Origin: Tetrahymena thermophila SB210
Taxonomy: Eukaryota; Ciliophora; Oligohymenophorea; Hymenostomatida; Tetrahymenidae
Length of the DNA stretch: 64,000 nucleotides
Assembly: GCF_000189635.1 (NCBI RefSeq)
Contig: NW_002476334.1
Span: forward strand, 124,001-188,000
Reading direction: 5' to 3'
The notes beneath the pieces are model-generated. The model was not told the origin of the DNA, did no database searches, and saw only the letters and a program-made list of their open reading frames with translations. Shown one piece after another: positions 1 to 64,000 of the stretch (the stretch's first letter is position 1; each line of letters begins with the position of its first letter). A program made the position numbers and the translations under genes.

Positions 1-1665
1 TAAGTCTTTGTATTATTTATAAAGAAGGGCACCACTTTTATCGCTTTTTAAAAGGCAACTGTCCCTTTTTAGTTTTAAATATCTAAAAAATAATTTTCCG
101 ATTCTACAATATAATTAATTTTCTTATTTTTTGCTTGAAGTATGAGATTATTTTTCAGATGGAATAGATAATGATGAAGTTAAGGATTCCTAATTTTGGT
201 TTTTTTTATTTTACTTTTTGTCAATTTTACATTTTTATTTAATCTTTTTATTTGAGCATCTTTAGCTTATTGAGCTATTAGATGAAATTAATTTATCTTT
301 GTAGATGCTTTAAGTCAAAGGTTCAGAACTTTACCTCTTAAGAGAAGGAATTTCTTTATTTTAAATATTAAGGTTATTTCCAGAATAACACTTTATCATA
401 TTATCATCCCCAACAGATTATTAAGAAATATTCGAAATATTTTAACTAATGTGTGATATATCAATTTCTTGAGATAATAAATTGTCCAATATTTATTATT
501 AGTTTGATTCTAATTAGCAAGGCTAAACGATTAAAGGTAGTTCTAAATTTAAATTGTGACTATCTTATTTTTATAGTTTAAATCCATTAAAATCGTGATG
601 GAAATCATCTTCCCTGTCGCTTAAATCAATTTCAATGCTTTCTGCTTACTCCACAACTTAGTTTAGCATTAATAAATTCTATTCTTTTATCAAAAAGTTG
701 TTGTCTTCAAATAAATTATTTTATTATTTTTGTTATATTTCTGATTTAAGATTTCTCATTTTTAAAGGACTGAATGTAAACAGATCAAAATCTTTATTTT
801 CTTCGTATTATATAAATATTTTAGGCTAATCGCTCTCCTCTTTTTTTATTTATGATATAGCAGGGTTTTAGGAAATCTACTTTTTATATTATTGTTGATT
901 ATTATAGGTGATTGAAGAAGTTATTAGGTTAGTAGAACAATTTGATTCATCCATTCCTTAAATAGTATTTGGGTTAGAGCTTCCAAAAGTGGTAATCTTC
1001 TGTTATCCTGAAATTAATTTATAAAAAAAGTTAAGTATTTCATTAGTTTTTTTATTTTCTGATTGACATTCAGAGTTTATAATTTCATAACAAATGATTT
1101 ATTTACCATCTTTATCTTAAAATTTGGTTTCTCGCTTTTATAACTTGGATCTTATATTTTCGATGGTGTTTGAAGTCATAGACTAAAAATGTTCAGTCTC
1201 AGTCAAATGATCTTATCCTAGAAAGTCAAATAGTCCTTAGGTGCAGATTTGGTAAGATCCAGTAGCTAGAGTTTCTTAACTCTCATGTATTTTTTAGAGC
1301 ATCATTTTATTATTTAAGTTTTCAATTGATTCACTAATCATTTCTTTTATATTAAAAATTGTATTCAATTAATAGCAAATAAATAAATACAAAGATTAAA
1401 CTGAATTGATATTATCAATTATTTGTTTCTTTAAAGAAAAAATTAAGAAATTTACTAAGTAACATTTAATTTAGAATAAGACCTTTCAAATTAGTTATCA
1501 CCCTTTAAAAATACATGATTTTTTTCTCAGTGCAAATCTAAGGCGTCTCTATGAAATAAATTTACTTGAGACATCATATTTATTGTATTAGACACTGAGT
1601 TAAATTACTACAAACTACAAATTAATAAATATGCGTATCTGATCATAATTTCTTTGATATTTCAT
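1..1665 (-). CDS. Q/N/S-rich protein of unknown function, C-terminus beyond left edge
   Basis: I do not recognise this gene. On the minus strand one frame is free of TGA from 1454 to the window edge (over 480 codons), with many TAA/TAG read as Gln. An upstream in-frame stretch starting with ATG at 1663-1665 joins it through a 60-nt intron (1455-1514, GTATTTTT to ACTTAG) that removes two in-frame TGA codons. The modelled exons are 1515-1665 and 1-1454, giving at least 535 residues. The N-terminus is basic and the first ~120 residues are moderately hydrophobic and helical. The rest is polar, rich in Ser, Asn, Gln and Lys, with acidic patches such as EIDLSDREDDF, and looks largely disordered. 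I see no catalytic motif. The amino-acid balance (Gly, Asp, Glu and Pro present) supports real coding. The start codon and first intron are inferred; the long exon is secure. Confidence 0.6.
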
Positions 1666-4600
1666 ATCGTTTCTATTACAGCTAAGGAATAAAATAACTC
1701 CTTAAAATAAAATGAAAATGGAGCGAATATCATTCTATTTATTATCAATTAATAGAAAGTCTGCATAATAAAAAACAAAAACAAATTATTTAAATATTGA
1801 ATGAGAAATATTAACTAAAAAAATTCTAAATTTTACTCTTTTTAAATAATTTAGATATTCTAATAAATAAAGCTTTTTTTTCAAGATTTAGATAATAATA
1901 AAAATTAGAATATTAATATCATTAAATTTAAATATATATATTTATATATAGCTCTTTTAAAGATTTAATAGATACTTTTTTCTTCTCAAAGGAATTTATT
2001 TTTTTATTTTCAGATGAAAAAAACCATGAAATGAATTTTTTTAAAGCAAAAGAAAATTTGCTTTTTGTTTACAAAATTATAAAATTAAGAAAATTTATAT
2101 TTGATATAAAAATAAAAATGTACTTCTCTTGTGAATATATAAATGTATTCATATTTTAAGATAACCACTCATTCTAGGGTTTTTTGATTAGTGTCTACTA
2201 CAAATTTATTCTTTTCATGTGTTACCATTTACCTTCAAAATTTTATTAATTTTTTGTCACCTTTAAATATAATAAAAGTAAATTAAAATTAGAGTATAAA
2301 AATAATTATGGGTATTAATTATTTTAACTAATAATAATTCTATTATTTTATAAAAATGTTTATATTTAGATATATTTTATTTTGCTTTATTATTTATTTG
2401 CTTATTTTATTTGATCTTGCATATGATAAAGTTTATGATGTTTACTTAAAAAAATGGCTATCTATAGAAAAATGAATTGAAAAAAATCTTTTAAATCAAA
2501 GATAATCGTATCATTTGATAAATAACTTTCTTTAATTTTATTATCATTTTTTATAAACTTACACTATATTTATTATTAAAACATTTTAAAAATATGAAAA
2601 ATTTGAAATTTTCATTCAACCTTCAATTATTTTCATTTAAATTTTATTGGATGATAAATTTCAGAGCTAAGGAAAGCTTAACTTTATTTAGTTAATTTTT
2701 TATTTTATATTAATAATAAAATTTTTTAATTCTTAAATATTTTACATAAATAATTAAATTTTAAATTATAAACTAATTACTTTATGTATTGAATTTATTC
2801 ATTTTAATTAAAACTAATTTTATAATTACTGTATAACCTTACTGATTTGGATATTGAATTTCAATATCTAAACCAAATACAAGAATGAAATAAAAAATAC
2901 TAAGATATTTCTTATCATTTTTAGGTTAATACTATTAAATAAAATAAATAAAGGTATAAGTTAAATAGAGAAAAATATTTAATAAAATCATTTAAAATAT
3001 CATATTTAATTGTATATAATGACTATTAATAATTATTTTTGAATTATGTTTATCAGTTTATGATTGACTTCAAATTTATTTTTATGATTAAATTTTCTAA
3101 TTATTTTAACACATACAAATTTATCCTCTTAAAGTGTTTTTTGTCATTTTAAAAAAATTGTTAATAGAAATAAGCAGAAGGTTAAATTATGATATATTTA
3201 ATTTTCAAATTGAATGGATATCTAATAAATTAGAGAGGATCGTTTATTTAAAATATATTAATTAATTAGTTTGTTTAATTTTTTTAGCTTAATAATTCAT
3301 TTTCTTATTTTGATGTAGAAAATTATTTTAAAATATTTTTTAAGATGGTAAAAATATATTTTAGTTTTTTTTACTTTTTGCTTTTAAAATAATCCCACCA
3401 AAATAATAATTTAATATTTAATATTTATTTGATCAAAGAATAAATCTAGAAATTATATTTTTGGCGGCTTTAAATTCTTGTTAATTAGATGTAAATAGAA
3501 ATAATTTTTGTGTAATTTAGCTTTTATTTAATTATCTTTCATTAAAAATCTTATTTACATTTTTTAGACTAGTATTTATAGTCTTTCATTTTTTTTGTTT
3601 ATTTTATTTGGCTGAAAGAAGCAAATATTCTCAAGGATAAACATGTGTTATTTTTAATTTTTGTAAAATAGACAATTACTCATCAATTACATAGTATGAT
3701 GCATATTAATAATCATACCGCTTAATTTATTTATCAAAGTCTAAAAACTACTTAAATACTAATTTTGTAGTACTTTATTTAATTCATTTGATTAGACGAT
3801 TTAATTAATAAAAACATAGATTACAGTAATTAATAGAATCTATGGCATTTTGAATTAATTTTCTAGATATATAGTTTGTCTATCTATGCAAACAAGTTTT
3901 TATATTTAACTGAATCTTATACTTTGTTTCATAATTCGTATTATAACAAACACGAGGAAGAAAAATTGCTAAAAACTATAATTTAGTAAAATATTTTTAA
4001 TCCTTTTGTTTAAATCTAGAAAAATGAAATAAATCTATTTTGTTTATTGAGTTGACTGGAAAAATGGAAAAATAAGGTTGGATAAAACAACCAATAACTT
4101 TATTGATTACTAATTAATTAATGATTAATTACGAACAAACATAAATAAAAATTAAATAATTATTGTGGTAAACATTTATTTTATAGTACATTTGCATTTT
4201 TAGTCCATTAATCTTTAAACAAAAATATTTATGGTTTTAATTTATAGTACAATCCATTTTCCAACTGCTGCATCATTTTTTTAGTAACTTACGCTGACTT
4301 CTGTATTCTTGCTAATCAATACTAAATATTTAATTTTTATTGATTGAAAAATATTTTTCTTGTTTTTTAAGCTATAATATGAAGGAAATGACATAAAATG
4401 AATTGAAAATAAATTAATACATATTTTTTTATTTTAAAAATGAGGATAAATTAAATCTAATAAAAAGTTGAAAATTTTAATTTTATATCTTTTCCAATTA
4501 AAAGTAAGTTGAATGTTTATTTTCAGCCATCAAAATGAAAATGCAAAGTTCATGGATTTTTAGAATTGATTTGATATATATTAATAATTAAATATCATAC

Positions 4601-4995
4601 ATCACTAACGTGTACTACTAATGATAAAATTCCTATCTAAATCAATCTATAATACTTCAAAATAAAAGTTTACCTTTTTTTCATTTAAAACCAGTCTTAA
4701 ACAAATGAGTCCAGTTAAAGCGACATTTCATTCGTTTTTTATTAGATCTCTAAGTAATACTATAAATTTAATTACTATTTTGTATAGTTTCTTTTAATAA
4801 CCTTAAAATACTGTTCAAAAACTCTTTTATGTATTATGAGTAAATGAATATTAATCAAATTCTTACTAGTTAAAAAATCAAACCATTCTGATGAGCGTTT
4901 ATTTTTAAATTGCATTTTCAAAGTAAGTACTTGATTATAATAAATAAATTAAAATAAAATAAAGTAAACAATAAATTAGCATAAAGTTTTTGTAA
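1666..4995. other. A/T-rich intergenic region, no gene seen
   Basis: About 3.3 kb of extremely A/T-rich sequence between the divergently oriented genes at 1-1665 (-) and 4996-9158 (+). I see no frame with coding-like composition and no RNA gene. It must contain both promoters, but no recognisable element stands out. A short palindrome at 2850-2868 is listed separately. Confidence 0.6.
2850..2868. repeat. Short perfect palindrome (9-bp arms)
   Basis: GATATTGAA and TTCAATATC are exact inverted repeats separated by one T. The flanks also pair partly (ATTTG upstream, CAAAT downstream). This is a possible small hairpin in an intergenic region. Such palindromes are common by chance in very A/T-rich DNA. 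Confidence 0.35.
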
Positions 4996-7900
4996 ATGCT
5001 TTCTGCAAATCAATCTTTTGAAAAGAATCCACAGATGGGTAACGATGACACCCATTAGTAATTTGCTAACAATGGACTAAAGCACTAACCTATACCTAAA
5101 TCAAGTCTTTCAAATATTCCTGAAAGTTTGGCTGACCTTGACTAACCTTAGTAGCCTGGAAGCGGACCTTCTACAGTATTTCTTGATGCAAATGAGAAGA
5201 AACCCCTTACTAAGAGATAAAAATATTTTATTGGGTTAGCTGTTTTACTTGCTGTTGCAATGATTGGTGGTGGTCTTGCTGCTTATTTCATTATTTCATA
5301 GTAAACCAGTGGTCCTTAAGTCCCTTCTACTTATCCTTAATATCAAAATTAAATCAAGGTAAATTAATAAATTTTTTAAGAATATGAAATGAAAATTATA
5401 TAATTATAAATTAAATAGATTGGTCAAGAATAAAATTTGGTCGAAATCATCCATGTACCTTAAAGTTAAAAGATCTACGAATATGTTTTAACCAACAATC
5501 AAGTCACTGCTTAGAGTGCTGATAAAAAATCTGAAACAAAATCAAATATTCGTCACAAATTTGGTCTTGTATGCTTGGATGTTACGGAATCATGTAAATT
5601 TATTTTTATTTATTTATTTGTTTATTAAAAAACATTTTTTAACTAATAGCTTTTGATATGCTTCTTTACTTCATCGAATCAAAACTTGTTGGAAACTTAG
5701 AAACTGAGTAATCAACTTTTAAAGGCTATCCTAGCGTAAAGGAATCTTAAAGAAGATTCTTAAAAAGCGAAGAGTAACCTACTCAAAATGAAAAATAAGA
5801 AGACCTTTAAAATGAATTTGGTTTCCTTACCTAAAAGGAAATTGATATCCTCAAATAACAAGGAATTTCTCCTGAACAATTCTACGCTTCTAGTTTACCT
5901 ATTATCAGATTTACCATGCTCAAGAATGGTGCAATATCCTATGTTCAATAGCCTCTCAGAATAAGATATGATATTCATTAAATTTACTTAAATATTCTCG
6001 AATAAATTTCTCCCATTGTCCTTAAAGATTTCTACAACGTTTCTCAAGGTAAGAGATTACTCTCTAGCTCAAGTTTAAAAAATAAATAAAGAATTTTGAA
6101 TAATGAGCTAGTTGAGCCTGCCTATGAAGCAAAAATATAAGACAACGGAATAGTTAATGCTTCAAAGCAATATGAAACTTTAAACCAAAGAAACGATAAC
6201 AAAACCCGTACTCATTCTGACTACTCATAAGTCTCAAGTATTATGAATGGAGCTCTTTCTACCAGTCATGTTTCTTCTAAGTTCTCTATAGAAGATGAGT
6301 TAGTTGATGAAAATGACAATTCACAACCTCTATTCTCTAAATTATCTATGAACTCAAATTGCGTTATCAATTTCATTAGCCAAGAAGATATTATGGACAA
6401 AACCTTCTTAAAAACTCTCATTTAAGATTAAGAAAATATGAGTGTGTTAGAGATGACTTGGGATTAAGCTGTTGCTAACTATAATGAAGTTTTTAACTAA
6501 TCTAAATAAACTTCCAGTATTGTTGATGAAGAATCTCATAATCTTAGAGTTTTGTAATAAGCCAAATCTTTTAGCTCTTCAATCACTAAGCCTATTTTTA
6601 GAAAGACTTACGCATCTATGGAATTCGGTGCTGATTTAAAATCAGAATGCTCAGATGCTGCAGTTTCAGGAGATATTTGTAACGTTGGATTATACAGCTA
6701 CTTTAATGGAGATAGCATGAAAATTCTTGAAAAAAATACTACTATCAATATTTCTAAGGTCTTAAAAATTTATCAATATATTACTAATGTTCTTAATGAT
6801 AAAGTTTTTGTTGTCTCTGACTAAATCTAAAAGAATATTGATGCCGTTTCTCTAGCTCTTGACGACATACTTAATAAGGTTGATTATACTATTAGCATTG
6901 ACTAGAATCCTGTTTTGAGCTAATACAAGCAAATAGTTTAGGGAGATTCTTTAAACATTATTGCATAAATTAAGCAAATCGAATAATTGATCTAAGTAAC
7001 TTTGAATTCAGTAAATTAACTTCTCTAAGATCCTTTGAATACTCTCACTAGTAGAACTTTTGCTTACCTCGAAGCCAAAAATCCTGCTTTGAAGTAATAA
7101 ATAATGGAAATGTAGTAATTCTATAATGATAAATATACAAAAATCAAAAATTTTGTTGATTAAGCAAAGAAAAATGGAAGCGTAAGCTAAGCTATTAAGG
7201 ATGAAGTTAAATTCCTTCTTGATCATCACACTTAAATAATAGCTGATGTTATTGAAAAGCCTGCTACTGAAGCTATGGATATTATTGAAAAAGCCATTCT
7301 TGACAATGCTGATAAAATATTCTAAAACTCTACTTTGATTGACTAATTCATCAACTAAAACATTAACTCCGTTATCTAGAATATTACAAACAATGCTAAT
7401 CTTACTAATCTTAATTTACCATTAAATAACACAGCAGGATTTAATATCACAGATCAATTAAGCGCTATCCTTTCCCAGTTAAATGGAAATGGCTTAATCA
7501 AGCAAGCTGTTTCAGATGCAGTCAAATCTGTAGCTAATAATACTTAACTCATTAACTAGCTTAAAGATGGTTTGAAGTAAACCCTTGACACTACAAAGAA
7601 TACTATTATTGCATAATTGGAATCTTTAAAAACAAATTCCACTGAAAGTGCAGAAGATTAATAAAAAATTGAAAATATCAAAGCTGAACTTAATAGCATA
7701 ATTGGCTTTGGTTCTGAAGTTTACTAAGATGTTATGATGGTAAAAAAGAACATAACAGATTTATCTGAATAAATTAAAAACATCAAGGCTTCAGATGTCA
7801 AGAGAATTTCTATCGATTTAACAGTAAATCTATTAAATTTACCTGTTGACATGGCTTTAAAAATCAAAGATGATGCCCTTAAAACTGCTGATTAATTGAA

Positions 7901-9158
7901 AAATATTGGTATCAAGATTTACACTGATTTAATGACATGGAAAAATGACTTGCTTAATGATTCTAAAGTTCTTCTTTCACAAGCAAAAATTGTTTATTAA
8001 GATGTAATCTCTTTCCTTAACATTACTTCTTTCCCTGACGATGATCCTAAATCATATTAAAAACCCCTTTTAAATGATATTGAAGATACTATTTCTGGTG
8101 TAAGAACCTTAATGAACACCAAATTCAATAACATTACTAACAAGGTACAACAAATTAAGAACATACCAAACAAATTTAAATAATTCGTTGTTGATCTCAA
8201 AACTTTGTACTAAAGTACTCTCTCATTTGCTAACGAAATAAAGCTTACTATTGTTAATAACAACATTGACACAGGTCTTATCGGTTAGTATATTACTAAA
8301 TTTATTTAAGGTACCAAGTAATAATCAGAATTAGTTGTATTGAATGCAGTTGATTAATAGGTCAATTAACCTGTAGCCTTGCAAGCATCCTCTGCTTTAA
8401 CTGCTTAAGCAACTCAACTCTTAAGCAACGATCTTTTAGAGACCTACAGCTAAGTAGTTTCAGGATAGGAAGTTGATGTTAAAAAGATTTATAAGTAATT
8501 AATTACTTAGTTAATTGCTACTGCTGATTTCTAACAAAGCTTTTAATTCCCAAATATTAACATTCCTGTTTAATATTTATATGTTTATCCTACTCCAATC
8601 GGTATTGCTATTTAACTTAAGCTTTCAGCTAGCTGGAATACAGGCATTTAAATGAGTTTTACCTTCAAAAATGCTACTCTTGACCTTGTATCTACAGTCA
8701 ATACTAAGGTTATAGTCACTGGTGACGTTTCTGCTTCTGTTTTAATAGCATAAGCTGGTGGTTATGCTTAAGGTACTTTCCTTGATACAAACATTACAGC
8801 AGGAGTATAATTGCAAATGCTTAATAACTATCATGGAAAATATTACTTTGATGGCTCATTTAGTCCTTTTGATGTAAAGGTAGGTGTTTATTACTAATAT
8901 TACATGCCATAAGAAATACAAAACTGCGGAGGAGTTATAGAACCTTTGAATTAATCTGATTCAGTCAAAAAATCTGTTTAATCAGTTGACGTTGCAGCTC
9001 AAAATCCTACATGGAAATAAGTAGTTGCTAATAAAGTAAGTTAAGCCTTGAAATGTTTATAAGGTCTTAAAATATAGCCTGTTAGAAAAGACCTTTTTGA
9101 TCCCTTCTAGTTAAAAGGTGAAACTTACTCAAAGCGTGTTGCTGAAGGAACCTTCTGA
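4996..9158 (+). CDS. Giant-ectodomain type II membrane protein, tandem paralog 1 (intron-poor)
   Basis: The modelled exons are 4996-5358, 5419-5593 and 5650-9158, giving 1348 aa. The start ATG opens a cytosolic N-tail (MLSANQSF...) that matches the start of paralog 2 (MLSHNQSF...). A basic stop-transfer segment (LTKRQK) is followed by one TM helix at about residues 77-101, so the N-terminus is probably cytosolic and about 1245 residues lie outside or in a lumen. The ectodomain is mostly polar, helix-prone and cysteine-poor. A C-terminal region with YVYPTPIGIAIQLKL, W-TGIQ and GGYAQGTFL is shared with both paralogs. No catalytic motif is visible and the function is unknown. Its two introns coincide with introns 2 and 3 of the paralogs; the other seven are absent. 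The exon just after the second intron (FDMLLYFIESK) is conserved in all three copies. It could be a surface adhesion or cargo-type protein, but nothing in the sequence proves that. Confidence 0.85.
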
Positions 9159-9421
9159 TTTAAATTATAATTATCTGTTACAATAAATTATTTTATGAAT
9201 AAATTTAGAGTATTTTTATATTAATTCTAACTTTTTTTATTTTAGATAGATTAAAATAAATTTCAAATTAAATTTTTATTAATTGTTGCAATGTTTTAAT
9301 TTTTTTATTATAAAAAATTTTAATTGAGTTTAAAATATTTTATTTGCTTCACATTATCTTTTTCTCTCCATAAAGCAAAAATATTTCCAAGATTATAAAA
9401 ACAATAAGAAAAATAAAGATG

Positions 9422-9550
9422 TACCATGTATCTCATTTTAATATCCCCATTAAAATTCACTGCAAGAATATTAGAAATGAATTTTATTTTTGAAAAATTA
9501 AATTTTTTTAGAGCAGATTTAGTGCGTTTCTTAAAATGAGATACATGGTA
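9422..9550. repeat. Inverted repeat, 19-bp perfect arms, 91-nt spacer
   Basis: Positions 9422-9440 (TACCATGTATCTCATTTTA) and 9532-9550 are exact reverse complements. The match stops abruptly at both ends. The arms are less A/T-rich than their surroundings. A 19-bp perfect match at this distance is not expected by chance in a short spacer, so it may be a small terminal-inverted-repeat element or a transcribed hairpin. No flanking target-site duplication was obvious. Confidence 0.7.
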
Positions 9551-10445
9551 TTTTAGCCAAAAATGGTAATATAATGTATGTAAGTTAATCTTAATAGATA
9601 ATCTTTTTATAATAACTAACTTGAATCATATTTACAGGAGAAAAGCTTTATTTATAATATTCTATGAATACGCGATCTAAATATTATTCTTTTTATATTT
9701 GTGTTTTACACTTTTATGATATTTAAATCATAAAACTGTGTGGTCATTTAATTATATAATTAAATTACCACTGGTTTAAGCTAATTTTTGACTTTTCAAG
9801 CATTCTACTTAAAATAATCTATATTAAAAAGATTATATAATCAGCTGCTGTGTAACTTACATAAACCATTAAAGTTATTTTCTTCTAACTAAACCATAAA
9901 GAGAAAAATTATTTTATATTAAAATAAAAATTAAATTAAATTTTTCTTGCCATAAATGCCATATCAATATGTGAATTAAAAATTTTAAACATCTTTTTAT
10001 CTTGTGTCAATCAGTCAATTTAATTAAAAGGGTAAAAATAGATTATTATTTTAATCTGAAAGAAATTTCAAAGATAATTTGACACTTGAATGCTGAATTT
10101 AAAAATAAGTATTAAGAGGACAGACTTAAATGCTATTATATTTTTAAAATCAAAACAAAATTTCTTTAAAAAAATCATTTGATTTGCATTCTTGAAAATA
10201 GTATTAATTCTTTTTAATAATGTAAGTTATAATTTTGTAAGAATTCCTTTTAAAATAAAAAAATGCATTTTTTAGTTAATACCATTGAGAATAAAAGTTG
10301 CTTAATTGTAATAGTTATGGGAATAATCAAACACTTTAACTTAAAGTATAATATGCATTATAAAATATACTATCATTTTTGGAAGTGTAACTGTAGATAG
10401 ATATATAGATGAAGAAGAGTCTGATGATAAATTCACGAACGATAT

Positions 10446-10573
10446 TTTCTTACTTATTTATATAACAATAGCTTGTAAATTAATCATTTCAAAGCAAGAA
10501 CAGATTAATATCTGATTAAAAACTTAATATCATTCTAGCATGGCTAGATTTTTAAGTTTATATAAGTAAGAAA
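10446..10573. repeat. Nested inverted repeats, 12-bp outer arms
   Basis: The outer arms TTTCTTACTTAT (10446-10457) and ATAAGTAAGAAA (10562-10573) are perfect complements. Inside lie CAGAT-TAAT-ATCTG (10501-10514) and a stem AAACTTAA (10520-10527) with TTAAGTTT (10552-10559), which encloses TCTAGC-ATG-GCTAGA. All four nest in one plausible fold of about 128 nt. This could be a structured RNA or a mobile-element relic. The A/T bias makes short stems common, so confidence is moderate. Confidence 0.5.
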
Positions 10574-11096
10574 TAATTTAAAAATATTATTTTATATTTA
10601 AATATGGAAAAATAAAAAAACTGACTTGCTTAAATGGAGTTTATTAATGTTTGGTAAAAATGAAGAATAAATAAATTAGAAAATAAATATAATTAAATAC
10701 CTTGCATTTATTGCTCCAAAAGCCAAAATTTATATATATCCATTAAGTTATCAAAATTTAATTTGCTTTGATTTATGAATCCAGTAATGAGCTGAAATCT
10801 TAATTTTTCTGATAAATTTGTTTTGATTGTATTAAACGTGCTGATCTTATTTTAAAAATATAGTTATTTGAATGAAAAATAGTTTGTATTAAAAAGTCAG
10901 CTTAATTTTATTGGTGTTTCAATAAACACCATAAATTAATTATTAATATCAGTAGGAATAACTTTTAAATAGAAAAGTGAGGGATATCACCTAAAAGTTA
11001 ATAAATTAAAAAAGAAAAATTAACAAAAAATCTTTTCCTTCTACACAAAAAAAGAAAAGAGAATAATATAAAATATACTTTTTTATCCATTCTAAA

Positions 11097-14000
11097 ATGC
11101 TGTCGCATAATTAATCGTTCTAAAAGGAGTCTTAAAACTGCTCTCTTTCAAAGATACCTAATATCCCTGAATAGTAATGTATGACTACTCAGTTCAACAT
11201 TCCTCGCCAATCTAAAGTTGAACTGGTCACTAACGAATAGAAAAGCTCATTCCCAGAAATTGAAGGTTAAATATTTCCCTTTATTTTTAACAATTATTTA
11301 TTGTTTTACAATTTATCAATTAGATACTGAATAATGTTAATAAAAGAAGGGTCTAACAAAAAAATAAAAGATAATCATTTCATTATCTTTATTGCTTGTG
11401 ATGTCAGGTATTTTAGCTGGTATAGTAGCATACAAAGTAATTACTGATAAAAATAACTCTCAAAGAGCTACTCCTCAGATCCCTGCTACTTATTCAAACT
11501 ATGAATCTAAAATTATCGTAAATATAAATTTAATTAAAAATTAACTCATAACTTAAATTAAATAAAAAAGGCTGGCCAACAAAATAACTTAATTAAAATC
11601 ATTCATGTCCCTCAAAGTTAAAGAATCTATGATTACGAGATAGTTAATAATAGAATTATCAAAAACATAGATAGTTCTAGCTAAGCCGCAACTCAATCCT
11701 CTTCTTACAGATTCGGTGTTGTTTGTCTTAATGTTAATGAAACAGGTACTTTTTTAATTTTAAATTAAAAAAAATAAATTATTATTTTATATTAGAATTC
11801 GATATGATCTTGTACTTTATAGAGTCTAAAATTCCTACTTCTTAAAATTCAACTCTTTTGTTTTAAGATTATCCTCCAGTTTAAAATAATTAAGATAATA
11901 ACAGTACTTCAGAAAATGGTAAACCAAATACTGACAACGTTAATCACTTTGATTCTTCCAACTTAAATTAGTTGTCAAATTTAAGTCAATAAGAAATTTA
12001 GATTCTCAAGTCAAAGAATATTGATCCTTAAGATTTCTTAAAAAGCAATCTTCCAATTATCAGATTCTAAGTTTTAAAGGTATGTGATTCATATTTATTG
12101 ATAAAAATTCAATATTTATCTTTTTTTTATTATTTTTTAGAGTGGCTAAATCAGTTCTATTTAAAAACCTCTTAATATGAGATATGATTTACAATAAATC
12201 ATTTTGAATCTCTTAGAATAGATTTCACCTATTGTGCTTAAAGACTACTACAATCTTTATTAATCTACTAATGATGGTAATAAAAGAATGCTTAAGGCAA
12301 GAACTTAAAAATTCATTAAAAGAGTTTTGAATAACGAAAATGTACCTGTAAATTTGGAAGCATCTGTCACTTCTAATTTAGCTGGTTAGTTTAGCAAATC
12401 CTACAGTGATCTTTAAAATGATTAAGATACTCAACATTAGACTTCTTATAATTAAGTTAATAGTTTCTAAAATGGTGCTCTTGAATCCTCAGATGTTAAG
12501 TCGACTGTTAAACTTTCACCTAGCAAGGATGATTCTGATTAAAGCTAACAAATCTTCTAAGGTATGTAAGTCTAATCTTAAGGTTAAATTTCCTTTGTAT
12601 CTCAATAAGACGAGGTAGATCCTTAATTTTTATAATAGCTTGAACAAGATTTTGAAGATATGCTCAAATACAATTTATCTTGGGAACAGGCTCAAGAATT
12701 GTAAAATAAAGTATAGAAATTTGAAAACTAAAATGACATAACTTCTAATGCAGGTAAAATTATTAATTTTAATCCTTTTGAATTCAAATCTTATTTATTT
12801 ACAAATTTTTCACAATAGGGAGATTACTATAATCATAGCCTTCAAACTAAAAAGTTGTTGGCAAGGCTATTTAATCTAATATTTTTAAAAATTAATTTGC
12901 ATCAATCGATTTGTAATCTGATTATTATTCTGAATGCGATTAGAATTCTACTGTACAATAAATCAATTGTTATTCTGGATTCATTGGAAAATTCTAAGGA
13001 AAATCTTAATAACTTTAACAATAAAACATATCTTAAACCTATTCAAATGGAAGTATTGATAAAAGAGTTTAATAACTCAACTACGTCAAAAACAATGTCT
13101 ACAATTTGATGGGAAATGTAACTCAGCAAGTCTCAAATCAAGTCTAGGCTGCTATTGATCTCATCAATTCTCTAATCTCCAGAAGTTCATCTTTCTAAAA
13201 TAATGTCATCCAGAATTTGTCTAATATAACAAATTAAAACATTTAAATCTTAAACAATACTATGAATGGATTTAACGCATTCACTTACAATGTAATTAAG
13301 CCTTTTTCATAACTAAATTTAAATATTTATTTTTTTAAATAAAATTATAGTACTCTGTTAGTGTAATTAATGCAACTTCTTCTTTCGTTAAAAAGTATAA
13401 TGATAGCTTATTGTCTTAATATCCCGCCTATGTAAATCTTGTCAATATCACCTTTAACAATACAGTTATTGAGTTTGACTCTCGCATAGCAAAACTTAGA
13501 TCTCTCATCAATAATATCATTTAAAATAACCTCACTATTTCAAAAAACACTTATAATGCGTTAAAAAATATCACAGACAATGAATACCTTTATTTTAGTA
13601 TAGCTTTCAATTAATCTTAATACTGGTAACCTGGCTACATCTGCAGTTTAGCATAATAGACTTTGAATGTTACTAACTTTATTTAATAAAATTCTAATAT
13701 GGATATCTACAATTAATCAGTGGCTAACTATACCCCTATATGGTCTCAAATAAGAACTAATGTAACAAATGGTACTTCCACAAAATTGTAAATTAATCTT
13801 TATAATAACTTTGCTGCTGTGCTTGCTAGCGCATACGTTAAAAGCGGTCCAAGTGTATATTTAACTTATCCAGTCACAGTTTTCTCAAATCAAGCTTAAT
13901 TTTAAAGTAGTCCATTTGCAATATTTTATACTACTAGCTCAAATTAATATGCTTAAGGAGGAATAGACGATTCTGCATTAGTAGATACAATTCATTAATC

Positions 14001-15744
14001 TGAGCAAGCAAGTGATCTCGATAATCAAGTCGCCTAGTTGTAATAGCTATTTGATACTCCTATCGATTTCAGGAGTACTTATTAAAGCTTTTTAAATGAC
14101 TTTTACTAACTTCTTAAAAATTTCACTAATGATGAGTCTGCTGCATAGCCACAATATTAGAACTATATATTAGATTGGATGACATAAGGCTATAATTATA
14201 GTTTCAGCTTACCTAAATTACTCTAAGAAGCTAATTTGAATGTAATTAGCTCTCTTAATTAAACTATTCCAATAGTTTAAAATGAATATGACTAGTAAAC
14301 TGCAATTCTAAATAATACTTCTTCTTAAATACTATCATAAATTGGTAGCATCTATAATACAGTAACTGCATTTTTAAGTAATACTACTTATCCTGATAAT
14401 GATCCTCTTAACAATCAAGTAAATATGAATAATAATATTAATATTTTTATAATTGTTTATTTATTAAAAAAAGACTCCACCAAATGACACTCAATTCAAC
14501 AATACAGTTTTCGGAATAACAAATGATTACTTGGCTTAATAACTTAATCAACTATCAAATTTATTACCTCAATTACATACAGTTGTTGATAACCTTACAA
14601 ATTATGGCCCACAAATTTAGTCAATAGTTAACAATATGACATCTTTCTTGTAAGGCTATAAGATTCAACTACCTTAGATCCCCTAAGCTATATTTACTCC
14701 AACATTTTAAACTGTTTTCAAAACCCTTATTTCAAATTATGTTAGTGGGTTTTCAATTGACGCAAATAGAGCTTTGAATAACTTGAACTTAAATACATCA
14801 AATATAGCTAATATACAACAATTCTATAGCAGAGTAATTTAAATTTTTAAACATAGCTTTTACTTAATTCTAAAATATTAATTTCTAATAAACTAGCTTA
14901 ATTCTTTTGTAAGTACTGATATGCAGAGTACCTTTGCCTAATCTATACTTTAGTAGTAGTCTAGCATGTCTTAACTATATTTTACAACAATAGCAAATAT
15001 ACAAAATTAGAAACCAGTTTCTACAAACAAAACTAGTTTTGGAAATCTTTAAACTATTAACAATCCTTATTAAAAAAATTTAATAAGCTAAAATTATACT
15101 TATGTCTATCCTTGTCCCTTAGGTTATAGCATAAAATTAAGTCTTTAAGTCAATTGGACAACAGGCATATAAACATTTTTAACAACTTAAGATGATATTC
15201 TCTCCTTTAAAACATAATCCAATATTAATATATAAACTATGGGAACTTTCTCAGCTTTATTTGCTATTGTAGAAATTGGAGGTTATGCTCAAGGTAATTT
15301 CCTTAATGCAACACTTAACTCTAGTATAAATGCTAATGTCACTAATGTAAAGATATTTATTTATTTTGAAAATAACAATTTAACTAATCGATTATTTATT
15401 TTAATAAATAGAATTCTGGTTAAAATAATTTAACTGCATAATATGGAGCCACTAATATTCAGATTGAATAATACATTACTATTTACATTCAAAAATATAT
15501 TACAATCTGCCAAAAGAGCTCTAAATATTATGATGATGACGATGATGACTATTATAATAACTCTTCATACAAATCATCTGTTGCCTCTACTCTATTTTCT
15601 GATGCTAATTACTTTTGTGGAAAAGTATCAAAGCAAAAATGCAAAACAACTGTACAGACAGTAGCAGTACAAATAGACTTATTAGACCCTATCAATTTTT
15701 ATGGTAAGGCTTATAATAAGACTTTAATTAACCAAAGTTATTGA
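11097..15744 (+). CDS. Giant-ectodomain type II membrane protein, tandem paralog 2
   Basis: Ten modelled exons: 11097-11265, 11324-11517, 11571-11745, 11796-12079, 12141-12753, 12819-13291, 13351-14418, 14474-14833, 14897-15346 and 15412-15744. All phases are consistent, giving 1372 aa. The cytosolic tail includes IPEQQCMTTQFNIPRQS, nearly repeated in paralog 3. One TM helix lies at about residues 73-93 after the basic stretch LTKKQK. The long ectodomain is polar and rich in Asn, Gln and Ser, with many N-x-S/T sites. Late in the protein LPQIPQAIFTPTFQT is identical in paralog 3, followed by YVYP-P-G, W-TGIQ and a short acidic run (DDDDDD flanked by tyrosines) near the C-terminus. The start was chosen because it aligns with both paralogs. 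No family or enzymatic motif is recognised. Exon 7 is almost identical to exon 7 of paralog 3, unlike the flanking exons and introns. Confidence 0.88.
13351..14418 (+). repeat. Near-identical duplicated segment, copy 1 (exon 7 of paralog 2)
   Basis: This exon matches 20159-21226 base for base with no indels. I count about 14 mismatches over the first ~710 nt (about 98% identity), including at synonymous positions. Divergence rises toward the 3' end. The adjacent introns and exon 6 are visibly more divergent, so the tract is bounded rather than simply conserved. Confidence 0.85.
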
Positions 15745-17910
15745 AACTAAAAAAGCTATAATATTCTGTTATATTACATACTATTAAAACATATTTTGTT
15801 TGTTAAATAAATTTTACTTAAAATAAACCACTTTTTTACATGATCCTTCGCTAATAATTTAATAGCAAAATTTATTAATAATTTTAAAACTTTTAAAAAA
15901 TTATTAAGTCAGATAAACTTAATAATTTTAAATTTATCTTTAAAGTTATATGTTGATTAGTTGAAGTCTTTAAATATTTTGTTAACTATTTATGAATTAG
16001 TTTAAATTTATTTTCAAAAGTCTAAAATTAATTAATAATTTTTTATAAAAAATTTTAAAAATAAAATTTAATGTAATAATTATTTTATTATGATTCTATT
16101 TCTCTCGAATAATTATTTCTTGAGTGAGAAATATACAAAAAATTCTGTTCATGGGACAGTACTGTATATAATTTTATAGGAATAGGGAATTGTGGTAATT
16201 ATTTTTCAATTTTTAGAATTTCATCATACATAAATGAAAGAAAAATATTTAACTAATTTAAACCTGAATGGAAAAGTAAAGATGTTTTATTTAATTCAAA
16301 AAACTATGAATTAATGATTTAAAAAGGAGGATTATTACTGCTATTGTAAAAAAAGAAAACATAAATCAAAAGAAGAATAAATTAATATTATTTACTAATT
16401 TTAAGAAGTTTTTAAACAAATTTCTAAAGATCAGATATTACGAAATAGTTTAATATAATAAAAGAATATCAATTAAAAATATAATTTAGATTTGTTAACT
16501 AATTAATTATATGTTATTAATTTTATGATTATGATTATAAAGATAATTAAGTTATCAAATTTTGATATAATATTTTAAGTAAATTTATTTTAAAATTGTA
16601 TATAAATTTTTATTTTTTAACATTTTGTATTTTTTATGATAAATAGATTAATTCCTATTTTTGAAAAAAATTAATTATAAAGAGATTTTTATAACCTTTT
16701 TTAAAGTTAAGAAAAATGAAGATTTTGTGATTATTAGTATTTATTAATGTATGATAATCAATTACCTAATAATCAATTAAATATCATAAATAAAAATCCA
16801 AAGTTAATAATCAAAACATAAATTGATTCAAGCATATCCAGTAGATATTTTATTACTAAAAAATGTATGTATTCTTACAATAAAATAATATTTTCTAGCC
16901 AATAAATACACATATATACATCATTAAATAATTATAAAATATATAAAAATCTTTAATCTTCATTAATGAGATCAGTAAAAATATAATAATATCATTTACT
17001 GACCTTTTTCTCAGTATATTTACTAATTAAAACAAATTCATATAATTTTTTTTACAGTCAGTCAAAACTATATTCACAGATTATCAGGTTATGAATTTCA
17101 TCAAATGATTACATAAAATTTCAAAGGAAGTTTATAATTTCTTATTACTTGATATTAAATTAATATAATAAGGCCACTTTCACAAAAATCCATAAATTTA
17201 TTTATAATTAGGTCATTTAGAAACTTTTTATATTATAAAAAACATTTTTTTGGGAAAATTAGATAAAAAGCAATCAACAAAAGAAAAAAAGTTAAATGGT
17301 AAAAGAAAATTTAATTTATTAGTTATTTACTTTATTTTTATGTTTGTCATTTAAGAAAGATTTTTATAAATTAAATATTGTAAAGTATTTTAAGAATTTT
17401 TCTATTAATTAAATTTGAAGTTACTAAGATGTTAAAAATTCATCTTAAAATCAACTAATCAAATTAATTGAAATAAAAATATGTATGTAGTTATCAATTT
17501 TTTTGATACTTTTGTTTAAAAATAGATAGATAGTTAGATAGATAGATAGATAGATAGAAATATTTTGTAGATAGTTTATTATTAATCATTTTCTTAGTTT
17601 TAATTTAATTTTTCAAAAATTAATCAAGTAAATTTTTCTAACGCAAGAGTTATTTATAAAGTCAAATTTTCTAAATTAATTAAATTTTGTGGCCTTTATT
17701 TGAATATTCTTTGAATACTTCAGCCAGTGATTTATGAAAAGATCTTAAAATAAATACCATAGAAACTGCTCATATTTAGCTGATTCAGTTTATATGATGT
17801 AGCAAATTTTCAATCAAAGAATAATTTATAAATAAATAAATAAAATAAACATTATCTCTAATCATAAAAAAAATCAAATTACTTTAGTATCTTTTCCTTG
17901 AAACTTTAGA
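15745..17910. other. Intergenic spacer between paralogs 2 and 3
   Basis: About 2.2 kb of A/T-rich DNA with no coding-like frame. It carries a GATA-type microsatellite at 17522-17558 and a small inverted repeat (TCAGTAAA at 16972-16979 with TTTACTGA at 16995-17002). It does not visibly contain the inverted-repeat elements found in the spacer between paralogs 1 and 2. Confidence 0.55.
17522..17558. repeat. Imperfect (GATA)n microsatellite
   Basis: Roughly nine ATAG/GATA units with one interruption (GTTA). This is a typical low-complexity repeat in a non-coding spacer, probably length-polymorphic. Confidence 0.9.
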
Positions 17911-20900
17911 ATGCTGTAAGATAATTGCTCAATAAAAAAGGAGACTCTAAGCACTTCTTTTGATAAAATACCAACAATCACTGAGTAATAATATATGACT
18001 ACCTAATATGAAATCCCTCGTTAATCCTAGACTGAAATAAATGCTATTTAATGTGACGAGCCTTCTAACAATTAATAATGTAATGATTGCTTTAAAAAAA
18101 AATATATATTAAAAATTTATTTTAATAATTTAGAAAACGAAGTCAAAGTGAAAACTAAATGTCTCACAAGAAATTAAATCATATTAGGTGGTATAGCTTT
18201 AGTGATCACAATATCTTTTCTATTAGCTTTTTTGATTCCTAAATCATCATCAACAGAAGATAATGTTAAAGCTAATAACATTCCTCGTATTCCTATTACT
18301 TATGCTACTTATTAATAAGATATTATGGTAAAATTAAGAAATATTTTTCCACTTTTTATTAATTTTATTTTTATCCAACAAATAAGGCTGGGTAACAAGA
18401 TAATTTAATATAAATTATTAATGTACCAAATGCTTAAAGACAATACAATTATACTATAATTAATAATAAAACAATTATTAACTCAGATGGTACAACTTCA
18501 ATAGTAAGTTTACCATCAGTCTATTCATTCAGTGTGGTTTGTGTGAGTGTTAATCAATCAGGTATTAAATAAATTTTCTTAAGAAATAATTAACTTCTAT
18601 TTATAAAATAGAATTTGATATGATTCTCTATTTTACCCAATCAAAAATAACTGCGCTTAATAATATCTCTCAGATTTTCTAAGATTACCCTATAAACCAA
18701 GGAAGCAATTAATAAAAAACCACAGTCTAAAATGCTGATTATAGTGGTTTATTATTTGATCCAACAAATTTTAATTAATTACAAAATTTAAACTCCTAAG
18801 AAATTTAAATACTAAAGTCTTTAAATATTGACTCTTAGGATTTTTTAAACAGTAATTTACCAATTGTTAGATTTTAAATATTAAAGGTAAAAAAATTTAA
18901 TCTTTTTCATAAAATTTACAGCAAAATTTTTTTTTATAATAAATTTTAGAATGGCTAAGTAGGTTCAATACAAAAACCTCTAAATATGAGATATGATTTA
19001 TAGTAAATATTATTAAATGTTTTAGAATAAATTTCACCTAATGTTTAGAAGAGCTTTTATAATACCACTTCATATTTTAAAGAAGGAAATAAGAGAATGC
19101 TAAAGGGTCCTGTAAAAAATACTTCTAATAGATTTATGAATGCTTAAAATAATCAAACAGTTTTGGATGCAGTTGTATTATCTGATTTTGATGGTAAACT
19201 TAAGAAGAATTATGATAATTCTGATGCTAACGATAACACCTATTAAACTCATTATAATTAAAATCTCCTTTTTTAAAATGGCGCTCTTTCATAATCAAAC
19301 GTTTCATCATAACTTTAGCTTTTTAGTAACTCTTAAAGCTTAAATTAAGATTTAAATGTATTTAGAAGTGCAGAAATTAATTCTTAAGGTCAAATTTAAT
19401 TTTGGTCTTAATAGGATCAGGTAGAAAGTTAATTTTTATAACAGCTAATCTAAGATTAAGAAAAAATGCTAAAATTAAATTTAACTTGGTAGTAAGCTTA
19501 TGATTTACAAAATAAAGTCTAGTAGTATGATAACAATAATGTATCTTCAAATACAGGTATAATATTAATTTTTAATACTTTCAATTAAATTTAAGCTTTA
19601 AAATAAATTTAAATATAGGACGACTTCTATAAAGTTAGTCATTGAATTAAAATATTATTGGCAAGGCTATTGACTCACCAATCTTTTAAAATTACTTTAG
19701 TTCTATTAATTTGCAATCTAATTTCTTTTCTGAGTGTGATAATGATTCTACTTTACAAAAAATTAATTGCCGTTCAGGATTTAAAGCAAAATTCTAAGAT
19801 CAAATTTATTAGCTTTAATAACAAAATCTTTCATAAATATATTCAAATGTTACTATTGATAAAAAGGTCAAATAACTCAACTATTTAAAAAATAATGTCT
19901 ATAATTTGATGGGAACTGTGACTTAAAAAGTCTCAAATCAAGTCTAGACAGCTATTGATCTTATTAACTCTCTTATCTCCAGAAGTTCAGCATTCTAAAA
20001 TAATATTATTCAAAATTTGTCTAATACAGTTAATCAAAATATTTAAATCCTAAACAATACTATGAATCAGTTTAATGCTTTCACGTATAATGTAATTAAA
20101 CTTTTTTAATCAAGAATTTCATAACTTTTATTTATTTTTTTTTTAAATAAAATAAAAGTACTCTGTAAGTGTAATTAATGCAACTTCTTCTTTCGTTAAA
20201 AAGTATAATGATAGCTTATTGTCTTAATACCCCGCCTATGTAAATCTTGTCAATATCACCTTTAACAATACAGTTATTGAGTTTGACTCTCGCATAGCAA
20301 AACTTAGATCTCTCATCAATAATATCATTTAAAATAACCTCACTATTTCAAAAAACACTTATAATGCGTTAAGAAATATCACAGACAATGAATACCTTTA
20401 TTTTAGTATAGCTTTCAATTAATCTTAATACTGGTAACCTGGCTACATCTGCAGTTTAGCATAATAGACTTTGAATGTTACTAACTTTATTTAATAAAAT
20501 TCTAATATGGATATCTATAATTAATCAGTGGCTAACTATACCCCTATATGGTCTCAAATAAGAACTAATGTAACAAATGGTACTTCCACAAAATTGTAAA
20601 TTAATCTTTATAATAACTTTGCTGCTGTGCTTGCTAGCATGTATGTTAAAAGTGGTCCAAGTGTATATTTAACTTATCCAGTCACAGTTTTCTCAAATCA
20701 AGCTTAATTTTAAAGTAGTCCATTTGCAATATTTTATACTACTAGCTCAAATTAATATGCTTAAGGAGGAATAGACGATTCTGCATTAGTAGATACAATT
20801 CGTTAATCTGAGCAAGCAAGCGATCTCGATAATCAAGTTGCCTAGTTGTAAGCGCTATTTGATACTCCTATCGATTTCAGGAGTACTTATTAAAGCTTTT

Positions 20901-22526
20901 TAAATGATTTTTATTAACTTCTTAAAACTTTCACTGATGACGAGTCTGCTGTATAGCCACAATATTAGAACTATATATTAGATTGGATGACATAAGGGTA
21001 TAATAAAAGTTTCAGCTTACCTAAATTACTCTAAGAAGCAAATTTAAATGTAATCGGTGCTCTTAATTAAACTATTCCAATAGTATAAAATGAGTATGAC
21101 TAGTAGACAGCTATTATAGGTAGCACTTCTTCTTAAATTCTATCTCAAATTAGCAGCATCTATAATACAGTGAATGCATTTTTAAGTGATACAAACTATC
21201 CTGATAATGATCCTCTAAGCAATCAAGTAAAATAAAAATTAACATTAATATATTTATAATTTAAATTAATTAATTAATAAAGACACCACAAGAAGACACT
21301 AAGTTTAATAGTACGGTTTTTGGAATTACAAACGATTACTTAGCTTAATAAATAAATTAACTTGCAAATTTACTTCCTCAATTGCACACAGTCGTTGATA
21401 ATCTAACAAACTATGGTCCATAAATTTCATTATTAATCAATGATATGAGAACTTACTTGCAAAACTATAAGATTCAACTACCTTAGATCCCCTAAGCAAT
21501 ATTTACTCCAACATTTCAAACTACATTCAAAACCCTTATTTCAAATTATGTTGCTGGGTTTTCTCTTGATGCAGATAGAGCTTTGAATAATTTGAAATTA
21601 GATACAACTGGTATAGCTAATATCCAACAATTTTATAGTAGAGTAAATAAATTAATTAATTAATATAACATAGATTTTGATTTAAAATGTAATTATTTAT
21701 AAAATAGCTGAACTAATTTATAAGCACTGATATGTAAAGTAGTTTTACTAATAATTTGATGTAGTAATAAAATTAAATGATTCATAATTATAATTTAGCT
21801 TTAACTTAAATCTAAAGCTCAAAATCTAATTTAATTACTACAGATTAACTAACTTTTGGAAATAGTAAAACTTAACTTAATAATTATGAATCTAAATTAC
21901 AAAGTATAAACTACACATATGTTTATCCAAGTCCTATTGGATTTAACTTAAAATTAAATCTTTAAGTAAACTGGACTTCTGGTATTTAGACTACCCTAAC
22001 TACTTAAGCCAATAACATTTTATTTTAAACTTAATCTAATTTAAACTTGTAGGTTTAAGGATATTTTTCTGCTTTATTCGGTATTGTAGAAGTAGGAGCT
22101 TACATAAACGGTTCATTTTTGAGCGCTTAATTTAACTCTACAATCAACACAAACATGACTGATGTAAGATTTAATTATATTTATTTAAATTATTTACTTA
22201 TTCAAATTAACAAAAAGAATACTGGAACTAATAGTCTTTTAGCTTAGTATGACTCTTCAAAAATATAAATTTAAGGTTATAGCACTCAATATATTCCTTA
22301 AATAGTTTCATCTTGTACTAATAACGCAAATATTGGAAATAATAATGGGATTAAGTCTACAGTATTATCAGCACTATACACCAATAGCTCAAATGTTGTT
22401 GGTAAAATACCTCATCAACAATGTTAAACCTAAGTATAAGCATCAATTATTTAATCGAGCATTTTCAATTAAATAAATTAAGATAGAAAACCTTAAAATT
22501 AAATTATCATTAATTAAAATTATTGA
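17911..22526 (+). CDS. Giant-ectodomain type II membrane protein, tandem paralog 3
   Basis: Ten modelled exons: 17911-18079, 18134-18327, 18387-18561, 18612-18886, 18950-19556, 19619-20091, 20159-21226, 21283-21642, 21708-22163 and 22218-22526, giving 1361 aa. Exons 1, 2, 3, 6, 7 and 8 (169, 194, 175, 473, 1068 and 360 nt) have exactly the lengths found in paralog 2, which strongly supports both models. The N-tail contains ITEQQYMTTQYEIPRQS. The TM helix is at about residues 72-91. The ectodomain repeats LPQIPQAIFTPTFQT, YVYPSPIGF, W-SGIQ and the region before the last intron. The last exon differs from paralog 2: no acidic run, fewer Cys and a Gln-rich end. Intron 1 is 54 nt with no in-frame TGA, so it could be missed; homology places it. 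The function is unknown. Confidence 0.88.
20159..21226 (+). repeat. Near-identical duplicated segment, copy 2 (exon 7 of paralog 3)
   Basis: Partner of 13351-14418. The high identity begins at or very near the exon 7 acceptor, since intron 6 differs between copies. It fades after about 20870, where mismatches become frequent but length is conserved to the exon end. Confidence 0.85.
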
Positions 22527-23042
22527 TTTTATAATATTAAATTTATATTAGAAATAATTTTAGAATATTATTTATATAGAAATAATTACCAATTAAATTG
22601 ATTATTACAGTATAATTGAATTATATTTATATTTTTTGTTTTACATATTATGAATTTTATATTAGTTTACTATTTAAAAAAATACTTATATTATTTTATA
22701 GTAAAAGTAAAAATCTTTAAAAAATACTTTTTATTTACTTTAAATACTTATAAATTAATTAAAATAAACATAAATAAAAATTTTATCAAAATCATTTTTT
22801 TTTTATAAATTAACAATATAATTTTATATACCTTATCTAAAATTTTTTGAGATAAATACATTAAATATAAGAGAGTTTGCTAACTATAATTTTTTTTAGG
22901 AACATCTATTTTGAGAAAATTTTAAATAATTTTTTTTATTTTAAGATTTTTTAACAAATAAGATGAAAATGAAATGTAATTAAAATTTTATTTTGTTTCA
23001 TTATTAAAGATTTGATTTAAGCTATTTAATTTTAATTGAAAA
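22527..23042. other. A/T-rich spacer before the tRNA cluster
   Basis: About 500 nt with no open coding-like frame and no structure noted. It probably holds the 3' UTR of paralog 3. Confidence 0.55.
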
Positions 23043-23113
23043 GCTGCGTTGGTCTAGTGGCAGGATTATTGCCTTCCAAGCAATCGGCTCGGGTTCGATT
23101 CCCGGACGCAGCA
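23043..23113 (+). tRNA. tRNA-Gly (UCC)
   Basis: A 71-nt cloverleaf. The acceptor arms GCTGCGT and ACGCAGC pair fully, with discriminator A at 23113. The anticodon stem ATTGC/GCAAT encloses loop CTTCCAA, anticodon TCC. The T-loop TTCGATT and the B-box GGTTCGATTCC are intact, as is the A-box-like TGGTCTAGTGG. There is no intron. A T6 run at 23114-23119 is the Pol III terminator. CCA is not encoded, as usual in eukaryotes. Confidence 0.97.
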
Positions 23114-23516
23114 TTTTTTAAAAATTGATATAAAAATATTTGATTTCAATTTAATATTTATTCAGTTCTTAGGTTTGTTGACTTTTATAATCATTCATTT
23201 TAAATTTTTATTTATTTTTTAAATATAAATCTCAATTTTATTATCAATTAAATAAAGGATCAACATTTCAAAATTAATAAATGTGTGGTATTATATAATC
23301 TTTAGAATAAGAATTATTAATTTGCCATTTGAAGAATATAATTAAATATTCTAATTATTTATAATAAAATTTTTTACTTTAGTTATATGATAAGATTATA
23401 TGCAAATTCAACTTATTTGATTGGCTTTTTTATAATATTTTTACACTTATATGTCTTAAGAAAAATTTAATAATTTTGTTTAAGCTTTTGTAAGAGAATA
23501 ACAAAAATATTATCAA
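23114..23516. other. Spacer between tRNA-Gly genes
   Basis: About 400 nt of A/T-rich DNA beginning with the Pol III terminator of the first tRNA. No other feature is seen. Confidence 0.55.
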
Positions 23517-23587
23517 GCAGCGTTGGTCTAATGGTAAGATAATTGCCTTCCAAGCAATAGACTCGGGTTCGATTCCCGGACGTTGCA
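23517..23587 (+). tRNA. tRNA-Gly (UCC), second copy
   Basis: A 71-nt cloverleaf with the same anticodon arm (ATTGC-CTTCCAA-GCAAT, anticodon TCC) and T-arm as the copy at 23043. The acceptor arms GCAGCGT and ACGTTGC pair with one G-T wobble, and the discriminator is A. A T5 run follows directly. Differences from the first copy sit mainly in the acceptor, D-loop and variable region. Confidence 0.95.
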
Positions 23588-23791
23588 TTTTTATTTGATA
23601 TTAAATTACTGTTTTATTTGTTATCCATTTTAATAAAAAATGAGTGGAACCTGAAAGCAGTTAAATTTAAATATTTTAAAATAAAAAACTGATCATTTAT
23701 TAACTTAATAAATTAATAATTATGGGCATAAATTTAACTTTTACTCATTTAATTAAGTGCTCATACAGAAAAAATCTATGATATTTAAATA

Positions 23792-23862
23792 GCTACATTA
23801 ATCTAGTGGTATGATAATTGCCTCCCACGCAATAAGCTCGGGTTCGATTCCCGAATGTAGCA
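23792..23862 (+). tRNA. tRNA-Gly (CCC)
   Basis: A 71-nt cloverleaf with perfectly paired acceptor arms GCTACAT/ATGTAGC and discriminator A. The anticodon stem ATTGC/GCAAT holds loop CTCCCAC, anticodon CCC, decoding GGG. The T-arm matches the two UCC copies. A T5 run lies slightly downstream at 23874-23878. It probably arose from the same ancestor as its neighbours, with an anticodon change. Confidence 0.95.
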
Positions 23863-24468
23863 TCCATTCTTAATTTTTATAGTATAATCAGTATAAAATT
23901 TAATTGTTTTTATTGAAATACAAACATCAATATATGATTCAACCTCACTAATTAAATTATTCAAAATTTTGAAATAAATACTATTTAATTTTAAATAAAA
24001 ATTAATACAAATTACAAAGTTATTTGATGCATTTTTTGTTTAAAGTTTAAAATATTTAATAATTTTAGCTCTTTTTATTTTCGAGATTGTTTTTATTTTA
24101 AATTATAAAGTAATTAGAAAACTGAAATAAAGATATTTTGCTTTCATAAATCTGTTCTGATACTATTTTCTTCAAAATTTTATTTAAAATAAATAATTTA
24201 TTCATTATATTTTTTGAAAAGTAAATTGAATTATTAATTTACTGCTTCTATTTTTTACGCATACAATTTTCTTAAATCAACCTTATTTATGAATTAATAA
24301 AATTCAGATAGAAATAATTTAATTTTAATCTTATAAAAATATGTTTTTATTAATATTTATTAAAAGAATGAGTTAGAATTGAAAAACATTATAGAATTTA
24401 TTTAAGTAAGCAATAATGGTTTATTTTTTTATATTATATAGAACAGCTTTATTAAGAAATTTATTTGG
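23863..24468. other. Spacer between tRNA cluster and ABCG gene
   Basis: About 600 nt of A/T-rich DNA with the 3' flank of the minus-strand ABC gene on its right. Nothing else is recognised. Confidence 0.55.
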
Positions 24469-26477
24469 TCATTATAGTTTTTTTTTGAAAATTGATAATA
24501 GGAAAAAGGCAATCATTGAGACAATAATCATATATACAATTAAAAGTCCCAAAGCTTCTCCTTTACTAAACTCAAAATTGTATGATTTAATAGGATTTGG
24601 AATGAAGTAAGTGACTTCAAACTCATTTATACAAAGTGCCTAAAATGCATATTTGAATGGAGAAAGGTATTCTACCCAACCAATCCAGCTAGCATAATCG
24701 GAACGATTTTTATAAAAACCTGAGAATAACATAAAAGGGATAACAATCATAGGCATCATTGACATAGATGTATTAGCATCTTTGAAAAGAGTACCAACAA
24801 AATATCCAACACTAACACCAGTTATACTCATTATGATCATTGTGATAAGATAAAAGAAGAAAGCTCCAGTTTCAAGTCTAAGACCTGTCATAAAGTAGGC
24901 AATTAATGTATCAAGAATAGGCAGAGGTAAATTACTTAAAATATCAACTAAAAATTTTCCAGTAAAATAGGCAAATTATCCATACAACTTAGCGTTTTCT
25001 TCTCTTAAAAAAGTAGCTTTATCAACAGGGAAAGTTAAAACACAAGGATTGACAGACTCCATGAAAACAGAAACAGAAAGGAAATATATTAATCCTGCTC
25101 TATTTTAAACATCAACAATATTGGTAGGATCATTTTTTCCATCTGGTAATTAGAACCAAATAAGTCCAATGTATGTAGCCATGATTATACTTTAAATAGT
25201 TCTAGATTTGACTAAAATTGGATTACGGAAATTGATCTTTAAGCATCTCTTAATAATTAGGGGAATTTACTAGAATATATTAAGAACTTGTTATCTTTTT
25301 TCAAGATCTGATACATTTGATTATTCTATTTCTTAATGAACTAAACCTTGAAGCTACTGTTAATAGTTTTCAAGATATGTAGGGAAATTTTAAACATTAG
25401 TAGAACTTTCGGAGTGCATTATTGATAAAAAGTAATCTATTTTAAAATTAAATTTAATGATGAGATAAATTCTAAATTTTATATTTAATTATTTATTTTT
25501 CTAATTTAAGAGCTAAGAAATAAAAAAATGTGTTTTATTACCTCCTGGATTTGAATTGTGTGGACAAACAAATGAATTTTTACTAAAATAGTTCAAAATT
25601 TATTCCCTTCCTGGTCCTTAGTAAATGATCTATCCATGAATCATTAAGATGATTCTATCAAACATTTACCAAATATCAGTGGAAGGTTAGTGAATAGTGA
25701 ATATAACTGTCTTTCTAGTATTATGAGCATATTCTCTTAATTCGTTTATGAGAATGTAGGCAGTAAAACTATTAATGTTTCAATTATTAAATTTAGTTGG
25801 TTTATAAATAAAGTTAGAAAATTAATTATTTTGAAGAAAAGAATAAAATCTTTACCTATCTAACCCAGAAGTTGGTTCATCAAGGAATATAACTTATGGA
25901 TTACTTACTAATTCGAATCCAATAGAAGTTCTCTTTCTTTCTCCTCCAGATACACCTTTTATGAAGTTACCACCAATAAGTGTATTTTGGCATCTTTCTA
26001 ATTTTAAAGTTTTAATAACTTCGTCAACTTTTTTTTCTTTTTCTTCTTTTGAGCCTTTGATTTTAAAATCAGCGGCAAAAGAAATGCATTCTCTGACAGT
26101 AAGAGTTTCAGGAAGGATGTCATCTTGCATGACATATGATGCAAAATTAGGAAAAGATTTACTTGTATACTTTTTTTGATTTGCAAGGATGCTTCCTTCT
26201 AGTCTGTGATTTTAATCTACTTGCAATCTCTGACACAAACCATTTAAGAGAGAAGTTTTACCAGCACCCGAAGAGCCTTTAATAATTTAAAAATTTGTTT
26301 GATAGTAAGCAAATTATAATAATTTTTTTTTATACCTAAAATGGCTGTGATTTCACCACTTTTACAAATTCCTTCAATATTGTTAAGGATGACTTTGTCG
26401 CCATTTTTAGTAGCAACAGTGTATTTTAAATCCTTAAATGTGATATCTATGGGCAAATATTTAGGTTGTTTATTCAT
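24469..26477 (-). CDS. ABCG-type half-transporter (White/ABCG family)
   Basis: The modelled exons on the minus strand are 26477-26336, 26276-25856, 25768-25542 and 25436-24469, giving 585 aa, usual for an ABCG half-transporter. The ATP-binding domain comes first. Walker A is GSSGAGKT (48-55), then MQDDILPETLTVRE (Q-loop region), signature VSGGERKRTSIG, Walker B VIFLDEPTSGLDS with the D-loop, and the H-loop in IHQPS. The membrane domain follows, with about six hydrophobic segments, including an NPCVLTFPVDKATFLREE stretch typical of the family. This order, ATPase before membrane domain, defines ABCG. Such proteins dimerise to export lipids or small molecules across the plasma or organelle membrane; the substrate is unknown. 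The first intron falls inside the Walker A codons. All catalytic motifs are intact. It is divergently oriented from the cysteine-rich gene at 27856. Confidence 0.95.
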
Positions 26478-26543
26478 TTTTAAGATATGAAACTAATTAG
26501 TATGATTTATAAATTTTTAATTTAGTTATTTGTTTATAAATTA

Positions 26544-26738
26544 ATGAGATTGATTATCTTCTTTTTATTAACCATTACTGTTCTTGTAGTATTATTAAAA
26601 TTATGTAAATGTAAATGCGATTAAAAGTTAAAGTAACAAATAGTAATTTAGAATGACAAAATTAATTTAAGAAAAAGAAAAAAATAAATTAAACTAAAAT
26701 TTGTTTATTTTTCAGCTATTTTTACTACAAAAATTTGA
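26544..26738 (+). CDS. Possible micro-ORF, 64 aa with N-terminal hydrophobic segment
   Basis: ATG at 26544 and TGA at 26736 enclose 64 codons starting 66 nt upstream of the divergent ABCG start. The N-terminus (MRLIIFFLLTITVLVVLLKL) looks like a signal peptide or single TM helix, followed by a C-x-C-x-C cluster and a basic tail. The tail is Lys/Ile-rich, like translated A/T-rich spacer, so this may be chance: open runs of 60 codons are expected often when only TGA stops. No homolog is recognised. Confidence 0.2.
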
Positions 26739-27855
26739 GATATTACTAATTAAATGATGTAATTAATCAGGAATTATTTTTTTATTTATCAGGTTTTACA
26801 TAGGTAATACCAGATTTATTAATTAAACTAATAAAAGATTCTTTAAGTTCTTCTTTTATAATTCACAGAATAATCAAAGAAAATTTCTTTATTTTTACAT
26901 CTATTTATTCATAGGTTTACATCTTCTAATTTTTTATCGCTTACTTTAGCTTTTTTTAAAAAAATTATATTCTATAAATAGAACACAACTGTAAATTATC
27001 ATATTAGTAAATAAAAACTACTTTTTTCTAAAATAATTTTGCAAATAAACATATTAGAATGTAAAAAAATTTATATTTAATATTTTATTAAAAATATTCA
27101 AGAAAAAATTATCTCTATTAAATTTACTACAACAAATTTATTTTCATCAAAATAACTAGATAGAACAAAAAACAATAAATTTAAAAAATATTCCTGTTAA
27201 CAAACTTTGTAATCAAAATAATAAATTAGGGAGAGAATATTCGAAAATTCTTAATTTATTCTAGCAAAAATAACATTATTTGTTACTGATTATTTATAAT
27301 AATTTGCTTAAATAAAAGTTGAATTATCAATTTTCTAAAGGAAACCATATTGGTTATTTTGGAATAAAATTATTGAATTCTTTACCTATTAAAAAATTGT
27401 TTTATATAAAATTACATTAAAAAAATATTGTGATATTTTAAAAAAATATTTATCAACTATAATAATTGATAAAATCAACAAAAAACTTAAAAATAAATTG
27501 AATTTATAAAAAGTAAAATAAATTTTTAGTTTTTCAGTTGAATTCATTTTCTTCTCTAAAAATTATTTTAAATTTATTTTTATTAAAGATTTTAAATTTT
27601 TAAAAATATCTTTTTTTAAATTGGTAGAAACGTTTTTTAATGTATATTTATTTATAGCTTAGAATTATGTTTTAAATCAAACAAACACTTTTTTTGTTTT
27701 GGTCATTTCAAAAAATAAATAACAAATAAACAAATAATTAATTGTAAATTTTAATTCATTTTTATAGAAAAACTAATTACAATCAAAAAGAAAAAAGAAT
27801 TTGAAAAGAATATTTAATTATTATTTTTTAATATTTTCACAAAAAGTTCACCAAT
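26739..27855. other. A/T-rich intergenic region
   Basis: About 1.1 kb upstream of the cysteine-rich gene. It consists of long A and T runs with no coding-like frame or clear structure. Confidence 0.55.
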
Positions 27856-29608
27856 ATGGTTTGTTAAAAACTATTTATTTAAGCATTTTTAATTTTGATG
27901 GTTACATTATTTGTTAAAGGAAAATACTAGTGCAAAGTTAATAATCCTGACTATAGCCTAAATAATGACCCATCTCTACCAACTTGCTAAGATTCTCCAG
28001 GTTGTTTGTGGGATTTAAGTTAATGTTCTCCATGCTAAGATAGTTAGTGTATTTGTTAAGATTATAATATTTGTGATTCATGCACGGATGGCTATTTTAT
28101 AAATAATAATAATGTATGTCAATAATGCCCTCCAGGATGCGCAATATGCTGCCAAAGAGAATCACTAACTGATTATATATGTTCTTAATGCAGGGAAGAT
28201 TACACTCTAGTTGGAGGTGTATGTATATAAACTTTAGGTTGCAGATAATTAATTCCAAATAGTGACAAATGTATATAGTGTATAGATGGATATTATTTAG
28301 ATCAATCTTCTTAATGTTAGAAATGTCATCAAAATTGTAAAACATGTTTAACAAAATATGATTGTATTACTTGTAATCATATTTACTCTAATGTTTCTGA
28401 TGGAGGTATTTGTGTGGGAAATGTTACTCCAACTCCCCCTAAGATATAAGTACCTGACTGTATCTTAAAATAGGATGAAAGTAAGTATGGTATTCCTTCC
28501 AATACGGATGAAACACCAAATTGCAATCCATAATTTTACTTTTTAGATATTTCAACAGGGAGATGCAGGTGCAGCTAATGTAATGACTAATATTATCTTA
28601 ATTATTCTTTTACTCAAGAAACTTAATAACTATCATATACTTGTAGTCCTTGTAGCGATAAAGATCAAAATAGCCACAGATGTTTATTAAATGTAAAATA
28701 AATAAAATTAAAATTTCATTTATTCTTTATTTTCTCATATTAATTAGGTTAATGATCTTAATGGCATTACAATAGTATAGTGCAAAGATGGTTATATCTT
28801 GGACTTATCCTCATAGGTATGTGTTGATAATAGTAATAGTAATTGCAGAAGATTATTTGATGGAGATTGTTCTGATTGTTATGATGGTAGATACCCTGAA
28901 TAAGATCCTGATGACAATTTCAAAATTAAATGTTATGAATATGATAAGAATACATGCTTAACGCCAATTAGCAAAGGAACACAGTGTAACAAATGTGTTG
29001 ATGGATATTATTTGTAAGATAATGTTTGCTAATCATGCAATTAGGGTTGTACAACTAGTGATTGTAAGATTTGTTCTAAGTGTTAAACTGCTACTTAATG
29101 CTTGTAATGTAGTTCAGGATACAAATTAAAGAATGGTAGTTGTAGTAGTTGTACTAATCCCTACTGTTCTTAATGTGATTAGGTAGAAAATGTTTGTACT
29201 AAATGCAAGCCAGGATATGGGTTAAATACTTAATCTAAAGATGATACAGACCAGTGCCTGTAATGCTAGAGTAATTGCTTAGTCTGTGATGTAGATTTTA
29301 GAAAATGTACTAAATGCTCAGACGGATTTTATATATAAAATTTTGTTTGCAAAAAATAGCCTGATAATTGTATTCTCTAGGAAAACGGATTTTGTATATA
29401 ATGTGCCTTTGGGTATGTAGCCTAAGCTGGTTACTGTATAAAATGCAACAATTAAGATATTGGTCATTACACATGTCCATCAAATTGCGATGATAGCCAG
29501 ATTTAATTAGTCGATCTTTTGTATTCATAGGTTCTCAAAAACTCAATACTTTTTTTTTTCATAGTATATTTTGGATTTGTGTCTCTACCTCTAAATAACT
29601 TTAGTTGA
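27856..29608 (+). CDS. Secreted or surface cysteine-rich repeat protein (growth-factor-receptor-like)
   Basis: Exons 27856-28692 and 28748-29608 with a 55-nt intron give 565 aa. The start was chosen because it gives a clear signal peptide (VCQKLFIQAFLILMVTLFVKG) before the first cysteine block. The mature protein is packed with CxxC and C-x-x-G-Y units, for example CDSCTDGYF, CIQCIDGYYL, CNKCVDGYYL and CTKCKPGYGL. This spacing is typical of the furin-like / growth-factor-receptor Cys-rich repeat superfamily that is greatly expanded in ciliates. Many disulfides are expected, so it functions outside the cell or in secretory organelles. The C-terminus ends in a hydrophobic stretch (SILFFFIVYFGFVSLPL) and a few polar residues, which suggests a GPI signal or a terminal TM helix. 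A specific ligand cannot be inferred. The last exon might be spliced differently near 29530. Confidence 0.88.
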
Positions 29609-29873
29609 ATTTTTATTTATTTTTGTATGCTAAAATCTAAAAATGTTTTATAAAAAAATTAATTTTCTTCTAATTGTTGTTGTTTTTTATTTTTAATAAG
29701 AAATTTCAAAAAATGTATTTAAATTTTATCTTGAATATTTTATGGAATAAAGAACAAAGACGACATATAAGCAAATAACAGTCAAGAGTATTTATTTATT
29801 TATATTTGATTAGCAAATATAACTAAAACATATAAATTTGTATGCTGTAAACTAGTAAAGTATCATGTTAAAA

Positions 29874-30356
29874 TCAATTGTCTTCTAATTGGTCGTGCTC
29901 GCTGACGTTAGATTTAGAAGCTAATCTGAAGAGATAAGTGATCATTGAAAGAACTAAGACTATGAATATGAAATAAGTAACAACCAAGAATAGTTGAATG
30001 AAGTATGCAATAATAGGAGCATCAGTTAAACAAGTTTCAAAACCAGCTTAAAAATAGAGAACGTTAGCATAAACAAATAATCCAAAAAGGAAAAGGTAGT
30101 AAGCTATGTCAAGGAATTCAAAGAACAAAATAATATCGTGATTTTTATATTTTGGGACCATTGTTATTAATTGATATGTTCCCTTAATGATCTAACTGTA
30201 GAATACTAGATCAACGAGTAAAGAGTATTAGTATCCGCATGTTTCTTCTGAATATTATCTTTCAATGAGTCCGCTTGCAGTCAAGAAAATCAAAGTAAAG
30301 AAGAAATGGGCTCCTTCTGAAGACTTTAGCTTAGTTTTGGCTTCTATTTCAATCAT
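29874..30356 (-). CDS. Four-transmembrane protein, 160 aa
   Basis: A single exon from ATG at 30354-30356 to TGA at 29874-29876. The polar N-terminus (MIEIEAKTKLKSSEG) is followed by four hydrophobic segments: HFFFTLIFLTASGLI, YSLLVDLVFYSQII, LFFEFLDIAYYLFLFGLFVYANVL and IIAYFIQLFLVVTYFIFIVLVLSMI. The tail is short and acidic (SNVSEHDQLEDN). The loop before the fourth segment holds a Cys (FETCL) and another lies in the first loop (ETCGY), so a disulfide is possible. Size and topology are tetraspan-like, but tetraspanin CCG signatures are missing. I do not recognise the family. Codon use and clean ends indicate a real gene. It converges on the cysteine-rich gene, with only 265 nt between their stops. 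Confidence 0.82.
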
Positions 30357-31469
30357 ATTTGCTATACCTTTTTATAAATTATTTATTATTTATTGCTTCT
30401 GTTGTGTATCTTGCAATTAAAATTTCTTATTTAATATATTTATAAATTTTTTCTGTTTCCCTTTCTAACATTTATTTATAATATAAAATCCAGCTATTTA
30501 TTTATTTCATTAAGTAAAAAAAAAACAAGCAAACAAACAAGCAATCAATCTCTATCGTTTTACATAAGACGATTCTCTAAATTTTATTTTTTTATTTGAA
30601 ATTTATTATCTTTTATTTTCATTTTATGAAAAAAACAAACAAAAAACCTATCTACCAACCTACCTGCCTATCAATTAAAAATTAAGAAAAAAGATATATG
30701 AATAAATTATTAAATTCAACTATTAATTTTCAAATTAAAAAATACAACATCAATATTTCTGTTTGAATTAAATATTTCAAAAAGTTATCTAAATTATTTT
30801 ATTTAATTTTCAATATTTTTAAATTAATTAAAAGAAAAAAAATTTTATTTTTTCTTAATTAAAATGAAAATTTACAACATTTGCAATTAATTATTGTTAT
30901 AAAAAATAAATATTTGATAGAAGTTTTAATAAGTAAATTATTTGTTAAAAAATTATTTTTTGAGTTATTATATTTTATTTATTTAAACATAATGTAATTT
31001 ATTTTATTTGAATTAAACATATAATAAAAAATTATTTAATTTAAACTTTTGAAATTAAAAAATTAATTAGAGAAAATTAAAATATTTTTTTTAAATAAAA
31101 TAATATTTAATGATAGAGTTTTTAATTAGTGTTTTTGTTGTGTAAGAAGAAAATATAAATAAATAAAATTGATTTCTATCATTTATTTACATCACCAAAA
31201 TTACTATATTATGAGTAGAAGTTTTTGTTCTAATTATTTGGCTAATAAGAAGGTATTTTGAAACACCATCATATGATTAATACAAAGCCACATAATTTAT
31301 GTATTATTAGCTCTTAGATTTCTTAATTAATTAATCAAGATTTTTCTTTTTTTTAGAATGGAAGAGTTAAAAACAAACAAATTTTAACCAAAAATTAATT
31401 ATAAATATTTTTATCTTGTAAGAAATAATAGTATATCATTTTATAAATAAATAAATAATAAATTCATAA
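30357..31469. other. A/T-rich intergenic region with simple CAA-type repeats
   Basis: About 1.1 kb between divergent genes. It includes a short AAACAAGC/AAACAAAC tract near 30525-30550 and a CTACC-rich stretch near 30650. No coding frame is seen. Confidence 0.55.
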
Positions 31470-32899
31470 ATGCTTTCAAAAACTATTAGATTCTGCTTCG
31501 CTAGAACACAAGCTAACTTTAGCAAATTTTCTAAAACTATTATCCCTGATTATTTTAAAACAGAACCCATTATTGAAGTAGTTTTTTTTAGATTTATAGA
31601 TAAACCTACTAATCGTTTTGCATATCCAAAAATTTATTATTTCTAATTATTAGGGTTAGTATCAAGTTACTCCTACACTCAGTGTTCCATAAAATATCAA
31701 ACGTCCTGATTATGTAGGTAGAATAATTATTATTCAAATAAATAGAGTTATTTGTCATCAATCAATTAGGTTGCTAATTTCTTAATTTTATTAAAAGATA
31801 ACCCTAACCCTATATTTGGTATCTATCATGGAAACCCAGTTGTGCACAATCAAGATATTATCAGGCGTAATTTTTCAGAAATTTTATAATTTTTAAGATA
31901 AATTATTTATAAATTCTTTCTGTTACTCTAATAAATTTTCATATTTTATCCTAATCAAAAGCTTTTTTGAGCAATATATTTGTAAAATAGACTGCAATTT
32001 ATATATTAAAATCAAATAATTTGATAAAATATTTCAGATTATTAATTAATTTTCATGTTTCATTCAAAATTTTTAATAAAGGTTTGAAGATAGCAGGAAA
32101 TTTAGCTGCTAGAACTCTCGCTCATCTTGCAAGTCATGTCAAGGAAGGAATCACAACTGATGAATTAGATAAGATTTGCCACAAATTTATTATTGACAAT
32201 AATGCTTATCCAACAGCATTAGGTTTTATGCATTTTCCTAAGAGTGTATGTACTAGTGTTAATGAAGTCGTATGCCATGGTATTCCTAATACTAGACCTT
32301 TGAAGAATGGTGATTATATTAATTTAGATGTTACTCTTTATATTGAGGGTGTTCATGGAGATAATTCATTAATGGTACCTGTTGGAGATGTTCATCCAGA
32401 AATTATGAAATTAATTTAAACTACATAGAAAGCTTTATATGAAAGTATTAAAGTTTGTAAACCTGGTACTCCATTTAGAAAAATTGGAGAAGTTTGTGAG
32501 TAAATAAATTACATAAAACTACTTAATTGAGTTTAATATTTATTATAAAAAATATTTAAAAATTAATTACTATTAATAAAAAGATCTATTGCTCATGAAA
32601 ATGGTTTCTCAGTTTGCGAGTTATTCACTGGACATGGTGTAGGAGAATTATTGCACATGGCTCCAGCTGTTTTCCACGAAAAGAAAACAAGATCTGAAAA
32701 TCCTTATGTTATGCAACCTGGTATGGTCTTCACAATCGAACCTATATTTACTATGAGAAGAGGACGTTATCAAATGTGGTCTGATTAGATGACAGTTGTT
32801 TCTCCTTATAATCCATCTGCTTAATGGGAACACACTATTTTAATCACAGAATAGGGTCATGAAGTTATTACTTTAAGAGATGGAGAAAAAATAGAGTGA
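31470..32899 (+). CDS. METAP1D: Methionine aminopeptidase type I, probably mitochondrial
   Basis: Exons 31470-31577, 31654-31717, 31798-31866, 32082-32499 and 32584-32899 give 324 aa. The enzyme removes N-terminal Met from new proteins. The five metal ligands are present at Asp163 (INLDVTL), Asp174 (HGDNS), His237 (TGHGVGELLH), Glu272 (TIEPIF) and Glu302 (WEHTI). The spacings Asp163-Asp174 (11) and Asp174-His237 (63) equal those of the E. coli enzyme. GYQVTPTLSVPQNIKRPDYV resembles the segment preceding the catalytic domain in the mitochondrial MAP1D branch. The Arg/Phe/Ser-rich N-terminus without acidic residues (MLSKTIRFCFARTQANFSKF) fits a mitochondrial targeting peptide. There is no zinc-finger N-extension as in cytosolic MetAP1. 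Intron 3 (215 nt) is longer than usual. Mitochondrial location is inferred. Confidence 0.93.
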
Positions 32900-33914
32900 A
32901 AAATTATTATTTAAAAAGGATTATAAATTTTAAAAATAAGATTTTAATAGTCAGTAATTCTATGATATGCTTATTCTTCGCATTTTAAATAAAAATAATT
33001 AGCTTTTATAAATATTATTTTATTACTAAACTTTTAGAGCTTACAAAAAAAAATTTCTAATAAAGCTTGAATTTAAGAGCCATTTTTAAAATTTAGAGAT
33101 AGTTAAAATAAAAGTGTTACTAATTATTTAATTATAAATAATTTTTTAAATAAATTAATTGCATTTTTAGGTTTTGATTTACAACAAATTTTAATTAAAT
33201 AATTTTCAATTTATTTGTAAAATAAGAAAATTGATAAAAATAAAATAAAACAATTTGATTATCAATTTGAGTAAATTTATTCATCTTATTAAATGTAACA
33301 TTTGAATAAAATTCTGTAATCTTAGATTGATAGATTAGCATTCATTTTGTATGTCCAATTAGTTTTAATAATTTACTTAAAAAAATTAAAAATATGAATT
33401 AAATTATATAAATCATATTATAAAATATTTAAGTGCATAAATTAAGTTGCTTTATTAATTAACTCTAGAATAGAATTTAATAAAAATATGGTATAGGAGA
33501 ATTTGTTTTTTATTTGAGGCATATTTAGTATTTTATTTGATTTACGTCTCTTTTCTTAAAAAGAATAGAAAGTAGACAAGTGAATGAAAAAAATATATCA
33601 ACGCGTGTATTTTTAGATGGATTTTTTTAAATAAAACAAGCAATTTAATTAAATAAAAACACTGATTACAAAAGATCTACTGTTTTTATTTATTGCACGC
33701 TAAATAAAGATTTGTGTGAAGCAAATATTAAAGATATCGTTTATTAAAGATAGAAGAATTTTAAATAAAGTATATAAGACAATAGTGCTATTAAATAGCA
33801 ACAACTCAATCTTATCAAAACTTAATTTCAAAGAAAAATATAAAAAATTTGAAAATTATTGATAAAAAAGCACTTCAAAAAAAAGAAGATAAGCAAGAAA
33901 TAACATTAAAATAA
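32900..33914. other. A/T-rich spacer upstream of the Tudor-SN gene
   Basis: About 1 kb between two head-to-tail plus-strand genes. It contains the 3' flank of the aminopeptidase and the promoter of the next gene. No feature is recognised. Confidence 0.55.
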
Positions 33915-36172
33915 ATGGCTGCCCAAAAGGATTTAAAGAAGGATAAAAAAGACATTAAGCTTCAAAATATCGAATTTGTTGGTATAGTTAGAGAAGTTCA
34001 CTCTGGTGATTCTCTCACAATCTAATCAACTAAAACTAATAACATCGCCAGATTTTTCTTGACTCACGTCAGAGCTCCTAAGGTTGGAACCAATGATACA
34101 CAAGATAAACCTTATGCTTTTGAATCTAAAGAATTCCTTCGTAAGAAACTCATAGGTCAATAAGTAGAAGTAAAATTTGAATATGAAAAAACTGTTAAAG
34201 TCGCCAAATCTTGGGAAGATGACAGTGAAGCTACTGAAAAACAAATGAACTTCTGTACTGTGTTCTACTAAGGCTAAAATATTAATGTAGGATTTTTAAA
34301 ATTATTTTTTTATATTTCCAACTAATAAAACATCAAATATATTATTAAAAACACTCTAATTCATTTAAACTCTTCTAATTACTTGTTTTAATATCATTTT
34401 TTTAAAAATTTTAGCTCTAATTAATCCAAGAAGGTTATGCTGAGTTCAATTTCGCCAGAACAGAAGAAGAAAAATCATAATATCACGATGAATTGAAGAC
34501 TGCTTCTGAAGAAGCTGCTAAGAAAAAGAAGGGTCTCCACTCTACCAAAAATATCCCTCTCCACAGATTCAATGATATTTCTCGTTTGAAAAATAAGCCT
34601 AAACTTCTTGAGCACTTCAACTCATTGAAATCGTAAATAATTTACATAATTTTTTTTACAAATCCTCTAAATTATCGTTTAATTCTAACATTAAAAATGG
34701 AATAACCTACCAATAGAAAAAATTAAAAAAAAAAGCATAATGCATAGTTAAGTTTTAGTCTTCAATTATATATTAGAACAGGTTTATAAATATTTTAACA
34801 AACTATATCAGATTCTTATAAACGTGTCACTATAGATTTAATTAAAAAAATTCCAAGATATCGTTTTTAATTAATTTTTTAAAAATTAACTGATAAGTGA
34901 AAATTTATTTAAGACTTTTTTATTTCAACTAACTAAAAAATCTAGAAGATTTTTAAAAATTTTTAAAAATAAATTATGTTGTTTTAACAAAAGAAAAAAT
35001 AAAATATTATTTTTCTTAATAATTTTTTTTTTTAACTTAGAAAAGCTAGATTAACTGGTGTTGTTGAATTGGTCATTAGTGGTGGTATTTATAAAGTTAG
35101 AGTTAATGAAGAACCATACTCCATTCTTGTTCTTTTAAGCGGTGTCAGATGCTTACCTCCTGATAGTAATATTCCCGAATACACCACCTGGTCAAGCAAA
35201 GCATTAGATTTTGCTAAAAATAATCTACTTTAGAGAGATGTTGAAATCCAATTAGAACGTATGGATAACAAGGGTAAGTTCCATGCTACTGTTTTAGTGA
35301 ATAAGTAAAATTATGCAAGCTAGCTCTTATCTTAAGGACTTTGCTTTACTTTTGGTAAGGCTAAACATACTACCGAATATGAAGCTATTGAAAAGGAAGT
35401 ATAAGCAGCCAAGAAAGGATTATTCGGTTCAAATAAAATAAATATTGAAAGTTTACGTGGTTAAAATTTTGATGTAGATTAAAAAAATGTTAAAGCTATT
35501 TCAGGTAGCATTTAAGCCAAGTTAAGCGAATTAATTAACACTGATGAATTCTATATCCAAGAAAATTCTCGTATTGCTGTTTTAGATAAGATGGAAAAGG
35601 AACTCGATGATTTTGACTTAGAAGCTTATCCTAAACTTTAATAACCTGTTTAGCCTGGTACACCTTGTGTAGCTCTTTTCAGTGGAGACAATAATTATTA
35701 TAGAGGTAAAATAGTTAAGAAGCGTAATGATAATAAATACGAAGTATTTTTCATTGATTACGGCTTCTACGATAGTGTTCATATTGATGATATGTGCAAA
35801 TTACCTGAAAAATGGGCTCCTATTCAACCATTTGCTATCAAGCTCGGATTAGCTTACTGCGTTGGTTTACACGATAAGCATCCCTTGGCAGTAGAAAGTG
35901 ATGAAACATTCAAAGAGTTAGCTTGGGGCAAAAAAATCCACTTATCTTACAAATACGAAGACAACGGCGTAAAATATGTTATTGTATAAGATGCAGCTAA
36001 TACTCCCTTGAACTAAACCATCAACTTCCAACTTCTTAAAAAGGGTTTGGTTAGATTAGATGAAGGAGTAGCCCTCCCTGAAGAACTTCAAGCTTGGTAA
36101 GAAGAATAAGATTTCGCTAAAGAAAAGAAAATCGGTCTTTGGGCTTATGATGAATAAGAAAATGATGATTGA
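33915..36172 (+). CDS. SND1: Tudor-SN family protein (staphylococcal-nuclease-like domains plus Tudor), shortened
   Basis: Exons 33915-34286, 34415-34632 and 35041-36172 give 573 aa. Residues ~20-190 form an SN-like domain ending in GLHSTKNIPLHRFNDIS, which resembles the third SN repeat of animal SND1. A second SN-like domain covers about 197-330. A Tudor domain follows at about 400-470 (YRGKIVKK...FFIDYGFYDSVHIDDM), with the aromatic residues of a dimethyl-arginine cage. The C-terminus completes a split SN fold (LLKKGLVRLDEG...KIGLWAYDEQ). Animal proteins have about 900 residues with four full SN repeats, so the first two repeats appear to be missing. The family acts in RNA metabolism and has been linked to RISC; Tetrahymena Tudor nucleases (TTN genes) have been studied in small-RNA-guided DNA elimination. 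I cannot tell which TTN this is. The second intron is long (408 nt). Confidence 0.9.
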
Positions 36173-38307
36173 AGAGATGATAATTGAAATCTGATTAGTT
36201 TTTTAGTTAATTTTAATATAATAAAAATTAACAAAATATTTATATTTAAAAAACATAAAATATAAACTATTAAAAAATAAATAACAGCAACATTTTTATA
36301 ATTACTTTATTTTTATAAAACCATAAAATAAAATAAATTAAATCTTCACAACTTAATCAATTTATTTTCTAAAAATAATTTAAAAATTCAATTTATAATA
36401 TTAGTTATTATTTTTAAAAAAATATCTTTAATAATAATATTTAATCAACTTAAAAATATTCAACCCTTACTTCTAACTTAAAAATTAAATTATAATTTTT
36501 TTTCTTATCAAACAGCAAAGTATTAAATTTGTAACGATATAAAAGTTATATTTTCAAATTTATATTTTAGTATTTATTTTGAAATTTTAGCATAAAGGTA
36601 AAACGATTAATTAATTTATTTTTCATTAATTAATACCCTCCTCTTACTTTGATAAATTTTCCAAAATTATATGGCCCTCTTTTTATATAAACTGATCAGG
36701 GCTTAAACTTTTTTGTTTAGAAAGACATTAACTACATAAAAGTTTGAATTATATTTATAAATTTATTAATTATTTAAGAGTTTCTAAGTGTAGATAATTG
36801 ATAAATTTTTATATACTTTAATTAGATTTTTAATCTAATACTGTGAAGAAAGACTATAAATTTAAATAAAAAAATATTTGTATTTTTATTCATTTAACAG
36901 ATTTAGTTTAAAAAAATATTAATTTAAATACTTTTAAATTATTTAAAATTAGCCACTGTTTAATGTGTTGTTTTAATTTAGTTAAAATGAGTAAGGTTAA
37001 AAATAGTAAATCATACTATTAATTGTAACTTAAGAAGATTAATTAAATTTGAAAATCATTCCTATCCTATCGCAATCAGTATTAATAAAAGAATTAAGTT
37101 GTTACTAAATTACAAATTAATTATAATGCGTATGTCTTGGAGTAATATTTTAAAATTCAAGTAAACTCATTTTAAGAATCTTTTTTTCACGCATAATTAG
37201 ATAAGCCAAGTATCCAAGTAAATTGTAATTAACCTACAGAAAATCTAAATTCTAAAACTGTGTAGTAAGCTATATTATATTCAAATTCTATGTCAATTAA
37301 GCCATTTTCATTTTAATACTAAGCTGTAGAACTATTAATATTAAAATATTTGGATTTTTAATTTTCTTGATTGTGTGGTTATACTTGCAAAATAATTAGA
37401 TCATATTATACATTCGTTGTAAATATTATTCTTTTATATGAGAAAAACTAGCATGTTTTTAGATATATTAATTCCTTTATATCCCTAAAAAAATCTAATT
37501 TTGTAATTTAAACAACTTACATTAATAAAAATTAAACAACAGGTGAAATTAAAAGTAAATATTTTTGCTTAGCCTATTTAAAAAATAAAACAACTTAATG
37601 AAAATAAAATCATGTGGATTTTTACTTCGAATTTATTTGATCAAGTGTGTGGTAAAATTTATAAAAATTTTCAATTAAATTTTTTTTCTATCGTGAAAGT
37701 TGCACGTTTTTAGTATGTTTTAGCATATTATTCATTTGCAAATAATGACTTAATATCTTTCAATTTAATTTTCTTTTTTCACTAAAACCTCAAACTCTCT
37801 TGTTTGATTACTTGTTAAAAAAGTATCAGAGCTTTTAGAATACGTAATCTGATGTCATTAGAGTTTATATAAGGAGTTAATATTAATAAACGAAGAAACA
37901 AAAAATGTGATATTTAAAAGCAAACTGGAAATCAAACCAAATTTTAAAATATATATGAGAGTCATCTATTTTTATCTCTTAAATTTATATCTTCTATTTA
38001 TAATTTTAAATACTAGCTTAAATATTATGATCGATTTTTATATAAAAATATATATCAAACATTTTAGTTCACCTTATTACTAATAGTTGAGTTTAATAAT
38101 AGAAATAGATTGAAATACCTCAATAATAACCATCAGACATATCTTACTCATGTAATTTATTGTGGAATTAAATACAACTTTTACTAGTATTTTTCTCAAA
38201 ATTATAATCAAAACTTTTTAAAAAGAAAAAGAAAAATTAAAAAAAAGGAAAACAACTTAATCTCTTAAAATCTTAATAGTAGAATTCTGTTGGTTTGAAA
38301 AAAACCT
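36173..38307. other. Intergenic region containing a long TGA-free frame of doubtful meaning
   Basis: About 2.1 kb upstream of the P5-ATPase. One plus-strand frame has no TGA from 36991 to 38295 (435 codons; first ATG at 37126). The product would be almost devoid of Gly and poor in Glu, Asp and Ala, and full of Ile, Asn, Lys, Phe and Leu, like translated spacer DNA. I treat it as non-coding. Confidence 0.5.
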
Positions 38308-41300
38308 ATGAACAAAAAAGATGATATCGCTTAGCAAAACACATAAGATGATCTTGGATTCAAGAAAAAATATGATAGTTCCTAAAAGATTTAACTCTTT
38401 AAAAAAGTTTAGGAGGAATGTGTCATTTCAAGAGTATTTACTGTTAAACAGACTATTTTGCAAGTCATTTTAGAGTTTACCTCATACCTCTTCTCTGCAG
38501 GTATACTCTTCCTCTTGTTTTGGTGGATAAAAGAGTGGCGATTTAAGTGCTTCTTCACTATTACGACGATAGAGCATGCCGATAGAGTTGTAGTATATGG
38601 ACCTGATGGAGACATCCAAATCTTGAAGCTCTTTTAAGTAAAGGTGAATGGAAAAATGAATAGCAATAGTAAATTGAATGGTTAATAAGATATTGAAAAT
38701 AATAACTCAAATTCATCTGAATTAATTTTAGTTAAAGCTTTCGATTATCGTTTTAACAAATATTAATATGTCAATGGAGAATTTATTCCTTACTGTGATT
38801 CTCCTTTTGACTATAAGAATAAGGAAATCATTTCTTTATTTAAAGAAGGCTTAACACCTGAGCAAATACAGTAAACTAGAGAAAAAAATGGTAGAAACAA
38901 TACTGATATTCCCGATAAAGGAGTAATTTAGCTAACATTTGAAGAATTATTTTCTCCTTTCTACTTATTTTAAGTAGGCAGTACTATCTTGTGGTTGTTT
39001 GAAGGATATCGTATTTATGCTTACATTATTATAGGTACTTCAACTATTAGTGTAATGCTGAAAATCTATGAAGAAAGACTTAATTTCTCTAGATTAAGAG
39101 AATTTAGCTATTTTAGAAGTTCATCATGTATTTTCAGAAATGGTAATAAGTAGGTTATGGATTCTTAAGAACTATGCTTTGGCGACAAAGTTATTCTTCG
39201 TGAAGGAGAAATAGCTCCTTGTGACTTAGTTGTTGTGAAAGGAAGCGCTGTTGTTAATGAAGCTATGCTTACTGGTGAAAGTATACCCATAGTTAAGACT
39301 TCTTTGAGCAATAATGATGAAGAATTTAACGAAAATAAGCAAAATGTGATTTATTGTGGAAGTACAATTCAATAAGTAACAAATAATTTAGAATGCATAG
39401 TTATTCGTATAGGCTTTGAGACATTAAAAGGTAACTTGATTCGTTCTATTATGTATCCTAAGTCACATTCTTAGATTTCTTTCAAAAACGATTCTGGTAA
39501 ATTTTTGCTAATTCTTGGGTTTGTTGCTTTGATTTCATTCTTTGTAGCACTTAAAACTTTTATTGACAAAATCGATTTAGGATTAATGGAAACTAAAGAT
39601 GTAGTTATTAGATGCTTCGATTTAGTTACTATTAGTGTTCCTCCTGCACTTCCTACTTGTTTGTCATTTGGTATTTCATTCTCTCTAAAAAGACTTCGTA
39701 AAAGACAAGTTTACTGTATAAATCCTGAAAAAATAAACATTTGTGGTATAGTAAGAACAATATGCTTTGATAAAACAGGAACGTTAACAGAAGAAAAGCT
39801 TTCTTACAAGTTTGTCTCTACATTCTTAAATGAGTAAGGATAAAACAAATTTGAAGAGCAAGTTATTCCATAGCAACTTAGCAAAAATTAAAGAATGATT
39901 ATGTCATCTTGTCATAGTTTGATGCTTTATAAGGGTAAGAATGCTGGAGATCCTCTCGATGTTGAAATGTTTGAGAATTCAGGAGCAGATTTAATTGAAG
40001 AGGATAATCATGCTTAAAAACAAATCAATGGAAATAAAGTAATTTCTGAAATTAGCTTAAGATCATTTAGTTAAAATTAAGAAACTAAAGAAGTTATTTC
40101 TGTGTTAAAAAGATTCTAGTTTGAGTCTGAAGTCGAAAGAATGTCTTCTTTGATATCGTATGAAAATCAAACATACATAGTCACAAAAGGTTCTCCAGAA
40201 AAAGTTAAAACAATTTGTCTCCCTCATACAATTCCTTAGTCCTTTGATTCCTAACTTTAGAAATACACTTAAGAAGGTTATCGTGTTATTGCTTTAAGCT
40301 ATAAGCCTATTCAAGACTCTGAGATAGATTGTGCAAAGGAAAGATTATTTTATGAACATTCATTAATTTTTACAGGGTTCCTCGTTTTTGAGAACAAGCT
40401 TAAACCTGAGACTATTCCTCACATTAAATTACTCCTTGAAAAGAAAGTCTAAATTCATATGGTAACAGGTGACAATCCCTTAACTTCCTTAAGTGTAGCT
40501 AAATAATGCGATATTCTTGATTAAACACAAAAAATAGGTGTGCTTGATGTAATTACAGAAAACGGCCAGACAAGCAGCTCTTTAGATGGTGTATCTACTC
40601 CAGTCGAGAAAATTTTAGAGAATATGGTTTCTTAAAAACCCTAACTTGTTATGACAGGAGCTTTCTTTGGCACATTTCTAAATAATATCAAGGAATAAAA
40701 CAAATAGCTATTTGCTTTACTACTTTCTCAAACAAAAGTTTATGCTCGTATGAAACCAGACTAAAAACAAAGCTTGATCAGAAACCTCTAGTAATATTAG
40801 AATCTTTCTTAAGGCTACTCTTTCATAGGTATGTGTGGAGATGGTGCAAATGACTGCTAGGCTTTAAAAGATGCTGATATGGGTATTTCATTGGGAGAAG
40901 CTGAAGCTTCTATAGCAGCTTCCTTTACAAGCAAGATTCAAAATATAAGTATTATAGAATACATCTTACGTGAAGGAAGATGCTGTTTGGCAACTTCATT
41001 TTAATGCTTCAAGTTTATGTCTGTGTACAGTATTATTTAGACATGCACAACTGCTATCCTTTATTAAAGAGGTGCTGTTCCTGGTGATTATCAATTCCTT
41101 TATTGGGATCTCTTCATCATTATACCATTAGCATTTTTGATAGGTTTAACTGATTCAGCTGAAAAACTCACTGTTAAGACACCTTCTCACCGTCTATTTT
41201 CTTACCAAAATATATTTTCAGTGATAGGTTTGGGTATAATATAATTCATATTCCTTATTATCTCAATATCCATTATAACTCCTGAAGACTGGTATATTTC

Positions 41301-41817
41301 ACCCATTGATATTAACATAAAAAGTTAATCTGATCCTTCTGTGTTATTATCCAACTCTTTTGATAATGCAGTTCTATTTTGGGTATCTAATTTCCAATAT
41401 ATCTGTTCAGTGATAGCCTTTTCAGTTGGATCATAATACAAAAAGCCTTTTTATACTAATTTCTACTTTACCTTTTTCTTATTTGCTATCATAACTCTTT
41501 CTATTTATGCTCTGTTTTCATAAGAAATGAACTTTACTGAGTTCTTTTAAATTTCTGCAATAGCTTACGATAATGATGGTAATCCTATGAGTAAAATGCC
41601 CTATTATTGGAGATACATTTTTGGAGGATTAATAATAGTGAATATGATTATTAACATATTATATGAAAAATATATAGTTAATATTCTTTGTGGCTTATTT
41701 GAGAAATTGTTCCCTTCTTTAGTCTACCATGGTACTTTTAATACCAAAGATATTCAAATATCTGACCTTAATAAAGCAAATGATGATATGGCAAAAGTTG
41801 AAATGGTTCAAATATGA
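38308..41817 (+). CDS. P5B-type ATPase (ATP13A2-like)
   Basis: A single uninterrupted reading frame of 1169 aa. P-type ATPase motifs appear in order: the actuator TGES loop (AMLTGESIP), PPALP at 445-449 in TM4, the phosphorylation site DKTGTLT with Asp488, KGSPEK in the nucleotide domain, MVTGDN, and the hinge GDGAND at 844-849. PPALP (rather than PPELP) is the signature of the P5B subfamily, whose animal member ATP13A2 exports polyamines from late endosomes and lysosomes. That substrate is an inference here. The N-terminal cytosolic part holds a hydrophobic segment at about 45-72, as in P5B proteins, and a C-terminal set of six TM helices follows the P-domain. Residues that catalyse phosphorylation and dephosphorylation are intact. 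Lack of introns over 3.5 kb contrasts with most neighbours. Confidence 0.96.
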
Positions 41818-42643
41818 AAAATTATTGAAATGATATATCAAATTAAGTTCTGTTATTTTTTTGCATTTTATTTTTGTTTCTATTTAATTATTTAAATTTT
41901 CTTTAATTTTTTACCTTGAAAGAATAAAGTGCTGCATTCAAACTAAAAAGATATTATTTAATTTATATTACTTATTAAGCATCTAAAAACCAACTAATCT
42001 TAAATTTTAAAAATATTTTTTAACATAATTTTGGAATTTTTAATAATAATTTTTATAAAAAAATAAAAATTTAAATCAAATACTAAAAATATATTTTTTT
42101 ATAGAATTAATTATATTGTTCAAATTTTTTAACTCAAAAATGTTCTTTTTTATAAACTTACTTATTATATTTTAAATTACCTTTATAGATTAATAAAGAA
42201 AGTAAAACAAAATAATGTATTTATATTTAGTGAAGCAAATATGATTATTTGTAAAATTGATCTTTCATATATTATTAATTATTTTTTTTACTTCTTAACT
42301 TTTTTCTATCAAAAACATATCATTAAATTGTCAAGAAATAAATAAAATTATAAAAGATAAATTATATTTACAAAGATCAAAATAAATTATTTATTCTAAT
42401 AAACTTGTATTTAATTTGTTAAAATTGCAATAGAAAATAAATAAAATAATAAATAATTAATTAATTGTTTAAATATCTAACTTAAATTATAGAGAATAAC
42501 CAACATATTTGTTATTTGATTAATGAAAGAAAATTTTATTTGAATTATTCAAAAAAAATATCTTTATTTTTTAAATCTTCAATTTAAGCATCAACTTTTT
42601 TAGTAAATAAGTTAAATATGATCTCATTATTTTATAAAAACAT
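41818..42643. other. A/T-rich spacer between convergent genes
   Basis: About 800 nt between the stop codons of the P5B-ATPase (+) and the TPR-like gene (-). No gene or structure is seen. Confidence 0.55.
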
Positions 42644-45600
42644 TCAAACTAAGTGAGACCAATATTGATCAGAGTTTTCTTCTTTTGACTCCATCATCTT
42701 TTTGATGATTTTCTCTTATTCGCTCTAGAAATTGTCTTCTTCTACTTCAAAGAACGTTTTTTCTCTTAATTTTTCTTCATGGTAAATCTTTAACTCTTCA
42801 CGTAAAATACTCAAATAATTTATATTTTTGATCATTTTTTTAAGAGCTTTTTCAACGTTTTTTACAATTGAGTCTTTCCAATACTCACTTTGCTCAATGT
42901 TATGCTTAATATCTTGATTAATTTCCTAATCTTAGTTAATTTTATATATTTACTCATTTTAAGAATCAGGACTTTCTCCATTATTTTAATGATTTTCATC
43001 AAGCTCATTTTAAGTGAAAAATATATTACTTGATTTCAATTTCTTGTTTATTTAGCTAAGTTAAAAATTTGACAGATTTTTATTATAGCTTTTATGCGAA
43101 ACTAAAAGTTTATCTCTCATAGGGCCTATACCCTTGATAGATTTGTACTGAATAAACTACTAATAAGGCTTTTTAAGGAACTATTCAAAATTCTCTCTCT
43201 TCTTAGCTTCTATTCTGATATCTTAATTAGCCTTATTTAATATTAATTTTATTAATAATTTTTTTAACTATCCAAATTTTTTAATGATTGATTACCTTCA
43301 CTTGAGTATCCATGAGACATCCTTTATCAGATTTTATATCAAATTTAGGTGTTTTTCTCAATGGTATTTATGTTTTTGATTTAGTTTAAAGTTTAAATAG
43401 CTATTCTTGCTGATTTTTTTTTTGTTAATCATTCTAATTAATTTGATGATCTAAAAGTAAGTCTTTGTTTTCTTCTGGAATGAGTTAGTTTAAATCATTT
43501 TCTTCATCTGAAGAAATTATGTATAAACTTCCATCTATTTATTGATCTTCCAATTTTTTTCTGTTTTTTTTAATTTCACGTGCTGCTATAATTTCATATC
43601 TTCTCTATTTATTTATTGGTTTAATTCAAAATAAAGTTAATTTTAAAAATTATTTCTTAAATTTAAAGAAAATTACTTTTTGCAGTGCCTTTAAATTCTC
43701 AATCTGCATTTTTCTCAGTGAACTTGTTTCTTCTTCTCTGATATTCATAGCCATTCTATTATGATAATAAGCTGATTTTCTAGCATCTCCTAAATAAAAG
43801 TAAATTTTTCCAAGCATTTCATATGCACCGAGCTCATTGTTGGCGCTATCACAAGTCCAACTTAAGTGAAGATATTTGGCTGCATAGCCGAATGCAATCT
43901 TTAATTAATTTAAAAACTAAAAAATCTAAAAAATTAAAAATTATTTACTTCGAATTTTTAAATAGTGCAATAGCATTGAGCCAGGGATCTGTAGGACTTC
44001 ATAAGATACTCGTTTTACATATTTAAAAATGACTATCTTTTAACTACCTTGAGAATAGGAATAGCTAATAATGGAGAGCTAATTTCAATAAATATTTTGG
44101 CAATTTAAAGTAGAATAAAAAGTTATAAACTAGGATGCTGCTTATTTAATTCGATAGATTTGCTGTGTATCCTTAAAAGAGTCTCTAGAGGTGCTCTACT
44201 TCTTTTAAATACTAAGCATTTATTTGCTAAGACCAATGTTTTCTCACATATTTCTTAATTCACTTTATAATGATTTAAAATAGGTTCTGGATCTTGTTTA
44301 TTAATAAAAGCTTTTTTTAAACGTTCAATTTCAGTTTAAAAATTGTTAAACATTTCTTAGCCAAATCTTATTTTTTTTTACTCTCTCTCTTAAAGTCTTA
44401 ATTACTTTTAAAATTAATAATCTGTAGCAGCTAAACACATTTACTTACTTATACTCACAGATGTCTGATTATTAAAATTATTTGTTTTATTTGGACTAAA
44501 GTTGTTGTTTTATAGTGGACTATTGTTCCTTGAATGAGAAGGCTTGTCACTTTACATAATATTATTCTACGAATTGCTACTATTAAGAGCCTTTGAGCTT
44601 TTAAACTTGCTATTATTTTTTGGAGCTGATACTGCTGTATTAAAAAAATTATTTAATGCACTTGGCTACTTAAAAGTATTACATGTTGAATTCATATTCG
44701 AGTTAGCATTCTTATTATTTCTTAAATTATCTGAACTTTATTTATTCCTTTAAAAAAGATTAATTTCATTTTTAGCTTTATTTTTGCTTTCTGCATCAGC
44801 TGCTGCAGTAATATTATTGCTACTTTGTATTTGTTATTTTAAAAGTAAATTTTTTTCTATGCTCTTTCTTTTGAGCATTGGCGAAGACTACACATTACCT
44901 ATGATAGAGTAATTATTGAAACCTTCATCGGTTTGAAGATTTTAAGTTGAATATTCAGTTTCATATTGTTTTTAGATATCTTCTAGACTTGATCTTTCCT
45001 TAGATAATCTAGTTACTGGAAAATTGGTAGCAATTAATTTTTTTTGATTGCCACTGTTGTATCTTAATAAAACGCTCTTTTTTTTGTTTTATTATTCCTC
45101 CTGAGCGTTTGTTTTAGTCAAAGAAAATTTATCTAAAGAGGAATTATCTTTTTTATTATCAAGCTACATAGAATTTTAAGTTTGAAATTTCTTTGTAGAG
45201 TTTTATTACTGAGCAGGACTTTAAAAAAGTTCAGACTAATCAGTTAGCAATCTTTCATTATTTATTTTAGATTACTATTTTAGCAGCGAGATATTATTAG
45301 CTGATAAATTATTTCTTTAATTCATATAAACTCCTTTAAGAAAAGTGTTACTGCTAGAAAAATAGTGTGAATTTTATATATCGCTTTGCTCTGTAAGGCA
45401 TTATTTCTAGATCTAACTCTTTTAAATGGCATTTATCTACTTTAAGGGAATATGATTTCCTTTCTTAATCTAAAAAAAGTGTTAAGTTGTTTTCTAAATA
45501 TTTCCTGGACCTCCGCCCATTTCTTTTATTTCAAGATGCTCATTGTAAATCTAAAGTTCAGACTATTAAGCTTGCTATTTTTATAACTCTATTTAAGAAC

Positions 45601-45949
45601 TTAAATATTTAGAAGCTTAATGGCGATAAGTGTTTGCATTTTAGACTTTATTTTATGAAGGATAAGATCCTCTAGGTGAAAAGAATTAAATTTCCCCATT
45701 ATTAGTTATACTAAGCCTAAGTTAGTTACTTCTATTACTAAGCCTATGACCTAAATGATTATTATTTTACTGATATACCTTAGATGGACTTGTTGGTAAT
45801 GTATTCTATGTCAAATATTTTAAAGAAGGAGAAGTTTGTATTTAACTAAAACTTTAAATCTGATTATTCACATCTCTATGATTATTATTATTACTTTCAT
45901 ATTTATCTATTTAATTAGATGATAAACTAATGTTCTTATTTATATTCAT
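42644..45949 (-). CDS. Large low-complexity protein with TPR-like core
   Basis: Minus-strand exons 45949-43949, 43898-43677, 43604-43296 and 43231-42644 give 1039 aa. Introns are 50, 72 and 64 nt, all phase 0. Residues 1 to ~480 are rich in Asn, Ser and Gln with no fold apparent. From about residue 520 the sequence becomes helical. The stretch around 640-730 has paired helices resembling tetratricopeptide repeats, notably ELGAYEMLGKIYFYLGDARK followed by SAYYHNRMAMNIREE, and earlier LAQCYCTIQKFEIAFGYAAK. TPR units serve as protein-binding scaffolds. A charged, coiled-coil-prone tail follows, ending with long Glu/Lys helices. Such proteins in ciliates are often cytoskeletal or signalling scaffolds, but I see nothing that assigns a pathway. 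The start ATG at 45947 is the first in a frame that stays open for 667 codons. Confidence 0.85.
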
Positions 45950-46984
45950 TTTTAACTTAAATGTATTTTATGTTTGTTTATAAGAAATACTTAAATTAAT
46001 TTAATAAATCTAATCACTTTTTAATCTTTAAGATATTAAAAAAATTGGTGTTTTTACATACACTTAATTTATTAATATGCGAGTAAACAAAATTTATATT
46101 ATATCTTTAATAAATCCATTATAATTCAATTTGTAATTAATTAATTAATAAATCAATTAATTAAGTCAGTATTCAAACAAAATTTCATTTTTGATTTCAG
46201 TCTCTACCTACCTATTTACTTACCTACATGCATTATACTTAATTTTATTAAATACGTTAAGATTCATTTAATAATATAAATGATTATGACAAATTCTTCT
46301 TATTAAAAATGCATTTATATACTTTGTTATTTTATCATAAATTGAATGGCTGAAAATTCAAATTTAATTATTAAATGAATTAAAATAAAGAAAAATATTT
46401 GCAAATTTCCATTTATTAAAAAAGATTCCTCCTCTAATTGAAGTATAAATATCGGGACAAATGCATCTTATGATTTAATTTACATTTAAATAAAAAATAC
46501 TTTGTTGGAATTATAATAAAATTAATTTTGCAAATAAATTGTTTAATAAGTTTTATCTAACTAAGCTTATAATAAATTTTATGATTTCATAAAAAGACTC
46601 ATAAAAAAATACTTGAAAAGAAGAACAGTAAAAAAATATGAAAAATATACTGGATGTAAAGTATTTGCTTAAATATTACTAGATTTATTATTTTTATTTT
46701 ATTTTATATTATATTGATATTGCTGTAGTGAGTAAATAAAAAAGTGAATGAGTGAACTAGCTAGTATCAAAGGAAATCTAATTTTAAAAACAGCTTTTAA
46801 GTACTACGAAATTGTTATGAAATAGAACTAACACTTTTTTATTATAAATTAATCTAATTGATTGGAAAAGCATTCATTCTCTATTATTTGATCTATAATA
46901 AAATAATCGAAAAGTAATAAATAAGCAGCAAGCAAGCAAGCAACAAATTGATTTTAAAAATAGATTTAATAGCGATTTTTATAC
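45950..46984. other. Intergenic region between divergent genes
   Basis: About 1 kb of A/T-rich DNA. It carries small TTAATTAAT-type and ACCTACCT tracts and a CAAG repeat (46924-46946) close to the start of the next gene. No coding frame is seen. Confidence 0.55.
46924..46946. repeat. Short (CAAG)n tract
   Basis: About five CAAG/CAGC units, 39 nt upstream of the ATG at 46985, so it probably lies in the 5' UTR or promoter of that gene. Low complexity, likely length-variable. Confidence 0.8.
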
Positions 46985-48187
46985 ATGGGAAATAATTGCT
47001 GTGTAAGAGATAAAGGGCCTATTGACACTCAAAATACTAGCTCTATCAATTAGCAGTAGTCTCATCATCGCTATTCTTTGCAACAATTTTAAATATTAGA
47101 AAAACTAAGTCGCTTTAATCCAAAAAAAAATGCATTGCCTGTTGCCTTAACACATTTCTTATAAGACGGCTGCTAGGGACTTATGCGTAGTCTACCTCGC
47201 TTAATAGAAATTAGCGAAATATATGCACCTAAAGGTGATTAATCCCATTATTTTGATCCAATGCATATGTAATCTTAATATGGCTTGACAGAATGTGTTT
47301 CTCCTGGAAAGCAATTTTATTTAGATGAATTGAGTGCTGCATTTTAATAAGAGTTGAATTACTTTTACTAAAACTCTATCATCAAGGAAAGTTCAGCATT
47401 TTGGGGAGTAATTCTCATAATGAAGATTGGTAAAAAAACCCATAGCTTCTCAATAAAAAAGAGAAACGGCTGGGAGTATGTCATTCATACTTTGTATGAA
47501 GTAACTGAAGAAGAAATTAAAGAAGAATAAGAAGAGCTAAGAAAATAGCAAGAATTGCAGAAAGAAAAATAAAAAAATCGCTTATAGAAACTCTAAGATT
47601 AGAAATTTAACAGAGAGACTTAAGAGAATATAGACAAGCTTAATTATCTTTTATTCTCAGAAGAAAGCACTTTGCAAGATGAAATAATTCCTTTGGAAGA
47701 ATTAAATAGGAATGATTCTGCAAATTTAATTCAAGATGAATCAGCTTCAACAGCTAACAATTCTCAAAAGGATGCTCAAAAGAGTGTAACTTTTTAAGAT
47801 AAACAAGAGCCGAAATCATAAAGATAAAGTTTTATAAACCCAGTAAAAAGATGTTCAGAACTTCCAAGGTAATCAACACGCAATACATTCCGCTAAATAA
47901 AATAACTAAGACTTCGTGATATGGTTTTCAAAGGTTATAATTGTGGAGAAATTTGCTTTTCTCCTTTTGAAATATTCTTAGAATATCTTAATTCAATACC
48001 AGAGGATTACCAACAGCAAATCCCTAGCTTAGATAATCCTGAAGCAAAATAAGAAAAATTGTAAGGTTTTATGCAATTAGTTACCTTTAAAAAAGAATTT
48101 AATCTTGATTTGACTTTCAACAAAAGCTAAGACAACGATTATACCAACGTACTTTCACCAGAAAAACCATAAAAATCTTGTAACTGA
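46985..48187 (+). CDS. Putative N-myristoylated/palmitoylated protein with coiled coil, 400 aa
   Basis: A single exon. The protein begins MGNNCCVRDKG: Gly2 in a suitable context followed by a Cys pair at 5-6 is the classic dual-acylation signal (N-myristoylation plus palmitoylation) for membrane anchoring without a TM helix. Residues ~40-165 look folded, with many aromatic residues (LPRLIEISEIYAPKGD, FWGVILIMKIGKKTHSF). A strongly charged helix of Glu, Lys and Gln at about 172-220 predicts a coiled coil. After a polar linker, residues ~300-380 form another compact region (LRDMVFKGYNCGEICFSPFE). I do not recognise the family. The start is supported because it exposes the acylation signal. It is likely attached to the inner face of the plasma, alveolar or ciliary membrane; that is inference. 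Confidence 0.85.
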
Positions 48188-49128
48188 AAAAACATCGTTT
48201 TAAAACTTAAAAATAATGAAGATACTGTTTAAATAAATAAATAAACTCTCAAATAAATGCTGAGAGCAATAATTTAAAGAATATAAGCTACATTTTATAA
48301 TAAAAATTAGCTAATTGTTTTTTTAAATTGATTAATAATTGAAAATAATAATAAACTTAAATTGTAAATTAACTCAATTTAGAAAGGCTGAAAAATGAAT
48401 TTTTGCAATTCATGCCTCTTAAAACCAAGTAAAAATAAGTTAATTTATATAAATTATTTTGTAATTCTTATTAAAATATAAATCCTAAAAAAATAAATAT
48501 ATTTGTATAGTATTAATCTCTAACTTATTAACTATTTTACTTTAAAAATAAATCAAATTTTATTTATTTTATTATTGATAGATTTTATCAAAATTATTAT
48601 GCTTAATAATATTAAAAAATTCCATTTTTATCTTAATAAGTTGATAATTAACTATACTTTTAAAATAATTTAAATTCAAAAATTAACTTCCTGCATAAAG
48701 ATTAAATAATAATAATTAAAATTAATGCCTTTTAGGACCAAGTAAAAATAAATTAATTTATCTAAATTATTTCCATTAAACCTGAAAAAATATGTTTTTA
48801 TTATTATTTATAATATCTAACTAACATATTAACTATTTTATCTTATTTATTTAATGATTCCATTTTATTTAAAAAATTTTCTTGCAATTATCTTTTATTT
48901 TCAACTTTTTTAGTTTTTATATCAAAATATATAGATTTTTTGTAGAAAAATAAGTATAGATCTATTAAAATCTATATCAGTTGAAAGTCATATTTATATT
49001 TTAAAGTTTTTGATAATTTTGTTAATTTGAAAAATGTATTTTATTAAAAAGTTAAAAAAATAAATGATCACAATTTGTTATAAATTAAATTTATTATATT
49101 TTAAATAATTTTTTCTAAATACCAAATA
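48188..49128. other. A/T-rich spacer between convergent genes
   Basis: About 940 nt. Two related fragments are visible near 48413-48450 and 48725-48765 (TGCCT-TT followed by ACCAAGTAAAAATAA-TTAATTTAT-TAAATTATTT), a possible local duplication. No gene is seen. Confidence 0.5.
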
Positions 49129-51752
49129 TCATATTTATTGGTTTTGTTTTTTAAATTTGAATTACATTTCTTCATCTTCATCATCAGATTCTATATCCTA
49201 GCTTTTTAAGCGCTGTTCCTTTATTTAATCAACGTCTTTGAATGAAAGCTTGTATTCCTGCTCGTCAAAAATAAAATCTTCATCATCATCGAGAGACTCG
49301 TTGTTTATTCTCTTCAAATTTGCAAGAATAACGCCAAATTCAGGACGTTCATTAGGGTTTAAAAGCCAACAATAACGAATTATTGTTGCCACTTCTTTTG
49401 GTATGGGGCCAACTTCTGGAATTTTAGGTCTTGAATTATCTAAGATTATTGTCTTTTTAAGATCTTCTAAGCTAAGGTTGCTAAAAGCTTCTCTTTCCAT
49501 AAATAATTCCCATAAAATGAAAGCAAAACTGTAAATGTCTGATTTAGTTTTCGGATTTTATACAATCAAAGATTTTTCTTGAAGATGCTCTGGAGCAGTA
49601 AAGTGAGTTTTATTTTAGTATCCAAATCTGTAGCTTATCAATTTCTTAAGACTAGTGAGACCAATATCAGATATCTTAACTTCATAATTTGTGTCAAATA
49701 AAATGTTAGAGCTACTTAAATGTCCATGAATGATACCAATTTTATGAAGTTTAGCCATTGTTTTAGCAATTGAAATAGCAATTTTCATTTTAGTTTCATA
49801 AGAAAATTTAAAATCAAAAGAGTCAACACTCGTTGAATTGATATTCAATCTCTTACCATATAAATTATTATTTTAGTCATTTTTATTTAGGCTTTTATTA
49901 TCTGATGCAATTGGAAATGATGAAGTTCCCGATGACCTTGAAGATTCTAAAACGTTATGGTGCTTTTAAATCAGCTCAGCAAGAGAACCAAGCTCATAGT
50001 ATTTTGAAACTAAACACACTTGGTTGTTATCTATTGCCAATTTGCTAATTTTTGATATGTTCTTAATATGGTAGCGTTTTAGTTTATTGATATCTTGATT
50101 AACTTCTTGCAATATATACGAAGAAAGTGTATCTATTGGTAAAATACGGAAAGCAAGCACATCATATTCATCATCTACTACCCTATCTCCAGAAGCATTG
50201 CTATCTCTGAAGCTGTCTTTAAGCTAGCTCTCTCTTGTTTTCTTTTTTTTTTCGAATAATACTTTTTAAATAAAGCCAAACCCTCTTTTTTTTTCCTTCT
50301 TTTTCAGCTATTTGATAAATTAAGTTTCTTTGTTTATTTTAATAATGTTATTATCTTAAGTATCTGAAATAACACTATTTTATTCATTTATATTATCTTT
50401 ATTATCCGTTGAATTATTGAGAGGATCATTAACTGGATTATCATTTTCATCAACCAGTAGAACGCTTTCTTAAGAATTATTTGGACTTTTGATAAAAATT
50501 TTGACTGATTCTTGTAACAGACTATATAGAATAGGAACTACTTCCGCCACAATATAATTAGCAGGTAGAATAAAATAACTGATAACATTCCAGAATATCC
50601 CCTGATTTGGATTTTTACCTACAATTAGATTTTATATTTATTGTGATTCTACTACCATCAAAATATCAAGAGATGCTTAAAAACATCTGCCAAACAGCTA
50701 TTTTATAATTATGAATATTTATAATGCAAGTTTTTTCAAAGCTTTAAAATGAAATTTTAATCAAAATAATTAAATAATTTTTAGTTAAAATCAATTGACC
50801 AAGTATTTTCTTATTTATATTCAATTTAGGTTAATTTATTTATTTTCAGTCTATCTTTATGAATTATCGAGAGTTTGTTTTAAGTAAGTAAAAAATCAAT
50901 TACACTTGAGCTTTACATCAAAGCATTAAAATGTTTAAAATGCCAAATATATAAAATAATAAATAAATTGTTAACTAAAATTACCCAAAAATATCCCATT
51001 CTTTCTAAATGCTTCATTTCTTTTTCTAGTGCACTGCTTTTATATGGGGCCCCGCTGAATTTAAATTTGAGGATGAATATACCTATGATATAGTAGACTA
51101 TACATAGAATATCACTCACACTTATGCATGAGATGTAAAACTACTAATTCAGATTTTATAAATCTAAATTGTATAAGCAAGTGATTAAAAGGTGAACCAA
51201 GCTATATAACACAGTTATTAATGTATATATATTTAGTCCCTTATTTGAAGCAGCAGGGTTCTTTCTATCTTCAAGAATATTTCCAACTCTGACATGAGAT
51301 TTATACGAGTAAATGATAATGTACCAAAATAGACTAAAATACATCATATCAAAAACAGCGTCTGAAATATAAAGTCCATTATACAAAAGCTTTTAAATAT
51401 TATTATCTTGTTGAGTATTATTGGTCTCTTCAGTAGTGTAATCATAATTGTAAGATACTATAATTAAAAGTACTGATGATATTACTCTAAACGCGCACAA
51501 AACAAATCCTTAAAAGTAAAAAATCTTTGATACTATTATGGTTGTAGATCTATTATAGAGTGTTTTCCCTCTATAGAGTATTAGGATAAGTATTATTAAG
51601 TATCCAAGGGCTAGTATCATGAATATCATTATGAACACATAGTTGGTAGATGTAGTAGTTTTATCATTATTATTTATTTCGATATCATCTAAGTTTGCAT
51701 AATTAATTATTTGTGATACCAAATGCCTATTAAGCTATAAATATGTTTTCAT
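49129..51752 (-). CDS. Seven-transmembrane protein fused to a TKL-like pseudokinase
   Basis: Minus-strand exons 51752-50904 and 50697-49129 with a 206-nt intron give 805 aa. Hydrophobic segments lie at about 38-60, 78-100, 132-150, 175-195, 206-229, 253-273 and 316-345, i.e. seven helices. Their style (for example SLFWYIIIYSYK) recalls THH1/TOM1/GPR137-type 7TM proteins, but this is weak. After a charged linker a protein-kinase fold spans about 455-745. Arg467 (VLAFRIL) replaces the ATP-anchoring Lys, the glycine loop is not evident, and HRD is HGH (607-609), so the catalytic Asp is lost. Asn614 and DIG (627-629), APE (TAPEH), SDIYSFAFILWELF and the RPEF ending remain. Catalysis is therefore unlikely. 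The tail is acidic (DDDEDFIFDE, ESDDEDEEM). It is probably a membrane receptor signalling through a scaffold-type pseudokinase. Confidence 0.88.
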
Positions 51753-54700
51753 TCAAATACACTCGATTTTATTTAACCAAATAATTTCTTTATCTTTTTT
51801 AATAATATAATAATAACTATTACTAAAGGACTTATTTCATCATATTATTGTGAAAGAATTAATACTATTAATAACATATAATAATAATCTAACATCAAAG
51901 ACAAATTTAAATTTGCATTCACTTACTTTTCCTCTCATTTGAATGATATTATTTAATAGAGTAATATTCTAAAAAACATGTAAAAAATGCTAAATTATTT
52001 AAAAATCATTTTATAAAAAGCGATTAAAACTCGTCATTTATCAATTTAAATCTTATTAACTTTCAAATATCTTTTTCCATACTTTTTATTCTTAATTAAG
52101 TAAAATATTTAAAAATTTTTATCATTTTTGAGTAAAACTTTTAAAAGCATAAAGCCATGATAATTTCATCTGTAAATCTGTCAAAATAATTAAATTATCT
52201 TTTAAATAATATTAATTTTATTTGCAAACACAAAATAAATTTTTGTTAATTAGTTTTGTTATTCTTATGTTAACAATTATTTTTTTCAATTAAATAGATA
52301 CAAACAAAGCAAAACTTTCATAATTAAATTAAACAGATAAAATTGAAATATTGATAGATACAAAGGAAGAAAATAGAGAAGAAGAAATAAACGAAAAAAT
52401 AAATAAATAAATAAAACTAAAATTATTCTAAAATAGTTTTTTAACTCAACAATGTTTTAGGTATTGCATTGATCCAAAGTTTTTATCATAACCGCAAATC
52501 ATAGGAAAATTTTAGTGTTATTTAATTCAAATCAATTAGCTATATATTCAGAAAAATAAATATCACAAAAATAAATATGTGTGCAATTTTAAAAAAATAA
52601 ATTCGATTTAACATAAATTATTTTCTCTTTTAATAAAAATTGGCATTAATTTATTACTTTTAATATCTAAAATACATAAAATAACGATGAAGTTATTTAT
52701 CATTTCTTTCCCCTAAGTACAAGTGTTCAATCATTAGATATATAGCGCAGAGCTTATTTGCATAATAAATTATATTAATTAATAAATCATAACAGTAATA
52801 AAAAAATAAGAAGAAAAGATAAAAATCAATTATTAATCAAAATATAAGAAAGTAATTAAGAAAATTAAAATCAAACGAATATCTTTCTAAAAGAAAAATT
52901 AATTAATTTAAAATAAAAAATCAACAATCAAACTGAAACAAATAAATGAAAGAATAAAATTATAAAAATATCATGAAAATCTTACAATATTCAAAAAACA
53001 TTAAACTGTATAAATTAATAAATTAAACTACTTTAAAAAACATTTTTGAAATTTGTGAAAATAAATTTATAGTTTTAAATAAAATTGTTTGTCTTTACCA
53101 ATAAAATATCTAATTATGAAACTTTTATGTTGATTATTAATTTATTCGCAAGTGAAAGAGTAAAACATTAAAAATTTTACTTTTAAGGATAAATTTATAA
53201 AAGTGATAATTTTCAAACAATCAACAAATATAAATTTTTTATTTTGTCATAACTTAAGAAAGCAAAGATTTATTATGAATTTAAAAATATTTGCTATTAA
53301 TTAAATAGTGTTTACTCTATAGTATAATAGATTATCAATATTTTTACAAATTAAGAGGATAGAATATTTTTACTTCTGAATTACTTTTTATTTAAAATTA
53401 TTTATTCTACAAGTAATAAATATGTCTGGAAATAATAAATACAATCTTACTTTTCAAAAACATACACCACAGTATCAAATAATATTTTATGTAAGTCTGA
53501 ATGTTAATAGTAAAAGGGAATATTGCTAAAGATTTTTGTAAAACTTTACATCAATATTTTATTATTCTTTTATTAAAGAGAAGTCCAAAATTCTTATCTT
53601 ACACCTGATTCTTAATTAATCTGAATCCAAATATATTTTAAACATAACTAAATCAAAAGTATTTATTTATTTAATACAATTTTTACTCTATATCTTTACT
53701 AAAACAAAATTTACTGAAATTGAATAATTTTGTCTTTTAAACAAACATCTGTTGATGTTTAAATTATTTCTGTATTTCATTAATTAATTTATTTTATAGC
53801 TTTAAGCAAATTATAAAAAAGAGTTAAAATATTTTTTGAGGAATTTACAGATATTAAATATCTGAAGAAAAAATAATTAATTGAAGTATAGTTAAAGTAG
53901 CTTAAATATTAATAGTTTCGAAGATTGATTTATTAATCATAGTATTTGGATATTTTGATAAAAGATTTATGGAAAAGAATTATGATTTTGTTTATTTTTT
54001 GAGATTGTAAATGAAATACACTAAAAGAGTGTAATTGACAATTAATGAATACCTACCTACCTTCTAAGAAGTAATTTATACTCTTCATCAACATTAAATA
54101 AATACCAATATAGAAAAACTAAAAATAAAATTAAATTGAGAGAACATGAATATTTTAAATAAAAATAATCCTATAAATTTATTTATATTTTATTTATTTA
54201 TTATGTAATCTAAATAATTCTTATTATTTGATATATTTTTTGAAATATAAATATGTTTTTCTTCTCATTTTACAACATTCAGTGTTGATATAATTATGCT
54301 TTACAAGTAATTTATTCATAATTTTTAGATAGTACTAGCAGTAAAAGCAGTATATTTGCTAAAAAAAAGAAGAATATTTTAAATAAAATACACTATAAAA
54401 TACAAATTAAACAAGGGGTTTTTACTTAAAACAAGATGTCTTGAAATAACAATTTTTAAAAAACCCCCAAACAAAAAATGTTAAGCAATCAAATGTAATT
54501 TCAATAAATTTGTTTTGATAAGTATGGTATTTTTAAGCTTCGTTTACATGTAGATTAATTCAATCAATAATTGAAGTTGCTTAAAAAGTCTAAATTTTTG
54601 TATTTTTAAAGTTATGTCAATGTCTTTTTTAAATAGAAAAAACCTAATATTTTAGATTTAGAGATTTCAAAGGTGGGTAAGGCTTTACAGCAAAAGAATA

Positions 54701-55160
54701 AAATAGAATGTCATAGTGAAAAAGGTTTTTATTAATTAAATTTGTTCACACTTTAAAATCCACACGATTTTTTTTTGAAATGACTTGATAATTGAGATTA
54801 CTTTATTATGTTTAGACTAGAAACAACTAATTTAATTAAATTGCATTCAAAAAATTATTATCCCATGGAATTTATTGGCGTAAAGTTTTTAACTTAAGCT
54901 TATAATTAGATTCATTATAATAGCGAGCAAGGATTTAAGATTAGCTTTTAATAATCTTATCAAATATTTAAAAGACGAATTCAAAATACATTAAATCTTT
55001 ATAATAAATTAAATAAAACAAAATCCATCTACTCTAGTTTTTAAAAACAAACAAACTTAAAAATAAACTTCATTTACAAATAAAATCCACTATACTAACT
55101 AACTAACGAAAAAATTTACTTTTCTTTAAAAAAATACTTTATTGGTGATTATAACTAAAA
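51753..55160. other. A/T-rich intergenic region, no convincing gene
   Basis: About 3.4 kb between divergent genes. A plus-strand frame from ATG 53422 stays free of TGA for about 148 codons, but after its first ~23 residues it reads like spacer. No RNA gene or repeat family is recognised. Confidence 0.55.
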
Positions 55161-58004
55161 ATGCCTTAGACTACTAACAGCAAAAAGAGTATTGAAAAGA
55201 TGCTTTCTCTTTCTAATTCCAAAGACAATTTTGAAATGAAAGAAATCGAAGTTTAAAAAAATCAAAATGACATTCAAAAGTAATCCTCAGTGAATACCAA
55301 TAAAATTGAAGTGTGCCTTGTAAATTGCGATATTTGTCACGAAGAATTATCTAAAGATGATTAAGTTTCTTTTGAGTGTGGTCACAACTACCACTCGGAG
55401 TGCATAAGAAAAAATATCGTTGAGCAAATAGATGATGACTCATTTCCAGTAATGTGTCCTCTAGACAATTGTGAACAAGAGCCCAGCATGTTCTTGCTTA
55501 GTGTATTGATAAGTCGTGAAAAATTTTAAGCCTGTTTAGACTTTGAAACTTCTTTATGCCCTCTTATTAACGAGGTAAGTAAATTTCAAAATTAATTTAT
55601 TGAAAATCACGATTTTTGCTTTAAAAGATATACTACGAAATTTATAAATAAGATTAAATTATTGAAAAGTGGCTTCAACAAAAAATATAAACTTTTAAAT
55701 TTGTTATTCTTTTATAAGGATTGGAATTTTCGAACATAGCAGCAACCATTTAAAAATAAAAATATCATATATAGGGAATTTTGATTAATAAAATAAAATG
55801 TATATTTGATAATTTCCATCTAGTTTGCTGTAAAAAAAGTACATTAAAGTGAGTGATTTTAAAACAAAAATATAATTTAGAAAAAAAAATCATACTTTTA
55901 GCTAGCAAAAATCTTTTGTGTAAAAAAAGCTCAACAAAATTAGCTAAATAAGTTATCTATTTATGATTTAAAAGTTCTATTTTATCGTTATACTAAAAAT
56001 TTAAGAAAATAAAGGAATTTCAATTTTTTTCCCCCTAGTGACAAAAAAGTTTTAGACAGTCAATAACTAGTAATTACATGAGTCAATCAATCAATTAAGC
56101 ATCTTCTTATTATAATTTACTTAACTAAATCCACTATCAATTAATTAATTAGATTATTTGATGAATTTCTTATGAGCGGGGGCTGCTCGCTCATAGTAAA
56201 TAACAAATAATAAAAGCATGAATAATATACAAAAATAATTTAAATTTAGATTTAATAAATTCCATCAATCTTTACCATATCAAAACCTGTAATAGTAATT
56301 CAAATCCATCCATAGTCTTCAAATATCCATTTACAAAGTAAAGTGCTTCTGCATTCATAATCAATCTTAAGATAATAAGCCGATCACATAAATAGCTTTA
56401 CACTCACACAAATAACCTCAAAAAATAGCTCAAATATTTTAAATTTTACAAAAATATGTTTTTCTCAAAAGCCAAATTCAAAAATTCTTTACAAACATTT
56501 TAATGGATTTTTCAATGTTCTAATTTTTATTTTATGAAAAGAATAATTGCTACAATTGTGGTCAGAGATTTTTCAGTGATTCAGAGGTCGATCTCCATAA
56601 GTGTTTGAAATGCAAAGCTGTAAATTGCCTCTCATGCCATTAGGGCTATCATCCCAATTAGCCTTGCAAGAAGGTTGCTAAACAAAATAATGTAATTGAT
56701 TAATCAATTAGATTTTTGAATAACTCTAATTTATAATTTCGAAATGAAAATTTAATTATAGCTTACATACAAGTATTAGATTATAATGTTTTTGGATTAC
56801 AATTTAAAAGATCAATAATTCTCACGAATTTTCTTACACCTAGTAAATTAACCAAATTCTTTTTAAAGGTGTAAGCAAAAAAGAACAACTCAACTCAATT
56901 TAAAATTATATATAAATACCAAATAAATCCCCCAGTAACACTAATACATACTAGCTAAATTTACACATGCTTAAAAAAAGCTCCCAATAAAATTTACTGC
57001 CAATAAATTAATTAAATTTATTAGGGAAATAGTATTTTTATTTGAATACCAACTCAATAAAAAAATTTATTTAATTTCGCTGACAAAAAATTAATGAATA
57101 TTTATTTATTTATTTATTTACCCATCTCGAAAAGCATTGAGTTAATTATATATAATACTATTTACTAAGATTTGGAAAATATAATTAGAATCATATTTCA
57201 TTTTTTTAAAATTAGCCTTTTTAATAATCAATCATCACTTTATTTACTAATATATCTTTTATTATTAAATAGTAAAGCACAGCTTCAAATCTTTAGAAAG
57301 TCACTGAGCAAAGCGAAAAAACTCCCGCAAATACAACCCACTTTGACTAAAGAAAGAATCTCAGCACTATAATGAATTAATCAGAACAAGCATAAATGAA
57401 AGAAATCAGCTAGCGTATACAATTTGAAGGACGCAAAATCTTGCCAGATTTAGGAAATAGTGAAAAAAGAAGATAAAGTCATTAACCCAAAACAATTTTG
57501 AATGCTCCAATAGCTTAACTTTTTTCCAAGGCTTATAAATCAAGTATCTTAAATCCAAACACTAATAATTATTCTGCTCTCAGCTCAAACCGCGGATAAA
57601 ACAATATCATTCTAAGTAATGCATAAAATAGCTCAGCTGTTGCTACAAACTAATTAAATGCTTCATATATTATTAAAAACCACATAAGTGTAAACTCTTA
57701 ATACGGCTCATAAAACTCTTCCACTAGAAAACCCTCTCTCGAACACCGCTAATCATCTAATAATTCTATGGCTAAACAAACCTAGTTATTAAACACATCT
57801 TAAGTTGTCGTATAAAATTCCTAGTTGTAAAACTCAGCCTCTAAAATTTAAAAGTCTTCAAATAATGATATCCTCAGCTCTAGTCTTTATTAACCAGAAG
57901 GAACCAAATTCAAAAGACTTTCTTTGGGAAAAATATAATTGTAAAATAAAAATCACAGAAAACATTCTCCACTCCCCCTATAAGAAATAGCCGCTAGATT
58001 TTGA
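55161..58004 (+). CDS. RING1-IBR zinc-finger protein (RBR-type E3 ligase-like)
   Basis: The modelled exons are 55161-55574, 55628-55702, 56542-56691 and 57273-58004, all phase 0, giving about 456 aa. Residues 56-104 form a RING of the RBR kind: C56-x2-C59, C73-x-H75-x2-H78-x2-C81, then C99-x4-C104 in CPLDNC. Exon 3 encodes an IBR-like knuckle: CYNC, then C-x2-C-x4-C-x2-C-x4-H-x4-C in KCLKCKAVNCLSCHQGYHPNQPC (split here by spacing, not quoted in full order of ligands). RBR enzymes take ubiquitin from an E2 and pass it through a RING2 cysteine. No RING2 is evident after the IBR; the last 244 codons are Ser/Asn/Gln-rich and basic. Either RING2 is absent or the model is wrong. The exon 2 donor (GTTATT) is unusual, and introns 2 and 3 are long (839 and 581 nt), so the middle of the model is uncertain. 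Confidence 0.65.
56171..56195. repeat. GC-rich hairpin inside a long intron
   Basis: TATGAGCG (56171-56178) and CGCTCATA (56188-56195) pair perfectly around GGGGCTGCT. The block is about 60% G+C (by eye) in a region of about 80% A+T. It sits inside the modelled 839-nt intron 2 of the RING-IBR gene. It could be an intron-encoded RNA element or a relic of an insertion. Confidence 0.6.
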
Positions 58005-60779
58005 AAATAAATTCTTAATTTGTAGCTAAAGATTTTCCACTCCCACAATCTAAAATTAATTTTTATTCAAATAGTATTAATTTTGATTGCTCATTGATTT
58101 GAGCCTGAAATTGGTAAAAATATTTAATAAACTTACAATCTTAAAATGAATAATAAAATAAATTAAATTTTGCTTTAAATTCTTACACTCCTCACTCAAT
58201 CTATTACAATAATTATAATAAACAACTCTAACTTAATCCATACCATCGAATTCTTTACTCTTTAAAATATATTAAAACTTAAAATACCAACCAAACTTAT
58301 AAAATATTTTTAAAAACATAATTAATTAATTAAAAAATAGTAAATAAATTTTTATATTATTTATTATTCAGTGTAACATTTATACTATAAAATTAATTAT
58401 AATATCTAATAAATATTCTAGATCTATTTATTAACTAACTAATCATAGTTTAAATATTAATTTTTATATTGAAATTTGAATTTACTAATGCAAATACTAG
58501 CTACATTTATGCTCTGAAAAAACTTTGAATCAAATTTTGATAAATAAAATTACGAATAATTTTTTTTTTGTTTTTTCATGAATTTTGTTTCTTTTTAACT
58601 TACTTTTTCAATAAAAAAGAATTTAAATATTAAAACACAAAAAAAACACTTATAAAGTGAGATTTAGGATTCCTCATTAATTTGAAAATAAACACAATTA
58701 ATCATTTTTTTTAAATTAGAAAGTAAAATAAATATCTTTTTATTTCACAATTCTTCAATATTTTAATTTTAATCTTTATTATAAATAATTCTTACCTAAA
58801 AATAATTATCTTTTATTATGAATAGATCAAAAATTTTATTTCATCATATTCTAATTAAATTGGCAAACTATTTTAATATTATAATTAAAATAAAATTTGT
58901 TGCAATTTATATTTTTAGTATTTGGATTTTGTAAATTTTTTTTAAAAATTTTTGGGAAAATAAAATTTATTATTTTTATGTAAAATATAATTTTTAATTG
59001 AATATTTAATTTAACTTAAAATATTATTAATAATTATTAATTCTTTTTTTTAACAATATTACATTTTTGAACTATTTCTATTTTGATAGTCCTTAAATTT
59101 AGATAGATTTTCATTCAACATTCAAAAAATTTTATATTTTTATGTTTCAGTTTACTTTAAAAAAGCTTTTTTGTGGTGTAAATTTTTTATTATTTTAAAT
59201 TATTTATTTTAAACATCACTTTTAAAGATTTTATTTGTTTTGGTTTAAGCTATATTACATTTTATAGTCTATTTTATTTTGCTAGGCTTTAAATTTATAT
59301 TCTAAGGATTCTTTTAAAAGAATTTATTTATTTTGGATTCAGCAATATTAAATTATAAAATTAATTTAGTTTGATAGGTTTTAAATTTTTTAGTTTATAA
59401 GAAATTCTAAAATTATGCATTTTGATTTTATAGTTATTGTATTATGTATGTTTTTACAAATATAAAGAATATAAATTCACTTTAAAATTCATTTTATAAA
59501 AATTTAATCATTATAATCACTTAGTATTAGTTCTAGAATTTTTCTTGCATATTCATTGGGTCCTATTTCTTGTTCTTCTTCCTCTAAATTAAATGTATTT
59601 ATTTTTCATGTTTTCTTTTCCTTCTTTAAAATATTTTTTAGTTCATTTCCATCCATCCATATATGTCTAGTATACAAAAATTGTTCAATTTATCTAGATG
59701 TCTTAATGTGCATCGTCTTGTTGTCATCATAGCTCACTCTTCTCCACTCTTCTCTGCCCATTTTTAATTAAGATATGAGGATAATCTCTAATCTTAAAAG
59801 GTCTGTTATGATTATCTTCATGAAACTATCTGATTATTGTAGGCACTCAACTTCTTAAGTAATCAATAATCAGTCTTAGTATTCCTTTTCCATCCAGTCA
59901 TTCGAGTCTTTATCTGATTTTGTTTTTTTGTATGCTGGGGTCAATACTTCTTGTGATCCTTGTTTCTTTTTGTTTTTGATTAAATATTTTTTATTGATTT
60001 TTAATAGTATTCATTTTAGATGTTATAGTTATTTTAGAAAATATTTAAGTTTAATTCTTTTGTATAAAATTTTATTATTTTGCCTTATTTATTTATTTTA
60101 CTGATTTTTTTTAATGAGTTTATTTAATTTTTTAAATTTAATATCATTAAATAATATTATTTTGAATTTTTCAGAGTAAAAAGAATTAAAAATTGTTAAA
60201 TTAATATAATCTTTTAATAAAATAGATCATTTCATAGTTAAATCTTTTATTGAAGCTAAAAATTTTTGAGATATTTTTCTAAAAATTTAATAAAAGCAAT
60301 TTTATAATAAACTTCTTAAATATATCAGACTTGAATTATTTTTAATTTCAATATAAAGCATATGAAAGTATTTTAGATTACTTACTTATTACATTAGATA
60401 ATTAAAAAAAATTTTAATTAGAAAAAATATTCTAAACAAAATGATAATAGAATTAAATAAACCATCATAATTATTTAGTTTAACTATTTAAATAAACGTT
60501 TAGTAAAATTTGATAATATAAAAACTTTAAATTCAAATATTGGAATCAACATAATATAAGGTTAGAAATATTTTTACTTTACTGTTAAACATGTGCTAAA
60601 TTAAATAAAAAACCTTTAATTAATTAATAACATTTTTTTGGAGATGATAAATAGTATTTAGATGGTCAAATAATTATTTGGAAATTTAAAAGTATTATTA
60701 TCAATAAAGACAACATAATTTTGTAAATTAGATATTAAATACAGTTAAAAGTAAGCTTATTGCTAATAAATAATAAATT
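58005..60779. other. A/T-rich intergenic region with a decayed coding island
   Basis: About 2.8 kb. Most is extremely A/T-rich. The exception is 59489-59990, where base composition and minus-strand reading resemble degraded coding sequence (listed separately). No RNA gene is seen. Confidence 0.55.
59489..59990 (-). pseudogene. Decayed coding island with in-frame TGA codons
   Basis: On the minus strand one frame reads with coding-like composition for about 165 codons, broken only by TGA at 59870-59872 and 59606-59608 and ended by TGA at 59489-59491. Segments look like protein: SQEVLTPAYKKTKSDKDSND, then MGREEWRRVSYDDNKTMHIK, then NLEEEEQEIGPNEYARKILE. No donor/acceptor pair around either TGA restores the frame. 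A second frame in the same stretch is also partly protein-like, which suggests frameshifts as well. I recognise no family. The most likely explanation is a gene or mobile-element relic. Selenocysteine at UGA is possible in ciliates but unlikely at two unrelated sites. Confidence 0.4.
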
Positions 60780-63534
60780 ATGGTAAGTGTTAAAAAAAAA
60801 GTAGATCATGATTCAATATTGTCTGTTTTCAAAGGGAAACCTTTAATGTGCTAATTGATATTGAAATTTTTGCTGTTAACAATAATTGTAGAAGTTGGGA
60901 TCATCATTCTCATTTATGTAATTCAGATTTATTCATTTTGCATAATTAATTGTTTAATTCTACTCATTTATATGATGAATATATTAAATTTTACAATTTT
61001 AGTTTCAAACAAAGAAAATTACAAATGAAATATTGACGGATTCTAGTAATTACATTGTATAAAAAGTCAATTTTGAAATGGTTAACATAACAAAGTAAGT
61101 TAATTTTTAATATTTGCCACTTTTTGATTCATCATTTATTAATCATAAATTAAGTCTTTATTAAATTCTATAAAATAGCTAAATGACACAACTATTGCAA
61201 AGCTAAATTTTTAATTTAGGATTACTAGCAAGCGAGGTTATGGAGGCTGTAAATATGGTTTAAGAAAGTAAAAACAAATTTTATGATAAATCATTAATTT
61301 ATATATTTTATTTTTTTATAAAAAAGCTGAATATTAAACTTTCTTCCCTGTAATTTAAAATCCAGCTGATTTTCAATGGACTGTTAGTCCTTAATCGACT
61401 GATTTCAGTACTTCTTCTTTCTTTTCTCCACTAGTTAGTAAAGGAACTATACTACCAAACATGTATGCTATTTTAAACTTGTAAAGAATAGTTCCATTTT
61501 TGATGACTGACTTGCTTTAATCCTAAATCTTTAGAGTAAGTGTTATATATGTTAATAATCAAATACCAGATAATTCATTTATTAGAGTTTTCCCTTAATA
61601 GACGTTGAATCCTAGTATTGACTTGAGTAATAAATAAATAATTTATTTTAAAGTAAAATAATTACATTACTTATTTATTTATATTTGTAATACTATCTTA
61701 GTTGCAACAGGGATATATTCTTAGTATCAAGGTATTAGAACATTACAAACAGACTATTTAAATCAGAACAGAATTTTAATTTATGGGCCTTATAATGATG
61801 ACAAAAAAAGCTGCTCACCTGACTGCACTATATTAATGTCAGTATCCAAAATCATATCGACTTCAGTTAATGAATATTATAGTAAATACATATAAAATTA
61901 AAATTTTCCTTAGATTTAAAGATTATTTCATTAAACCTTTTTTTGATTTCAAATTAAAAATTTAACTTTAAATTTACGATAAAACTAGGTCATCTTTTAA
62001 TCTAAAAACAATTCTGCTTTAATTAAATGTTTAAAGATAAATATGTAGTTAAAAAATAAATATCTATAAATTATATTAAACTTTTTAAATATTTTTAATT
62101 CTTTAAAAATTAATAAAAAAATAACCATAATTTAAATTTTACTTACTTACTTACTTAAAATTAAATTTATGAATTTATACTTATTAAAAAATATATCATT
62201 ACTTAATTTAATAGTATAAAGAGAGACTATTATAATGATATAATAAATTATTGACCTAATTTTAAATAGAAATTTATTGTATTTGAATAAAAACTGAGCT
62301 AACTACTATACACATTTATTAAATATTATTATTTTTTTGTTTATTTAAAAATCTTTCAAATTAATTTTCTAAATATTTATTTATAATTAAAAGTTGCTTA
62401 AGTAGAATTTAATCTGAATATCTTTTCTGAAATATTCCTTTCTCATGAGTATAAATCATCGGTTGAATTTGTTGTTATTTATAATTCGCCTTCTATAAAA
62501 AAAATTATTTAAGCCCCGGACTATTGGAATTATTCAAAAAACAACCCAAGTAGAGACTTTTAAAATTAGAATGTGTAAGTGCAAAGTGGTAAAAATTTTT
62601 ATTTTAAGATTAAAGATTGTAATTAGGATATTATTTTAAAAATAATTTAATTGGTTTTGCTTTCTTATAAATAATTTAAATGATAAATGTAACAACATAT
62701 TTGTTTATATTAAATTTTTTAAAGGGATTGATTTTGAAACCTTTCAATAGCTTGTTGTTCAAAAGTAGTAAGTTATAGTCTAAAGAAATAATAAAAATGG
62801 TGTGATGACAAATTATTTAGTAAACGCTGTTACTTTTAATACTTATTTTGATATAGATGGTAATTTAAGCTATTTGGATGCTGATGTAAATAATTTGTAT
62901 AAATATACTCTCAATTACTAATTTAAATTTACAATTTGAATGAATATAAATAAATAAAGAGAAAATAAGTTAATATCTTTATTAATAATTGTAGGTTACA
63001 AATACCCCGAATTATTATTGCGTATTTATTTATGGAGAATAACAATAAATGTACGAGATAACAGAAAAGATATCTACGCTTACTTATAAATAGGAATACA
63101 CAACTATAATGATTTGTATTATGTCAGGCTTTATAACAATCACTTTGATTACTGTCTTCACTTACAGAGTGTCTGCTAAATTAGCTAGACCCCTAAAAGG
63201 TTTAATAAAAATGGCTAAAAGATTAAACAACAATACTATGCACAAGAAATCAGTAATGGATTAAACCAAAAAAGAAATTGAGGACTTATTAAGTTAGAGT
63301 GAATATTAAGTAAAAGAATTAATATAGTCTTTCAAAGAACTTATAAATAACATAGAAAAGAGAAACAATAAGAATAAATCAAGTGAAAGATAGAGGAGCA
63401 TCGAATATCCTTTGAATCAATATGAATAGTCCTTTGTAGAAAAAGCAAAAGGAAGATCTGATATTATTTGGAAAACATATAGTAAGTTTATTGAAAATGA
63501 GCCAAAATTTTCAAAGAAAGACACAAAAAAGTGA
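60780..63534 (+). CDS. Two-TM sensor with Cache-like ectodomain and HAMP-like linker, no output domain
   Basis: Eight modelled exons: 60780-60917, 61003-61094, 61179-61267, 61327-61626, 61702-61881, 62394-62588, 62725-62885 and 62995-63534; all phases fit, giving 564 aa. A basic N-tail precedes TM1 (about 26-46, ILKFLLLTIIVEVGIIILIY). About 370 extracellular residues follow, with a Cache-like pattern including IATGIYSQYQGIRTLQ and a strand-rich second half (IAQVEFNLNIFSEIF, VEFVVIYNSPS). TM2 lies at about 420-442. Next is a HAMP-like helix with the expected Pro (SAKLARPLKGLIKMAKRLNNN), a coiled segment (EIEDLLSQSEYQVKELIQSF) and a basic tail. Cache-HAMP receptors usually pass a small-molecule signal to a kinase, cyclase or methyl-accepting domain; here the protein ends about 90 residues after the HAMP. 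Intron 5 is long (512 nt) and might hide a small exon. Confidence 0.8.
62141..62156. repeat. (ACTT)4 tetranucleotide tract
   Basis: Four perfect ACTT units within the long intron 5 of the Cache-HAMP gene. Simple low-complexity repeat. Confidence 0.85.
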
Positions 63535-64000
63535 ATAATAATAAGATAAGATTTAATATTTATTTGCAACCTTTAGTAAATTTATATTTTTATACCACTG
63601 ACTTTATTAAAAAAATAATCAATAATTTATTAATTTGTTTATATTCTTGAGTAATTGGGAAATATTTTTTCCAATAAGAATTAAATATCTGTAAACTAAA
63701 TTAATACTTATCACTTATTAATTGAAGGTTATAGAACAAAAAAATATTGATAAATAGTCTGAATTTTAAATTAAATAGAAATACTTGTATTTTTAAAAAG
63801 CAAATGAGCAAAATTCATTAGATCAGTTTATATTCATTTATTTTTGAGACAGTATTAATATATTCATCATACATACATCTATAATTACAACTAAAAAATA
63901 TCTATCAAGATAGCTCATTTTTGGATTAAAAATTAAAAAAAACCTTATCTATTATTTTTATTAGGCATATCAACTTACGTACCATATTAGTCATCAATAA
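63535..64000. other. A/T-rich sequence at right edge
   Basis: About 470 nt after the Cache-HAMP stop codon. No coding frame or RNA gene is visible; a gene beginning beyond the edge cannot be excluded. Confidence 0.5.

Follow-up and report, generated by a model that had tools for sequence, protein, structure and literature searches.

The locus examined here raises the question of whether a single gene of Tetrahymena thermophila joins a seven-helix (7TM) membrane region to a kinase-like domain that has lost its catalytic residues, and what such a protein might do. The window, which is the whole 64-kb stretch of DNA that was analysed, corresponds to C200:124001-188000, and the genome searches covered 445 contigs with a total of 101,022,631 bases. 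In keeping with the species, a telomerase gene in this genome (L070) has an open frame with two stretches, about 100 and about 130 residues long, identical to the T. thermophila telomerase chain 6d6v_A of the PDB; the remainder of that frame extends into predicted introns. The gene in question is located on the minus strand at 49129-51752. Its two exons, translated with genetic code 6, give seven hydrophobic segments and, C-terminal to them, a kinase-like domain. As expected for this ciliate, in-frame TAA and TAG codons stand for Gln, and the 805-aa model of an earlier, sequence-only reading contains 19 of the former and 6 of the latter. Elsewhere in the window, a P5-type ATPase is encoded by an open frame of 1172 aa (38299-41817, plus strand), whose best solved match is polyamine-transporting ATPase 13A2 at 4.4e-142. 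Another open frame (34901-36169, plus strand), in which Pfam identifies a staphylococcal-nuclease and a Tudor domain, resembles a Tudor-SN protein. The window also contains three consecutive tRNA-Gly genes with anticodons tcc, tcc and ccc (23043-23862, plus strand) and, read in code 6, an open frame of 806 aa to which Pfam assigns nothing at E up to 0.001 (43745-46165, minus strand).

Exon 2 of the gene is a single open frame (50697-49129) of 522 aa and a stop, in which TM7 and the kinase domain are encoded together, as the sequence-only reading had stated. Pfam assigns exon 2 to PF07714 at 9.1e-34 and to PF00069 at 1.1e-20, both of them kinase families. Together with seven predicted segments at GES of at least 0.6, these matches bear out the claim of that reading that a seven-TM region and a kinase-like domain lie in one protein. 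Using exon 2 as the query of a genome search, we found that the next match after the gene itself was C398:522431-522991 (6.0e-29, 42% identity), with the following match at 2.2e-11. The reverse search with the kinase domain of this paralog returned the window gene at 4.4e-38, versus 8.8e-7 for the next kinase listed. The kinase domain of the paralog matches PF07714 at 8.9e-30, and the order of its parts is identical, with seven helices preceding a TKL-like kinase domain. BLASTP aligned the two proteins at 6e-51, with 26% identity over 658 columns, a comparison made with the 805-aa model and with a paralog that still included its 57-nt third intron.

For the choice of intron, we listed the GT-AG introns after whose removal the reading frame continues to the stop, with donors within 51150-50740 and acceptors within 50960-50560, and scored the TM region resulting from each of the 47 candidates against the paralog. 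The top intron, 50984-50698, reached a score of 218, followed by 50975-50698 with 208. The intron 50903-50698, on which the 805-aa product had been based, ranked 13 of 47 with a score of 188 and was set aside. With the intron 50984-50698, the alignment to the paralog is gapless from the common FSG(A/T)PY to the Arg of TM6. The GC content of the disputed 81 nt (50904-50984) is 18.5%, that of 50698-50903 is 16.5%, and that of exon 1 is 27.7%. The alignment to the paralog favours the intron 50984-50698, and with it a predicted protein of 778 aa, over the 805-aa model. Because this model is shorter, the key residues of the kinase domain are renumbered here as Arg440, His582 and Asp600 (Table 1).

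Table 1. Predicted features of the window gene and its paralog. Positions refer to the window, except for the paralog exons, which are numbered within locus L018.
Feature	Position	Strand	Content or basis
Exon 1, corrected	50985..51752	minus	Met1-Trp256, TM1-TM5 and start of TM6; open frame, paralog alignment
Intron, 287 nt	50698..50984	minus	GTAATTTT...TATAAAATAG; best alignment to paralog
Exon 2	49129..50697	minus	Remainder of TM6, TM7, linker, pseudokinase domain, acidic tail, TGA stop
TM1 core, aa 41-59	51576..51632	minus	Hydropathy
TM2 core, aa 82-100	51453..51509	minus	Hydropathy
TM3 core, aa 129-147	51312..51368	minus	Hydropathy
TM4 core, aa 175-193	51174..51230	minus	Hydropathy
TM5 core, aa 210-228	51069..51125	minus	Followed by KFSG(A/T)PY loop, common to paralog
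TM6 core, aa 254-272	50650..50993	minus	Interrupted by intron 50984-50698; weakest of the seven
TM7 core, aa 294-312	50530..50586	minus	E(V/I)(V/I)P motif common to paralog; in kinase-domain exon
TKL-like kinase domain	49318..50109	minus	PF07714 match, profile positions 46-257
Arg440 codon, VAIK-Lys position	50146..50148	minus	MAFFT alignment column; codon placed by hand
His582 codon, HRD-Asp position, in HGHLSSSN	49720..49722	minus	MAFFT and RIPK1 profile alignment; codon placed by hand
Asp600 codon of DIG (DFG motif), kept	49666..49668	minus	MAFFT alignment column; codon placed by hand
Paralog, predicted exons (L018)	3785-4178, 4246-4861, 5101-5576, 5634 onward	plus	636 aa

Homology between the two genes extends to both of their halves. 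The TM parts alone gave 3e-9 in a two-sequence BLASTP search. In 2000 shuffles, made within the individual TM and loop segments so that the composition of each was preserved, the TM-region score had a mean of 64.6 (s.d. 11.8) and a maximum of 125, and none of the shuffles reached the 218 of the corrected model. This score comes from an intron that was picked from the 47 candidates by the same score; the 188 of the 805-aa model also beats every shuffle. The BLASTP and shuffle scores argue that the TM and kinase halves are homologous and are arranged in the same order at two loci. Identity between the paralogs is 42% in the C-lobe match and 35% over the entire kinase region, and 28% in the TM region. 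The predicted intron positions differ between the two genes, which argues that the two gene models are not copies of one error, and the presence of a paralog with the same architecture and substitutions makes a model error less likely. Homologs with separate TM and kinase genes had been named beforehand as a finding that would count against the fusion; the paralog instead has both parts fused and carries the same substitutions. Judged from the two predicted proteins, the fusion of the 7TM region and the kinase domain is real and common to two divergent genes.

Transmembrane segments were assigned from hydropathy, with boundaries set by hand. Seven segments were found at GES of at least 0.6 in both the window protein and the paralog, and in the window protein TM6 scores lowest, at 0.63 GES. 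The KD scale at 1.0 adds an eighth weak segment in the window protein (aa 434-452, 1.03), located around Arg440 of the kinase domain. Inner loops 1, 3 and 5 contain 3, 5 and 4 Lys and Arg residues in the window protein and 5, 5 and 4 in the paralog, while the outer loops contain 3, 1, 0 and 1, and 0, 0, 1 and 1, respectively. These loop charges favour a predicted topology in which the N-terminus is outside and the kinase domain is cytosolic. The first 40 residues past TM7 are net acidic in the two paralogs (Lys plus Arg 3 and 4 versus Asp plus Glu 8 and 8), and therefore do not help the inside assignment at that point.

The TM region gave only Pfam matches far below their cut-offs, such as DUF3377 (E 0.22, window protein) and SRTM1 (E 1.7), and no solved structure matched the TM profile up to E 10. 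Membership in the THH1/TOM1 family, for which an HMM check had been suggested, received no HMM support: PF06454 was unmatched in both proteins and in the genome search, whose controls likewise found nothing. The Pfam negative is a weak one. In the same genome, two multi-TM frames upstream of PIPK-domain matches (L071:770-2098 and L074:191-1753) were also not recognised by Pfam as a 7TM family at E up to 0.1, so that the lack of a Pfam match carries little weight for ciliate 7TM domains, including THH1/TOM1. These frames, with eight and seven TM segments, respectively, lie in two of five PIPK-upstream stretches, and each is presumed to be part of the gene that encodes the downstream PIPK domain. 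When the TM domains of both paralogs were compared with the stretches upstream of these 5 of 25 PIPK matches, the best BLASTP E value was 0.92, and a derivation of the 7TM domain from the Tetrahymena 7TM-PIPKs is unsupported at this level of similarity. Because the 7TM domain matches no family, the label "receptor" is drawn from the predicted topology and from analogy.

In exon 2, Pfam recognised kinase-type families only, with no cyclase domain, PIPK or DEP domain, and a search of NCBIfam also gave kinase-type matches only, all below their cut-offs. Within the best 60 of 144 and of 1299 matches, the closer solved sequences include RIPK1, CTR1, MLKL, the kinase-homology domains of receptor guanylyl cyclases (GC-A, GC-C) and, when a profile was used, B-Raf, with EGFR also high. 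On the basis of the Pfam match and these nearest solved sequences, the domain is taken as TKL-like. Receptor guanylyl cyclases have a single TM segment and, after the kinase-homology domain, a cyclase domain, which was not found in the window protein; their inactive kinase fold, like that of MLKL, is used allosterically.

To place the catalytic residues, the two paralogs were aligned using MAFFT with six canonical kinases from the genome searched, each with its VAIK in the same frame. In the HRD-Asp column, His is present in both paralogs and Asp in all six other kinases, and a profile alignment to RIPK1 places His582 opposite the Asp of the RIPK1 HKD motif. In the VAIK-Lys column, which lies in a weak N-lobe alignment, both paralogs have Arg and the six other kinases have Lys; Arg440 is less certain than His582 for this reason, yet both paralogs agree, and the PF00069 match of the paralog starts at profile position 27, three residues ahead of this Arg. 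The DFG Asp is found in all eight aligned sequences, with the motif reading DIG and DLG in the two paralogs. The catalytic-loop Asn of HGHLxSxN is retained in both, the activation segment is conserved between them (LKK..Y.NK..FT.PE.L), and both APE and the SD of helix F can be made out in the alignment. At the poorly aligned N-lobe, no GxGxxG was seen at normal spacing, leaving the glycine-rich loop unrecognisable. The alignments show that the predicted proteins of both paralogs have lost the VAIK Lys and the HRD Asp and have retained the DFG Asp. The sequence-only reading was right about the substitutions and about the remaining DIG, APE and helix-F motifs, although its numbers Arg467 and His609 are probably incorrect and correspond to Arg440 and His582. 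Its "complete kinase-like fold" says more than the sequence shows, given the unrecognisable glycine loop and a PF07714 match that begins only at profile position 46.

Across the genome, we scanned 25 loci for the catalytic motifs, comprising the two paralogs, two repeats of other loci, L068 and 20 distinct kinase matches. A total of 26 distinct other kinase places were listed, and those at C306, C184, C336, C91, C341:93642 and C272 were left out of the scan; spurious rows (L007; L016 on the plus strand; the second L059 row) were dropped. The catalytic-loop Asp was found in 18 of the 20 other kinase matches, and the remaining two (L007 and L017) were unreadable. Each of the 18 kinases read has at most two TM segments at GES of at least 1.2 in its motif-holding open frame. 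The genome-wide list of PF07714 matches contains 135 entries. Clusters within this list at C255:150165-176139 (four matches), C134:447182-456486 (three) and C214:955352-974389 (three), spanning about 26, 9 and 19 kb, suggest local kinase duplications.

Genome searches with the kinase domains of both paralogs revealed no third close relative. The TM query of the window gene returned its own gene only, at E up to 10, and that of the paralog returned, besides its own gene, the window gene alone (0.0018). Since the window query misses the paralog, the TM similarity is close to the lowest that a genome-wide search with one sequence can pick up. The genome search runs exon by exon and scores the best candidates only, so intron-split genes may be missed. 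The DNA pattern HG(H/N)(L/F)...NI occurred at three genomic places, namely the two paralogs and L068, which showed no DFG-like motif. As the reversed control occurred at two, the pattern alone proves nothing; it revealed no uninterrupted third copy of the motif. The broader pattern HGH(L/F) was uninformative, with 82 and 93 matches versus 73 and 102 in the control.

The statement that 7TM sensors normally use separate kinases holds only in part, as it omits known 7TM-kinase fusions (PMC1420674, PMC5784254, PMC12716839). In Dictyostelium, the TKL 7TMK1 and 7TMK2 each combine a kinase domain and seven TM segments in one protein. 7TMK1 thereby resembles the window gene in its architecture; unlike the window protein, it appears in a list of possible tyrosine kinases and, in the accessible text, is not called inactive (PMC1420674). 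Phytophthora infestans has 17 GPCR-TKLs in which an N-terminal 7TM region precedes a C-terminal TKL domain, as in the window protein, and two similar proteins are described for Dictyostelium (PMC5784254). A DEP domain, which the window protein lacks, is present in 8 of the 17, and this 2018 paper states that evidence for GPCR-TKLs was lacking beyond oomycetes and amoebozoans (PMC5784254). The GPCR-TKL/K proteins of acanthoecid choanoflagellates and the GPCR-TK proteins of choanoflagellates and sponges share the 7TM region and C-terminal kinase domain with the window protein, and the word "pseudokinase" is absent from the main text describing them (PMC12716839). According to the same source, 7TM-kinase fusions originated repeatedly and independently, and none has been functionally characterised to its authors' knowledge. 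Tetrahymena type IV PIPKs, such as TtPIPK2a, combine 7TM and a cytosolic kinase in the same genus, and presumed inactive lipid kinases are also reported (PMC3823935). Their domain is a lipid kinase, whereas the window protein has no PIPK match.

Inactive kinases of oomycetes come closer in another respect. In P. infestans, 32 kinases are predicted inactive, 19 of them TKL; the majority of the inactive TKLs have TM domains, and for 25 of the 32 the P. ramorum ortholog is likewise predicted inactive (PMC3019232). As a precedent for conserved TKL pseudokinases in membranes, these inactive TKLs, some of which may be 7TM proteins, come nearest, and they count against novelty. For ciliates, seed BLAST and domain screens yielded 492 GPCRs, and PIPK is the only accessory domain given as an example (PMC9960496). 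As described in the accessible text, this screen may have missed the window gene, which has no Pfam 7TM match. A study of ciliate kinomes reports 38 likely pseudokinases in Ichthyophthirius (PMC3341644). Within the accessible texts of the literature searched, no 7TM-pseudokinase is described for ciliates; supplementary tables and subscription papers were outside this scope, and kinome tables may list the gene uncommented. In the same texts, ciliates are not among the lineages reported to have 7TM-kinase fusions, and none of the fusions is called a pseudokinase.

We consider it fairly probable that the two genes constitute a T. thermophila family of seven-TM proteins with the N-terminus outside and a cytosolic TKL-like pseudokinase with a scaffold or allosteric output. 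The 7TM part would sense a signal outside, and in response the pseudokinase would change in conformation, exposure or pairing. The pseudokinase would then recruit or allosterically switch a partner, either an active kinase or another effector. We further speculate that the partner surface may be the conserved activation segment. The paralogs could function independently of each other or together as a pair. Recruitment or allosteric switching of partners is known for the kinase-homology domains of receptor guanylyl cyclases and for receptor pseudokinases such as HER3. With two catalytic residues gone in both members, their function is unlikely to need ordinary phosphotransfer, and the better conservation of the kinase region than of the TM region agrees with a sensor that has diverged and an intracellular partner that has been conserved. 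Only tentatively do we extend this to a ciliate receptor class in which the seven-TM sensor would signal solely via a built-in, permanently inactive pseudokinase, independently of G proteins, with the two paralogs pairing or competing on one partner.

Several alternatives have to be weighed against the pseudokinase family. It is extremely improbable that a 7TM gene and a kinase gene lying head to tail were mistaken for one protein. The TM and kinase exons of the paralog are joined only across a predicted 239-nt intron, but the window gene encodes TM7 and the kinase domain in a single open frame of 522 codons, and the same order is found at both loci. It is improbable that the kinase domain, with Arg and His in place of Lys and Asp, retains catalytic activity through some unusual mechanism. 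Some kinases without canonical residues stay active, and the retained DFG Asp and catalytic-loop Asn as well as the conserved activation segment would suit such an enzyme; however, both paralogs have lost the two catalytic residues together, and the glycine loop cannot be recognised.

Two further readings concern the membrane part. The E(V/I)(V/I)P motif of TM7 may resemble TM7 of TOM1/GPR137, which would be consistent with a GPR137/TOM1-like endomembrane 7TM protein that carries a pseudokinase scaffold on an internal membrane instead of acting as a receptor at the cell surface. A lysosomal location is given for GPR137 (PMC12716839). We give this reading a low probability, as PF06454 is unmatched in the proteins, a weak negative, and in a genome search with equally empty controls. 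The protein could instead be an ordinary G-protein-coupled or other 7TM receptor with an output via G proteins or arrestin-like proteins and a kinase domain that is a mere passenger. Such an output has been proposed in a model for GPCR-bigrams with inactive catalytic domains (PMC6033456, Fig 2E). In Tetrahymena, in which knockouts are established, a GPCR affecting G-protein activity and chemoattraction has been reported (PMC3226668). Nevertheless, we regard this as unlikely, because it would be odd for a passenger to be conserved at least as well (42% in the C-lobe, 35% overall) as the TM region (28%).

If the more tentative reading, a receptor class that signals solely via its pseudokinase, is correct, the two T. 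thermophila genes would form the first 7TM-pseudokinase receptor family to be described, as far as the literature searched shows. They would add ciliates to the lineages with 7TM-kinase architecture and would allow a direct test of whether a 7TM protein signals through a fused non-catalytic kinase fold.
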